From a virus, in the IMG/VR virus record IMGVR_UViG_3300050821_016912, positions 1-39,203 of that record: a DNA stretch of 39,203 bases. One strand, 5' to 3'. A program made the translations under genes and the position numbers. The notes under the pieces were generated by a model. That model made no database searches. It saw nothing but the letters and a program-made list of their open reading frames with translations, and was not told where the DNA came from. Below are positions 1-39,203 of the stretch, one piece after another; positions within the stretch are counted from its first letter, which is position 1; the number at the start of each line of letters is the position of its first letter.

Positions 1-56
1 CCTGTCATTGGTAAAAACCCCGCTTATAGACCAAATGAATACGATTGGGTGGGCGG
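1..56. repeat. Terminal direct repeat (contig closure), left copy
   Basis: Bases 1-56 are identical to 39148-39203. The methyltransferase reading frame runs through the join without a shift (163 codons from 38659 to 39147, then codon 164 at base 1). This is what a circular assembly with a short overlap gives. It does not show what the physical virion ends are. Confidence 0.97.
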
Positions 57-1254
57 TGCAGGTGGCAAAACCCCAATGAGGCCAGAACATAAAACCGGTC
101 CCGCCACCGACGCCGCCAAAAAATGGCAAGGCTTTGGTACGGCCCTTAAACCCGCCAATGAGCCCATATGTCTCGCGCGGAAACCGTTGGAGCCAAAACT
201 CACCGTCGCCAGCAATGTTTTAAAGTGGGGTGTTGGGGGTTTGAATATTGATGGGGCGCGGATAGCTGGTGATTTAGAACAACGCACTCGCCATAATGGG
301 GGCAGTCGTAAAGATTCAAACATTGGCGCGCTTGGTATTAACGAGGCCATATACTCGGCACCACCAGCCCAAGGCCGCTGGCCCGCCAATGTGATTTTCG
401 ATGAAGAGGCAGCCCAATTGTTGGATGAGCAGAGTGGGGTTTTGAAGAGCGGCCAATTAAATGCGGGACATAAACAACATCAAGGGTTCCAGGGCCGTTA
501 CAAAACGTCGGGCACCATAACCGGGAACTACGGTGGTGACACCGGCGGCGCCTCTAGATTTTTCTACGTGGCCAAGGCGTCAAAATCTGAAAGGAACCGG
601 GGGCTTGACTGTATTGAGATAATTAATATAAGTATTGGTTCATGGGAAAGTGCGGACCAAAAAGCTCAGCTCCAGGTGGATACGGCACAATCTCCCCCAA
701 AGGTTATCGCCGCATCTGGGACGTTAAACAAAAGCGTTACCGAATGGAACACGTTGTTGTTTGGGAACAGCACTTCGGACCCGTCGTTGGCAAGCTTCAA
801 GTCCACCATAAAAACGGTAAAAACCTCGACAATCGAATCGAAAACCTTGAGCTGGTTAGCCCACTTCAACACAAGCGCGAGCATTCAGGATGCAAACTTA
901 TTGGAAATCAGTGGTGGAAACCATGCGGATCTTGCCGGAAGTTTAAGCCCATCGATCAATATTATAAACGTCCCGACGGGGTCTGCTACGAGTGCAAGTC
1001 CTGCACAGTCAAACGATCTGTTGCAGACAAAAAGCGGCGGCGTTCTTAAGTCTACGCATCCCACCGTCAAACCAATCAAACTGATGGAATATTTGATTAA
1101 ACTGATCTGCCCTCCGGGCGGCGTGGTACTTGATCCCTTTGCTGGCTCAGGTTCCACATTGGTCGCAGCCAAACGGTTGGGTTTTCAATTTATCGGCATC
1201 GAAATGAATGAAGAATATGTCGAGATCGCCAGTAAACGAATTCAAAATGCCTGA
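1..1254 (+). CDS. DNA methyltransferase, 3' part, carrying a nested HNH gene
   Basis: Continues the gene that starts at 38659. The recognition region leads to ASRFFYVAKASKSERNRGLD (ends near base 612). The C-terminal end has HPTVKP (joined residues 516-521) and the SAM-binding motif I DPFAGSGST (541-549), so the motif order is IV then I, as in the beta class. In relatives only a short stretch lies between RNRGL and HPTVKP. Here about 145 codons (roughly 366-513) are inserted, Ser/Thr-rich and without recognisable domain. In another frame the same bases encode an HNH endonuclease (642-1049). The methylase frame has no stop across the insert, so a full-length enzyme with a large loop is possible. 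Whether it is active is not known. Confidence 0.9.
   Translation, partial: PVIGKNPAYRPNEYDWVGGAGGKTPMRPEHKTGPATDAAKKWQGFGTALKPANEPICLARKPLEPKLTVASNVLKWGVGGLNIDGARIAGDLEQRTRHNGGSRKDSNIGALGINEAIYSAPPAQGRWPANVIFDEEAAQLLDEQSGVLKSGQLNAGHKQHQGFQGRYKTSGTITGNYGGDTGGASRFFYVAKASKSERNRGLDCIEIINISIGSWESADQKAQLQVDTAQSPPKVIAASGTLNKSVTEWNTLLFGNSTSDPSLASFKSTIKTVKTSTIESKTLSWLAHFNTSASIQDANLLEISGGNHADLAGSLSPSINIINVPTGSATSASPAQSNDLLQTKSGGVLKSTHPTVKPIKLMEYLIKLICPPGGVVLDPFAGSGSTLVAAKRLGFQFIGIEMNEEYVEIASKRIQNA
642..1049 (+). CDS. HNH homing-type endonuclease nested in the methyltransferase gene
   Basis: 135 residues, in a different frame from the surrounding methyltransferase. Residues 35-81 form an HNH_3-type core: EHVVVWEQHFG, then VHHKNG (H55, H56), then a DNRIENLELV segment (N64, N68) and H77/H81. 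A zinc ribbon follows, with C95-x2-C98 and C115-x2-C118. The N-terminal GYGTISPKGYRRI strand region is typical of phage HNH enzymes. Such proteins nick or cut DNA at an empty allele and spread their own gene. The ATG at 642 has no clear Shine-Dalgarno sequence, so expression may be weak or coupled to the methylase. The stop is 7 bases before the conserved HPTVKP codons, which leaves no room for a group I intron ribozyme. Identity as an HNH protein is firm; mobility is inferred. Confidence 0.88.
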   Translation: MGKCGPKSSAPGGYGTISPKGYRRIWDVKQKRYRMEHVVVWEQHFGPVVGKLQVHHKNGKNLDNRIENLELVSPLQHKREHSGCKLIGNQWWKPCGSCRKFKPIDQYYKRPDGVCYECKSCTVKRSVADKKRRRS

Positions 1255-1274
1255 TAAACAGGCAGGAAACAGAT

Positions 1275-1676
1275 ATGGCCAAATTTCAAAAAGGTAAATC
1301 AGGCAATCCCAATGGCCGCCCGAAAGACGCTGTAGGACAGGCGATGCGGGTGATGACGGCTGAGGAATTTATTGAAATTATTGATCTTGTTTTGCTCACC
1401 CCCACGTCCCGTTTAAAAGAAATCATCGAAGACCGGGAGGATGAACACAACCAACTTCAGCGCATGGTGGCATCCATTGTGGTGAAAATTGTCGAGCGCG
1501 GGGATATGCAGGCCCTAAATCTCTTACTCGACCGATTGATTGGCAAAGTCAAAGATGACCAGGCCATTATGAAGGCCATTGCCGAGCATTATAAGCGCAT
1601 GAGTTTAGATGAGATTGTCAAAGAGACCCAGGTGGCCGTCGCCCAAGCCGAGAAGGTGTTAAAACTTGCTCGATGA
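1275..1676 (+). CDS. DUF5681-type protein, candidate small terminase subunit
   Basis: 133 residues beginning MAKFQKGKSGNPNGRPKDA, the F-x-K-G-x-SGNPNGRPKG signature of DUF5681 proteins. The rest is charged and mostly helical (EFIEIIDLVLL, RMVASIVVKIVERGD, LLLDRLIGK). It lies 21 bp after the methylase and about 1 kb before the large terminase, the usual place for the small terminase subunit that recognises the packaging site. DUF5681 genes are often found next to phage terminases. The role is inferred from place and signature and not from a recognised HTH. The 3' end overlaps the next gene by 11 bases. Start ATG follows a GGAAACAG site. Confidence 0.6.
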   Translation: MAKFQKGKSGNPNGRPKDAVGQAMRVMTAEEFIEIIDLVLLTPTSRLKEIIEDREDEHNQLQRMVASIVVKIVERGDMQALNLLLDRLIGKVKDDQAIMKAIAEHYKRMSLDEIVKETQVAVAQAEKVLKLAR

Positions 1677-2094
1677 AGTGGACATAAGATTAATGCGGCC
1701 AGCGGATTTGGAGTTTGTTATGCGCTCGTGGCTCAATGCCTATAAGCACGCCTCAAGTTTCGCCCGCCGTATTAAAAATTCTGTTTACTACAAATGGCAC
1801 CATAAAATCATCACGGGTATTTTACTTCGCAAAACCACACTGACTTACGTGGCGGTCCTAAGAGAGGATTCAGATACTATTTTAGGCTTTTTGACCTTTG
1901 AGGAATTCGATAACGAGCAGGTGGTCCATTTTTGCTATGTAAAAAAAGATTTTAGAAAAATGGGTTTATGCCGCTCGCTTTTAAATGATGCCGAGGTGGA
2001 ATTAAAAAATGCCTGCTTCACCCACTGGACTTACCCGGTCGATGAGATGATTAGAAAATACCCTTCAATGATTTATGACCCATATAGGATTTAA
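1666..2094 (+). CDS. GNAT-like acetyltransferase fold protein
   Basis: 142 residues from a TTG at 1666 (an in-frame GTG at 1678 is an alternative; AAGGTG lies upstream of both). IRLMRPADLEFVMRSWLNAY at the N-terminus, a beta strand ILGFLTFEE, then VVHFCYVKKDFRKMGLCRSLL match the GNAT plan, with V-K-K-D-F-R-K-M-G-L near the acetyl-CoA loop (usual form R/Q-x-x-G-x-G/A). GNAT-like proteins are recurrent in podovirus packaging and head regions, where their substrate is unknown. A second GNAT-like gene lies at 15276. The stop overlaps none of the next gene, which starts directly at 2095. Confidence 0.62.
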   Translation: MLDEVDIRLMRPADLEFVMRSWLNAYKHASSFARRIKNSVYYKWHHKIITGILLRKTTLTYVAVLREDSDTILGFLTFEEFDNEQVVHFCYVKKDFRKMGLCRSLLNDAEVELKNACFTHWTYPVDEMIRKYPSMIYDPYRI

Positions 2095-2268
2095 ATGAAA
2101 GACCCACTGACTTCAAAAAACCAAAGACAAATAGCAAAGTATGAAAAAGATATTGCCCAAATAAAAAAACAAATCAAGGCAATTGAAAACAGGCAAATGC
2201 AAACACTTGTCCAATTGTTGCTAAATATAATGGAAAACCAAACCACCGGATGTGGGAGAAAAAAATAA
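2095..2268 (+). CDS. Small coiled-coil protein, unknown
   Basis: 57 residues, MKDPLTSKNQRQIAKYEKDI at the start. The middle (KYEKDIAQIKKQIKAIENRQ) is a charged helix with heptad-like spacing and probably forms a coiled coil; the end is GCGRKK. ATG follows the GNAT stop immediately and its stop codon TAATG shares bases with the start of the next gene, which supports it as a real, translationally coupled gene in the packaging operon. Function is not recognised. Confidence 0.6.
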   Translation: MKDPLTSKNQRQIAKYEKDIAQIKKQIKAIENRQMQTLVQLLLNIMENQTTGCGRKK

Positions 2269-2564
2269 TGGAAATTGATTTAAAACGCAGCAAAGGCTCA
2301 ACCGTTAGCCTGAAGGCATCACCAGGCGAAGTGGGCCACGTGCCAGACAAACCCAAAACCATCCTTCGCAAGGTCTCACACTTAAGGCTTCATAACCCGC
2401 AGCAATTGATTTATGGCAAAGGGGCCATTAAATCCACTTTCCATGCCGAACAAGATGGTTTGGAAATGAAAGAGGGACCGCACGGGGTTGAGGTTAAAAT
2501 TGATGATGAGACTTCTGCCGTGGTCACCTACAACAACGTGCCACTTTATCATGTGAAGGGATAG
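2268..2564 (+). CDS. Hypothetical protein, 98 aa
   Basis: Start ATG at 2268 is preferred over the in-frame ATG at 2250 because GGGAG lies 9 bases before it and it overlaps the previous stop (TAATG). The protein has two visible parts: an N-terminal basic region (MEIDLKRSKGS, then KTILRKVSHLRL) and an acidic beta-like C-terminus (GVEVKIDDETSAVVTYNNVP). No known domain is recognised. It sits among small genes ahead of the terminase. Confidence 0.6.
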   Translation: MEIDLKRSKGSTVSLKASPGEVGHVPDKPKTILRKVSHLRLHNPQQLIYGKGAIKSTFHAEQDGLEMKEGPHGVEVKIDDETSAVVTYNNVPLYHVKG

Positions 2565-2567
2565 GCC

Positions 2568-2780
2568 GTGGCTTATGAAACTTATTCGGATGATGAAGGC
2601 TCGATCATGCTTATTATTGACGAATATATCGCCAACGTGGTCTTGGCAGGCGGGACAACGAGTGGTTTCACATACCGCATTATGGGCGGTAACCCAAACG
2701 TCAATGCTCTTAAAATGATGGCCCAGGTGAATGCCTTGATGAGGCGCGAAATTAAAAAATGGGACGATGAACAGACTTGA
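2568..2780 (+). CDS. Hypothetical protein, 70 aa
   Basis: GTG start at 2568, three bases after the previous stop, with GAAGGGATAG upstream as ribosome site. The sequence alternates an acidic start (YETYSDDEGS), a hydrophobic strand (IMLIIDEYIANVVLAGG) and a C-terminal helix ending in REIKKWDDEQT. It overlaps the start of the large terminase by 14 bases. No family is recognised. Confidence 0.58.
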   Translation: MAYETYSDDEGSIMLIIDEYIANVVLAGGTTSGFTYRIMGGNPNVNALKMMAQVNALMRREIKKWDDEQT

Positions 2781-4197
2781 ATTCACCAAGCTTGAAGTCC
2801 TGCTTTCAGAGTTAAAGCAAAAGACCAAGCCGTCATTTCAGATTGATCAGTTCTGCTTTGATAAACAGGTAGCGTTTATTAACGACACCGCACGCTTTAA
2901 GACTGCGGTCTGCTCGAGGCGCTCAGGCAAGACCATTGCATGCGCGGCCCATTTGATCAGTGTGGCCATTGCCAATGCCGGCCGCGTTTGTGTTTACATC
3001 ACATTATCCAGAGCCAATGCCAAAAAAATCATTTGGGGGGAAGTCCTTGAAATCAATCGAAATTACCAGTTGGGTGGTGTTCCCAATGAAACTGATCTTA
3101 GTCTTAAATTTCCTAATGGCTCTGTGGTTTATTTCTCTGGTGCCAGTGACAAGAGTGAAATTGACAAATTCCGTGGTCTGGCAATTACTCTTTGTTATCT
3201 CGATGAGTGCCAGTCTTTCCCTGGTTTTATTGAAAATCTTGTAGAAGAAGTGATCACAAAAGCCCTGTTTGATTATTCAGGGACCCTTTGTTTGATCGGC
3301 ACCCCTGGCCCCATCCCCCAGGGTTATTTTTACCAATGTGCCACCTCAAGTGAGTGGTCGCATCATGCCTGGACGATGTTTGAAAACCCCCACTTGGTTT
3401 TAAAGTCGGGCAAAACACCTGAAACCATTGTGAAAGAGGAAATCACCAGAAAAGGGGTGGGCATTGATGATCCCACCATCCAACGGGAGTGCTTTGGCCG
3501 CTGGGTTGTTGACCCCACGAGCCTGGTATTTGTTTACGATGCAGATATCAATCACTTCGATCGATTGCCCGACCTGGTTCATTCTTGGGAATATATTATT
3601 GGTGTCGATCTTGGTTTTAACGATGCCGATGCTGTTGCCGTTATCGGATTTAACACCCAAACCAAGGCTGCGTACCTGGTTGAAGAATCCATTAAAACGC
3701 ACCAGGGGATAACCGAGCTTGTCGAGGGCCAGCTTGATCCGTTGGTAAAACAATATAACCCCATGCGCATTGTCATGGACACGGGCGGCGTGGGCTTAAA
3801 AGTCGCAGAAGAAATCAGGCGCAGATACGGCATGGCGGTGCAAGCGGCCGAGAAGACTAGGAAAATGGAATTTATTGAGATTTTAAACGATGCCATGCGG
3901 ACTGAGAGGTTTTTTGCCAAGAAAACCACTAGGTTTGCCGAAGAAACAAAGCTCATCGAATGGGATTGGGATAAATCAACTCCCGACAAACTTAAAATCT
4001 CAGACCGCTTTCACTCGGACATTGCCGATGCCGTTCTTTATGCATTTAGAGAATCCCTTCACTGGATGTTTGAGCCCGAAAAGCCCAAGGTGAAGGCCGG
4101 CACACCCCAATGGATGAAAGAGCAAGAGCAATTAATGGAGCAACAATTGGAGCGCCAGCTTCAGGACCAACAACACCAAATGTGGGGAGAGATTTAA
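2767..4197 (+). CDS. terL: Terminase large subunit (ATPase and nuclease)
   Basis: 476 residues. This motor docks on the portal, translocates DNA into the prohead and cuts the concatemer. The ATPase half has Walker A SRRSGKTI (about residues 50-57) after the FDKQVAFINDTARF adenine-side strand, and Walker B LCYLDECQ near residue 145. The nuclease half has an RNase H-like first strand GVDLGFNDADA near 280, VMDTGGVG near 338 and DRFHSDIADAVLYAF near 415-425, each giving an acidic metal ligand. The C-terminus is Gln/Glu-rich (EQEQLMEQQLERQLQDQQ), a flexible tail likely used to contact the portal. Length and motif order are typical. Confidence 0.95.
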   Translation: MNRLEFTKLEVLLSELKQKTKPSFQIDQFCFDKQVAFINDTARFKTAVCSRRSGKTIACAAHLISVAIANAGRVCVYITLSRANAKKIIWGEVLEINRNYQLGGVPNETDLSLKFPNGSVVYFSGASDKSEIDKFRGLAITLCYLDECQSFPGFIENLVEEVITKALFDYSGTLCLIGTPGPIPQGYFYQCATSSEWSHHAWTMFENPHLVLKSGKTPETIVKEEITRKGVGIDDPTIQRECFGRWVVDPTSLVFVYDADINHFDRLPDLVHSWEYIIGVDLGFNDADAVAVIGFNTQTKAAYLVEESIKTHQGITELVEGQLDPLVKQYNPMRIVMDTGGVGLKVAEEIRRRYGMAVQAAEKTRKMEFIEILNDAMRTERFFAKKTTRFAEETKLIEWDWDKSTPDKLKISDRFHSDIADAVLYAFRESLHWMFEPEKPKVKAGTPQWMKEQEQLMEQQLERQLQDQQHQMWGEI

Positions 4198-4434
4198 GTG
4201 ACCAAAGACGTAAAAGAATTAAAAGAGATTCTGGACCTGCTCAGCACTTACTCGATTGAAACATTTGAAACCGATACGTTTAAGGTCCGATTTTGTGACA
4301 AAATAGTTCAAGAGACCGTTGAAAAGGATTTCAAAATCACCCCGTCGCAACCCTTAAGCAAGATGCCAGCCGACAGTGACCTGCTCCTTTATGCCACCGA
4401 TGAGTACGACGCCGTTATTAAAGACAGAGAATAA
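4198..4434 (+). CDS. Hypothetical protein, 78 aa
   Basis: GTG start directly after the terminase stop (TAAGTG). The N-terminus VKELKEILDLLSTYSIETFE is a helix followed by a strand (TDTFKVRFCDKIV), and the rest is acidic. Between terminase and portal, it is probably co-translated with both. No family recognised; a packaging or head-assembly accessory is possible but not shown. Confidence 0.55.
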   Translation: MTKDVKELKEILDLLSTYSIETFETDTFKVRFCDKIVQETVEKDFKITPSQPLSKMPADSDLLLYATDEYDAVIKDRE

Positions 4435-4452
4435 GTTTGAAAAGGATTTCAT

Positions 4453-6357
4453 ATGCAAAAAGTTGATTACACCAAGTTTGGTGACAAAACAGCCCCCGAA
4501 ACCAAAGACCAGCAAATAGACCGGCGTTGGTGGCTGCTTGAGAAAAAGGATTTACCCTTAGCCCTTACCACCATTGTGGGGCACTTAGGCCTATATGACA
4601 CCAAACGCCAGCAGCAATACCAGCTCTCAACCAAGCTTTACGGCAATATCTCAACGATTGGCATCTCAGGTCTCGCCCAAATAAAGGTGACCAACTCATC
4701 GTCGTCTCTCAAAGACCGGGTGACGTTTAATGTGGTGCAATCGTTAGTTGATTCCATTATTGCCAAAATGACCAAGAATAAGCCCAAGCCCTTATTTTTA
4801 ACCTCTGGCGGGGATTATAAGCTTCAGCAAAAGGCCAAAAAACTAAACAAGTTTATTGAAGGGTTATTTTATGAGCAGCACGCCTATAAAAAAGGCCCGG
4901 TCGCGCTGCTGGATGCCTGCGTCTTGGGGGACGGCATTATTCATGTCTTTGAAGAACACGGGAGACTTAAATGGGAGAGAGTTTTAGCGCATGAATTATT
5001 TGTCGATTTTATCGATGCCTTTCAGGGCGAGCCGCGCCAGCTCCATCGAGTTAAAAATATTGATCGGCAGGTCTTAATCGAATGCTTCCCCAAACAAGCC
5101 CAAGCTATTAAGGACGCCCCAAGGGCTAAGGCTGAGATTGGCTTTCAGCAACAAAATATTTCAGATTTAGTAACCGTTGTTGAATCGTGGCATTTGCCCT
5201 CGGGCCCTGATGCCAAAGACGGGGTCCACTGCATTTGTTTGGAAAATGATGTTTTGTTTTATGAGAAATGGGAGAAATGCTATTTCCCGTTTGCGGATTT
5301 GAAATATTCCAAAAAGATGTTTGGCTTTTGGGGCCAAGGTTTGCCAGAAAGAGTGCAATCGATCCAGCTTGAGATCAATAGGATCTCCTGGGTGATCCAA
5401 CGCTCGATGCAATTGATGGCCTCGTTTAAGATTTGGATTAAGACAGGTTCAAAGACCGCCAAAGAGCAGATCACCAATGATATCGCCCCCATTATTGAAT
5501 CCGAAGAACCACCGCAATACATGGTCCCGCCGATTGTGGCCCCTGAGATGTATGAAAGATTAGATAAGCTCACCCAAAATGCCTATGAGCAAGAGGGTCT
5601 CTCGCAACTTTCCGCCAACTCGCAAAAACCTGCAGGCCTTGATAGTGGAAAAGCCCTTCGCGAATTTAACGACATCGAATCCGACAGGTTTACAACGCTG
5701 GGCCAGGCTTATGAGGATTTCTTTTTACAATTGGCGCGCTTATCCATTGATGTGGCCAAAGATATTTTCACCCGCGAAAACTCTTATGAAGTAAAAGTGC
5801 CGGGTAAGAAATTTATTGAATCTATTGATTGGAAAGAGATCAAGCTTGAGGAAGACGAATATTTCATGACGATGTTCCCGGTGTCGTCTCTCCCCAATGA
5901 CCCGGCGGGCAGGCTTTCCACCATCCAGGAATATGTCCAGGCAGGATTTATCCAACCAAGACAAGCGCGCCGTTTGCTCGACTTCCCGGATTTGGACCAA
6001 ATTGAGGGCCTGCAAAACGCCGAAGAAGACTATTTGCATATGGTTTTGGGCAAAATTGCCGATGGTGACGGCTCCCCTGATGATTACACGCCGCCAGAAC
6101 CCGATGATGATCTGCAATTGGCCCAAGAATTGGCTTTGGAATATATCGCGCAAGGTAAAACCAATAAGCTGGAGCCTGAGAAATTGGCAATGCTCCGGGA
6201 TTTCTTAGCCCAAGTGAAAGTATTGATTCAAAAGGCCATGCCCACACCGACGCCGCAAGCGCCGCCTCAAGGTGCGGGCGCGCCCATTCAACCGCAAGCA
6301 CAACCGATGCCGCCGCCGACAAGTGACATGGTGCCAAACGTGGCTGGAGCGGCCTAA
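4453..6357 (+). CDS. Portal protein
   Basis: 634 residues, directly after the terminase, the usual place and a usual length for a podovirus portal, the twelve-fold ring at the DNA entry vertex. It has a conserved-looking core with FNVVQSLVDSIIAKMTKNKP near residue 100 and a central region with FADLKYSKKMFGFWGQGLPE and IQLEINRISWVIQRSMQL (about 280-320), which resembles the portal stem/clip region of P22/T7-like portals. The last 50 residues are Pro/Gln/Ala-rich (PTPTPQAPPQGAGAPIQPQ), a disordered tail. ATG follows AAAAGGATTTCAT. Call rests on size, context and the core; no sequence search was done. Confidence 0.85.
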   Translation: MQKVDYTKFGDKTAPETKDQQIDRRWWLLEKKDLPLALTTIVGHLGLYDTKRQQQYQLSTKLYGNISTIGISGLAQIKVTNSSSSLKDRVTFNVVQSLVDSIIAKMTKNKPKPLFLTSGGDYKLQQKAKKLNKFIEGLFYEQHAYKKGPVALLDACVLGDGIIHVFEEHGRLKWERVLAHELFVDFIDAFQGEPRQLHRVKNIDRQVLIECFPKQAQAIKDAPRAKAEIGFQQQNISDLVTVVESWHLPSGPDAKDGVHCICLENDVLFYEKWEKCYFPFADLKYSKKMFGFWGQGLPERVQSIQLEINRISWVIQRSMQLMASFKIWIKTGSKTAKEQITNDIAPIIESEEPPQYMVPPIVAPEMYERLDKLTQNAYEQEGLSQLSANSQKPAGLDSGKALREFNDIESDRFTTLGQAYEDFFLQLARLSIDVAKDIFTRENSYEVKVPGKKFIESIDWKEIKLEEDEYFMTMFPVSSLPNDPAGRLSTIQEYVQAGFIQPRQARRLLDFPDLDQIEGLQNAEEDYLHMVLGKIADGDGSPDDYTPPEPDDDLQLAQELALEYIAQGKTNKLEPEKLAMLRDFLAQVKVLIQKAMPTPTPQAPPQGAGAPIQPQAQPMPPPTSDMVPNVAGAA

Positions 6358-6494
6358 TGCTCGCATTTTATCTAGGTTGCCTTCTTAGCATCCCGACACT
6401 TTTAATCTTTGAAAGGGCAGTCGAGGAATACCAACGTAACAAGGAGCGCCGCGAATGGGAGCGCGCTATCAAAAGGGCAAAACATGGGCATTAA
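6357..6494 (+). CDS. Small membrane-anchored protein, 45 aa
   Basis: ATG overlaps the portal stop (TAATG). Starts MLAFYLGCLLSIPTLLIFER: one hydrophobic span of about 17 residues followed by a strongly charged helix (EEYQRNKERREWERAIKRAK). Its last bases overlap the next gene's start by 11. The coupled junctions on both sides support translation. Function unknown; an inner-membrane peptide with a cytoplasmic basic tail is the plain reading. Confidence 0.5.
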   Translation: MLAFYLGCLLSIPTLLIFERAVEEYQRNKERREWERAIKRAKHGH

Positions 6495-6765
6495 ATCCAA
6501 ATCCCCCGACGTCCGCTATCTGACTTACTTTCTGATATTCCCTGGCGATAATGATTATTGGGTGGATCAAACACCCTTTATTCACGACCTGCAGTTTGAA
6601 TTAAAAAACTGGCATGGGATCAATAAAAACCACAAAAGGGTGAGGGATATTTTAACCAAAGGCGAAACCCATTGGCAGGACCACAATGGTGTGACCCACA
6701 GACTGATAATTGAGGAAAAACAGCGCGCAAGAAAATGGGGCACAGGAAAGCCGAGGCTAAACTAA
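6484..6765 (+). CDS. Hypothetical protein, 93 aa
   Basis: ATG at 6484 is chosen because AAAAGGGC lies just upstream and it overlaps the preceding small gene. The protein begins MGIKSKSPDVRYLTYFLIFP and contains a polar region with many His and Asn (NWHGINKNHKRVRD, HWQDHNGVTHRLI), ending in a basic tail (KQRARKWGTGKPRLN). No domain recognised. The stop TAATG is shared with the P-loop gene that follows. Confidence 0.6.
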   Translation: MGIKSKSPDVRYLTYFLIFPGDNDYWVDQTPFIHDLQFELKNWHGINKNHKRVRDILTKGETHWQDHNGVTHRLIIEEKQRARKWGTGKPRLN

Positions 6766-7184
6766 TGAGGCAGCCCATTTACTTAGTCGTCGGCGCTCCT
6801 GGCAGTGGTAAGACCTGGCTTTGCAGGCAGTTAAAAGACAAATTCACCTATATCCCGCATGATGAAAATATCATTCCAAAGCAGCATTTGGATAAAACCA
6901 TTGCTGCAGCCTCTTGGTCGGATAAACCCATTTTAATTGATACCCCATTTTCGGTGACCCAAATCGTTGAGCCATTAAAGAGGTTGGGTTTAAAAATCAC
7001 CCCTGTTTTTGTTATTGAAACGCCACGCCTGACAAGGGAGCGCTATGAGAACAGAGAGGGAAAGCCCATCCCCAAGGGGCATTTGACAAGAATTGAGACT
7101 TATAAAAAGCGCGCCCTCGAGCTTGGTGCGTTTAAAGGGACCAGCACACAAGTGTTACAACACTTAAAGGACATAAAACCATGA
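6765..7184 (+). CDS. P-loop NTPase / nucleotide-kinase-like protein
   Basis: 139 residues with a textbook Walker A, GAPGSGKT at residues 10-17, after a hydrophobic strand IYLVV. A second strand PILIDTPFSV is in the place of a kinase Walker B/substrate strand, followed by VFVIETPRLTRERYENREG, which resembles the lid region of zeta-toxin/AAA_33-like kinases. It probably binds ATP and phosphorylates a small substrate; the substrate is unknown. Start at 6765 (shared TAATG) gives the P-loop at the usual N-terminal position; a longer start at 6735 would add basic residues only. Located between portal and scaffold, an unusual place for a kinase. Confidence 0.78.
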   Translation: MRQPIYLVVGAPGSGKTWLCRQLKDKFTYIPHDENIIPKQHLDKTIAAASWSDKPILIDTPFSVTQIVEPLKRLGLKITPVFVIETPRLTRERYENREGKPIPKGHLTRIETYKKRALELGAFKGTSTQVLQHLKDIKP

Positions 7185-7966
7185 GTGATATTGAGCCGCA
7201 AACTCCAGCACCCGTAACGGACGAAACAAAGCCCATAGAAGAAAAGAAATTTCCCGAGCCCCAAGTATCAGAAAAGTTTAGGGCTGCAGCACAAAGGGAA
7301 AAGCAAGCCAACCAAAGAATGAGAGAGGCCAAAGCTTTACAGGCCCAAGTCTTGGCGCAACAACAAAAAGTCCAGGAATTTGAACAATACAAGGCCCAGG
7401 CACGCCAAAATCCTCTAAAAGCCCTAGAATCATTGGGACTGACCTATGAGGATTTGGCCCAATACATGGTCAACGGCGGCAAACCCTCAATTGATTCCGA
7501 GATCAAGTCGGTTCGTGAGGAATTTGAGCAATGGAAAAAGCAGTTCGAAGAAAAAGAGCTAAGCCAAAAACAAGAACAAGAAAAACTAAAACAGCTCCAG
7601 GAACAAAAAGCACTCGAGGACTTCACCAAAAGCATCGAAAGCTTTGTGGAGCAGAACAAAGACACTTACAAATTTGTGAATGCCTATTCTGGCTCACAGA
7701 TCATCTTGAATCACTGCATTGAGCACGCCAAAAGAACGGGCGATGTGTTGGATATGAAAGAGGCAGCCCAGGCGGCCGAGGATTATCTGCGAGAGGAATG
7801 GAAAAAGGGACAAGCTTTGATGCAGCCTGTAGCCGAGCAGCCCGGTGAGCCCAGAAAAACGCTCAATAATTCCATGAGCCAGACTTTATCATCGGCGCCG
7901 AGTATGCTCCCGGCCAAGAATGAGAACGAACGGCTAAAAAGAGCCTTGGCGGCGTTGGGGGGTTGA
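7181..7966 (+). CDS. Scaffold-like head assembly protein
   Basis: 261 residues between portal and capsid genes, rich in Glu, Gln, Lys and Ala with long predicted coiled coil (REKQANQRMREAKALQAQVL; later EEKELSQKQEQEKLKQLQEQ). The N-terminus is Pro/acid-rich and the C-terminus is a short polar segment ending in NERLKRALAALGG, which could be the capsid-binding helix. Internal scaffolds guide prohead assembly and leave before or during packaging. They are poorly conserved in sequence, so the call is by composition, length and place. ATG overlaps the kinase stop by 4 bases (ATGA). Confidence 0.78.
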   Translation: MSDIEPQTPAPVTDETKPIEEKKFPEPQVSEKFRAAAQREKQANQRMREAKALQAQVLAQQQKVQEFEQYKAQARQNPLKALESLGLTYEDLAQYMVNGGKPSIDSEIKSVREEFEQWKKQFEEKELSQKQEQEKLKQLQEQKALEDFTKSIESFVEQNKDTYKFVNAYSGSQIILNHCIEHAKRTGDVLDMKEAAQAAEDYLREEWKKGQALMQPVAEQPGEPRKTLNNSMSQTLSSAPSMLPAKNENERLKRALAALGG

Positions 7967-7981
7967 GTTAAGGGTCGCCTC

Positions 7982-8191
7982 ATGAATACTTTCGACATTA
8001 TGAAAGCCGATATTTTGGCGAGATACCCGCGCATGCCGTTTTATTTAAGGATAAAGACCTCAATCCTTGGCATACCGGACACTTGCGTAACTGACACAAG
8101 GGTCATGCCTCAAGGCGAGTTTTCTCAATCGTATATAATACGCGAATACCGAGGGGTATTTTACTTTGTCAGATTTGGCCGGTTGGACTAA
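7982..8191 (+). CDS. Hypothetical protein, 69 aa
   Basis: ATG at 7982 with AAGGGT 8 bases upstream. Sequence starts [20 protein letters not shown] and ends [14 protein letters not shown], beta-like with several aromatics. It is the last plus-strand gene before the late operon is interrupted, and its 3' end overlaps the convergent gene at 8169 by 23 bases. No family recognised. Confidence 0.45.
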
Positions 8192-8447
8192 GCCCCCACG
8201 CCTCGAGGGCTTTCTTAATAAAATTCATACCGCCATCGGTACTTGTATCAATGCCTTCGTTAACAATTTTCTCAAGCGCCTCAACCAATGCCAGCACCTT
8301 AGGGCTTGGGTTTTCATCGCGCCATTTGACGCCAGCCTTGAATATCTGGTCGTGCCGACTTCCAGGGCCAGGAACGTATTCGCTTTGCTTAAAGTAATGG
8401 TAACCATGGTCTTCGGCCGCCTGCTCAATCTTTTCTTCGTCCGTCAT
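8169..8447 (-). CDS. Hypothetical protein on the opposite strand, 92 aa
   Basis: Only minus-strand gene in the 24-kb late region. ATG at 8447 is preferred over GTG at 8453: AGAGG lies 5 bases before it. Starts [20 protein letters not shown]. The middle ([20 protein letters not shown]) and the helix [17 protein letters not shown] have the pattern of small early-region phage proteins (AA.. F..GvkW...). It is therefore probably a moron-type early gene placed between scaffold and capsid genes. Function unknown. Confidence 0.68.
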
Positions 8448-8816
8448 GTTCACCTCTAAAAGTGAGCGGCCGCGCGCGACTGCGGCTCACGTGCCCCCCA
8501 TAGACCAGGAATGCACGAGTTTTAGCCTGGCCATAAAGTGCGGGTTCCAGTTTTACAAGGAGACGGCCTCCAGGGGCCATCCCAAGTCCACAGCTTCCCC
8601 GCCTTCGCTCAAGACCTCTAAACCATAATTCTAGACCATTTACCATTTGAAAAACCGACGTCCAGGTGCAACAATCGGGCTGTCGTAAGGGCTTTTGCGC
8701 CCAAAAAATCACATCCGCCAAATCTATCTTCTCGTCGCGACCTTTAAAAAATTAAACGCGTTTTGCCGTCACCCTCAAACGCATTCATTTCAAATTTTTA
8801 AAGGGAATCACTCCAA
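8448..8816. other. Gap of about 370 bp before the capsid gene, no convincing gene
   Basis: No plus-strand gene fits. On the minus strand an open frame covers 8425-8721, but it lacks a start with ribosome site, runs through the next gene's ribosome site and has Arg/Gly/Trp-rich composition. Other minus frames give short protein-like pieces broken by stops (for example VLSEGGEAVDLGWPLEAVSL near 8575-8635, and LKLVHSWSMGGT near 8505-8540), which suggests decayed coding DNA. The last 60 bases are AT-rich and lead into the capsid ribosome site AAAGGGA at about 8800; a capsid-gene promoter could lie here but no clear -35/-10 pair was found. Confidence 0.5.
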
Positions 8817-10037
8817 ATGGGTGCTTATTTAGATTTAACCGCCATGAATGCGGCTTTAAAAGAGCTGTATGATGGTCAAACTGTAGAAAACCTCGTTTAC
8901 GCCGACAATCCGTTCCTCGCCATGGTGAAGAAAAAAACCGATTTCGGCGGTAAATATAAACCAATCCCGATTATCACGGGTGTGTCTCAAGGCCGCTCGG
9001 CTACTTTCAGCAATGCACAGGGCAACCAATCGCCCATGCAGATTGAAAGCTTTTTGCTCACCCGCTTTGCCGATTACTCGATTGCCACAATCGACAACCA
9101 AACCATGCTGGCCTCGGCCACCGACAAAATGAGCTTTTTGGAAGGCTCAAAGCTTGTGATCGATGGCGCGATTCGCTCGGTCACCAATTCCTTGGCCTCG
9201 AGCCTCTTTCGCTCGGGCACGGGCTCGATTGGTGTGGTGAGTGCTATTTCGACTGGTGCCATCACTCTGACCAACGTTGCAGATATTGTGCAATTTGAAA
9301 TCAACATGGTGCTCCAGGCTAACGCCACCGATGGCGGCACGCCCAGAACTGCCGTTGGTTATGTGATCGCTGTTGACCGCGTGAACGGTATTGTGACGGT
9401 TGCGTCCTCGGGCATGGGCGGCTCGGCTGCCACCCCCACGAGCTGGACGACGGGCGATTTCTTGCTTGTCCAAGGTGATGTGAATGCCAAAATTTCTGGT
9501 CTCCCTGCATGGCTTCCGACTTCGGCTCCTTCCAGCACGACCTTTTACGGCGTCAACCGCGCAGTTGATACCTGGCGCTTGGGTGGCGGCCGTTACAACG
9601 GATCGGCGCAACCGATTGAAGAGGCATTAATCGACGCCTCGGCTCTCCTCGCCCGTGAAGGCGGAAGGCCTGACACTTTTGTGACTAACTATCAAAGCTA
9701 CTCGGCTTTGGAAAAATCCTTGGGCTCAAAAGTCCAGTATGTCGATATGAAAGGCCCTGCCGATATTGGCTTTCGCGGCATTATGGTCAACGGCGCCAAT
9801 TCGACAATTAAAGTTTTCCCGGATCGCTCGTGCCAAGTGCTTTTGGGCTATTTGCTCCAAATGTCGACTTGGTCTTTGGAATCGCTGGGCGATGCGCCCC
9901 AAATTCTAAAGTACGGAGATGGTTTGGAAATGCTGCGTGTTTATAACGCAGACGCTGGCGAAGTGCGATGCGGCTACTACGCCAATCTCGCCACCAATGC
10001 ACCGGGTTGGAACGCCGTCGTTCAACTCTCCGCTTAA
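8817..10037 (+). CDS. Major capsid protein
   Basis: 406 residues, start MGAYLDLTAMNAALKELYDG, which resembles the N-arm of HK97-fold capsid proteins of podo- and siphovirus-like phages. The segment YADNPFLAMVKKKTDFGGKY and the repeated FRGIMVNGANSTIKVFPDRS strand region fit the A and P domains. A beta-rich stretch of about 90 residues near 140-225 (GAITLTNVADIVQFEINMVL through TGDFLLVQGDVN) looks like an inserted surface domain. The gene has its own AAAGGGA ribosome site and is followed by a strong terminator, as expected for the most expressed virion gene. Position after the scaffold supports the call. Confidence 0.88.
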   Translation: MGAYLDLTAMNAALKELYDGQTVENLVYADNPFLAMVKKKTDFGGKYKPIPIITGVSQGRSATFSNAQGNQSPMQIESFLLTRFADYSIATIDNQTMLASATDKMSFLEGSKLVIDGAIRSVTNSLASSLFRSGTGSIGVVSAISTGAITLTNVADIVQFEINMVLQANATDGGTPRTAVGYVIAVDRVNGIVTVASSGMGGSAATPTSWTTGDFLLVQGDVNAKISGLPAWLPTSAPSSTTFYGVNRAVDTWRLGGGRYNGSAQPIEEALIDASALLAREGGRPDTFVTNYQSYSALEKSLGSKVQYVDMKGPADIGFRGIMVNGANSTIKVFPDRSCQVLLGYLLQMSTWSLESLGDAPQILKYGDGLEMLRVYNADAGEVRCGYYANLATNAPGWNAVVQLSA

Positions 10038-10058
10038 TTTTTACTCTCTCTCTCTCTT

Positions 10059-10094
10059 GGGGCCGCCTTTATTGTTCGGGGCGGCCCCTTCTTT
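10059..10094 (+). terminator. Rho-independent terminator after the capsid gene
   Basis: Perfect 9-bp stem GGGGCCGCC (10059-10067) and GGCGGCCCC (10080-10088) around a 12-base loop, followed by TTCTTT. A CT repeat, (CT)6-7, precedes it at about 10044-10057. It lies 21 bases after the capsid stop and may attenuate transcription so that capsid mRNA exceeds the downstream genes. Confidence 0.85.
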
Positions 10095-10136
10095 GATCCC
10101 GTGGGGGCATCGATCAAGGAAATAAATACCGCCCAT

Positions 10137-10153
10137 TTGGGTTTAAAACCCAA
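10137..10153 (+). promoter_or_regulatory. Short hairpin just before a ribosome site
   Basis: TTGGGTT-TAA-AACCCAA, a perfect 7-bp inverted repeat ending at the AAGAAGG ribosome site of the gene at 10169. It could tune translation or protect a processed 5' end of the mRNA. No promoter is visible between it and the upstream terminator. Confidence 0.4.
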
Positions 10154-10168
10154 GAAGGTAAAATCAAA

Positions 10169-10579
10169 ATGAATCGTTATCTCACTCAATTTCCACTGAT
10201 GTTCGAGAAAAAAGTGGTCAGCGTTTTTGCCAAGGTCACCTTTGGTGCCTCGGGCGCTCCAACTTTAACCACCACCAGCTCCAAGGGCATTGTCTCGGTC
10301 ACTAGGAATTCGGCTGGCACCTTTACTTTTCTCTTTGGCACCAAAGCCGGCATGCTCGACACTTATGTAAAACTTCTTTGTATCAAGCACGTTTTTGACA
10401 CCTCTGGCACGTCGTCTGCACCCGCATCCCCAAGTGTTTATGTGGCTTTAAACTCGATTGCAACGGTTGGCACCTCGACAATCAAAATTGTGTTTAATGC
10501 CGCCGGCACCGCCACCGATCCCGCCTCGGGCGAGATTGTTTACTTGGAATTTATCCTTGGCGATTCGACTGCACCATGA
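10169..10579 (+). CDS. Beta-rich virion protein, possible capsid accessory
   Basis: 136 residues directly after the capsid terminator with ribosome site AAGAAGG. Ser/Thr/Gly-rich with many alternating strands: VVSVFAKVTFGASGAPTLTT, GTFTFLFGTKAG, then TSTIKIVFNAAGTATDPASG and a last strand EIVYLEFILGD. Composition and place suggest a structural protein such as a capsid decoration or a spike-base protein. No catalytic motif is seen. ATG of the next gene overlaps its stop (ATGA). Confidence 0.6.
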   Translation: MNRYLTQFPLMFEKKVVSVFAKVTFGASGAPTLTTTSSKGIVSVTRNSAGTFTFLFGTKAGMLDTYVKLLCIKHVFDTSGTSSAPASPSVYVALNSIATVGTSTIKIVFNAAGTATDPASGEIVYLEFILGDSTAP

Positions 10580-10830
10580 TGATGCATGACCCAAAAAAAA
10601 CCGTCTCGGTCATCATGTCTAAGATGCAAAAAGACGGCTCCACAAAAGATGCATTGCTCAAACCCGAGGCCTCAACGGACGACACGCTTGATTCCTTTAA
10701 GGCCATTGCAGAAGACATGCTAGCTGCCATCCAAGCTGGATCAGCAAGTGATTTGGCAGCAAGTCTTAAAGCCTGCATGGCCGAGTATGATTCCCAAGAG
10801 GACGCCGCACCCGATCAAGGTGAGGAATAA
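10576..10830 (+). CDS. Small acidic helical protein, 84 aa
   Basis: Starts MMMHDPKKTVSVIMSKMQKD; ATG at 10576 overlaps the previous stop. A helix (DTLDSFKAIAEDMLAAIQAG) is followed by a second (SDLAASLKACMAEYDSQEDA) and an acidic end. This two-helix pattern is common for a small conserved protein next to phage capsid genes, of unknown role. The next gene begins immediately after the stop (TAAGTG). Confidence 0.6.
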   Translation: MMMHDPKKTVSVIMSKMQKDGSTKDALLKPEASTDDTLDSFKAIAEDMLAAIQAGSASDLAASLKACMAEYDSQEDAAPDQGEE

Positions 10831-11748
10831 GTGTCCGCTCCGGGGCTTGTCTCTTTGGCATCGTTGAGACTACAGGCACAGCAAAAGGCCGATATGGTCA
10901 ATTCCCAATTCGTGACGACGAGGGAATGGAATCAATATCTCACCAACTCTTATAAAGAGCTTTATGACCTTTTGATTGCGGCCTACGGCAACGATTACTT
11001 TGTGCAAACCCCGTATTTATTCGCGTCCGATGGTGTGAACAACCAATTTGCTCTGCCATCGGACTTTTATAAAATTCTAGGCCTTGATTTGGTTTTAACC
11101 ACAACGCCTCAAGGCTGTATTTCCTTAAAAAGATTTAATTTTAACGAACGAAACAAGCTCTCTTACCCCGCTGTTCAAACCTATTACGGCTCAAACTTGC
11201 GCTATAGGCTCGCTGGCAATTTTATTTTCTTTGAGCCCACACCGACGACAGGGCAAAACTTTCAATTGTGGTACGTGCCGGAGCCCCAAGATTTACAAAT
11301 CAATTTTGTATCAGCCCTTGCCTCAAGCTCGCCCACTGTGGCGTGCTCAGATACCTCGCTGCTCACGGTTGGGATGCAGTTATCATCCACCACGGGCATT
11401 ACAGCGGGTACTACGATTCAAAGTATTACGACCAATACCAGTATCACGATGTCGGCCAATGCCACGGCAACAGTCTCGCCAGCCCTGATTCAGGCGTGGA
11501 ATGATTCTGTGACCTTTGATGGGATCTCGGGTTGGGAAGAATACGTGATTGTCGATGCTGCGATCAAAGCAATGCTCAAAGAGGAATCCGACGCCTCAGC
11601 CTTGATGGCCCAAAAGCAGGCATTGCTCAAACGCTTGGAGGATATGGCGGCGAACCGCGATGCCAACCAGCCCATCACTGTCTCCGACACTCAAGGGGCT
11701 GATTTTTCCGATGGTTGGGGTTTTGGCGGCGGTTTTAATGGCTACTAA
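10831..11748 (+). CDS. Head-tail connector / adaptor protein
   Basis: 305 residues from GTG. The N-terminus is helical (LRLQAQQKADMVNSQFVTTR, EWNQYLTNSYKELYDLLIAA) and is followed by beta-rich sequence with YLFASDGVNNQFALPSDFYK and FIFFEPTPTTGQNFQLWYVP, the pattern of the adaptor ring (gp11/tail-tubular-A-like) that joins the portal to the nozzle. A Ser/Thr-rich block of about 55 residues near 155-215, with TTGITAGTTIQSITTNTSIT, looks like an inserted beta module. The helical segment EEYVIVDAAIKAMLKEESDA then resumes the adaptor fold. Tail Gly/Phe-rich. Overlaps the next gene by 11 bases. Confidence 0.7.
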   Translation: MSAPGLVSLASLRLQAQQKADMVNSQFVTTREWNQYLTNSYKELYDLLIAAYGNDYFVQTPYLFASDGVNNQFALPSDFYKILGLDLVLTTTPQGCISLKRFNFNERNKLSYPAVQTYYGSNLRYRLAGNFIFFEPTPTTGQNFQLWYVPEPQDLQINFVSALASSSPTVACSDTSLLTVGMQLSSTTGITAGTTIQSITTNTSITMSANATATVSPALIQAWNDSVTFDGISGWEEYVIVDAAIKAMLKEESDASALMAQKQALLKRLEDMAANRDANQPITVSDTQGADFSDGWGFGGGFNGY

Positions 11749-12118
11749 CACCCCCTCTGTCACCATTGCCCAGGTCCAAACCCTCGATAAAGATACAAAC
11801 CAGCTCCAAAGCAATATCGCATCGGCCTTTAATACTTACCAGACAGGTTTAAGCAGCACGATTCAATCCCTTCAGTCGAGTATTTCAGACCTTCAAAGCT
11901 CTAATTTTTCCTCGGGCAAGATTTTAACAAAACAAGCCCTGGCCTCTGGTTCTAATAATATCCCCCATGGCTTAGGCAAAGCCCTCACGGGTTGGGTGAT
12001 TGTGCGCCAAAGGGCCTCGGCCACCTTTTACGACACGCAAGATTCCAACACCATCCCGCAGACCACACTTTTACTCACCTCATCGGCTTCGGTCACGGTG
12101 GATATTTATGTGTTTTAA
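11738..12118 (+). CDS. Small tail/fibre protein with coiled coil and C-terminal beta domain
   Basis: 126 residues from ATG at 11738, inside the end of the adaptor gene. A coiled-coil-like stretch (LDKDTNQLQSNIASAFNTYQ, SSTIQSLQSSISDLQSSN) leads to a compact beta domain: KILTKQALASGSNNIPHGLG, LTGWVIVRQRASATFYDTQD and TLLLTSSASVTVDIYVF. This HGLGKxLxGW...A.x.YD...T.LTSSA.VTV..YVF pattern is common at the C-terminus of phage tail and fibre proteins and probably trimerises. An upstream start at 11660 would only add frame-shadow sequence. Confidence 0.65.
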   Translation: MATNTPSVTIAQVQTLDKDTNQLQSNIASAFNTYQTGLSSTIQSLQSSISDLQSSNFSSGKILTKQALASGSNNIPHGLGKALTGWVIVRQRASATFYDTQDSNTIPQTTLLLTSSASVTVDIYVF

Positions 12119-12130
12119 GAGGCTTCAATA

Positions 12131-15100
12131 ATGGCCTTACAACCGCAAACTTTGCCCATCTCCCTTGGCCAAGGTGTTGACACCAAAACCGACCCAAAAC
12201 AGGTGGTACAGGGGAAGCTTTTATCGCTTGAAAACGGCAGATTTGGCACGACCAAAGAGATTACCAAGCGCATTGGCTCAACGGCACTCCCGCAAGCCAT
12301 TTTTGGCGGCTCCAGTATCTCAAAAGGTTATGGGGTTGCCTCATACAACAACGAATTAGATTTAGTCGACGGGTCCTCACTTTATTCTTATTCACCCAAC
12401 GAGCAATCATGGCTTAATAAAGGCCCTTTGGTGGGGGCTGGGTTATCAGTCCAAAGCATTGTCAGAAACTCTGGGGGCCAATCGGTTCAAGACCACGCTT
12501 TTGATAGTGCCACGGGGCTACACTGCTACGTTTATCAGGATTCCATTAATGGGCTTTGTTATTCGATTTTGGATTCCTCAACACAGGCCTTGATTGTCCA
12601 GGGCGGCGTTATTGATGCAACCGGCGGTTATGCCAAGGTTTTAAAAAACGGCTCAAACTTCGTGATTATTTATCAAGAGGTGGGAGCCACCCTTGTGCTC
12701 CATTATAAAACCATTGCCACAAATAACCCCTCGGTGATCTCTGCCGCCACCACCATTTCCATCCATTGCGACGAGAATGGTTTATTTGATTGCGAAGTCA
12801 TTGGCTCGAATATTTACATTGCGCATTCTTATGCTTTTGTGGCCGGGGTCATGGTTTATTCGCTATCAAGCTCCCTTGTTTTATCCTCACCCTTTTTGAC
12901 CCAAACGGGGGCTGCCGCCAATGGGGCTAACTCCATCGCCGTTTTTGGCGATGCATCCAATAACGTGTGGGTCGCCTTTTCCAACTCCACCGACACTGCG
13001 GCCTTTATTTTAAACTCAAGCCTCACCCAACAATTGGCGCCCACGGTTATTGCAACAAGTGGACAAGTCCCTTTAGGCTCCAACATCACAGGTTATGTCT
13101 CGGGCACGACGGCCCATATTTATTGGACCTATAATACAGGCGGCACCGCCCGCAACGCGATTGCCCAAAACACTCTGACCTTTGGTGGCACGGCCGGCAC
13201 ACCTGGCACCTTTATTTTGGGCCTTAATTTAGCCTCCAAGATTTTTCTTTATAACTCGACACCTTATATGTTCGTGTTTAACTCTGGCCCGACGATTCAG
13301 GGCACTTATTTTCTGTTAAATCTCTTGGGCCAAATTATTTTAAAGCTTGCACCAGGGGATGCGGGTGGCGTGCCCACTGCCACATGCCTTCTGCCCGAGG
13401 TGATCTCAATTTCCACGGGTAATTTTATTTATCCCTATCTTTTCAAAGATAATTTATCGTCTAATTTTAACGGCATCACGTATCTAACAGGCCTGTCCTC
13501 GGCACAGATCAATTTAAATCCCTTAACCACCCCAACCAAGGCCGTTTTAGGCGATAACCTTCATCTGGGTGTGGGCCAAGTTTACATGTATGACGGCTCC
13601 AACGTCGTCGAGCATAATTTCCATCTTTATCCTGAAATTGTCTCAGGGGTATATCAATCGGGTTCCGGTCAAATTGGGCCAGGCTCCAACACCGCCAATG
13701 TGGCATCCTACAAATTTAGCTATGTGGCCTGCTATGAATGGCAAGACAACCAAGGGCAAACCCACAGGTCCTCGCCCTCTGCAAAGCCCGTCACGGTTTC
13801 TTTGGGCGTGCAGGCTGGATCAAGCTCGACTGGCAATTTTGTTATAGGGGCATCACAAATTACAAACGTCGGGGGGGTCACTCCTGCCTCGGCCTACAGC
13901 GTGGGTCAGATTATCAACAACGCCAATCTCGCCCAAAACACCTATGTGACGGCCGTTTTAGGCGGCTCCAACATACTGCAATTATCAGCCCCTTGCATTT
14001 CAACTTCGGCTGCGAATAATCCATTTGGGACTTTTGATGTCGATTCCATTTTAGTCACCGTGCCCACGCTAACCGCCACGGCCAAGAATAACGTCACAAT
14101 CGAGCTTTACCGCACGACTTGTAACGGCACGGTTTATTACAAAACCGCAACGGCAGCCAATAACCCTGCGACCGATTCGATTACCTTTACCGACACCACG
14201 GCCGATAGTTTACTCGTTTCAAATCCCCAGCTTTACACCAATGGCGGCGAGGTGGAAAATATTGGCGCACCGGCTGCCAACATTGTTTATGCCAACTCCA
14301 AGGGCCGTGTGATCTTAGTCCCCTCTGAATCGCCTTTGACCTGGTGGTATTCCAAGCAAGTCATTTCAGGGGTGCCGGTTGAATTTTCTGATTTATTTAC
14401 CACCACGGTCACAAGCAAACTTGGCTCGATCACCGCCATTGGCGAAATGGACGATAAATTAGTCTTTTTTGGCCCCACAACCAAAGGCTATGTTGTGGGC
14501 TCAGGCCCTGCTGCTGATGGTACCAACAATGATTATTCTGATTTGATCTTGATTCCTTCTACAAAGGGCTGCCAAAACCAAGCGTCGGTGATCTCAACGC
14601 CCGATGGGATTATTTATCAATCGGCCAGGGGCATTTATTTACTCTCAAGAAATTTAACTGACGTTTATATCGGGGCCGATGTCGAGGCTTATTCTTCTTA
14701 CGCTATCACCTCGGCGCAGGCGACGCCCAACACCACCGAGATTGAATTTACTTTGAGCAATGGGCAAAAGCTCGTTTATGACTACAACCAAAGGCAATGG
14801 GGCGTTGATACTCTGCCAGCCGAAGCCTTTGACACGACCATTTTTAGCGGCGTCACCAATTATCTCACCACCACGGGGCTTGTGACACAGGCGGCACCTG
14901 GCACCTACACCGACAATACCGCGTTTATTCCCTTAAGCCTTAAAACCTCGTGGCTTCAAATGGCAGGCATCCAAGGGTTTCAAAGGGTTTGGGATTTAAA
15001 CATCTTAGGCACCTATTTCTCGCCCCACACTTTGACCGTTAATATTTACACCGATTATCAGACCTCACCTGGGCAGACCGTGACGATTCCTGTTTTATCC

Positions 15101-15283
15101 GATCCCGTGGGCTATCAGTTTACCATTCATTTGCTGGTGCAAAAATGCGAGGCCATGCAGATTGAAATCATCGAGACGCAGTCGGGAAGCTTTGGCCAGG
15201 GGTTTTCTATTTCAGCCCTCACGTTTTCAGCAGGAATAAAGCAGGGCTTGCGCTCGCTGCCCGAGAGCAAGTCTTATGGGTGA
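12131..15283 (+). CDS. Tail nozzle (tail-tubular-B-like) protein, 1050 aa
   Basis: Largest gene. MALQPQTLPISLGQGVDTKT, then a long chain of short beta repeats consistent with propeller blades (for example GYGVASYNNELDLVDGSSLY, and IIYQSARGIYLLSRNLTDVY near 840). The motif LGSITAIGEMDDKLVFFGPT near 770 and the following conserved-looking segment fit proteins in the nozzle position of podovirus tails (T7 gp12 or P22 gp10 type). A module with ASQITNVGGVTPASAYSVGQ near 570-630 resembles inserted beta repeats in other virion genes here. It closes the tail tube and serves as attachment base for fibres. Called from place after the adaptor, size and beta composition. Confidence 0.72.
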   Translation: MALQPQTLPISLGQGVDTKTDPKQVVQGKLLSLENGRFGTTKEITKRIGSTALPQAIFGGSSISKGYGVASYNNELDLVDGSSLYSYSPNEQSWLNKGPLVGAGLSVQSIVRNSGGQSVQDHAFDSATGLHCYVYQDSINGLCYSILDSSTQALIVQGGVIDATGGYAKVLKNGSNFVIIYQEVGATLVLHYKTIATNNPSVISAATTISIHCDENGLFDCEVIGSNIYIAHSYAFVAGVMVYSLSSSLVLSSPFLTQTGAAANGANSIAVFGDASNNVWVAFSNSTDTAAFILNSSLTQQLAPTVIATSGQVPLGSNITGYVSGTTAHIYWTYNTGGTARNAIAQNTLTFGGTAGTPGTFILGLNLASKIFLYNSTPYMFVFNSGPTIQGTYFLLNLLGQIILKLAPGDAGGVPTATCLLPEVISISTGNFIYPYLFKDNLSSNFNGITYLTGLSSAQINLNPLTTPTKAVLGDNLHLGVGQVYMYDGSNVVEHNFHLYPEIVSGVYQSGSGQIGPGSNTANVASYKFSYVACYEWQDNQGQTHRSSPSAKPVTVSLGVQAGSSSTGNFVIGASQITNVGGVTPASAYSVGQIINNANLAQNTYVTAVLGGSNILQLSAPCISTSAANNPFGTFDVDSILVTVPTLTATAKNNVTIELYRTTCNGTVYYKTATAANNPATDSITFTDTTADSLLVSNPQLYTNGGEVENIGAPAANIVYANSKGRVILVPSESPLTWWYSKQVISGVPVEFSDLFTTTVTSKLGSITAIGEMDDKLVFFGPTTKGYVVGSGPAADGTNNDYSDLILIPSTKGCQNQASVISTPDGIIYQSARGIYLLSRNLTDVYIGADVEAYSSYAITSAQATPNTTEIEFTLSNGQKLVYDYNQRQWGVDTLPAEAFDTTIFSGVTNYLTTTGLVTQAAPGTYTDNTAFIPLSLKTSWLQMAGIQGFQRVWDLNILGTYFSPHTLTVNIYTDYQTSPGQTVTIPVLSDPVGYQFTIHLLVQKCEAMQIEIIETQSGSFGQGFSISALTFSAGIKQGLRSLPESKSYG

Positions 15284-15665
15284 GCTTTATACGTTTGTCA
15301 GAGCTTATCGGGATGAAGACTTTGATGAATTGGCATCGTGGTATGAGGCTTGGGGACAAAAAGTGCCAAAAAAAGAGTTTTTGCCCTCTTTGGGCTACAT
15401 CGCAGAGGGTGTGGCGGCTGGGTTTATGTACAATGTCGAAAACAAATTGGGTTTAATCGATTTTTACATCTCAAATCCCAAAAGTAAAACGTCCATGAGG
15501 GATTCAGCCCTTGATCACATCACAAGGCTTTTGATTTGTGATGCGGGTTTTAAAAACTTAAAAGCCGTGACCACCACAACCAAGCTTCAGGCCATCAAAG
15601 AGCGGGCTAAAAAGCATAATTTCGACAATATCGGCGAGTGCACGATGCTATTTAGGGGGATTTAA
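15276..15665 (+). CDS. GNAT-like virion-region protein (gp13 position)
   Basis: 129 residues; ATG overlaps the nozzle stop by 8 bases. FVRAYRDEDFDELASWYEAW at the start, then LGYIAEGVAAGFMYNVENKL, GLIDFYISNPKS and a helix MRDSALDHITRLLICDAGF followed by LKAVTTTTKLQAIKERAKK: an N-acetyltransferase-like order of strands, but with no clear R/Q-x-x-G-x-G/A acetyl-CoA loop. T7 gp13, which lies between the nozzle and the ejection proteins and is also annotated as GNAT-like in many relatives, is the positional match. A structural or assembly role is more likely than catalysis. Confidence 0.6.
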   Translation: MGELYTFVRAYRDEDFDELASWYEAWGQKVPKKEFLPSLGYIAEGVAAGFMYNVENKLGLIDFYISNPKSKTSMRDSALDHITRLLICDAGFKNLKAVTTTTKLQAIKERAKKHNFDNIGECTMLFRGI

Positions 15666-15668
15666 AAT

Positions 15669-18332
15669 ATGGGATCAGTAGTCAGCGGCGTGCAAAATTT
15701 AGTAACCGGGGCCTCGGGTGCTCTAACACCGCAGGATAATTTCCAGGCGAACGATGCCAACCAACAGCAATATTTGCAAAACTCGCAGACCAATCTGCAA
15801 TCGACCCAACAGGGGCAGCAAGCCTTAGCCCAAGCTCTTTTGGCGCAATCTCAAGGCCAGGGTGTTAACTTAGCGCAAGCGCAGCTCAACCAAGCGACCG
15901 ATCAGAATATAAAGCAAAACGCGGGGCTTATCGCCTCACAAAAGGGCATGAATCCGGCATTGGCCCAAAGACTTGCCGCCGAAAACCAAGGCAATATGAG
16001 CCAGCAAGCGGCCCAACAGGGTGCCACCCTCGCTGCCCAAACGCAGCTTGGAGCCCAGCAACAATTGGGCGGTGTTTATAACAATATGGCCACAAGCGAT
16101 GTGCAAAACTCAAGTGTCGCCCAAGGTGGTATTAACAATGCCGACACGCTCAACCAGAAAACCGCAGCAGCCAACGCGGCAGCCACCCAATCAACGGCGG
16201 GCGGATTGCTCGGGGGTTTGGGCAGTTCACTTACCAGCATGATGAGTGGTGGCGGCGGTGGTGGTGGTGGCGGTGGCGGCGGGCTCTTGGGCAGCGTGAT
16301 GCAGGCGGCCCCTATGGTCGCGATGATGGCATCAAGGGGTGGTAAAGTCCCAGGCCAAGCAAGTGTTAAAGGCAATAGCCCGTCCAACGACACGGTCCCT
16401 GCCATGCTCTCCCCTGGCGAGATTGTCATTCCAAGGACTTATGCAGGCTCCATTGAAAAAGCAAAAGCCTTTATCGATGAGATCAAGGGCAAAACAACAC
16501 CAAAGCTCTCGGGCGAATCCAGTGACCATTTTCATTTTGAGCACCCCGACGGGCAAAAGTTTAAGATCGCCAAAAAAGGCATTTCAGAAAAGCTATTAAA
16601 ACAAATCAAGAGCATGCCGGCCCAAAAACTCTCAGGCGGCGGCGATGTCATGGTTGCAGACCCTGGCGAGGGACTGCCCCAAATCACCACCGTTGCCGAC
16701 CCTTCCACTGTGCCGCTCGATTCTGATTTGCGCATCGATACAACCCTTGATGATCCCTCGACGGTGCCGGCCGATTCGCCTCTTCGGATTCAAACATTCG
16801 CCGATGGCTCTCCTGATGTGGAACCTGTTGAGGGCAATGTTGATCGGAGCTTGGCATCGGTTGCAAGCCCGACACCTGACGGCGGTTCTTTACCTGCGCA
16901 ACCCACGACGACAGTCGATCAAGATGGCGGCATCCAACAAATTGCACCCTCGGATATAGGCCTTGGGCAAAAAATTGCCAACACATTCGACCCGGCCCAA
17001 AACCAGCAATTATCACAAAACATGTCGCAGTTTGGCGGCCCGCAAGAGCAACCACCCGGCCCGGCTCCGCAACCCACGCCCAACACTCCAAATCCCGAAG
17101 GCACGGGCGGCACTGGTACAAATTCCCCCAAACCCCAAGGCACAAACAATTATTCCCTAGGTGCTTTTGGCGGGAAAAACCCCTTTAACGCCATTTACGA
17201 CAAACAAATAAGCCTTGTTGACCAACAGGGCAAGCAAAATGACATCGCTCAAATGCATCAAGAGCGTGTTTATGACGATTATTTAAACTCGATTGCCCAA
17301 CAAGACCGCATGGCAACCGAGGTTTACAAACAAGACAATGCCAACCTCAATCAACTCCACCAGGCCGTGATGGATGGCCACGTCGATGCCAACAGATTTT
17401 ATAATGACAAATCAACCGGCAATAAAATCGGCACATCCATCGGCCTTATTTTGGGCGGCATTGGGGCCGGTATGCTTCATTCGACCAACAACGTGGCAGC
17501 CCAAATTCTACAAAAACAAATCGATAACGACATTGATTCCCAAAAAACAGAGCTTGGGAAAAACGAAACACTTTATTCCAATGCACTTAAAAAATATGGC
17601 GATGACAGGCTTGCAGACCAGGCCGTTAGGCAACAATTGATCACCGTGACGCAAGCGAAATTGGCCAAAGCTGCGGCAGCCGACGGGGGCCAGCAAGCTT
17701 TAACCAACGCGCAGCTCGCCATTAACAACCTTCAAATGCAAAAAGTGCAAATGGGCCGGCAGTTGGCTTTGGACCAAGTGAAGAGATCATTTTATGGGGC
17801 TGGTGCAAACCCCAACCAAGACGGCGGCTTTCCTGCAAGTATGGAAGGGGCTTTAAGATCAAGCCCGCAATTTAAAGACGTACCTATGGCAAGATCAGGC
17901 GACCGCATTTATCCAGCCGTGAGCAAAGAGGCGGCTGAAGAACAGCGCCAACTTGAGCCCCTCGCTGGCAACGTTACCGATAACTTAAGAAAGCTTCAGC
18001 AAATCGGGATCAACGGCCTTGCGACGCCCGAGGGACGGGCCCAAGCACAGGTCCTTCGGGGCCAGCTCTTAGCCGATTTGCCAAAGCTCAAATCAGTTGA
18101 GATTGGTGGAAAAAGAATCCCTGAATCTGAAATCAATTTGGCAGAGAAGTATTTGGGCGATCCGTCGTCGGTTATGCAAATTGCAACCCAAGGATATAAA
18201 AACCAGGCCGTTTTAAGCAGCATCGTAAACGAAGTGGAAGGCAAGCGTGAGGCAAACCTCATTGGTTACCACCGCATCCAACAACCATCGAGCGGCAACA
18301 CGCAACTTAAATCTGGGTTTAATAACAAATGA
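15669..18332 (+). CDS. Large internal virion / DNA-ejection protein, 887 aa
   Basis: Gln/Asn/Ala-rich N-terminal 190 residues with long polar helices (QQQYLQNSQTNLQSTQQGQQ, LAQRLAAENQGNMSQQAAQQ), a run of 12 glycines (16248-16283), then GNSPSNDTVPAMLSPGEIVI near 235-255. That NDTVPAMLSPGE-V-I-P motif recurs in phage internal and tape-like proteins. Residues about 344-379 hold two tandem 18-residue units starting DPSTVP. The C-terminal half is helical with a Gly-rich span (IGTSIGLILGGIGAGML near 590). Place after the nozzle and GNAT-like gene matches T7 gp14-gp16, whose proteins form the ejection channel. Called by place and composition; the stop overlaps the next start by 4 bases. Confidence 0.68.
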   Translation: MGSVVSGVQNLVTGASGALTPQDNFQANDANQQQYLQNSQTNLQSTQQGQQALAQALLAQSQGQGVNLAQAQLNQATDQNIKQNAGLIASQKGMNPALAQRLAAENQGNMSQQAAQQGATLAAQTQLGAQQQLGGVYNNMATSDVQNSSVAQGGINNADTLNQKTAAANAAATQSTAGGLLGGLGSSLTSMMSGGGGGGGGGGGGLLGSVMQAAPMVAMMASRGGKVPGQASVKGNSPSNDTVPAMLSPGEIVIPRTYAGSIEKAKAFIDEIKGKTTPKLSGESSDHFHFEHPDGQKFKIAKKGISEKLLKQIKSMPAQKLSGGGDVMVADPGEGLPQITTVADPSTVPLDSDLRIDTTLDDPSTVPADSPLRIQTFADGSPDVEPVEGNVDRSLASVASPTPDGGSLPAQPTTTVDQDGGIQQIAPSDIGLGQKIANTFDPAQNQQLSQNMSQFGGPQEQPPGPAPQPTPNTPNPEGTGGTGTNSPKPQGTNNYSLGAFGGKNPFNAIYDKQISLVDQQGKQNDIAQMHQERVYDDYLNSIAQQDRMATEVYKQDNANLNQLHQAVMDGHVDANRFYNDKSTGNKIGTSIGLILGGIGAGMLHSTNNVAAQILQKQIDNDIDSQKTELGKNETLYSNALKKYGDDRLADQAVRQQLITVTQAKLAKAAAADGGQQALTNAQLAINNLQMQKVQMGRQLALDQVKRSFYGAGANPNQDGGFPASMEGALRSSPQFKDVPMARSGDRIYPAVSKEAAEEQRQLEPLAGNVTDNLRKLQQIGINGLATPEGRAQAQVLRGQLLADLPKLKSVEIGGKRIPESEINLAEKYLGDPSSVMQIATQGYKNQAVLSSIVNEVEGKREANLIGYHRIQQPSSGNTQLKSGFNNK
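16248..16283 (+). repeat. Poly-glycine (GGN)12 tract
   Basis: Twelve consecutive Gly codons (mixed GGT, GGC, GGG) in the internal virion protein. A slippage-prone microsatellite that also acts as a flexible linker. Confidence 0.9.
16698..16805 (+). repeat. Two tandem 54-bp units (18 residues each)
   Basis: Both units begin with codons for DPSTVP and continue with x-D-S-x-L-R-I-x-T. The protein is better conserved than the DNA between units, so the duplication is not recent. Function unknown. Confidence 0.75.
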
Positions 18333-19978
18333 GTGATCAGGTCACCACCCAACCAAGCCCTGCCCCCGATGCGGCGATAAGCGCCGAGCCGAGAATCAAT
18401 GTCTTCTCGCCCGATGGCTCGGCCCAAAATGCTCCCGAGAGTATGGTCCAGCACTTGATCAGCCATGGTTATAGGGTCGCATCACCCACCGAGGTGCAAA
18501 ATGTCCAAGATGAAGACCGTTACGGCTCGGGCGTTGGCAATGCTTTAAAAGCGGCGGCGGCAGGGGCAGCCCGTGGGTCAACCTTTGGATTATCGGATCA
18601 ATTTTTAACGGGTGCTTTGGGTGTGGACCCGCACACCCTTCAGGCTTTAAAAACCCATCAAGCTTTTGCATCAGCCGCAGGCGAAGTTGCAGGCGTTGCA
18701 GGCTCAGCTTTGCTGGCCCCTGAATTATCCCCTGTCGGTATGCTCGGCAAAGCCGGGCAAGCGGTTGCAGAAGGTGTAGCGCCCGCCGTTCAAGGCATAA
18801 CGGGAAGCCAAATCGCGGCCCAAACTCTCTCTCGTGCGGCGGGCGCGGCCCTTGAGGGCGCAGGTTTTGGCGCAGGCCAAGGGATCAGCGAAAAAGCGTT
18901 GGGCGATGCCGATTTAAATGCCCAAAAATTCTTAGCCCATGTGGGCTTTGGCGCCATGTTTGGCGGGGCCTTAGGCGGTGCATTGGGTTTGGGCTCAGAG
19001 CTTGCGCCCAAAGTGATCGGCGCCAGCCAAAAAGTTTTAGATCAATTCCAAGAAAAGCTTGAACCCTATTTGCAAGATGCCTCAAAGAGCCAAGGCGGGG
19101 GTTTTTTAGAAGGGGCTGCAGCGATTGGTTTAGGCAGTCATCACCCCTTGCTCGGGGCTGCCTATGAGGCTGCCGCAATGCTCAATAATCCCAATCTCGC
19201 CTTTCAACGCCTGGCCAAACTCAACTCCATGGCGCAAACGGTGACAGACAAAGTCGCAATGCTTTCAGATAAGATTTTTGACCCGGCTGCCAAAGTGACC
19301 GAAGAATTTGCGGGCTATTTGGGCGCAAAAGTCCCCTTTGATACCCTTTCAAAAAAGGTGTCGCAATATGACAACAATCCCGATTTACTGATGAATCATT
19401 TAAACAAGGCCACCCAAGAGCTTTACGACGTGGCGCCTGATCATGCGGGAGCCTTGCAAACCGCTGCGGCCAAGGGTGTGCAGTTTTTAAACTCCAAAGT
19501 GCCAAGGGCCGTGGACCAAAAACCCTTATCGCCCAAATATGTGCCCTCGCAAGCCGAGATGCAGGATTTCAAACAATACTTCGACCTTGTCAATAATCCG
19601 CTCATTTCATTGGAGCAGGTCAAAACCGGCATGATCACGCCGAAGGCCGTTGAAGTGTTAAGCAATGTTTATCCAAAGCTTTACCAGAGCATGCAGACAG
19701 AAGTGGGATCAAAGCTTATCGATCATTTGTCGCAGAAAAAACTTTTGCCCTATAAAACCAAGCTTGCGCTCTCGCTTTTCTTAAATACGGATCTTGATTC
19801 CTCGATGACTGGGCAATCAATCATGTCGAGCCAAATGGCGCACCAAGTGATGGCATTAAAAAACCAGGCGCAAAATGGCGGCGGCATAAAAACATCGCAA
19901 AAGGGGCTTCAAAGCCTCAAATCAGGCCAACAAATTTTAACTTCTCAGCAGGCATCGAGCCAACGGGCCGACACTTAA
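18329..19978 (+). CDS. Internal virion / ejection protein with glycine-zipper spans, 549 aa
   Basis: Starts MSDQVTTQPSPAPDAAISAE; near residues 35-60 SMVQHLISHGYRVASPTEVQ, a short domain seen at the start of several phage internal proteins. Residues about 70-230 are Ala/Gly-rich with repeated small-residue helices (NALKAAAAGAARGSTFGLSD, ALEGAGFGAGQGISEKALGD, GFGAMFGGALGGALGLGSEL), which could insert into membrane as glycine zippers during DNA entry. The rest is ordinary helix. ATGA overlap with the preceding gene suggests equal synthesis of the two. Role inferred from place and these segments. Confidence 0.65.
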   Translation: MSDQVTTQPSPAPDAAISAEPRINVFSPDGSAQNAPESMVQHLISHGYRVASPTEVQNVQDEDRYGSGVGNALKAAAAGAARGSTFGLSDQFLTGALGVDPHTLQALKTHQAFASAAGEVAGVAGSALLAPELSPVGMLGKAGQAVAEGVAPAVQGITGSQIAAQTLSRAAGAALEGAGFGAGQGISEKALGDADLNAQKFLAHVGFGAMFGGALGGALGLGSELAPKVIGASQKVLDQFQEKLEPYLQDASKSQGGGFLEGAAAIGLGSHHPLLGAAYEAAAMLNNPNLAFQRLAKLNSMAQTVTDKVAMLSDKIFDPAAKVTEEFAGYLGAKVPFDTLSKKVSQYDNNPDLLMNHLNKATQELYDVAPDHAGALQTAAAKGVQFLNSKVPRAVDQKPLSPKYVPSQAEMQDFKQYFDLVNNPLISLEQVKTGMITPKAVEVLSNVYPKLYQSMQTEVGSKLIDHLSQKKLLPYKTKLALSLFLNTDLDSSMTGQSIMSSQMAHQVMALKNQAQNGGGIKTSQKGLQSLKSGQQILTSQQASSQRADT

Positions 19979-19988
19979 AGGGGATCTC

Positions 19989-20348
19989 ATGGCGAAAAAA
20001 AGCATACTTTATCCAAAGGCCATCACGGGGCAATCGCTTTCGGCCTCTTTTCAAGGCACCGCATACCCGACAGAAACACTTGATAATCTTTGCTATCAAA
20101 TCGTGGTTACAACCTCTGATTCGCAGGGGACATTTTCCATTCTCGCCTCAAATGATGGGGTGAATTTTGATGCGGTGACGTTGGGTGGCTCCAATTCTGG
20201 CATCCCCACGGTGGCTGCGGCCAACACCACCATCTCAATCAATATCAATCAATGGCCCTATGCTTATGTGGCCCTAAATTACACTTCAACAACCGCTGGC
20301 ACTGGCACTTGCTCCATTGCATTCGGCGCGAAACAAATCGGGGGCTGA
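19989..20348 (+). CDS. Small beta-sandwich virion protein (copy A)
   Basis: 119 residues. SLSASFQGTAYPTETLDNLC is followed by YQIVVTTSDSQGTFSILASN, then DGVNFDAVTLGG, and WPYAYVALNYTSTTAGTGTC near the end: alternating strands with the GTFxIxASNDGxNxxxV and YxxVxLxYT..AGTG signature found in small phage head/tail proteins. The gene at 24496 shares the same plan. It is probably a virion surface or fibre-base protein. Ribosome site AAAGGGGAT precedes ATG. Confidence 0.6.
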   Translation: MAKKSILYPKAITGQSLSASFQGTAYPTETLDNLCYQIVVTTSDSQGTFSILASNDGVNFDAVTLGGSNSGIPTVAAANTTISININQWPYAYVALNYTSTTAGTGTCSIAFGAKQIGG

Positions 20349-20351
20349 TCA

Positions 20352-21164
20352 ATGAGCACACAAGATTTCTTTTACCCCACACCGCCCATCTCGGTCTCGG
20401 CAACCAACCCATCGGTAGGCGTCAATGGGTCGACCGCTCCAACGAATTCAACCGAGATCGGCTACATTGTAGCGGGCAATTTGGTTGGAGCCACAGGCAC
20501 TGCCAACGGTCTCAAGGTCGATGCCTCCGGTACAACGCAACCCGTCTCGGGCACTGTCACGGCCAACCAAGGAACGGCCGGTGCTACAAAATGGCTTGTT
20601 GATGGCTCAGGCGTTACTCAACCTGTCAGTGCTGCATCTTTGCCTTTGCCAACGGGGGCTGCGACATCAGCCCTTCAGACCACGGGCAATACTTCTCTTT
20701 CAACAATTGCCACGAACACGCCGGCCCTTGGACAAGCGTTGGCTGCAGCATCAGTACCAGTCGTTTTAACCGCTGCCCAAATCACAACGCTTACCCCTCT
20801 TTCAACGGTGGCAGCCACCCAAAGCGGGAGCTGGACTGTTACGGGGGGCAACACTGTCACAGGCACACAGATTGCCAATGCCCCGGTGCAAAATATTTAT
20901 TCCAGCACCAACATTACAACGAGCGCTTACGTGCAGCTTGTGGCATCGACCACAAACACAATTAACAGTGTTTACATCTTTGATTCCAGTGGGCAGGCGA
21001 TGATTTTTGCAATCGGCGGCTCTGGCTCAGAAGTCGCGCAAATTTACGTGCCGCCTGGCGGGGGCAATTTCCCGATTCAAATCGCATCGGGCACAAGGAT
21101 TGCGTACAAGGCGTTATCGGCCAACGCGACCGCTGGATATTTAATCATGTCGTTTTTGAAGTAA
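20352..21164 (+). CDS. Tail fibre protein, 270 aa
   Basis: Begins MSTQDFFYPTPPISVSATNP. Contains short modules typical of phage fibres: GLKVDASGTTQPVSGTVTAN, KWLVDGSGVTQPVSAASLPL, TGAATSALQTTGNTSLSTIA. The last 90 residues form a beta domain with YVQLVASTTNTINSVYIFDS and AQIYVPPGGGNFPIQIASGT, likely a head domain that binds the host or a partner fibre. Four bases separate it from the previous gene. Confidence 0.72.
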   Translation: MSTQDFFYPTPPISVSATNPSVGVNGSTAPTNSTEIGYIVAGNLVGATGTANGLKVDASGTTQPVSGTVTANQGTAGATKWLVDGSGVTQPVSAASLPLPTGAATSALQTTGNTSLSTIATNTPALGQALAAASVPVVLTAAQITTLTPLSTVAATQSGSWTVTGGNTVTGTQIANAPVQNIYSSTNITTSAYVQLVASTTNTINSVYIFDSSGQAMIFAIGGSGSEVAQIYVPPGGGNFPIQIASGTRIAYKALSANATAGYLIMSFLK

Positions 21165-21173
21165 GAGGGGATT

Positions 21174-22631
21174 ATGTCATCACCATTTATTTTTGGCCCC
21201 AACGGTCCAATTAACATTAACGCGCCCGCAGCCGGCGCCGTGCAATCCGATGTCAACGGCAATATCACATCAACCACCTTGCCGGTGGCGGATGGCGGGA
21301 CGGGCCTGACCACGCTCACATCCGGCAGCGTCTTGGTTGGTGCTGGCACGTCCAACCCGACACTGGTCGCACCCGGCACATCGGGCAACGTTTTAACATC
21401 CAACGGCTCAACGTGGATTTCATCCACCCCCACTGGCGGCCCTGGCACGGGGACCTTTACGGCAAGCCTTGGCATTACTATAGATGGCGGCGGGGCGGCC
21501 CCCAGCGCGGGCGTGAAGGGATATTTATACGTGCCCTTTGCCTGCACGATTAATAGTGTCACCCTCGCAGCCGACCAATCGGGATCCGCCGTCATTGATA
21601 TTTGGAAAGTCGCCTATGTGTCATTTCCGCCAACGGTCACCAATACGATAACGGCATCCGATTTACCCACACTCTCATCCGCGCAGGACTATCAGGATTC
21701 AACGCTTACGGGGTGGACAACAAGCGTGAATGCGGGTGACGTTTTGGCGTTTAACGTCAATAGCGCATCGACTTTGACCCGTATAAATTTGGTTTTGAAA
21801 GTGACCAGAAGTGCTCCGGCATCGGCCCCGCTCTTCCCGATTTCAGTCCAATCGGGCTCAACATTTTCTATCGGGGCTACAACCAGCGGCACGACTTATT
21901 GCTCCAGTGCCGCAGGCGCAACCGGAACGCTGCCGCTTGCCGCATCCGCTGGCGCGGGCTTTGTCGTTACTATGACAAAAACCCATGCAACCGACGTCAC
22001 CCATGCCAACAATTTGACTTGTTCTGGCTCTGACACGATCAACGCCGGTTTCCAGAATACTTCGCTTTCAAGCTTCGGACTTTGGACACCAGGAGAGAGC
22101 ATTACCGTTACAAGCGACGGTACAAGCGTGTGGTATGTCACAAACCGGGTGACCAACACGGCCTGGTCGACGGCCGTCACAACCACGTGGACAGCGACGA
22201 CCACAAACCCCACTAAGCCCACAACTATGGTCACCGATGCCATCCAATTCCGCAGAGTGGGGGGCAATAGTGCCGAGATTTGGGTGCAGTTTAAATACAC
22301 CTCTAACACTGGGGGAGTCGCGGGCTCAGGCGATTATATTTTGGCGATGCCCAGCGGGATTACTTTCACCGGCGTGACCACTTATTCAACGCTGATCGGC
22401 GCTGGCGGTGTAGCGCCCGTCGCCGATGGATACCCTGGCGGTATCGCCACATATGCGGCCTCACAAACGAATCCTGTATTTGCATTGCCATACAGCTCGA
22501 CAAGCGTGAGGCTTTACTACGCAGGCGCCGCGATCGGTCCTTTTAATAGCGCGTCGAACTATGTTTTCACGCAAACGGCTTTGTCTTTTTCTTTAAAATT
22601 TACAGTTCCAATCGCTAACTGGATGCCATAA
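21174..22631 (+). CDS. Tail fibre protein, 485 aa
   Basis: N-terminus MSSPFIFGPNGPININAPAA, then TLPVADGGTGLTTLTSGSVL and LVAPGTSGNVLTSNGSTWIS, the A-D-G-G-T-G and G-x-x-L-T-S-x-G-x-x-W repeats characteristic of phage fibre shafts. The C-terminal two-thirds is beta-rich and Thr/Ser-rich (TVTNTITASDLPTLSSAQDY; SFSIGATTSGTTYCSSAAGA) and ends in FSLKFTVPIANWMP, a terminal domain like those that bind receptors. No chaperone domain is recognised. Start follows AGAGGGGATT. Confidence 0.72.
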   Translation: MSSPFIFGPNGPININAPAAGAVQSDVNGNITSTTLPVADGGTGLTTLTSGSVLVGAGTSNPTLVAPGTSGNVLTSNGSTWISSTPTGGPGTGTFTASLGITIDGGGAAPSAGVKGYLYVPFACTINSVTLAADQSGSAVIDIWKVAYVSFPPTVTNTITASDLPTLSSAQDYQDSTLTGWTTSVNAGDVLAFNVNSASTLTRINLVLKVTRSAPASAPLFPISVQSGSTFSIGATTSGTTYCSSAAGATGTLPLAASAGAGFVVTMTKTHATDVTHANNLTCSGSDTINAGFQNTSLSSFGLWTPGESITVTSDGTSVWYVTNRVTNTAWSTAVTTTWTATTTNPTKPTTMVTDAIQFRRVGGNSAEIWVQFKYTSNTGGVAGSGDYILAMPSGITFTGVTTYSTLIGAGGVAPVADGYPGGIATYAASQTNPVFALPYSSTSVRLYYAGAAIGPFNSASNYVFTQTALSFSLKFTVPIANWMP

Positions 22632-22643
22632 GGGGTAAATGAA

Positions 22644-24236
22644 ATGGCTTTGAGTGCATCGACAGTATGGGAAATTAGACAACAGGCCAGTTCCGCTAAT
22701 GCCGGGGGTGGCGGATTTAATTCTGGGAATTCCAGCCCCGGAACGGACTACTCACAACAACTAAATCCACAATATTCATTTAGTGACCTTTCGAGCACCA
22801 CGGGGTCGACGAACCCCAGTATCGTGAGCTCAGCCAGCCATTCCTTTACAAGTGCCGACCAAGGCAACCTAATGCATATTTCGTCCGGCACCTCGTTCTT
22901 AAATGGCTGGTACGAAATTGTAAGTGTGTCCGGCGGGAACGCCACGCTCGACAGGGCATGCGGCACGACGGGCACCATTTCAGGCGGACATTATGCCGTC
23001 GGCGGCGCACTATCTTTGCAGGATTCCAGCGATTCCACCGTTTGCAACGCCATGGTCGCTGGAAATAAAGTCTGGATTTTGGGCGGGGCGTCTCACCCAA
23101 CCTACACCCTGAGCGCCACCCTTAACATCACCACAAACGCTACAACACTCAGCCAAATTTCTTGGGAAGGTTATAATTCGGTACGCGGGGATAAGCCCCA
23201 AGGCACTTTAAGGCCTGTCTTAAACACGAGAGTGTTCTTGTGCGGCAATAACTTTAATTTTACTAGCATGGTATTCTCAAGCAACGTCGCAGCCACGCAG
23301 GTAAGCCCCGGGACAAGGTGCAATTTTTTCTTCTGTAAGTTTATCCAATCGACAACCACGGCCAACGTTGCAGCAGTACTTGCCTCAAACTATTGCACGT
23401 TTCTTAATTGTGAGTTTATCAGTTACGCAGGCAGGGGGCTTTCATGTGCGAACGAGATTTTGGTCGCGAATTCATATTTCCATGATAGCGACACTGGAAT
23501 ACTAAACACAAATGGTTCTGGTAATTATGGCAGCGTCTATATAAACTGTATATTTGATTCAATGGTCACAGCAGGTATTTCATATAGCGGGACCGATGAC
23601 GTGCCAGATTTAATTGATGGCTGCACTTTTTTTGGCGGCATCACAAACAAAACAGGTACAGGCATCTTAATGGTCGCAAACTGTGCCAATAAGAGGATTT
23701 TTAACAATATCTTTACAGGTCTTGCCACTGGCATTTCGTGCGCTGATGCCTCTGGGGCTCTTCAGGGAACAAGCTTTTTTCTGAATTGGAATAATTTTAT
23801 ATCCAATACCACGGATGTTACAAACCTGACCAAGGGGCCAAACGATATTGCCTTGGCGACCAATTTCGCAAACGTTGCGCAATTGACCGGTACTGGTGCT
23901 ACGGTGTCAGGCTCAACTTTGGCCATCACATCGGCTACTGGTATTACAATTAACCAGGATTTTGTTTATATAATCTCGGGCACGGGGGCTACTGCGCAGC
24001 AATATCTGATCACAAACGTGTCAGGCACGACCCTCACACTCTCAAGTGCGCCTGGCGGAAGTGGTACAAATATCGTTTATCAAATAACAACAGGCAGGAA
24101 TTTTTATCCCGGCCCGAATATGCAATCAGTTGGCAGCATAGGGGTTTTTCCTGGCGCGTTGACGACAGGGTTTCAATCAATCGGCGCAATACAAAGAGCA
24201 GTACCTTTAACGCTCGCCACAACATGGATAGGATAA
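22644..24236 (+). CDS. Tail spike with right-handed beta-helix, 530 aa
   Basis: After a short N-terminal anchor (MALSASTVWEIRQQASSANA) the central part, about residues 170-380, has regularly spaced short strands with N/C/F ladders: RCNFFFCKFIQSTTTANVAA, NYCTFLNCEFISYAGRGLSC, EILVANSYFHDSDTGILNTN, VYINCIFDSMVTAGISYSG, LIDGCTFFGGITNKTGTGIL, RIFNNIFTGLATGISC. About 22-28 residues per turn is the pattern of parallel beta-helix spikes and pectate-lyase-like proteins. It probably binds, and may cut, a surface polysaccharide; catalytic residues cannot be assigned. The C-terminus has a beta module (about 410-480). Confidence 0.75.
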   Translation: MALSASTVWEIRQQASSANAGGGGFNSGNSSPGTDYSQQLNPQYSFSDLSSTTGSTNPSIVSSASHSFTSADQGNLMHISSGTSFLNGWYEIVSVSGGNATLDRACGTTGTISGGHYAVGGALSLQDSSDSTVCNAMVAGNKVWILGGASHPTYTLSATLNITTNATTLSQISWEGYNSVRGDKPQGTLRPVLNTRVFLCGNNFNFTSMVFSSNVAATQVSPGTRCNFFFCKFIQSTTTANVAAVLASNYCTFLNCEFISYAGRGLSCANEILVANSYFHDSDTGILNTNGSGNYGSVYINCIFDSMVTAGISYSGTDDVPDLIDGCTFFGGITNKTGTGILMVANCANKRIFNNIFTGLATGISCADASGALQGTSFFLNWNNFISNTTDVTNLTKGPNDIALATNFANVAQLTGTGATVSGSTLAITSATGITINQDFVYIISGTGATAQQYLITNVSGTTLTLSSAPGGSGTNIVYQITTGRNFYPGPNMQSVGSIGVFPGALTTGFQSIGAIQRAVPLTLATTWIG

Positions 24237-24239
24237 ATT

Positions 24240-24494
24240 ATGTCAGCAAATAAGAAATATTTTGAATATCTCGAATCAAAAGGGAAATTGCCTAAAGTGG
24301 ATAGCTTTTCCAAAGGCGGCGTGGTCGAGGATGACGACGATGACGCAAAAGAAACCGAGGGCGATGATTTGGATGAAGACGACAAGCTTTATGCGCTCGA
24401 TGAAGAACAACCAGAGCCATATTTCAAAGGGGGACTTGTGGGCAATAGCCCCGTCGCCCACTTGCTTCAGGCTTTAAAGAAACGAAAGGGCTAA
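24240..24494 (+). CDS. Highly acidic small protein, 84 aa
   Basis: Basic N-terminus (MSANKKYFEYLESKGKLPKV) and basic C-terminus (LLQALKKRKG) enclose a strongly acidic middle (VVEDDDDDAKETEGDDLDED). Two F-x-K-G-G-x-V/L repeats (SFSKGGVVE and YFKGGLVGN) border the acidic block. Unknown; it is coupled to the spike gene (4 bases apart) and to the next gene (1 base apart). Confidence 0.55.
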   Translation: MSANKKYFEYLESKGKLPKVDSFSKGGVVEDDDDDAKETEGDDLDEDDKLYALDEEQPEPYFKGGLVGNSPVAHLLQALKKRKG

Positions 24495-24495
24495 A

Positions 24496-24837
24496 ATGCG
24501 CTATGTAAATGACACACTTTTAAATCAGGCGGATGCGACACAAACGAGCCAAACCTCTCAGGCCATTGATGCAAGCTCTTACATTGCGGCATCCATTGTG
24601 GCCATTGCGGCAGGGGGCACCATCACTGGCACCCTGGTGGTGCAAGCGTCCAATGATCTCTTAAACCCCACAAATTGGGTGGCCATCCCGTCGCAAACGG
24701 TAAGCGTCACGGGCGCAGGGGTTTTTATTATACCGAAATTTGATGTCAGCTATCAGTGGCTAAGAATTGTTTATACAAAAACCACGAGTGCAGCAGGGGC
24801 CTTGATCACGGGTATCATTAAATCTGTAGGGTTTTAA
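24496..24837 (+). CDS. Small beta-sandwich virion protein (copy B)
   Basis: 113 residues, last gene of the late operon. GGTITGTLVVQASNDLLNPT, WVAIPSQTVSVTGAGVFIIP and YQWLRIVYTKTTSAAGALIT repeat the strand order and the G-T-x-x-V/I-x-A-S-N-D and A-G landmarks of the gene at 19989, so the two are probable paralogues. Expected to be virion-associated. The stop is followed by a convergent terminator. Confidence 0.58.
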   Translation: MRYVNDTLLNQADATQTSQTSQAIDASSYIAASIVAIAAGGTITGTLVVQASNDLLNPTNWVAIPSQTVSVTGAGVFIIPKFDVSYQWLRIVYTKTTSAAGALITGIIKSVGF

Positions 24838-24851
24838 GCGTTGAGCCTGTG

Positions 24852-24873
24852 GTCCCGAGGGTAAAATCGGGAC
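24852..24873. terminator. Putative convergent terminator of the late operon
   Basis: Perfect 7-bp stem GTCCCGA / TCGGGAC with an 8-base loop, between the end of the plus-strand operon (24837) and the end of the minus-strand genes (24895). There is only a weak T-rich tail (CCTTCCTT on the plus strand), so activity is uncertain. Confidence 0.45.
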
Positions 24874-24894
24874 GCCTTCCTTGGCATCACATCC

Positions 24895-25044
24895 TTAGTA
24901 GCAATAAGTCGAACACGTACGATAAGCGCCAGAGCCGTAGCACGTTGAGGTGCAGGTGACTTGGGGGGTGGGGCGCTTGGATAAGGTCTCAGCACCGATG
25001 TCGGCTGAGATCACGAGCAGTAGGGTTGCGATCAGATATTTCAT
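24895..25044 (-). CDS. Secreted Cys-rich microprotein, 49 aa
   Basis: MKYLIATLLLVISADIGAET is a clear signal peptide with likely cleavage after ADIGA. The mature part is about 30 residues with four cysteines in two CxxxC pairs (C31, C35, C44, C48; TCTSTCYGSG and RTCSTYCY), rich in Thr, Ser and Tyr. AAGGAG lies 6 bases before the ATG, one of the best ribosome sites in the genome. It is probably exported to the periplasm or outside and disulfide-bonded. No family is recognised; candidates are a superinfection or envelope-interaction factor. Confidence 0.72.
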   Translation of the reverse strand: MKYLIATLLLVISADIGAETLSKRPTPQVTCTSTCYGSGAYRTCSTYCY

Positions 25045-25064
25045 AATAACTCCTTAGTTATTGG

Positions 25065-25169
25065 TCAAATGATTAAGTGCAGAAGGCACAGACCTAAAAA
25101 CGTGAGAAAGCCCAAAATCAAGGCTGCCCCAAGGGCTGCGCCGGGCGATGGTTCTTTAACTGGTTTCAT
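25065..25169 (-). CDS. Single-span membrane peptide, 34 aa
   Basis: MKPVKEPSPG then AALGAALILGFLTFLGLCLL and HLII: a basic N-terminus and one strongly hydrophobic span of about 23 residues. GAGGTG lies 5-6 bases before ATG, and the start overlaps the stop of the next upstream gene (ATGA). Function unknown; a holin-like or regulatory membrane peptide is possible. Confidence 0.6.
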   Translation of the reverse strand: MKPVKEPSPGAALGAALILGFLTFLGLCLLHLII

Positions 25170-25399
25170 TTATCACCTCTTGTGGGTTTTTCCCTGGCCA
25201 AAATCTCTTGGACTATTTCGTTAAAACGCTCAGGGCCTATGTCTTGGAGCAAAAAAGCGCCGCTGATGCAAAAAGTAAGATATGAAAAATAACTCTCATC
25301 CGAGTTTGGAAAAGCCTTGCGGTATTTTTCTGCTGCCGCGTACAAAGCGTCTACAATCACTGCTTTATGAGAGTGTTTAGGTTTCTTTTTTTTGTTCAT
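25166..25399 (-). CDS. Hypothetical protein, 77 aa
   Basis: Lysine/histidine-rich start (MNKKKKPKHSHKAVIVDALY) followed by helices with FPNSDESYFSYLTFCISG and IGPERFNEIVQEILAREKPT. ATGA overlaps with the genes on both sides tie it into a tight operon. No domain recognised. Confidence 0.65.
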   Translation of the reverse strand: MNKKKKPKHSHKAVIVDALYAAAEKYRKAFPNSDESYFSYLTFCISGAFLLQDIGPERFNEIVQEILAREKPTRGDK

Positions 25400-25671
25400 T
25401 TTCCCTCCAAAATGCGCTGCTCAACGGCGCGCAGAATTATTAGGCAACGAGACGCCTCTTGTACGGTGGCGCGCTTATTTTCCTCACGCGCCTTAATCAT
25501 CTCTTGGGCAAATTCATACTCATCCATCGTGAACCTGTGGCCCACCTGCTCGAACACGGTGATAAGCATTTGGCGGGCGTGGTTGTTGGCGTTGGCGCGG
25601 CTTCTGGCCAAAAACGGCACTCTAAACACGGTATGCTCCTTAAGCCTTCGAGCGGCGTTTGAGTTTTTCAT
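25396..25671 (-). CDS. Hypothetical protein, 91 aa
   Basis: Starts MKNSNAARRLKEHTVFRVPF and is nearly all helix and strongly basic at the N-terminal half (RSRANANNHARQML), then HRFTMDEYEFAQEMIKAREE and RCLIILRAVEQRILEGK. It could bind nucleic acid, but no motif is recognised. Overlaps the next gene by 4 bases. Confidence 0.62.
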   Translation of the reverse strand: MKNSNAARRLKEHTVFRVPFLARSRANANNHARQMLITVFEQVGHRFTMDEYEFAQEMIKAREENKRATVQEASRCLIILRAVEQRILEGK

Positions 25672-25672
25672 T

Positions 25673-25768
25673 TTAAAGCCCCCAAACCGGCAGGCCTAAA
25701 AAGCCGGCGGCGGTAAATAGGGCCAAAAGGGATAAGAAAAGGCAGAAAGCAAAGGCTTCAGTGTTCAT
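25673..25768 (-). CDS. Single-span membrane peptide, 31 aa
   Basis: MNTEAFAFCLFLSLLALFTA plus AGFLGLPVWGL; almost the whole peptide is a hydrophobic span. ATG at 25768 overlaps the stop of the gene upstream (TAG/ATG overlap by 4). The ribosome site is weak (GGACGGTG). Second membrane peptide in this set of mini-genes. Confidence 0.5.
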   Translation of the reverse strand: MNTEAFAFCLFLSLLALFTAAGFLGLPVWGL

Positions 25769-25977
25769 TGGGCACCGTCCAAAGCGTGGTCGATTAAAAT
25801 TTGGAGCATGCCAAGGGTTTTTGCGGAAAGGCCAACGGGAAGGTTTAGGCCTTGCTCGCAGCAATGGGCATGCCATCCGGCGCCACCAAATGTTTTTTGA
25901 ATATAGACGCCACGGTAAAAATACCGCCCGGCGGTTTTATTCGTCGATTTTTCGAGTTTATGGGTCGTTGTTTTCAT
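25765..25977 (-). CDS. Hypothetical protein, 70 aa
   Basis: ATG at 25977 is chosen because GAGGT lies 7 bases before it; an upstream in-frame start at 26031 has none. MKTTTHKLEKSTNKTAGRYF, then YRGVYIQKTFGGAGWHAHCC is a small beta-like basic domain with Trp, His and paired Cys; the C-terminus (LSAKTLGMLQILIDHALDG) is a helix. First gene of the leftward mini-gene operon, read from the divergent control region. Function unknown. Confidence 0.62.
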   Translation of the reverse strand: MKTTTHKLEKSTNKTAGRYFYRGVYIQKTFGGAGWHAHCCEQGLNLPVGLSAKTLGMLQILIDHALDGAQ

Positions 25978-26040
25978 CTCATACCTCACTTGCCTTAAGG
26001 TATTGCACGCGGCGTGCCATCGTTGGATCACATATATCGC

Positions 26041-26056
26041 ATATATAATGTATATA
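26041..26056. promoter_or_regulatory. Operator-like 16-mer, left copy
   Basis: ATATATAATGTATATA, 15 of 16 bases the same as 26105-26120. It overlaps the likely -10 of the leftward promoter, for which TTGTCA (26075-26070 on the minus strand) and TACATT (26052-26047) are 17 bases apart. CATATATCGC at 26031-26040 gives a further related half-site. Confidence 0.55.
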
Positions 26057-26085
26057 ATCTAGACAGTATTGACAAAAATTGCCTC

Positions 26086-26113
26086 TTGAAACGGCAGCTT
26101 ATTTATATATAAT
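26086..26113 (+). promoter_or_regulatory. Sigma-70-like promoter of the small regulator
   Basis: TTGAAA (26086-26091), 16-base spacer, TATAAT (26108-26113). The ATG of the regulator is at 26120, so the expected start of transcription (about 6-7 bases after the -10) falls on or next to the start codon, which predicts a leaderless mRNA. Confidence 0.7.
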
Positions 26114-26120
26114 GCATATA
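26105..26120. promoter_or_regulatory. Operator-like 16-mer, right copy
   Basis: ATATATAATGCATATA covers the -10 box and reaches the first base of the regulator's start codon. Its near-identical partner is 64 bp upstream. This is the arrangement expected for autorepression by a ribbon-helix-helix dimer pair. Confidence 0.55.
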
Positions 26121-26296
26121 TGACCAAAAAGACGCGTGCCGACGCCCATATAACGATTTCGATCAGGCTGCCTGTAAGCCTCGTGAAAGAGTTAAAGCAA
26201 CTCTCGCTGACACCCGAGCATGAGGGGCGCTATCAGATTTTGATCCGCCATATCCTTTCAGACTACGTCCATAAGCATAAGGCTAAGAAACGTTAA
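26120..26296 (+). CDS. Ribbon-helix-helix (CopG/Arc-type) regulator, 58 aa
   Basis: MTKKTRADAH leads into the ribbon strand HITISIRLP (residues 10-18), then helix A (VSLVKELKQLSL) and helix B (EGRYQILIRHILSDYVHKHK). This is the size and layout of Arc/MetJ-type dimeric DNA-binding proteins. It is the only plus-strand gene in a long minus-strand block and its 3' end overlaps the endolysin gene's 3' end by 14 bases. There is no ribosome site before ATG; the promoter places the transcript start at the ATG. It probably represses its own promoter and the divergent mini-gene operon through the two 16-mers. DNA targets are inferred. Confidence 0.78.
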   Translation: MTKKTRADAHITISIRLPVSLVKELKQLSLTPEHEGRYQILIRHILSDYVHKHKAKKR

Positions 26297-26834
26297 TCAG
26301 TGTCAGCATGCGATCGGCACGATTCAGCCAACCTTTTAAAAATTCAGCCTTGTTGGCATCATGGAACACGATGTCACGGTATGAATCTTTCATTTGGTTC
26401 ACCAGTGCCTCGATAAACACGCGAGGATCAACGCTGTTTAATTTTAATAGCGTTTGAGGACCAAGCATGCCGTCAACTTTTAAAGCAGCGAGCGGCGCGT
26501 TTTTGTCCAAACAAACGGCATTGAGTATTTGTTGTGTAAGTCGCGCTGCAATAGAGGGCCCCCTGTTGACGCCGGTATCAAACACGCAAGTTGCCACAGG
26601 CTGGCTCTTGATTGAGCCGCCCAAAATCGATTGCCAGTAGCCGAGAAAATAAATCGTGCGCACCTCGGCTGGATTAATATTCCGCATGTAGTCTTCCGAG
26701 ATGGGCTTACCCTTAAACAGCATCACAGTGTCTTGGGTGAGGCCGAAGTTGGTGCATGAGCCGGGGGGATCGCCATCGACGAAGCCGCCTTCGTTCACAA
26801 GAGTGTATTTCAGTGCCGTGTCAAAGTCTGCCAT
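26283..26834 (-). CDS. Endolysin, GH108-type N-acetylmuramidase
   Basis: 183 residues. ALKYTLVNEGGFVDGDPPGS at residues 7-26 followed by TNFGLTQ matches the N-terminal catalytic pattern of GH108 lysozymes (H/N-E-G-G-Y/F ... D-P-G-G-x-T-N-x-G-I/L-T), with E15 as the likely catalytic acid. The second half (IYFLGYWQSI, FDTGVNRGPSIAARLTQQIL, VDGMLGPQTLLKLNSV) matches the peptidoglycan-binding part that usually accompanies GH108. It cuts the glycan chain of the murein at lysis. No signal or SAR sequence is visible, so it needs a holin. It lies with replication genes rather than the late operon. Confidence 0.85.
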   Translation of the reverse strand: MADFDTALKYTLVNEGGFVDGDPPGSCTNFGLTQDTVMLFKGKPISEDYMRNINPAEVRTIYFLGYWQSILGGSIKSQPVATCVFDTGVNRGPSIAARLTQQILNAVCLDKNAPLAALKVDGMLGPQTLLKLNSVDPRVFIEALVNQMKDSYRDIVFHDANKAEFLKGWLNRADRMLTLINVS

Positions 26835-27227
26835 TTACCCCGCCTGTTCTGCCATAAAGGCTTCCAGTATGATTTCAACACTTGGCGTTTCCCCAAAGCG
26901 TTTTTCTGCATTCACGACCAAAATTTGCCTGTCGTTTTCGATGATGCCGGCCTTTTGCAGCACGTCTAGGGGACCGCCTAAAAGGTTGTCGATGTCGGGC
27001 TCGTTGCTGCGGTTTTTAAACCGAAAAAGCATATAGGCTTTTAGCTGCCCTGGAAGGGGGAATCCTTGAGCGCGGTTGGCCCTGGTCAAGGCTCTCAACG
27101 CATCGGCTTCCCATTGCATGTAAACCTTTGAGGGCAAAATCAGCATGCGCCGCCGATTGGCAATCAAGCGCCTGGAGTTTTTCTTGATCGCCACGCGGCC
27201 GGGGATGATCACGTGAAAAAGCGTCAC
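26835..27227 (-). CDS. rusA: RusA-like Holliday-junction resolvase
   Basis: 130 residues from GTG overlapping the upstream gene (GTGA). FHVIIPGRVAIKKNSRRLIA holds the basic substrate-binding start, and EPDIDNLLGGPLDVLQKAGI with ENDRQI holds the RusA metal site: D78 and D80 of the PDIDN motif, D88 and D99. RusA resolves four-way junctions and supports recombination-linked replication and packaging. Its neighbours are the initiator-like protein and the endolysin. Confidence 0.88.
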   Translation of the reverse strand: MTLFHVIIPGRVAIKKNSRRLIANRRRMLILPSKVYMQWEADALRALTRANRAQGFPLPGQLKAYMLFRFKNRSNEPDIDNLLGGPLDVLQKAGIIENDRQILVVNAEKRFGETPSVEIILEAFMAEQAG

Positions 27228-28204
27228 GCGGTCACCTGCACCACTTGCTCGGCTGCCAGCGCCAGCATACTCGCAAGCTTTCGGTCGCGAAAATCATTGG
27301 CGGGCATTTGGCGAATGGCTGCAAAACCCCCCGGCACCTTAAGCGCCACGGCGAATAATTGCTCACCCAGGTGCTGGCGCAACCCCTCGGTTTTGCCAGG
27401 CGGGTTTTGGCGGATGGCATCGAGCACAAGTCTTGCCTGTTGGTCCCAGCCGCTGATTGGCTGATCCGGCCTTTGCGTGGGCATTTGCTTGGCATGCTTC
27501 ACCCAGCCACGGTCAAACCACGAGGACATAAACCTGGACCAGCCGCGAAGGGTTCTTGGCGTGCGGTGCGGATTGGCTTCGCACCAATTCAGCGCCTTGA
27601 TCACCTCGCGCTCCAAAAACTCTCGCTCGGGATAAAGTGCCGCCCACCGCGCTTTGGTACTTGGCGGCAGTTGAACAAATAACCCTTCGGGTGATTCCGG
27701 CTTAACCAGTTCTTTGGATTTGCGGCTCGGCGTTTTTACCAGCGCCAGCGCAACCTCGGGTTGTGCTGCGGTGGAAATAGATCCGTAAGGATCTATAGTA
27801 CTTGTCTGTATTGTAGTGTTCTGTTCTGTACTCGTACAGGTTTGTACGTGATCCGTACGGGTCCGTACGGATTCTAAAACCTTGACCATGCCGCGCTCAG
27901 AAAGCTTGACCAGGGCTGATCTCACCGCTTGCTGCGGTATGCCGGCCACGGTCTCGGCACGGCTTGGATATATCTCGGCAATGGCGCTGTTACGTTGCGA
28001 GGCCTTGCACAATATATATATAAAGGCCAGTTTTTCGACGGCCGATAAATAACATATATCGTCTTCTTCCAATATCCGGTTATTTAATGCGAACCAATGG
28101 GGCCTCTTTATATCCTTTCGCGGGTTATATTCCCCCCAATTTTGGATTTCGATTCGCACTGGCTCGCGCAAATCGTCGGCATTATAAGGTTCGTTTTTTA
28201 CCAT
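27224..28204 (-). CDS. Replication-initiator-like protein (winged-helix N-terminus)
   Basis: 326 residues. Residues about 30-110 (HWFALNNRILEEDDICYLSA, VEKLAFIYILCKASQRNSA, TVAGIPQQAVRSALVKLSER, GMVKV) form a winged-helix domain like those of phage replisome-organiser proteins. A Thr-rich linker (about 110-150) is encoded by the repeat cluster 27781-27872. The C-terminal part contains KALNWCEANPHRTPRTLRGW and SRFMSSWFDRGWVKHAKQM, a pattern seen in phage replication proteins near their helicase-loading end, and a helical tail. Ribosome site GGGGGGAG precedes ATG. It probably binds the origin and recruits host helicase; the family assignment is by pattern. Confidence 0.62.
   Translation of the reverse strand: MVKNEPYNADDLREPVRIEIQNWGEYNPRKDIKRPHWFALNNRILEEDDICYLSAVEKLAFIYILCKASQRNSAIAEIYPSRAETVAGIPQQAVRSALVKLSERGMVKVLESVRTRTDHVQTCTSTEQNTTIQTSTIDPYGSISTAAQPEVALALVKTPSRKSKELVKPESPEGLFVQLPPSTKARWAALYPEREFLEREVIKALNWCEANPHRTPRTLRGWSRFMSSWFDRGWVKHAKQMPTQRPDQPISGWDQQARLVLDAIRQNPPGKTEGLRQHLGEQLFAVALKVPGGFAAIRQMPANDFRDRKLASMLALAAEQVVQVTA
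27781..27872. repeat. GTAC-rich repeat cluster, candidate replication origin
   Basis: Six GTAC tetramers between 27798 and 27868. At 27851-27872 ATCCGTAC and GTACGGAT form a perfect 8-bp inverted repeat around GGGTCC; inside it CCGTACGG occurs twice (27853-27860, 27863-27870). A related ATCCGTAAGGAT is at 27781-27792. It lies in the part of the initiator-like gene that encodes a linker, as in lambda, where ori lies inside O. Confidence 0.5.
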
Positions 28205-28283
28205 TTATTGCTCCCCCCCGGTTGCATTTACGGTTTGTTGGATTTATGAAGTCTGGTTTCAGAAAGGATTAGGCTTAAGATGA
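28205..28283. other. Short intergenic stretch before the initiator-like gene
   Basis: Holds the strong ribosome site (GGGGGGAG) of the gene at 28204 and AT-rich sequence; no clear -35/-10 pair was found. Confidence 0.4.
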
Positions 28284-28516
28284 TGTCCAAATTTTGCCAC
28301 TGGAACCCCCTGCTTTTTGCTGCATTTGAGTGCGAATCAGTGCACAAATGGCACCGCCAAAACAGGTGGTTCCACTGCCAAGGTTTACTTTTAGAATTAA
28401 GGGCTTAGATAGGTTTTCGGGGAGTGGCGCAGCCTGGTAGCGCATCTGCTTTGGGAGACGCAAATGACCCTTGAAAACATTGAGGTTTTTGAAAAAGTGT
28501 CCAAATTTTGCCACTG
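28284..28516. other. attP region with arm-type repeats
   Basis: TGTCCAAATTTTGCCACTG occurs twice in direct orientation, at 28284-28302 and 28498-28516, on both sides of the tRNA-Pro half-gene. A degenerate inverted copy (GGTTCCACTGCCAA) lies at 28368-28381. The region ends 20 bp from the integrase stop. Repeated arm sites around a core, beside int, is the layout of tyrosine-integrase attachment sites. Confidence 0.78.
28418..28457 (+). other. tRNA-Pro(TGG) 5' half = attP core
   Basis: Reads as the first 40 bases of a proline tRNA: acceptor CGGGGAG, TG, D-stem GCGC, loop AGCCTGGTA, GCGC, A, anticodon 5' strand TCTGC and loop TTTGGGA with anticodon TGG, plus G. From there the sequence stops fitting (the 3' anticodon strand should be GCAGA but GACGC follows). 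The phage therefore carries only the 5' half of the gene, and crossover is expected in the D-arm to anticodon-loop interval of the host gene. Confidence 0.82.
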
Positions 28517-28536
28517 TGCCACGGTACTCTATAAAC

Positions 28537-29556
28537 TTATTTTGTTTCATTAAACTCTATTTGTATAAGTGAAGACACCACCCGCGTGTCCTCGATGGTG
28601 AAGTGCAGATAGGTCTTCTCGGCCTCATCGAGCGAAAGGCCAGCGTAGTGGCATATAAGCGCCGGGTTGACCGCTTCCTTGAACGAGCGGGTCAAAAAGG
28701 TATGCCGCAGATCATGAAAACGCCCAATGATGCCGGCATGCTTTTTACAAGACACCCAAGCTTTTTGATTCGACCGATAGGGAAAAACAAATCCGCTTTC
28801 GGCGGCGGCGACGCGAGCCTTAAGGCCCATCAAACAAGCATCGGATATGGCAAAAGACCTGGCTTTGCGGATCTTGGTTTTAAATTCGGGCAAGTGAATG
28901 GCGCGCACCGTAAAATCAATATCGCAGCATTCCAATTTTAATATCTCCCCTTTTCGCATCCCCATCGTGATCGCCATCAGTATCTGCAGGTGCAAATCGC
29001 CCGTGGCATGTTCAAGAAGGCGTTTGATTTCAGCGGGCTCAAAGATTTTTCCGGCTTTGCGCTCCGGGTCCACATCCTCAAGCATGGGGAGCTTTGGGAT
29101 TTTCCCATTGCGGTGCAGCCAGTTTAAAAACATCGCGAGGTATTTGCGGTCGTTAAAAAATTTGCGCTCGGCTGCGATCTGCCGTTTGTGTTGCACATAG
29201 CGAATCCATTCGGATTCAGTTATATCCTGCACCCGGTATGACCCGAAGTACGGGCCGAGGTGCAAATCCCAATGCCCCTTGATCGATTCATAGGTTCTTT
29301 TTGCTTTGGATTTTTTCAGTTCTAAAAATTCAGGGAAAGCGTCCGCGACCAACAGGGCTTGGCCCTTCCATTTGGGCTTGGAGCCAAGAAAGGCCGAAAT
29401 CTGTTCATCCCTGCGGACTTGGGCTACGCCCAGCTCGGAAGTCTGAAGTGATCTCTCAAGCACGCCCCTGCCGGCCTTAAAAAGGCGGACCCAAATCCAT
29501 TTCCCCCGCCTAAATAAATGATGATTGGCGTTACCCTTAATTTTTTCATACTTCAT
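28537..29556 (-). CDS. int: Tyrosine-family integrase
   Basis: 339 residues with an N-terminal arm-binding part, a SAM-like core-binding domain (about 65-160, VADAFPEFLELKKSKAKRTY) and a catalytic domain. Catalytic residues are visible: R201 in TMGMRKGEIL, a Lys in FKTKIRKAR (227-231), H281-x2-R284 in FHDLRHTFLT, H303 in ICHYAGLS, and Y316 in KTYLHF. It recombines attP with the host tRNA-Pro gene. It directly adjoins attP, and its start overlaps the excisionase stop by 4 bases. Confidence 0.95.
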   Translation of the reverse strand: MKYEKIKGNANHHLFRRGKWIWVRLFKAGRGVLERSLQTSELGVAQVRRDEQISAFLGSKPKWKGQALLVADAFPEFLELKKSKAKRTYESIKGHWDLHLGPYFGSYRVQDITESEWIRYVQHKRQIAAERKFFNDRKYLAMFLNWLHRNGKIPKLPMLEDVDPERKAGKIFEPAEIKRLLEHATGDLHLQILMAITMGMRKGEILKLECCDIDFTVRAIHLPEFKTKIRKARSFAISDACLMGLKARVAAAESGFVFPYRSNQKAWVSCKKHAGIIGRFHDLRHTFLTRSFKEAVNPALICHYAGLSLDEAEKTYLHFTIEDTRVVSSLIQIEFNETK

Positions 29557-29729
29557 GCGGTCTGTATTTTCCTATTAAACCACTTCATAACGTCGTCCTT
29601 TTCAAAAATCAGCCGTCGGCCTATCTTGCGGCACTTTAAAAGGCCGCGCTTTTTTTCGTTGTGAACATGCCTGACAGAGCAATGGGCCATCTCAGCCACT
29701 TCCTCGATAGTCAAAAACGTTAGTTTCAT
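29553..29729 (-). CDS. xis: Excisionase-like MerR/AlpA-type HTH protein, 58 aa
   Basis: MKLTFLTIEEVAEMAHCSVR is the HTH_17 start (L-T-x-E-E-V-A-x-x-x-x-x-S-x-R), followed by VHNEKKRGLLKCRKIGRRLI and FEKDDVMKWF, the usual wing of such domains. Small proteins of this type just upstream of int act as directionality factors or int regulators. AAGGGG lies about 9 bases before the ATG. Whether it drives excision or regulates int cannot be told from sequence. Confidence 0.8.
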   Translation of the reverse strand: MKLTFLTIEEVAEMAHCSVRHVHNEKKRGLLKCRKIGRRLIFEKDDVMKWFNRKIQTA

Positions 29730-29746
29730 CTCCCCACCCCTTTTTT

Positions 29747-29977
29747 TTATCTCCTAAAAAATAACAAAAGCCCCATGCCTAACTGCATCCCGAGCCAAAA
29801 TGTATCGGACGCGATTTGCAGCGTGGATGCCTCACACCGGATGTGAAGGGCTAAGATGACCAACTGAAAGGTGAACAAAACCCACAACGCAAGCTTTGAA
29901 AGCCTGATGATTTTTTTGTTCTGCTCGATTTCCTTGTCGACCTTGGCCACGATTTCATTAATCTCCTTGTCATCCAT
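29747..29977 (-). CDS. Two-span membrane protein, 76 aa (holin candidate)
   Basis: A charged N-terminal helix (MDDKEINEIVAKVDKEIEQN) with coiled-coil spacing, then LALWVLFTFQLVILALHI and a second span FWLGMQLGMGLLLFF ending FRR. Size and topology (N-in, two spans) fit a class II holin, but it is far from the endolysin and next to xis, so a holin role is only possible. It starts directly after the stop of the TnpB-like gene. Confidence 0.55.
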   Translation of the reverse strand: MDDKEINEIVAKVDKEIEQNKKIIRLSKLALWVLFTFQLVILALHIRCEASTLQIASDTFWLGMQLGMGLLLFFRR

Positions 29978-30307
29978 TTAGCCTGCCTTAACGATTCTCA
30001 CCGAAGGCTGAAGCTTTGAGCGTATGGATTTTTCTACAGCCTTTTGAAAGCTCATCTCTGAGCCGCCAAAAAACTCTGGCAGATACTGGAGTGCCTCAAG
30101 CGGCACGCGTCTTTTCTGGTTGTTAAAATAAACAAGGTAGCTATTGCCTGCCAGAACCTTAAAGGCCGTAAGACTATGGTTTAAAAAGACCAACAGATCA
30201 CCCTTGCTAAGCTTGCCAGCATCAATTTTCGCATCCTTTAAGACCTGGGTGAGGCCCTGAAACGACATTCTCATATCGACGTTAAAAAACACTCTTGCGA
30301 TTCTCAT
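29978..30307 (-). CDS. IS66 TnpB (Orf2)-like protein, 109 aa
   Basis: The N-terminus RVFFNVDMRMSFQGLTQVLK matches IS66 Orf2, in which a V-x-D-M-R-K-S/G-F-x-G-L motif is diagnostic (here D11-M12-R13, F16, G18-L19). KGDLLVFLNHSLTAFKVLAG then YLVYFNNQKRRVPL takes the place of the family's G-x-L-F-V-F-x-x-x-R-x-D-x-I-K-x-L and L-x-x-K-x-L-E segments. In IS66 this small protein is needed with TnpA and TnpC for transposition; its own activity is unknown. No TnpC or terminal repeats are here. The start overlaps the TnpA-like stop by 4 bases. Confidence 0.65.
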   Translation of the reverse strand: MRIARVFFNVDMRMSFQGLTQVLKDAKIDAGKLSKGDLLVFLNHSLTAFKVLAGNSYLVYFNNQKRRVPLEALQYLPEFFGGSEMSFQKAVEKSIRSKLQPSVRIVKAG

Positions 30308-30579
30308 GTGAGGCTCTCAATCATGCGGGCGACTTGGTCGGCATCGCAGACGACGATGGCCACCTTTTTTGTCTCTGTTTTAAGAGGGATTTCCAAAAAC
30401 GCTTTTGGCTTGAGCAGGGCCTTTGGAGCGTCGCCTCTCAGCCTGCCGTAATAAGTCGAGATGTGTATTTGAGCTTTTTTACAGGCCTCTTTAACTGTCA
30501 TGCCGCCGCCGTCGACAAGGGCCTTTGCTTCGTTAAATCGTTTGTTGCGTTCGTTGATAACTTCGTCTTTTTGCGTCAA
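30304..30579 (-). CDS. IS66 TnpA (Orf1)-like HTH protein, 91 aa
   Basis: TTG start at 30579 with AAGGGGACACC just upstream; a longer start would only read through the small membrane gene at 30612. NKRFNEAKALVDGGGMTVKE and ACKKAQIHISTYYGRL form a helix-turn-helix like the transposase Orf A proteins of IS3/IS66. The C-terminal tail AFLEIPLKTETKKVAIVVCD and ADQVARMIESLT has the strand-then-helix ending of IS66 TnpA (V-x-I-x-x-x-x-D-x-x-x-x-x-x-x-x-L). Together with the TnpB-like gene it forms the order of an IS66 tnpA-tnpB pair. Could also be a general phage HTH; the pairing favours the IS66 reading. Confidence 0.55.
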   Translation of the reverse strand: MTQKDEVINERNKRFNEAKALVDGGGMTVKEACKKAQIHISTYYGRLRGDAPKALLKPKAFLEIPLKTETKKVAIVVCDADQVARMIESLT

Positions 30580-30611
30580 GGTGTCCCCTTTGGTGTTTGT
30601 GGTTGCGAAAA

Positions 30612-30698
30612 TTATTTGGTTCTTACACACATAATTAAAAAAGTGACCACGGCCCAGAGTAATAAAATCCATAATGCGAGGAAAACCCCGTCGCTCAT
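30612..30698 (-). CDS. Single-span membrane peptide, 28 aa
   Basis: MSDGVFLALWILLLWAVVTF and LIMCVRTK: one hydrophobic span with a basic end. GAGG lies 7 bases before the ATG and the start overlaps the stop of the preceding gene by 4 (ATGA), which supports translation. Function unknown. Confidence 0.5.
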   Translation of the reverse strand: MSDGVFLALWILLLWAVVTFLIMCVRTK

Positions 30699-31021
30699 TT
30701 GCGGTCCTCAAGGTGCTCATACTCAAGGGCTGTTCCATCAAACGTGCCGCGTCTACGCATGCGGTCGCCCAATTGCCGAAGGTAGGCCCGTTTGTCGCGA
30801 TCAAATCTGAAATAAAGCACGCGCGCCGTTTTGAGGTATTCGTCCTGCGCCCAGCGATCAAAATCGAGGAGCTTACCCCACTCGTAAAAATCCAATTGCT
30901 CGGTGTAGTCGGTGGCGATCAGCCGCTTTTCGCACCAGTCACCGATGGACCGCTTGGTGTCGGTCCACCATGTGGCGTTGGCAGTCAGTGCAAAAGTAAA
31001 CAAGAATAGGGGTGTTTTCAT
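30695..31021 (-). CDS. Exported protein, 108 aa
   Basis: MKTPLFLFTFALTANATWWT is a short signal peptide with likely cleavage after A-N-A. The mature part is rich in Trp, Arg and Asp (SIGDWCEKRLIATDYTEQLD, then AQDEYLKTARVLYFRFDRDK and RAYLRQLGDRMRRRGT). It is soluble and helical with a single Cys pair absent. No family is recognised; it is one of several exported products in this genome. It lies between the annealing protein and the small membrane peptide. Confidence 0.6.
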   Translation of the reverse strand: MKTPLFLFTFALTANATWWTDTKRSIGDWCEKRLIATDYTEQLDFYEWGKLLDFDRWAQDEYLKTARVLYFRFDRDKRAYLRQLGDRMRRRGTFDGTALEYEHLEDRK

Positions 31022-31027
31022 GCTGCC

Positions 31028-31792
31028 TCATAATTGTTCTAGATACGTGTTGGCGTGGTAAATAAACTCTTCAATCGCCCCCCCTTTATCGGGCACGTTG
31101 ATCGCCCAATTTACAAAGCTTTCAAGCTCGGCTTGCGGCACTTCTGATAGTTTTTTGCCTTTGAATTTCTTTGAGATTTTGATCACGTAATCGCCGGGCG
31201 ACGCTGGCCCTGGTTCCACAAAAGGTGGTGTTTCAATTTCTTCATAAGTCACCTCTGGTGGCGGCGGCTGGCTCTCGCTGATCACGGCTTGGATTTGTTT
31301 GGCTTTTGTCTCACCTTGCTGCGTTTTGATTGATTCAATCTCGGTCTCATCCAAAAATCCAAGCCCGCAAATGGAGAGTGTCACCCGCCGTTTGGCCTTG
31401 GTTTCGGCTTTCATATAGGCGTTGGCCAAAGCCTCGCCTTTTAAATGAGAAGTGGTCACGGCCCCGGTTGATTCATCGGTGCGCCCCACTATGTCCCGGG
31501 CGCGAGCCGTGACCACATAAAGATCATCGAGCTTTTCGCGTGATATGATTTCAATTGATATTTTGTTGATACGCCGCAATTGATCGGTCGCATCCCGTTT
31601 GGCATAAAGGGTGAGCTTGCCGTTCAAAGTGATATATTCAAACGGTTTAGTTAACGGGTTTAAGCCCAATGATTCGCAGACCTGGTTATAAAACACAACC
31701 CGCTCAGGGGGTGAAAGCCTGGATAAATCGCCGCCGATCAGGGCTGCCTCAATGGCCGGTGCTTTTTGTGTTATGGGTTGGATATTGCTCAT
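31028..31792 (-). CDS. Single-strand annealing protein (Bet/RecT-type)
   Basis: 254 residues. LSPPERVVFYNQVCESLGLN followed by PLTKPFEYITLNGKLTLYAK and RDATDQLRRINKISIEI matches the start of the Redbeta-type annealing proteins (L-x-L-N-P-x-T-x-x-x-x-x-x-x-x-G-x-x-x-x-x-x-D-x-x). ALANAYMKAETKAKRRVTLS with ICGLGFLDETEIE is the core end. The C-terminus (about 200-235) has KKFKGKKLSEVPQAELESFV, like the short G-K-Y-K-G-K-x-L-x-E-x-P motif in DUF3820-type tails. It anneals the strands made by the exonuclease that overlaps it by 4 bases. The pair supports phage recombination. Confidence 0.75.
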   Translation of the reverse strand: MSNIQPITQKAPAIEAALIGGDLSRLSPPERVVFYNQVCESLGLNPLTKPFEYITLNGKLTLYAKRDATDQLRRINKISIEIISREKLDDLYVVTARARDIVGRTDESTGAVTTSHLKGEALANAYMKAETKAKRRVTLSICGLGFLDETEIESIKTQQGETKAKQIQAVISESQPPPPEVTYEEIETPPFVEPGPASPGDYVIKISKKFKGKKLSEVPQAELESFVNWAINVPDKGGAIEEFIYHANTYLEQL

Positions 31793-32592
31793 TCAGCACC
31801 CCACATCCAATGCGGCACAGAGATGGGCTGAAGCTCGGCGGGGTAGCCTGGCCACATATCGGAATCCAAACATTGGGCATAAAGGGTGAGGGCTTTTCTT
31901 ACGTCCTGCATGCCGCGCTCAATAGAGGCTTCATCAAGGACATAGCAGGCGACCAGGTATGGGGGCTCACGCTCGGCCACGATAAATGTGAATGAGTCAT
32001 GATTTTCGCCCGTGACCTTCGATAAGCCTTCCAAATAAAAGGCCGCCTGCATGTCGTAGCGAAACCTACCAATACTATTCATAAAGCCTCTGAAAGACGC
32101 ATCAGCGCAGGTTTTTAAATCCACGCCAATGCGGCCGGGGCGAATGCAATCGGGACGAAACTTGCATTTCACTCCTGTTTGTTCGTCGGTCCAAAAGTAA
32201 GAGGATTCGTTGATGCCTTGGCTTAAAAGATTTCTCGCCGTTAAATTCCCTAAGACGGCATCGCGGATATTTAAAGCCTGCTCAAATTCATTTTGGAGCA
32301 TCACGGTTTTGCCTGGATGGGATTGGACGGCGTCTTTAAAAGCCTTAGCAGCCCGGCTGCCGACATCCACCACCAGGGAGCTTGAAAAGAGGTGTGGTTC
32401 CAAAATGGCAGTATGGACATAAGTGCCCATGCGCATCTCCGCCGAGGGCGGCTCTGGGTTATCCAAATTGTATTTAAAGTGTGCCGGCGTCTGCATGATC
32501 AGCGTGCGCAGGCCCGATGAGCCTACAGCGTCTTTGATCGCGTGGTATTCCTCGTTGGAACAGGCCAAAGCCTTTTGGGCAAGGTCTTTCAC
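31789..32592 (-). CDS. RecE-like PD-(D/E)XK exonuclease
   Basis: 267 residues from GTG with AGGGAG four bases before it. KDAVGSSGLRTLIMQTPAHF and MRMGTYVHTAILEPHLF form the N-terminal part of the DUF3799/RecE C-terminal nuclease family. The metal site is visible as RPDCIRPGRIGVDLKTCADA with D148, D158 and K160, and YDMQAAFYLEGL (179-190) supplies the conserved Gln/Tyr helix. It digests 5' ends of double-stranded DNA so the annealing protein can load. Overlap ATGA with that gene. Confidence 0.85.
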   Translation of the reverse strand: MKDLAQKALACSNEEYHAIKDAVGSSGLRTLIMQTPAHFKYNLDNPEPPSAEMRMGTYVHTAILEPHLFSSSLVVDVGSRAAKAFKDAVQSHPGKTVMLQNEFEQALNIRDAVLGNLTARNLLSQGINESSYFWTDEQTGVKCKFRPDCIRPGRIGVDLKTCADASFRGFMNSIGRFRYDMQAAFYLEGLSKVTGENHDSFTFIVAEREPPYLVACYVLDEASIERGMQDVRKALTLYAQCLDSDMWPGYPAELQPISVPHWMWGAE

Positions 32593-32653
32593 GGTACTCC
32601 CTAATCCTTGACCTATGGCGCTGGCTGCCGGTACAAGGTTTATTTATTGCGTC

Positions 32654-32863
32654 TTAAGAAGCCCGATTAGCTGCATCAGCCAAGATTTCGCTCAATACAT
32701 TGTAAAGGACACCGCGCGGCTTGCTCTTGTAAGTGCCATTTACGAGCAGCGTTGCTGTCGTGATGGCCACGTCTCGGGATAAAAGTGAAATCATCACCTT
32801 TTGTTTACTTTGTTTTTTGGCAAGCTTTGCGATGTCTTCCAGGATGCGCTCTTCTTTCGTCAT
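32654..32863 (-). CDS. Hypothetical protein, 69 aa, first leftward early gene
   Basis: MTKEERILEDIAKLAKKQSK is a charged helix; then VMISLLSRDVAITTATLLVN and GTYKSKPRGVLYNVLSEIL. It is the first gene left of the operator region. No ribosome site precedes the ATG, but TATACT lies 8 bases upstream, so, as with the regulator at 26120, the mRNA may be leaderless. Function unknown; a small replication or anti-repressor role is only a guess. Confidence 0.55.
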   Translation of the reverse strand: MTKEERILEDIAKLAKKQSKQKVMISLLSRDVAITTATLLVNGTYKSKPRGVLYNVLSEILADAANRAS

Positions 32864-32867
32864 ATAT

Positions 32868-32929
32868 CAAAAGTATACGTATCTTATACTTAAAGCAAGC
32901 AAAAAGTTACGAAAAAGAACAAAAGTATA
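32868..32929. promoter_or_regulatory. Operator region between early operon and repressor
   Basis: AAGTATA (32871-32877) and TATACTT (32885-32891) form a perfect inverted repeat around CGTATCT. CAAAAGTATA occurs at 32868-32877 and again at 32920-32929. The first pair overlaps the TATACT box of the leftward promoter for the gene at 32863. This is the site expected for the repressor. Confidence 0.6.
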
Positions 32930-32975
32930 TTCTGTGTAGCCTGCATTTTAGGCCGGCTAAGTTGATGATACTCCG

Positions 32976-33422
32976 TTGAAAAAGCGTGAAAAAGGCCGGT
33001 TGGCGCTCAATATTATACGCAGGCGGAAGGAAAAGGGCTTTAAAGATCAGCTCAGCTTTGCTGATGCCATAGGCATTTCGGTGGCGTTAATAAAAAATAT
33101 AGAGCGAGGCAAATCACGAGGTTCGTCGGTAACTCAGAAGATCCTGGCGGATTTTTTTAACTGCACCGTGGATGAATTGTTTGATCCGCTCCAAGAAATA
33201 CCTGCAGAAGTGCTCGAAGAAACTCCAGCCAAGCAGACTGCAGATTCTTTTTCTTTTGTCAGTTCAGTTCTAAAAAGGTTAGCAGATATGCCCCAGGAAA
33301 CGCGAGAAGAGATAATGGTGCGCATATTCGAAGAGCCAGCGGATCGCAAAGCTCAGGGGGTAAAAAACATCGAGGAGCATCAATCGCCGCCCATAAAAAA
33401 AGGGCCCCGAAAGGCCCTTTGA
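32976..33422 (+). CDS. XRE-family repressor (CI-like), 148 aa
   Basis: TTG start; no upstream in-frame ATG and only a weak ribosome site. Residues about 8-65 form an HTH_3 domain: GRLALNIIRRRKEKGFKDQL, SFADAIGISVALIKNIERGK and LADFFNCTVDELFDP. The remaining 80 residues are Glu/Pro-rich (PAEVLEETPAKQTAD) with a short helix (SVLKRLADMPQETREEIMVR), and there is no S24 peptidase domain, so it is not expected to be cleaved by RecA. Divergent from the leftward early operon with an inverted-repeat operator between. It most likely maintains lysogeny. Its last nine codons lie in a terminator hairpin. Confidence 0.8.
   Translation: MKKREKGRLALNIIRRRKEKGFKDQLSFADAIGISVALIKNIERGKSRGSSVTQKILADFFNCTVDELFDPLQEIPAEVLEETPAKQTADSFSFVSSVLKRLADMPQETREEIMVRIFEEPADRKAQGVKNIEEHQSPPIKKGPRKAL
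33399..33420 (-). terminator. Terminator of the secreted enzyme gene, inside the repressor's 3' codons
   Basis: AAAGGGCC and GGCCCTTT form a perfect 8-bp stem around CCGAAA. On the minus strand the stem is followed by a run of seven T, so it should stop leftward transcription from the gene ending at 33432. The hairpin is entirely within the last codons of the repressor (33422 is its last base), so one sequence codes and terminates. Confidence 0.82.
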
Positions 33423-33431
33423 CTATATATG

Positions 33432-35867
33432 TTATTGCCCGTTCACGGCCTTGATCATATTGGCCACAAGCTGGCCCCAAGTGGTCAAAGATGAGCCTGA
33501 TGTCATGCTGAAATCAGTCACGCCATTGGGGTTGTAGAAAACAAAGCCGCCGCCACCAATACCTGCCGATGCCACCTGTCCAATGGCCGATGCGATAGCC
33601 GAGCCAGAGCTTTGGCTGGGATTGGCGTTGGAGCCGCTGCCGTATTCGTTAAAGATCACCGGCACGATGCCATCGGCACTTTGGATTGTCTGTGCTGCAA
33701 GATAGCCCGAATGAGAGGCGGCGCTGCCCTGCAAGCTTTGAAGTGCGCCGCTATCGGTGTAGCAATGCATCCACCAAATGATATTGGTCATTTGGGCATA
33801 ATCAGCCACGATAAAACCCGCGCCATTGCCGACAGTCTGGGGGTTGCCGGCAATACCTGCCTCAAGATCAATGATGTTGGTGTTACCGGTGGCCCGAATC
33901 GCGTTGTAAAGCGCCAGCTCGTAAGTCGAAATGGCAGCAATAGCGCTCGGGTTGTAGGTGCCGTCGGCGCTATTTAACTCATTGAGCGAGCCAAGCCACA
34001 CGTATGGATTGCCTTTAAAAGCCGTGGCCATACTCGACCAGAACGCCAAGTTTTGTTGCAAACTCGTGCCAGTCGGCGGACCGTCTAACACCTGCGACAA
34101 ACCCCCGGGGATGTCGACTTCCCAATAGCCGCCATTGCTCGAGTGATCCTCAAACTCAACAACGTAACCGAGCAAATTAATTTGGGCGGCAATCGCTTGA
34201 AGTGATGCGACGGTGGGGTAAGTCCATTGCGTTGTCGAGTGATAGGTCGGATAAACCATGGCGCGCACATAATTCAGGCCAGGGAATAATTTCGGCGCGT
34301 TGGCGACAAACGACGCCACGTCAGCATCGTCGAGGTACAAATTCACGCCCTCAGGTAAAAATGGTTTACCGTTCGGATCTGTCATCCGCCCACCGCTGAT
34401 TTTGAAATTTCCCGTGGGCACAGGCGGCGGCACGGGCGAATTACTCGGCTGAGGTGTCGGCGTAGGGACAGGAACTGGGCTCGGAGATGGACCAACCCAC
34501 TGGCCGCCAGTCCATGAATACCATTGACCACTTGCGGCGTCTTCACCCCAGATAACGCCAGAGACGTACGTCAATCCCGAGGTACCGCTGCCGCCGGCAA
34601 CCGCGCTACCGTTTTCATCAACGACGCCAGCCGAAGTTAGCGTCCATACGTTACCCGATGCGTCAGTTATGCTGCCGCCGCTCGTGGGCGTCAACACGGT
34701 GCTGCCGCCGCTAGCCGATGGAGTGGGCGAGGGTTGAGGGGCGCCGCCGCTTGTTTGACTAAACAACCATTGATATAGCGCGGTGCCGTCGCCGCCGTCG
34801 GCATTCATGCGGCCAAACGTCGTCCAGGGGGAGCCTCCGGGATCGGCAATATAATAAAATTGCGAGCTGCCAGCCCGGATAGCCGCCATACCGCCCGAAT
34901 CATAATTGGATTGCGTCGGATAATTGCTATTTCCCGTGATGTAAGTCCAAAACGGTTGGTCCCAACTGCTTGGGGAGTTATCCGAGGGTGTCGAGATCGC
35001 AAGATAAGGGACATTCACCATGCGCTGAAAGACGCTGGAGTTGGCAATCGAAGGCCTGTAAAGCTGTTCGCTCATGCCCACGGCCGCCGTCCAAATCTTT
35101 TGGCCACCCGCATAGTCTTGGTTGTTGTCGGCCAGGGCTGCAAGATACCCGATCGCCGACAAACTTAAGCCCACGGCGTAAACCCTGGTCGTATCGACGC
35201 TGAAACCCGCCATCATGGTTTTGGCCACGGCCGAGATGGCCTGCTCGTTCCACTCACCGTTTGGCGTGTCCGCATAGCCGCCGCAATTGGCGTTTGGGTT
35301 AGCACCCGAGAGATCCAGGGTCTGATCACACTGCGGTGCTACAATAATGGCCGGGTGCGCGGTCCTAAAAGCCACGGTGTTAAAAGTAAAACCATCACCC
35401 TCTAAAGCCGAGACGAATGTTGCGCCGTCGCGAGGGTAGGATGACCCATTCATTCCCTGATCATTGCCCGTGCCGACAAACATCAGAGGGTAAGAATATT
35501 TTTGGGGGTTATATCCTTGCGGCAATAAATAATTGTATTGCATGCCTTTATATCCAGAGGGGCTATTGGGGAATGCCTCAACTTGGTCCACCACCCATGA
35601 GCCAGCGGTAACTGAGCCCGTGAGAGGTGCAGGGATCGGGATAATGCCAGTCGAAGGCGCGGGGGACGGTGTAGGCGAGACACTTGGTGTAGGGCTTGCA
35701 CTCGGCAAAGGTGAGGCACTCGGCGATGTCGACGGGTGTGGCACAATTTTTAAAGAGACCATATCACCAGGCACAGTCGTCGTTGTGCCGTCGGTGTTTG
35801 TGATGACAGTGTCCGCCAGGGCAAAAAGCCCGAGGAACACGGCCACGGTTAAAATCTTTTTCTTCAC
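33432..35867 (-). CDS. Secreted bifunctional esterase and GH5-type glycoside hydrolase, 811 aa
   Basis: Residues 1-19 are a signal peptide. A Pro/Ser/Thr linker (about 45-80) leads to an alpha/beta-hydrolase (about 88-372) with nucleophile S235 in AVGLSLSAIGYLAAL, like CE1/PHB-depolymerase enzymes. A second PT linker and a small module (390-460, ending SGQWYSWTGGQWVGP) precede another PT linker. The C-terminal domain (488-811) is a GH5-like TIM barrel: ISGGRMTDPNGKPFLPEGVN, YVRAMVYPTYH, acid/base E630 in WLGSLNELNS, H701 in WWMHCYTDSG, nucleophile E741 in VPVIFNEYGSG. It likely de-esterifies and cuts an extracellular polysaccharide. GTG start after AAGGGGGAT. It may be a lysogenic-conversion gene. 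Confidence 0.82.
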   Translation of the reverse strand: MKKKILTVAVFLGLFALADTVITNTDGTTTTVPGDMVSLKIVPHPSTSPSASPLPSASPTPSVSPTPSPAPSTGIIPIPAPLTGSVTAGSWVVDQVEAFPNSPSGYKGMQYNYLLPQGYNPQKYSYPLMFVGTGNDQGMNGSSYPRDGATFVSALEGDGFTFNTVAFRTAHPAIIVAPQCDQTLDLSGANPNANCGGYADTPNGEWNEQAISAVAKTMMAGFSVDTTRVYAVGLSLSAIGYLAALADNNQDYAGGQKIWTAAVGMSEQLYRPSIANSSVFQRMVNVPYLAISTPSDNSPSSWDQPFWTYITGNSNYPTQSNYDSGGMAAIRAGSSQFYYIADPGGSPWTTFGRMNADGGDGTALYQWLFSQTSGGAPQPSPTPSASGGSTVLTPTSGGSITDASGNVWTLTSAGVVDENGSAVAGGSGTSGLTYVSGVIWGEDAASGQWYSWTGGQWVGPSPSPVPVPTPTPQPSNSPVPPPVPTGNFKISGGRMTDPNGKPFLPEGVNLYLDDADVASFVANAPKLFPGLNYVRAMVYPTYHSTTQWTYPTVASLQAIAAQINLLGYVVEFEDHSSNGGYWEVDIPGGLSQVLDGPPTGTSLQQNLAFWSSMATAFKGNPYVWLGSLNELNSADGTYNPSAIAAISTYELALYNAIRATGNTNIIDLEAGIAGNPQTVGNGAGFIVADYAQMTNIIWWMHCYTDSGALQSLQGSAASHSGYLAAQTIQSADGIVPVIFNEYGSGSNANPSQSSGSAIASAIGQVASAGIGGGGFVFYNPNGVTDFSMTSGSSLTTWGQLVANMIKAVNGQ

Positions 35868-35904
35868 TTCAAATCCCCCTTTTTAAGTTTTGGATTTATA
35901 ATTT

Positions 35905-36363
35905 TTATTTAGATTGCTGTTGGGCGAGCATGCCCTCGAAGTCGATGGAATCACTTCCGCACGCCACCGCTAACGCCACAATAAGGCAGGCCCCATGGGA
36001 CATTTGGCATGGGACGCAGATAAGGGTTAAAAGCCTATGGCCAAACAGGCGCTCGATTTCCATTAAAACATCGCACAGGTGCAATTTGTTCCAAGAGGTG
36101 CTCCAACAGGTCTCAAGCTCTTTTTTTATGGGCGTTAGTCTTTGTTTTGCATCGGCCGTGATTTTCAAAGGGGAGTTAAGAGTGCCCACGTTGGTTTGCA
36201 CCACCTCTGAGACGGCCCTTCGCATTTGAAAAGCCCACATGGTGTCGACTTTTAATTCCAAAGCGCCTTGTTTAAATGATAATTTCACGATTGAAACAAC
36301 AATGGCGCCGATACTTGTAAGAGCCGCAGCCAAAAGGACACGTACAATTTCGGCTTCGATCAT
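35905..36363 (-). CDS. Membrane-anchored protein of unknown function, 152 aa
   Basis: One N-terminal span (IVRVLLAAALTSIGAIVVSI), then a soluble region: LKVDTMWAFQMRRAVSEVVQ, TNVGTLNSPLKITADAKQRL, and LHLCDVLMEIERLFGHRLL, with CVPCQMSHGACLIVALAVAC near the end. The MWxFxMRRA...GTLNSPL pattern recurs in an uncharacterised family of membrane-anchored phage and plasmid proteins. Overlaps the next gene upstream by 4 bases and lies 37 bp before the secreted enzyme, probably in one operon. Confidence 0.58.
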   Translation of the reverse strand: MIEAEIVRVLLAAALTSIGAIVVSIVKLSFKQGALELKVDTMWAFQMRRAVSEVVQTNVGTLNSPLKITADAKQRLTPIKKELETCWSTSWNKLHLCDVLMEIERLFGHRLLTLICVPCQMSHGACLIVALAVACGSDSIDFEGMLAQQQSK

Positions 36364-36644
36364 TTCAGCCCACGCTTTCTTTTTAAGTCGTGGATGAATG
36401 TTTGGATTTCAGCCCAGGTGTTAGGCGAGAAGGCCACAAAGTTATCCATTTGAGATAACGCTAAAACCTCTTTTTTACCCCTTGGGTCTTTAATATCAGA
36501 GCATTGGGCGTTTTGGTGGGGGTAATCGATCACACACAAAAAGCCCTCTGGTTTATTTATGTCTTTTTGGGCGCACGCCGCCTCAAAAGCTATCATCAGC
36601 CAAATGATCGGCAGCCTTGGATTTTTCATCAGGTGTTTTGGCAT
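36360..36644 (-). CDS. Exported small protein, 94 aa
   Basis: A basic start (MPKHLMKNPRLP; a second start at MKN is possible) followed by IIWLMIAFEAACAQ, a signal-like span ending in A-A-C, which could be a weak lipobox. The mature part contains EGFLCVIDYPHQNAQCSD and LALSQMDNFVAFSPNTWAEI, ending FIHDLKRKRG. It probably sits in the periplasm, possibly lipid-anchored. A lysis accessory such as a spanin part is conceivable but not established. Confidence 0.52.
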   Translation of the reverse strand: MPKHLMKNPRLPIIWLMIAFEAACAQKDINKPEGFLCVIDYPHQNAQCSDIKDPRGKKEVLALSQMDNFVAFSPNTWAEIQTFIHDLKRKRGLK

Positions 36645-36780
36645 TCTTCAAATCTTTCAAGTCGGTTTTGATCATGCGGCGGGATTCATAATCAGAGAGT
36701 TTGGCCGAGGTCCAAGTGCCAATGCGAATGACAAGCCTATCTAAAAGACCAACCAAAACCTCGGCCAAAAAGTAAGTCAC
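36583..36780 (-). CDS. Small amphipathic protein, 65 aa
   Basis: GTG start overlapping the upstream stop (GTGA). MTYFLAEVLVGLLDRLVIRI is an amphipathic or weakly hydrophobic helix, then TWTSAKLSDYESRRMIKTDL and KDLKNAKTPDEKSKAADHLA, a charged helical part. It may bind the membrane peripherally. The 3' end overlaps the following gene by 62 bases in another frame, so at least one start may lie further in. Function unknown. Confidence 0.5.
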   Translation of the reverse strand: MTYFLAEVLVGLLDRLVIRIGTWTSAKLSDYESRRMIKTDLKDLKNAKTPDEKSKAADHLADDSF

Positions 36781-36950
36781 GGTGAAGTCTGGGCCTGTTG
36801 AGCCTTGTGGGCATCAATCACGGCCTTCGTCCCCTCGGCCAAGGCCAAGACTGCGGCCTTTGCCACAGGATTTGAGATGTGGTTTTCGACCACTTGCGCG
36901 ATTGTCGGCAAAAACGCTTCGATGATGGGCAATACTTTTGAGAAATCCAT
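36777..36950 (-). CDS. Small helical protein, 57 aa
   Basis: MDFSKVLPIIEAFLPTIAQV, then VENHISNPVAKAAVLALAEG and TKAVIDAHKAQQAQTSP: two amphipathic helices without strong membrane span. AAGGGGG lies 9 bases before the ATG. First of four overlapping genes that end at the secreted enzyme. Function unknown. Confidence 0.55.
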   Translation of the reverse strand: MDFSKVLPIIEAFLPTIAQVVENHISNPVAKAAVLALAEGTKAVIDAHKAQQAQTSP

Positions 36951-37095
36951 TTTTAAACCCCCTTTAGGCTCTGACTTAAATATTAGGCCAGGGTTTAAAA
37001 AAATAAAGCTATGATTGGATCATGCCATGGCTGGCGCTTGTCGGCGCGACCTTCAAGGGGGCTTGAGACCTAAGGATTGGTTGAAAGCCCTTTTC
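36951..37095. other. Non-coding stretch before the envelope-type cassette
   Basis: About 145 bp, AT-rich near 36985-37010. It contains ATGATTGGATCAT (37012-37024), a 5-bp inverted repeat followed on the minus strand by a T-rich run, which might be a weak terminator or an operator. No convincing promoter was found. Confidence 0.35.
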
Positions 37096-37281
37096 TCATG
37101 ATGCCTGCTGGTTATCTTGCAACACTTCAAAGGCGCGGTCGACTGCCATCCTGATAGCCTCACGCAACAAAACGGCGACTTCGACTTTCATATATTTAAG
37201 CTTTTCTAAATCGTCTTTTAGCGCAGCATCGATCTTTAAATTGATTTGCTCGGTGAAGACGGCACGCATGGGGAGTTTCAT
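37096..37281 (-). CDS. Second ribbon-helix-helix-like protein, 61 aa
   Basis: After MKLPMRAVFTEQ the ribbon strand INLKIDAALKDDLEKLK and helix EVAVLLREAIRMAVDRAFEV match the CopG/Arc layout (strand-helix-helix). There is no ribosome site before the ATG. A perfect palindrome lies upstream at 37318-37334. It is therefore probably a DNA-binding regulator acting at the junction between the leftward cassette and the late operon starting at 37404. Confidence 0.62.
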   Translation of the reverse strand: MKLPMRAVFTEQINLKIDAALKDDLEKLKYMKVEVAVLLREAIRMAVDRAFEVLQDNQQAS

Positions 37282-37317
37282 TTAAATAACGTAAGACTTA
37301 AGATTATGTGATGCAAA

Positions 37318-37334
37318 GTTATCTTTAAGATAAC
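37318..37334. promoter_or_regulatory. Palindromic operator candidate between divergent genes
   Basis: GTTATCTT-T-AAGATAAC, a perfect 8-bp inverted repeat with a 1-base centre, between the regulator start (37281) and the late operon start (37404). ATAACGT appears at 37286 and 37330. It is well placed to control both directions. Confidence 0.6.
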
Positions 37335-37403
37335 GTCGCAATTTGATTTGGGTTTGATCACAATGGGGCTGGTCGTAAACCAAACTCATTTGCGCGAGGT
37401 CTC

Positions 37404-37631
37404 ATGGCTGCCGTCGTCACGAAAATCTTAATTTTATCCACGGCTGTTATATGGATTGGCTGGGATGTTTATGCCTATATCGCGTATGGGAATGCGGCCA
37501 CCGAATCAGCGACACTCTTTAGATGGGCCTACTACGCGCCGGGGGTGAGCTTTTTGGGCGGTATGCTCGCAGGCCACCTGTTTTTTCCCCAGACCCAAGT
37601 GATTGATGAAATAGCTGGGGCTAAAAAATGA
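37404..37631 (+). CDS. Two-span small membrane protein, 75 aa
   Basis: MAAVVTKILILSTAVIWIGW is the first span; VYAYIAYGNAATESATLF faces one side; WAYYAPGVSFLGGMLAGHLF is the second span, ending FFPQTQVIDEIAGAKK. The W-D-x-Y ... A-T-x-S ... G-H-L-F pattern is that of a small conserved phage membrane protein of unknown role. A holin role is possible. Ribosome site GAGG precedes ATG; the stop overlaps the glycosyltransferase start. Confidence 0.62.
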   Translation: MAAVVTKILILSTAVIWIGWDVYAYIAYGNAATESATLFRWAYYAPGVSFLGGMLAGHLFFPQTQVIDEIAGAKK

Positions 37632-38662
37632 CCCACAACAATTATTGCGTGGTCCTTTGTTACAAAAGCTATTCCAACCTGCCTGGAATTTCGCATATTG
37701 GCCTTGGTGTTACAGCCATCAACACGGCCAAATACTTAAGGTCCCACGGGATCAAAGCCTTGGTCTTGCCAGTAGTGAATACTGCGGATGTGGAAACGTT
37801 TTTAAAAGCTCATCCCGAGATCACTCACCTCAACATGTCAGCTCTTTGGGTGCCAACTGAGACTTTTGGCAAATGGTGCGCGCTTTATCCCCACGTGCAT
37901 TTTTCGGTCACCAGTCACTCCAATGTGGCGTTTTTACAAGTCGAGCATAGGGCTATTTTGCTGATTCGCGATGCGATCAATTTAGAGGAAACGACGACCA
38001 ATTTTAAGCTTTGCGGCAATTCCGACAGATTCATTTCATATATCAAAGCTGCCTATGGCGCGATGGCGACCGAACTGCCAAACCTCTATTTTTTAAACGA
38101 GATTCAATCGGCCCCACGGTATACACCCTGGCGCGGGGGGACCCTAAGAATTGGGATCTTTGGGGCCATGAGACTGCTTAAAAACTTTAACACGGCTGCG
38201 GCTGCGGCTTTGCAGATTTCAAGGGAGCTTAAGGCCCAGACCGAGATTTGGATCAATGGGGGCAGAAAAGATTTTACCGAGGCGACCAACCTTGCCAACT
38301 CAATCAAGAACACTGTTAAAGGCGTCCCACTTGTCACTTTAAAAGAATACAATTGGGCACCTTGGCCCGAATTTCGAAAAACGGTGGGCTCCATGCATTT
38401 ACTCCTGCAACCCAGCCATTCGGAAAGCTTTAACAACGTCACGGCCGACGGCATAAGTGAGTCCGTCCCAAGCGTCGTCAGCAACGCCATCGATTGGGCG
38501 CCGCCGCAATGGCAAGCCAATTGCGATGATGTGAATGATGTAGCCCGCGTGGGGATGGCTTTGCTTCATGACCCAAAGGCCACGGTTGAGGGTTACCAGG
38601 CGCTTCAAAAACACAACCAAATGGCCTTTGCTCTTTGGCTAAAATATCTGGCTACCAAATGA
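37628..38662 (+). CDS. GT4-like glycosyltransferase
   Basis: 344 residues. VLCYKSYSNLPGISHIGLGV at the N-terminus resembles the GT-B acceptor side. The donor side holds LRIGIFGAMRLLKNFNTAAA, EIWINGGRKDF and a conserved stretch LLLQPSHSESFNNVTADGIS with ESVPSVVSNAIDWAPP, the E-S-F/x7-E pattern of GT4 enzymes in which Glu contacts the nucleotide sugar. It overlaps the methyltransferase gene, so its acceptor could be phage DNA, but it could also be a host surface glycan or a virion protein. Coupled through ATGA at both ends. Confidence 0.8.
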   Translation: MTHNNYCVVLCYKSYSNLPGISHIGLGVTAINTAKYLRSHGIKALVLPVVNTADVETFLKAHPEITHLNMSALWVPTETFGKWCALYPHVHFSVTSHSNVAFLQVEHRAILLIRDAINLEETTTNFKLCGNSDRFISYIKAAYGAMATELPNLYFLNEIQSAPRYTPWRGGTLRIGIFGAMRLLKNFNTAAAAALQISRELKAQTEIWINGGRKDFTEATNLANSIKNTVKGVPLVTLKEYNWAPWPEFRKTVGSMHLLLQPSHSESFNNVTADGISESVPSVVSNAIDWAPPQWQANCDDVNDVARVGMALLHDPKATVEGYQALQKHNQMAFALWLKYLATK

Positions 38663-39203
38663 TCCTGCACGGCGATTGCTTGGAGCAAATGCGTTTGATG
38701 CCGGACAATTCGGTTGATTGCGTGGTGACAGACCCGCCTTATGGTTGGCGCTTTATGGGCAAGGCTTGGGATGCGTTTGATATTGACCGAATGACAAAAG
38801 AGCCATCCAAAGATGAATGGCATGAGAATAAAAGGATTGGCCATAAGCGATGTGGCTTGGACACAGGTTCACAAAGTGCCGGCACGTATGATGTGACACT
38901 CAAAGGTAACCAAGCATTTCAAGTCTTTAGTGAGGGCTGGGCCAAAGAGGCTTTGCGCGTATTAAAACCCGGCGGCCATATGCTGGTGTTTTGTGGGCCT
39001 AGGACTTATCACCGCATGGCTTCAGGCTTAGAGGATGCTGGCTTTGAGATCAGAGATCAGTTGCAGTGGTTATTTGGCTCAGGCTTCCCCAAATCGCTCG
39101 ACATATCCAAAGCGATTGATAAGCAGGCGGGGGCTGAGCATGAACGGCCTGTCATTGGTAAAAACCCCGCTTATAGACCAAATGAATACGATTGGGTGGG
39201 CGG
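38659..39203 (+). CDS. DNA methyltransferase (N6-adenine/N4-cytosine), 5' part
   Basis: N-terminal part of a beta-class amino-methyltransferase that continues at base 1. It transfers a methyl group from S-adenosylmethionine to the exocyclic amine of A or C in DNA. The protein starts MILHGDCLEQM and has the catalytic motif IV DPPY at residues 25-28, followed by the target-recognition region. ATG at 38659 overlaps the glycosyltransferase stop in an ATGA junction, so the two are translationally coupled. Joined across the contig ends the protein is about 580 residues, long for this family because of an inserted block described in the 3' part. No restriction endonuclease partner is visible, so it is probably a solitary phage methylase that protects or marks phage DNA. 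Target base and recognition site cannot be read from the sequence. Confidence 0.92.
   Translation, partial: MILHGDCLEQMRLMPDNSVDCVVTDPPYGWRFMGKAWDAFDIDRMTKEPSKDEWHENKRIGHKRCGLDTGSQSAGTYDVTLKGNQAFQVFSEGWAKEALRVLKPGGHMLVFCGPRTYHRMASGLEDAGFEIRDQLQWLFGSGFPKSLDISKAIDKQAGAEHERPVIGKNPAYRPNEYDWVG
39148..39203. repeat. Terminal direct repeat (contig closure), right copy
   Basis: Exact copy of bases 1-56; see the left copy. The non-redundant genome length is 39,147 bp. Confidence 0.97.

Follow-up and report, generated by a model that had tools for sequence, protein, structure and literature searches.

What are two small overlapping genes that lie between the recombination genes and the xis/int genes of a phage: tnpA and tnpB of an IS66 insertion sequence deprived of its transposase, or genes of another origin? 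A sequence-only reading of the locus had proposed the former, with a possible role of a domesticated pair in phage DNA processing. The window, i.e. the whole stretch of DNA analysed here, is an IMG/VR virus record of 39,203 bases, and the two genes are found where that reading had placed them, on the - strand, in a compact - strand operon running from 32592 to 28537. The order of the operon is exonuclease VIII, RecT-like 254-aa protein, 108-aa ORF, 28-aa membrane peptide, 91-aa HTH protein, 109-aa protein, 76-aa ORF, excisionase and tyrosine integrase, so that the pair is indeed flanked by exonuclease VIII and the RecT-like gene on one side and by xis and int on the other. The features referred to below are:

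31789..32592, - strand: exonuclease VIII-like nuclease (PHROG 412, 2.2e-84; DUF3799, 7.9e-38)
31028..31792, - strand: 254-aa RecT-like protein, presumed to act in single-strand annealing, with no curated family match
30612..30698, - strand: 28-aa membrane peptide (MSDGVFLALWILLLWAVVTFLIMCVRTK) at the edge of an exchanged module; its beginning is conserved in the sister phage L002
30304..30579, - strand: 91-aa HTH protein (P0002), TTG start at 30579, tnpA-like in position and size order
29978..30307, - strand: 109-aa TnpB_IS66-like protein (P0001), ATG start at 30307, its probable homologous half being residues 9-53 (profiles, shuffles, conserved residues, AlphaFold2 model)
29747..29977, - strand: 76-aa ORF with hydrophobic stretches, beginning directly after the stop codon of P0001
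29553..29729, - strand: xis-like excisionase (HTH_17; Pfam PF12728, 3.9e-11; PHROG 66 and 1840)
28537..29556, - strand: tyrosine integrase (Pfam Phage_integrase, 1.1e-12; PHROG 1, 6.9e-33)

The genes for P0002 and P0001 overlap by 4 bp (ATGA). Codon scores of the sense frames, 0.26 for P0001 and 0.32 for P0002, are in the range of the other phage genes and above those of all other frames, and both are therefore probably coding genes. The 76-aa ORF that follows them has no family match in Pfam, PHROGs or NCBIfam.

P0001 is similar to IS66 TnpB in size (109 aa versus about 111-125 aa), is likewise encoded by the second gene of an overlapping pair, and is recognised by two curated models at scores below their cut-offs: Pfam TnpB_IS66 (PF05717) at E 9.1e-4 and 19.5 bits (curated cut-off 26.6 bits), and NCBIfam NF033819 at E 3.2e-4 and 20.6 bits (curated cut-off 50 bits). 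Both align to residues 9-53 only, and by the curated cut-offs the protein is not a member of TnpB_IS66. PHROG 623 gives no match to it, whereas real TnpBs score 1e-39 to 1e-68 with that profile; as a control for PF05717, 35 of 35 genuine TnpBs match at E <= 1e-3, with a best E of 3.6e-44. A search of 19,183 ORFs, taken from related phages and genomes, with a profile made from nine genuine TnpBs gave two matches, namely an IS66 TnpB (L168, 1.8e-38) and P0001 (0.0014, listed twice because two overlapping loci represent its record). When 45 TnpBs were used against about 19,700 ORFs, a set including 519 ORFs from the window, L168 again came first (6e-42), followed by P0001 at 9e-4, and the next ORF had an E-value of 1.9. 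Among 50,000 shuffled sequences none reached the 19.0 bits of P0001, the best one scoring 13.6.

Between the D-M-R block and the K-x-L strand, both included, TnpBs have 11 strongly conserved residues, of which P0001 retains eight in an alignment with 35 TnpBs (D11, M12, R13, G18, L19, F41, K50 and L52). The N-terminal D-M-R-x-S-F-x-G-L motif pointed out in the sequence-only reading is thus present, together with the F and K-x-L strand positions. The protein differs from TnpB in lacking the KRLExGxFxWP signature: of eight conserved positions that belong to this region or adjoin it (L, K, R, L, G, F, W, P), none is kept, each being replaced or deleted. Its identity to other TnpBs is only about 17-31%. 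Multiplied by the approximately 50 genes of the window, the Pfam E-value becomes about 0.05 and is borderline, which we consider offset because the TnpB family had been named beforehand from the sequence alone, and no competing family appeared. On these comparisons, P0001 is a probable remote homologue of IS66 TnpB over its N-terminal half. The sequence-only reading had made its case depend on whether the 109-aa protein matches IS66 Orf2 significantly, and the similarity is significant, though below the cut-offs; its description of the protein as TnpB-like therefore stands for residues 9-53, and fails for one of the two signatures and for PHROG 623.

The case of P0002 is different, as the proposal that it corresponds to IS66 TnpA was not confirmed. 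The protein reaches no family in Pfam, PHROGs or NCBIfam, with weak HTH matches only, and with an IS66 TnpA profile it obtains an E-value of 0.48 and rank 7 among the approximately 19,700 ORFs, below unrelated ones. It resembles TnpA in being a small HTH protein encoded directly upstream with an ATGA overlap, but differs from it in length (91 aa versus the usual longer form), in giving no match to a profile of the TnpA C-terminus, and in a score that is generic for HTH proteins. Of the genuine IS66 tnpA/tnpB pairs, 43 had a tnpA that could be located, and 18 of these show the exact ATGA overlap. Yet, phage operons often contain such 4-bp overlaps, and the overlap is thus insufficient to establish a TnpA ancestry. 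From its sequence P0002 can be called only a generic HTH protein.

The absence of tnpC and of terminal repeats, also part of the sequence-only reading, was borne out. No match to the IS66 transposase (tnpC; DDE_Tnp_IS66, PF03050) was obtained at E <= 1 in the 39,203-bp record, while the control genomes were positive. IS66 elements end in inverted repeats of about 20-35 bp and are flanked by an 8-bp target duplication. Motifs resembling IS66 ends are no more frequent in the record than expected by chance, none lies near the two genes, and a repeat search gave no pair flanking them with the features of IS66 ends. The sister phage L002 offers no clean empty site for comparison, as it differs across the whole int module. 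Where phage records do contain a genuine IS66 (e.g., Pseudomonas phage Marin and Escherichia phage 4A7), tnpA and tnpB have the order and overlap of P0002/P0001, but tnpC lies beside tnpB. Of the 50 IMG/VR records with a TnpB, 40 carry a DDE_Tnp_IS66 gene, and most of the other 10 end shortly after tnpB (contig ends being judged by reading). The pair is not an IS66 element, nor is it a recognisable recent remnant of one. What a recent remnant looks like may be illustrated by another IMG/VR record (L224:296-1032), in which a full-length canonical IS66 tnpA-tnpB without tnpC, likely a partial IS66, adjoins phage-like genes.

An AlphaFold2 model of P0001, for which a TnpB alignment served as input, has a mean pLDDT of 71 (76-87 across the first 60 residues) and the elements E2-7, H16-25, E37-42, E48-53, E56-61 and H70-80 (beta-alpha-beta-beta-beta-alpha). 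A canonical TnpB, modelled without P0001 at a pLDDT of 90, consists of E11-14, H24-34, E44-48, E54-61, E64-71, E86-89 and H91-98. The order of elements agrees (E-H-E-E-E-E-H in TnpB, E-H-E-E-E-H in P0001), P0001 being shorter at the region of the missing signature. As TnpB sequences guided the P0001 model, this topology is not independent evidence, and we take the agreement as supportive of a predicted TnpB likeness. Fold searches with the P0001 model (BFVD, PDB, VIA-align) returned nothing significant, and those with the canonical model gave no clear or significant match either; nor did any solved chain match the TnpB profile. YTH domains, the leading VIA-align hits of canonical TnpB (Z 3.3-4.7), and SH2 domains, recurrent for both models (Z about 2.5-3), were set aside as lying within noise.

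No relatives of P0001 were detected in IMG/VR, 84,980 species genomes, named phages or plasmids, and none of P0002 in IMG/VR or named phages, in scans that were seeded by short exact peptides or tblastn and that distant relatives could escape. Within these scans P0001 is, unlike TnpB, a single occurrence. Among 49 other phage records reached via the RecT-like gene, PF05717 is absent, the window alone giving a match, and the survey of other phages that had been suggested for the pair thus yielded no second carrier. The DNA pattern for V-D-M-R-x-S-F-x-G-L occurs in four stretches of IMG/VR: two are out-of-frame in other phages and two belong to records with a genuine IS66 TnpB. The RecT-like protein itself (31028-31792, - strand), for which neither Pfam, PHROGs nor NCBIfam has a significant match, has 456 relatives in IMG/VR and further ones in 53 bacterial contigs; it apparently represents a widespread family of presumed annealing proteins that has no name so far.

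The nearest sister phage that we found, L002, has a RecT-like protein 87% identical to that of the window, and comparison of the two phages locates the pair within a larger exchanged segment, which also contains the attachment region:

28187..30638, - strand: segment without DNA similarity to L002, containing int, xis, the 76-aa ORF, the P0002/P0001 pair and attP
28418..28457, + strand: probable attP core, the 5' half of a tRNA-Pro(UGG) gene, just downstream of int and between 19-nt direct repeats

The DNA of the two phages is 77% identical up to the 30639 side and 73.7% identical from 28179 down. Between these flanks, L002 carries an unrelated int/xis/attP module, with a 122-aa ORF at the expected place of the pair. 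The integrase module is exchanged as a block between the two phages, and the L002 version comes without the pair. The closest integrase relative found (L155, 53%) has the arrangement exo-RecT-xis-int and lacks the pair as well. Rare as it is, the pair travels with a single integrase module. The perfect 19-nt direct repeat TGTCCAAATTTTGCCACTG, at 28284-28302 and 28498-28516, brackets the tRNA-Pro half, whose identity was recognised by eye, as a half gene receives no ARAGORN call. This suggests that the record is the excised or free form of a phage integrating into a tRNA-Pro gene; the tRNA-Pro half had no match in seven genomes. In L002 a repeat pair of its own, ggttgcgaaatcgttacggg, occupies the equivalent place.

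The explanation that we favour, tentatively and with somewhat less than even confidence, is that P0001 is a divergent protein of the TnpB fold, homologous to TnpB and co-opted together with P0002 as a small DNA-binding partner. P0001 would keep the N-terminal beta-alpha-beta core of TnpB and its conserved residues, with a shortened hairpin devoid of KRLExGxFxWP, and the ATGA overlap would couple the translation of the two proteins. P0002 may have its DNA target within the early operon or close to the attachment region, and P0001 may bind P0002; together they would make up a small complex, accessory or regulatory, that serves the recombination/integration module without transposition. The partnership, the DNA target, the role and any IS66 ancestry of P0002 are what we infer, and the same holds for domestication of the pair and a function in DNA processing as put forward in the sequence-only reading. 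TnpB profiles and shuffles, the eight retained residues, the element order of the model, the codon scores, the tight overlaps and the lack of tnpC and IS66 ends speak for this explanation; it is weakened by the scores below cut-off, the missing central signature, the generic HTH score, the dependence of the model on TnpB sequences and the lack of relatives. A narrower version, in which both genes descend from IS66 tnpA and tnpB, have lost the accompanying transposase and now encode a DNA-binding complex accessory to phage recombination or integration, appears rather unlikely.

The main rival to a co-opted TnpB-like protein, a serious possibility to which we give a little less credence, is that the two are accessory genes of an ordinary phage kind, one for a small HTH regulator and one for an unrelated orphan protein, and that the 45-residue resemblance to TnpB arose by chance or convergence. 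Scores below cut-off over one half of the protein, a borderline corrected E-value, an HTH score like any other and the frequency of 4-bp overlaps in phage operons would all fit. Yet chance does not easily account for a score that no shuffle attained and that stands well apart from the next unrelated ORF, for retained residues that are the most conserved ones of the TnpB family, or for two independent curated libraries naming TnpB_IS66 with no rival family. Alternatively, the pair could be exchangeable cargo beside int, for phage defence or counter-defence and unrelated to recombination, as it lies inside the segment swapped between the sister phages at the integrase end, a frequent site of cargo, where L002 has its different 122-aa ORF; but a PADLOC search for defence genes gave no match and the pair sits within the recombination-integration operon without an evident promoter of its own, and we regard this as improbable. 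We disfavour most strongly, as very improbable, a decaying IS66 insertion that has lost tnpC and its ends. IS66 copies are known in prophages and L224 does have tnpA/tnpB without tnpC, but its two genes are full-length and canonical, whereas P0001 is highly divergent from other TnpBs; moreover, both ORFs of the window are intact and phage-like in codon usage, no spacer interrupts the operon, and the record holds neither end-like sequences near the pair nor a trace of tnpC.

Transposition of IS679 reportedly needs all three ORFs, a result attributed to Han and colleagues in 2001. For insertion sequences with several ORFs, such as IS66, the function of the accessory ones has been described as undetermined and probably regulatory (PMC3281130); members of the ISBst12 group of IS66 possess one ORF only (PMC12898284). 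In the literature that we searched, no report of a phage-domesticated IS66 pair was found. If a TnpB-like protein is truly kept here without a transposase, its fold would act on its own, most simply as the partner of a small DNA binder, and the locus would provide a minimal two-gene system for testing the activity of the TnpB fold; a domesticated pair, if true, would mean that TnpB activity is separable from transposition.

Two further genes of the window deserve mention. The 811-aa protein encoded at 33432-35867 (- strand) is apparently secreted and has a glycosyl hydrolase family 5 (cellulase) domain (Pfam, 7.8e-14) preceded by an N-terminal part that is weakly esterase-like (NCBIfam, E 0.011), a cargo unusual in a temperate phage. 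At 49-1254 (+ strand), a 401-aa DNA N6/N4 methyltransferase has its Pfam match confined to residues 329-395, as if a large insertion or fusion split the domain.

Follow-up and report, generated by a model that had tools for sequence, protein, structure and literature searches.

What does a temperate phage gain from a long gene that is placed beside its repressor and apart from its virion genes? The preliminary description of this locus saw a secreted two-enzyme protein, an esterase joined to a glycoside hydrolase family 5 (GH5) domain, which would let the lysogen degrade or remodel an acylated polysaccharide. The window, i.e., the whole stretch of DNA that was analysed, is a complete IMG/VR record of 39,203 bases. 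Terminase, portal and major head protein genes lie on its plus strand; the minus strand carries those for integrase, exonuclease VIII, DnaD-like and RusA-like proteins and the GH108 endolysin. Its head, portal and terminase region (2767-24236) belongs to a group of uncultivated phages; against 50,697 phage records the terminase had remote matches only and the portal had none. A search for the host by homology gave weak or scattered matches for the integrase, RecT-like protein and endolysin. A glycosyltransferase gene matching the GT4-conflict family PF20706 lies at 37628-38662.

An 811-residue modular protein encoded beside the repressor

The gene and its immediate surroundings comprise the following features:

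33432-35867, minus strand: ORF with GTG start for the 811-aa modular protein, putatively exported
35875-35882, minus strand: Shine-Dalgarno sequence AAAGGGGG (GGGGG), ~8 nt upstream of the GTG start codon
35814-35867, minus strand: predicted signal peptide with hydrophobic core, residues 1-18, MKKKILTVAVFLGLFALA
35733-35813, minus strand: mature N-terminal motif DTVITNTDGTTTTVPGDMVSLKIVPH, residues 19-45
33399-33420, minus strand: intrinsic-terminator-like hairpin and T run just after the stop codon, overlapping the 3' end of the repressor gene
32976-33422, plus strand: XRE/HTH repressor-like gene (PHROG transcriptional regulator), convergent with the 811-aa gene
35905-37281, minus strand: five small ORFs (152, 94, 65, 57 and 61 aa), overlapping or closely spaced, upstream of the 811-aa gene

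A full-length orthologue, 71% identical over residues 5-809, is encoded by a second phage of 39,027 bases (IMGVR_UViG_3300050821_019647, here G1164, also L090), and these two phages are the only ones in which the full-length gene was found. Because of this orthologue and of the purifying selection between the two copies (whole-gene Nei-Gojobori dN/dS ~0.11, a rough value, as dS is near saturation), the ORF is, judged by sequence comparison, a real gene and not a chance reading frame, and its changes are mainly silent. Both copies have a Shine-Dalgarno sequence upstream, that of G1164 being GGGGGGATTT, and in both a terminator-like hairpin lies directly 3' of the stop codon; a sigma-70 scan returned no promoter-like site for the gene. 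The Sec-type leader MKKKILTVAVFLGLFALA, followed by D, is assigned by hydropathy only; the orthologue also has a leader, yet its sequence differs (28% identical), and the adjoining N-terminal motif is 78% identical. The protein is thus probably exported. Some of the five small ORFs upstream have membrane- or lipoprotein-like N-termini, and a search for family matches to them found none.

From its N-terminus the protein consists of signal peptide, N-terminal motif, linker, esterase-like domain, linker, W-rich module, linker and GH5 domain. Several elements of the preliminary description are therefore upheld: a single ORF with a leader, three Pro/Ser/Thr linkers (residues ~46-85, 373-388 and 457-488), and a position beside the repressor and outside the virion genes. 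The W-rich module, of ~70 residues between the second and third linkers, had been overlooked. Searches with the whole protein, by tblastn in phage and plasmid collections and by scans of viral and genome contigs, returned no matches, and it was domain and alignment queries that retrieved L002 and the Rhodopila proteins described below. AlphaFold2 gave a pLDDT of 35 for the whole protein as a single sequence and of 41 for the esterase domain with five rows, so that the fold assignments that follow rest on sequence. A recent foreign origin was rejected on codon usage, which stays inside the range spanned by the phage's remaining long genes, although the GC content of the gene is higher (0.555 vs 0.495).

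One likely enzyme and a probable pseudo-esterase

The domains and their key residues are as follows:

33435-34403, minus strand: GH5 catalytic domain, residues 489-811 (PF00150, E 7.8e-14; PDB profile matches 4fk9, 3wsu and 4y7e)
33978-33980, minus strand: E630, predicted acid/base (NEL), conserved in the GH5 rows
33645-33647, minus strand: E741, predicted nucleophile (NEYG), conserved in the GH5 rows
34752-35612, minus strand: alpha/beta-hydrolase (EstA-like) domain, residues 86-372, predicted to be non-catalytic
35163-35165, minus strand: S235, nucleophile-elbow serine, in GLSLSA instead of GxSxG
34833-34835, minus strand: G345, at the catalytic-His position of four homologues (GGSPWT vs H-x-x-W-D; same in the orthologue)
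34500-34703, minus strand: W-rich module, residues 389-456, common to the viral protein L002, GH5 proteins of Rhodopila and a MAG contig end (L011)

The GH5 assignment, which had named E630 and E741, is well supported: Pfam PF00150 spans residues 530-757 at 52.2 bits against a cut-off of 23.5 (56.3 bits for the orthologue), and the two glutamates align with NEP and GE-G of relatives and of 4fk9, so that the family profile and the glutamates after strands 4 and 7 are found together. A four-row profile of W-rich module and GH5 domain matched 4fk9 (E 2e-13), 3wsu (5e-13) and 4y7e (6e-12) among solved structures, and the full set of solved beta-mannanases and endoglucanases (these three, 3jug and 2whj) spans E 2e-13 to 6e-7. 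These relatives are nonetheless remote, the part matched lacks the W-rich module, and the conserved GH5 strand-8 Trp has no clear counterpart (VFY in the window, VWF in G1164). Since the nearest solved relatives are beta-mannanases and endoglucanases, we infer a mannan- or glucan-like substrate. By these comparisons the GH5 domain is sound and is likely the one enzyme in the protein.

The esterase-like domain is a different case. A two-row profile matched the Thermotoga esterase 3doh (E 9.9e-13), and the single sequence reached E 0.041 against PF00756, under the Pfam cut-off; judged from these profiles, the relation to EstA-type alpha/beta hydrolases and PF00756 is real, and this part of the original assignment stands. 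We aligned the catalytic residues of the window protein with those of L002 and of three bacterial carboxylesterases, the canonical homologues L083, L086 and L087. (A 17-row alignment, A5, in which the esterase rows had been matched to the GH5 domain, was left out of the esterase analysis.) Like 3doh and these carboxylesterases, the window domain has the alpha/beta-hydrolase motifs and retains the Ser (S235) and the Asp (D296), but both phage proteins have lost the LHG oxyanion motif together with the catalytic His of the Ser-Asp-His triad, which is Gly in each. At the oxyanion motif the window reads VGTG, against LHG in the three bacterial homologues and LHQ in L002; H171, the single His within residues 86-372, aligns with a non-catalytic position, and GLSLSA and GGSPWT are the same in the orthologue. 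With neither the His nor the oxyanion motif in place, a classical esterase reaction is unlikely. Loss of catalytic residues had been named beforehand as the outcome that would speak against the preliminary description; it is seen here, in the sequence alignment, for the esterase His, and the notion of a two-enzyme protein is not supported, given the loss of a residue that the classical triad requires.

The domain does not appear to be decaying. Between the two phages it is 81% identical, as opposed to 61% for the GH5 domain, and because it is the better conserved of the two it is probably retained as a non-catalytic module, a pseudo-esterase. Its dN/dS is ~0.08, indicative only at a dS of ~2; that of the GH5 domain was not calculable because dS is saturated. 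An esterase-only scan of viral contigs gave no matches. An active hydrolase with an atypical catalytic site, in which S235 and D296 are served by another base, would restore a second enzyme, and the retention of both residues, the identity of GLSLSA and GGSPWTTFGRMNADGG in the two phages and the strong conservation could be read in its favour; with H171 as the sole His, at a non-catalytic position, and the LHG motif changed as well, we regard this as quite improbable.

The same gene in a phage with an unrelated head

The orthologue in G1164 likewise has a leader and the two GH5 glutamates and lacks the esterase His, and is borne by a phage whose virion is P22-like (PF16510, PF11651); by tblastn, the terminase, portal and head genes of the window have no counterpart in G1164. 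Common to both phages are a RecT-like protein (87% identical), an exonuclease (66%), a cro-like protein (74%), a methyltransferase (90% over part) and two tail-region proteins (82% and 80%). This pattern of common recombination, methyltransferase and tail genes with unrelated heads has the appearance of a wholesale virion swap (L131, L132). The position of the GH5 gene differs as well, with respect to the following gene of the window:

26283-26834, minus strand: GH108 endolysin, whose counterpart in G1164 lies 37 bp before the GH5 gene

In G1164 the GH5 gene is the last of a minus-strand cro-exo-int-endolysin series. The repressor-like HTH gene of G1164 is convergent with a gene for a papain-family (C1, PF00112) cysteine protease (L090:617-1423), and the site convergent to the repressor, occupied by the GH5 gene in the window and by the protease in G1164, is possibly a cargo slot.

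Because the same gene is present in a phage with an unrelated head and at another site, it is best read, from these comparisons, as movable cargo that goes with a probable common host, neither with a capsid nor with the repressor region. It is also absent from all 25 records with 41-58% identical terminases, several or many of them fragments, which have the structural module of the window. An accessory gene missing from related phages, as expected of a moron, or lysogenic-conversion gene as originally proposed, is what was found (0/25, with the orthologue elsewhere in G1164).

Related modules in a tail-region protein and beside conjugation genes

The relative that bears most on whether the protein could be part of the particle is L002 (IMGVR_UViG_3300028800_000137), which encodes a 2329-aa FN3-rich tail-region protein (L002:2748-9737) with baseplate genes (phrog_6, DUF2612) immediately upstream. 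The GH5 profile matches this protein twice, and it also has a W-rich module and an esterase in which the His is intact; these modules are 44% and 32% identical to those of the window protein; it differs in its changed module order, its FN3-rich make-up, its place beside baseplate genes and its retained esterase His. In the tree built for GH5, the rows from the three phages cluster, with a weak branch joining L002. By analogy with L002, modules of this kind can be particle-borne. The contrast originally drawn with phage spikes thus keeps its bacterial-style layout and is weakened by a tail-region protein with the same three modules reordered.

Several proteins in the tail region of terminase-related phages have leader-like N-termini (L079:9244-10275, 10272-10955 and 11234-11989; L073:10534-11673; L075:12975-15905), and one of these leader-bearing proteins is collagen-like. 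In this group, therefore, the presence of a leader is not enough to rule out a tail-region protein. A depolymerase on the particle that opens glycan at entry would fit the module set of L002, but a tail spike or depolymerase would be expected to lack a signal peptide and to be encoded in the tail module, and the 811-aa protein has a leader and is convergent with the repressor, outside the virion cluster; moreover no tail-attachment domain is apparent in it, and its gene is found with two unrelated head types. We consider a place on the virion very unlikely.

The bacterial-style layout is borne out by cousins in Rhodopila (Acetobacteraceae), whose genomes encode several proteins each with W-rich module and GH5 domain, either with a leader (L009, L010) or with the GH5 domain first and several W-rich repeats; in these no esterase-like domain was seen, and some sit in conjugation operons. 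The W-rich module itself is unnamed by Pfam and NCBIfam. In a Rhodopila MAG, genes for leader, W-rich module and GH5 domain (L009:6726-8150, L010:7938-9602) directly follow a VirB11-like ATPase gene; the clusters around them include TrbI in both and CagX and TrbL in L009, and in L010 the gene after GH5 encodes a type IV secretion coupling protein, with a TrwC-type relaxase nearby. Conjugation machines thus seem to carry the W-rich/GH5 enzyme too. In samples by taxon, the W-rich and GH5 profile had matches in 0/349 for the phylum that includes the Paraburkholderia genome G008, 1/289 for the class of G005 and 4/200 for the family of G005.

When and how the protein would act

The model that we favour, and hold to be rather more probable than its negation, is that the gene is temperate-phage cargo for a Sec-exported, non-virion protein whose GH5 domain cuts a beta-1,4 glycan and whose other modules probably bind. 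Following Sec export and removal of the signal peptide, the W-rich and His-less esterase-like modules would attach, via flexible linkers, to glycan or cell-surface material, and the GH5 domain would cleave a beta-1,4-linked polysaccharide outside the cytoplasm by a retaining mechanism, with E630 as acid/base and E741 as nucleophile. The benefit would be the opening of, or feeding on, polysaccharide around the infected cell, and could fall in lysogeny, as feeding or a change of the cell surface, or in lytic growth, as clearance of the matrix. Export, glycan binding, substrate and benefit are all inferred.

On timing we lean slightly towards lytic growth, given that the G1164 copy comes right after the endolysin gene within a single series; the position in the window and the terminator allow independent expression. 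A protein that is produced alongside the endolysin, is exported ahead of lysis and clears exopolysaccharide for the escape and spread of progeny would account for the 37-bp spacing behind the GH108 endolysin in G1164, in a same-strand series continuous from cro, for the small membrane- or lipoprotein-like ORFs that precede the gene in the window and for its travelling with two shared tail proteins, which points to one probable host. However, the gene in the window does not adjoin the endolysin gene and the small ORFs are at most candidate holins or spanins, and we see such a helper as a serious contender that falls short of an even chance. Lysogenic conversion, in which the prophage transcribes a secreted enzyme that degrades environmental or the cell's own acylated polysaccharide for the lysogen, draws on the repressor beside the gene in the window, the location outside the virion cluster, the terminator-like hairpin, the signal peptide and the layout of a bacterial modular CAZyme. 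The position beside the repressor, cited originally in its support, holds for the window and carries less weight now that the orthologue ends the exo-int-endolysin series of G1164; the sigma-70 scan gave no promoter-like site, and the deacylase half has no catalytic His. Lysogenic conversion is accordingly possible but doubtful, with lytic-phase expression at least as likely.

A broader reading would unite the temperate phages, the tail-region protein and the Rhodopila conjugation operons in one secreted W-rich/GH5 system that opens extracellular polysaccharide for the passage of DNA or particles between cells, the former esterase of the phage version now serving to bind; this we put forward as unlikely, if conceivable.

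Implications

Viral GH5 cargo is known as a class. Viral GH5 genes have been proposed as auxiliary genes before, and the product of one of them, from an uncultivated permafrost-peat virus of a soil microbe, was shown to be active on beta-1,4-mannans, as an endomannanase (Emerson et al. 2018, PMC6786970). Compared by description only, that enzyme and the 811-aa protein are both virus-encoded GH5 glycanases; the portions of that report drawn on here describe no pseudo-esterase or W-rich module. What sets the present case apart is the exported modular layout, the conserved pseudo-esterase and the transfer between unrelated capsids. One polysaccharide-degrading gene moves between phages that have recombination and tail genes in common and different capsids, and this movement separates a benefit tied to the host from a part of the particle. 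The conserved His-less esterase offers a case of an enzyme domain that seems to have been retained in a non-catalytic capacity. If the protein acts on the host's own matrix, it would bear on the passage of phages and plasmids through exopolysaccharide; if it acts on plant polymers, it would bear on viral contributions to carbon turnover.
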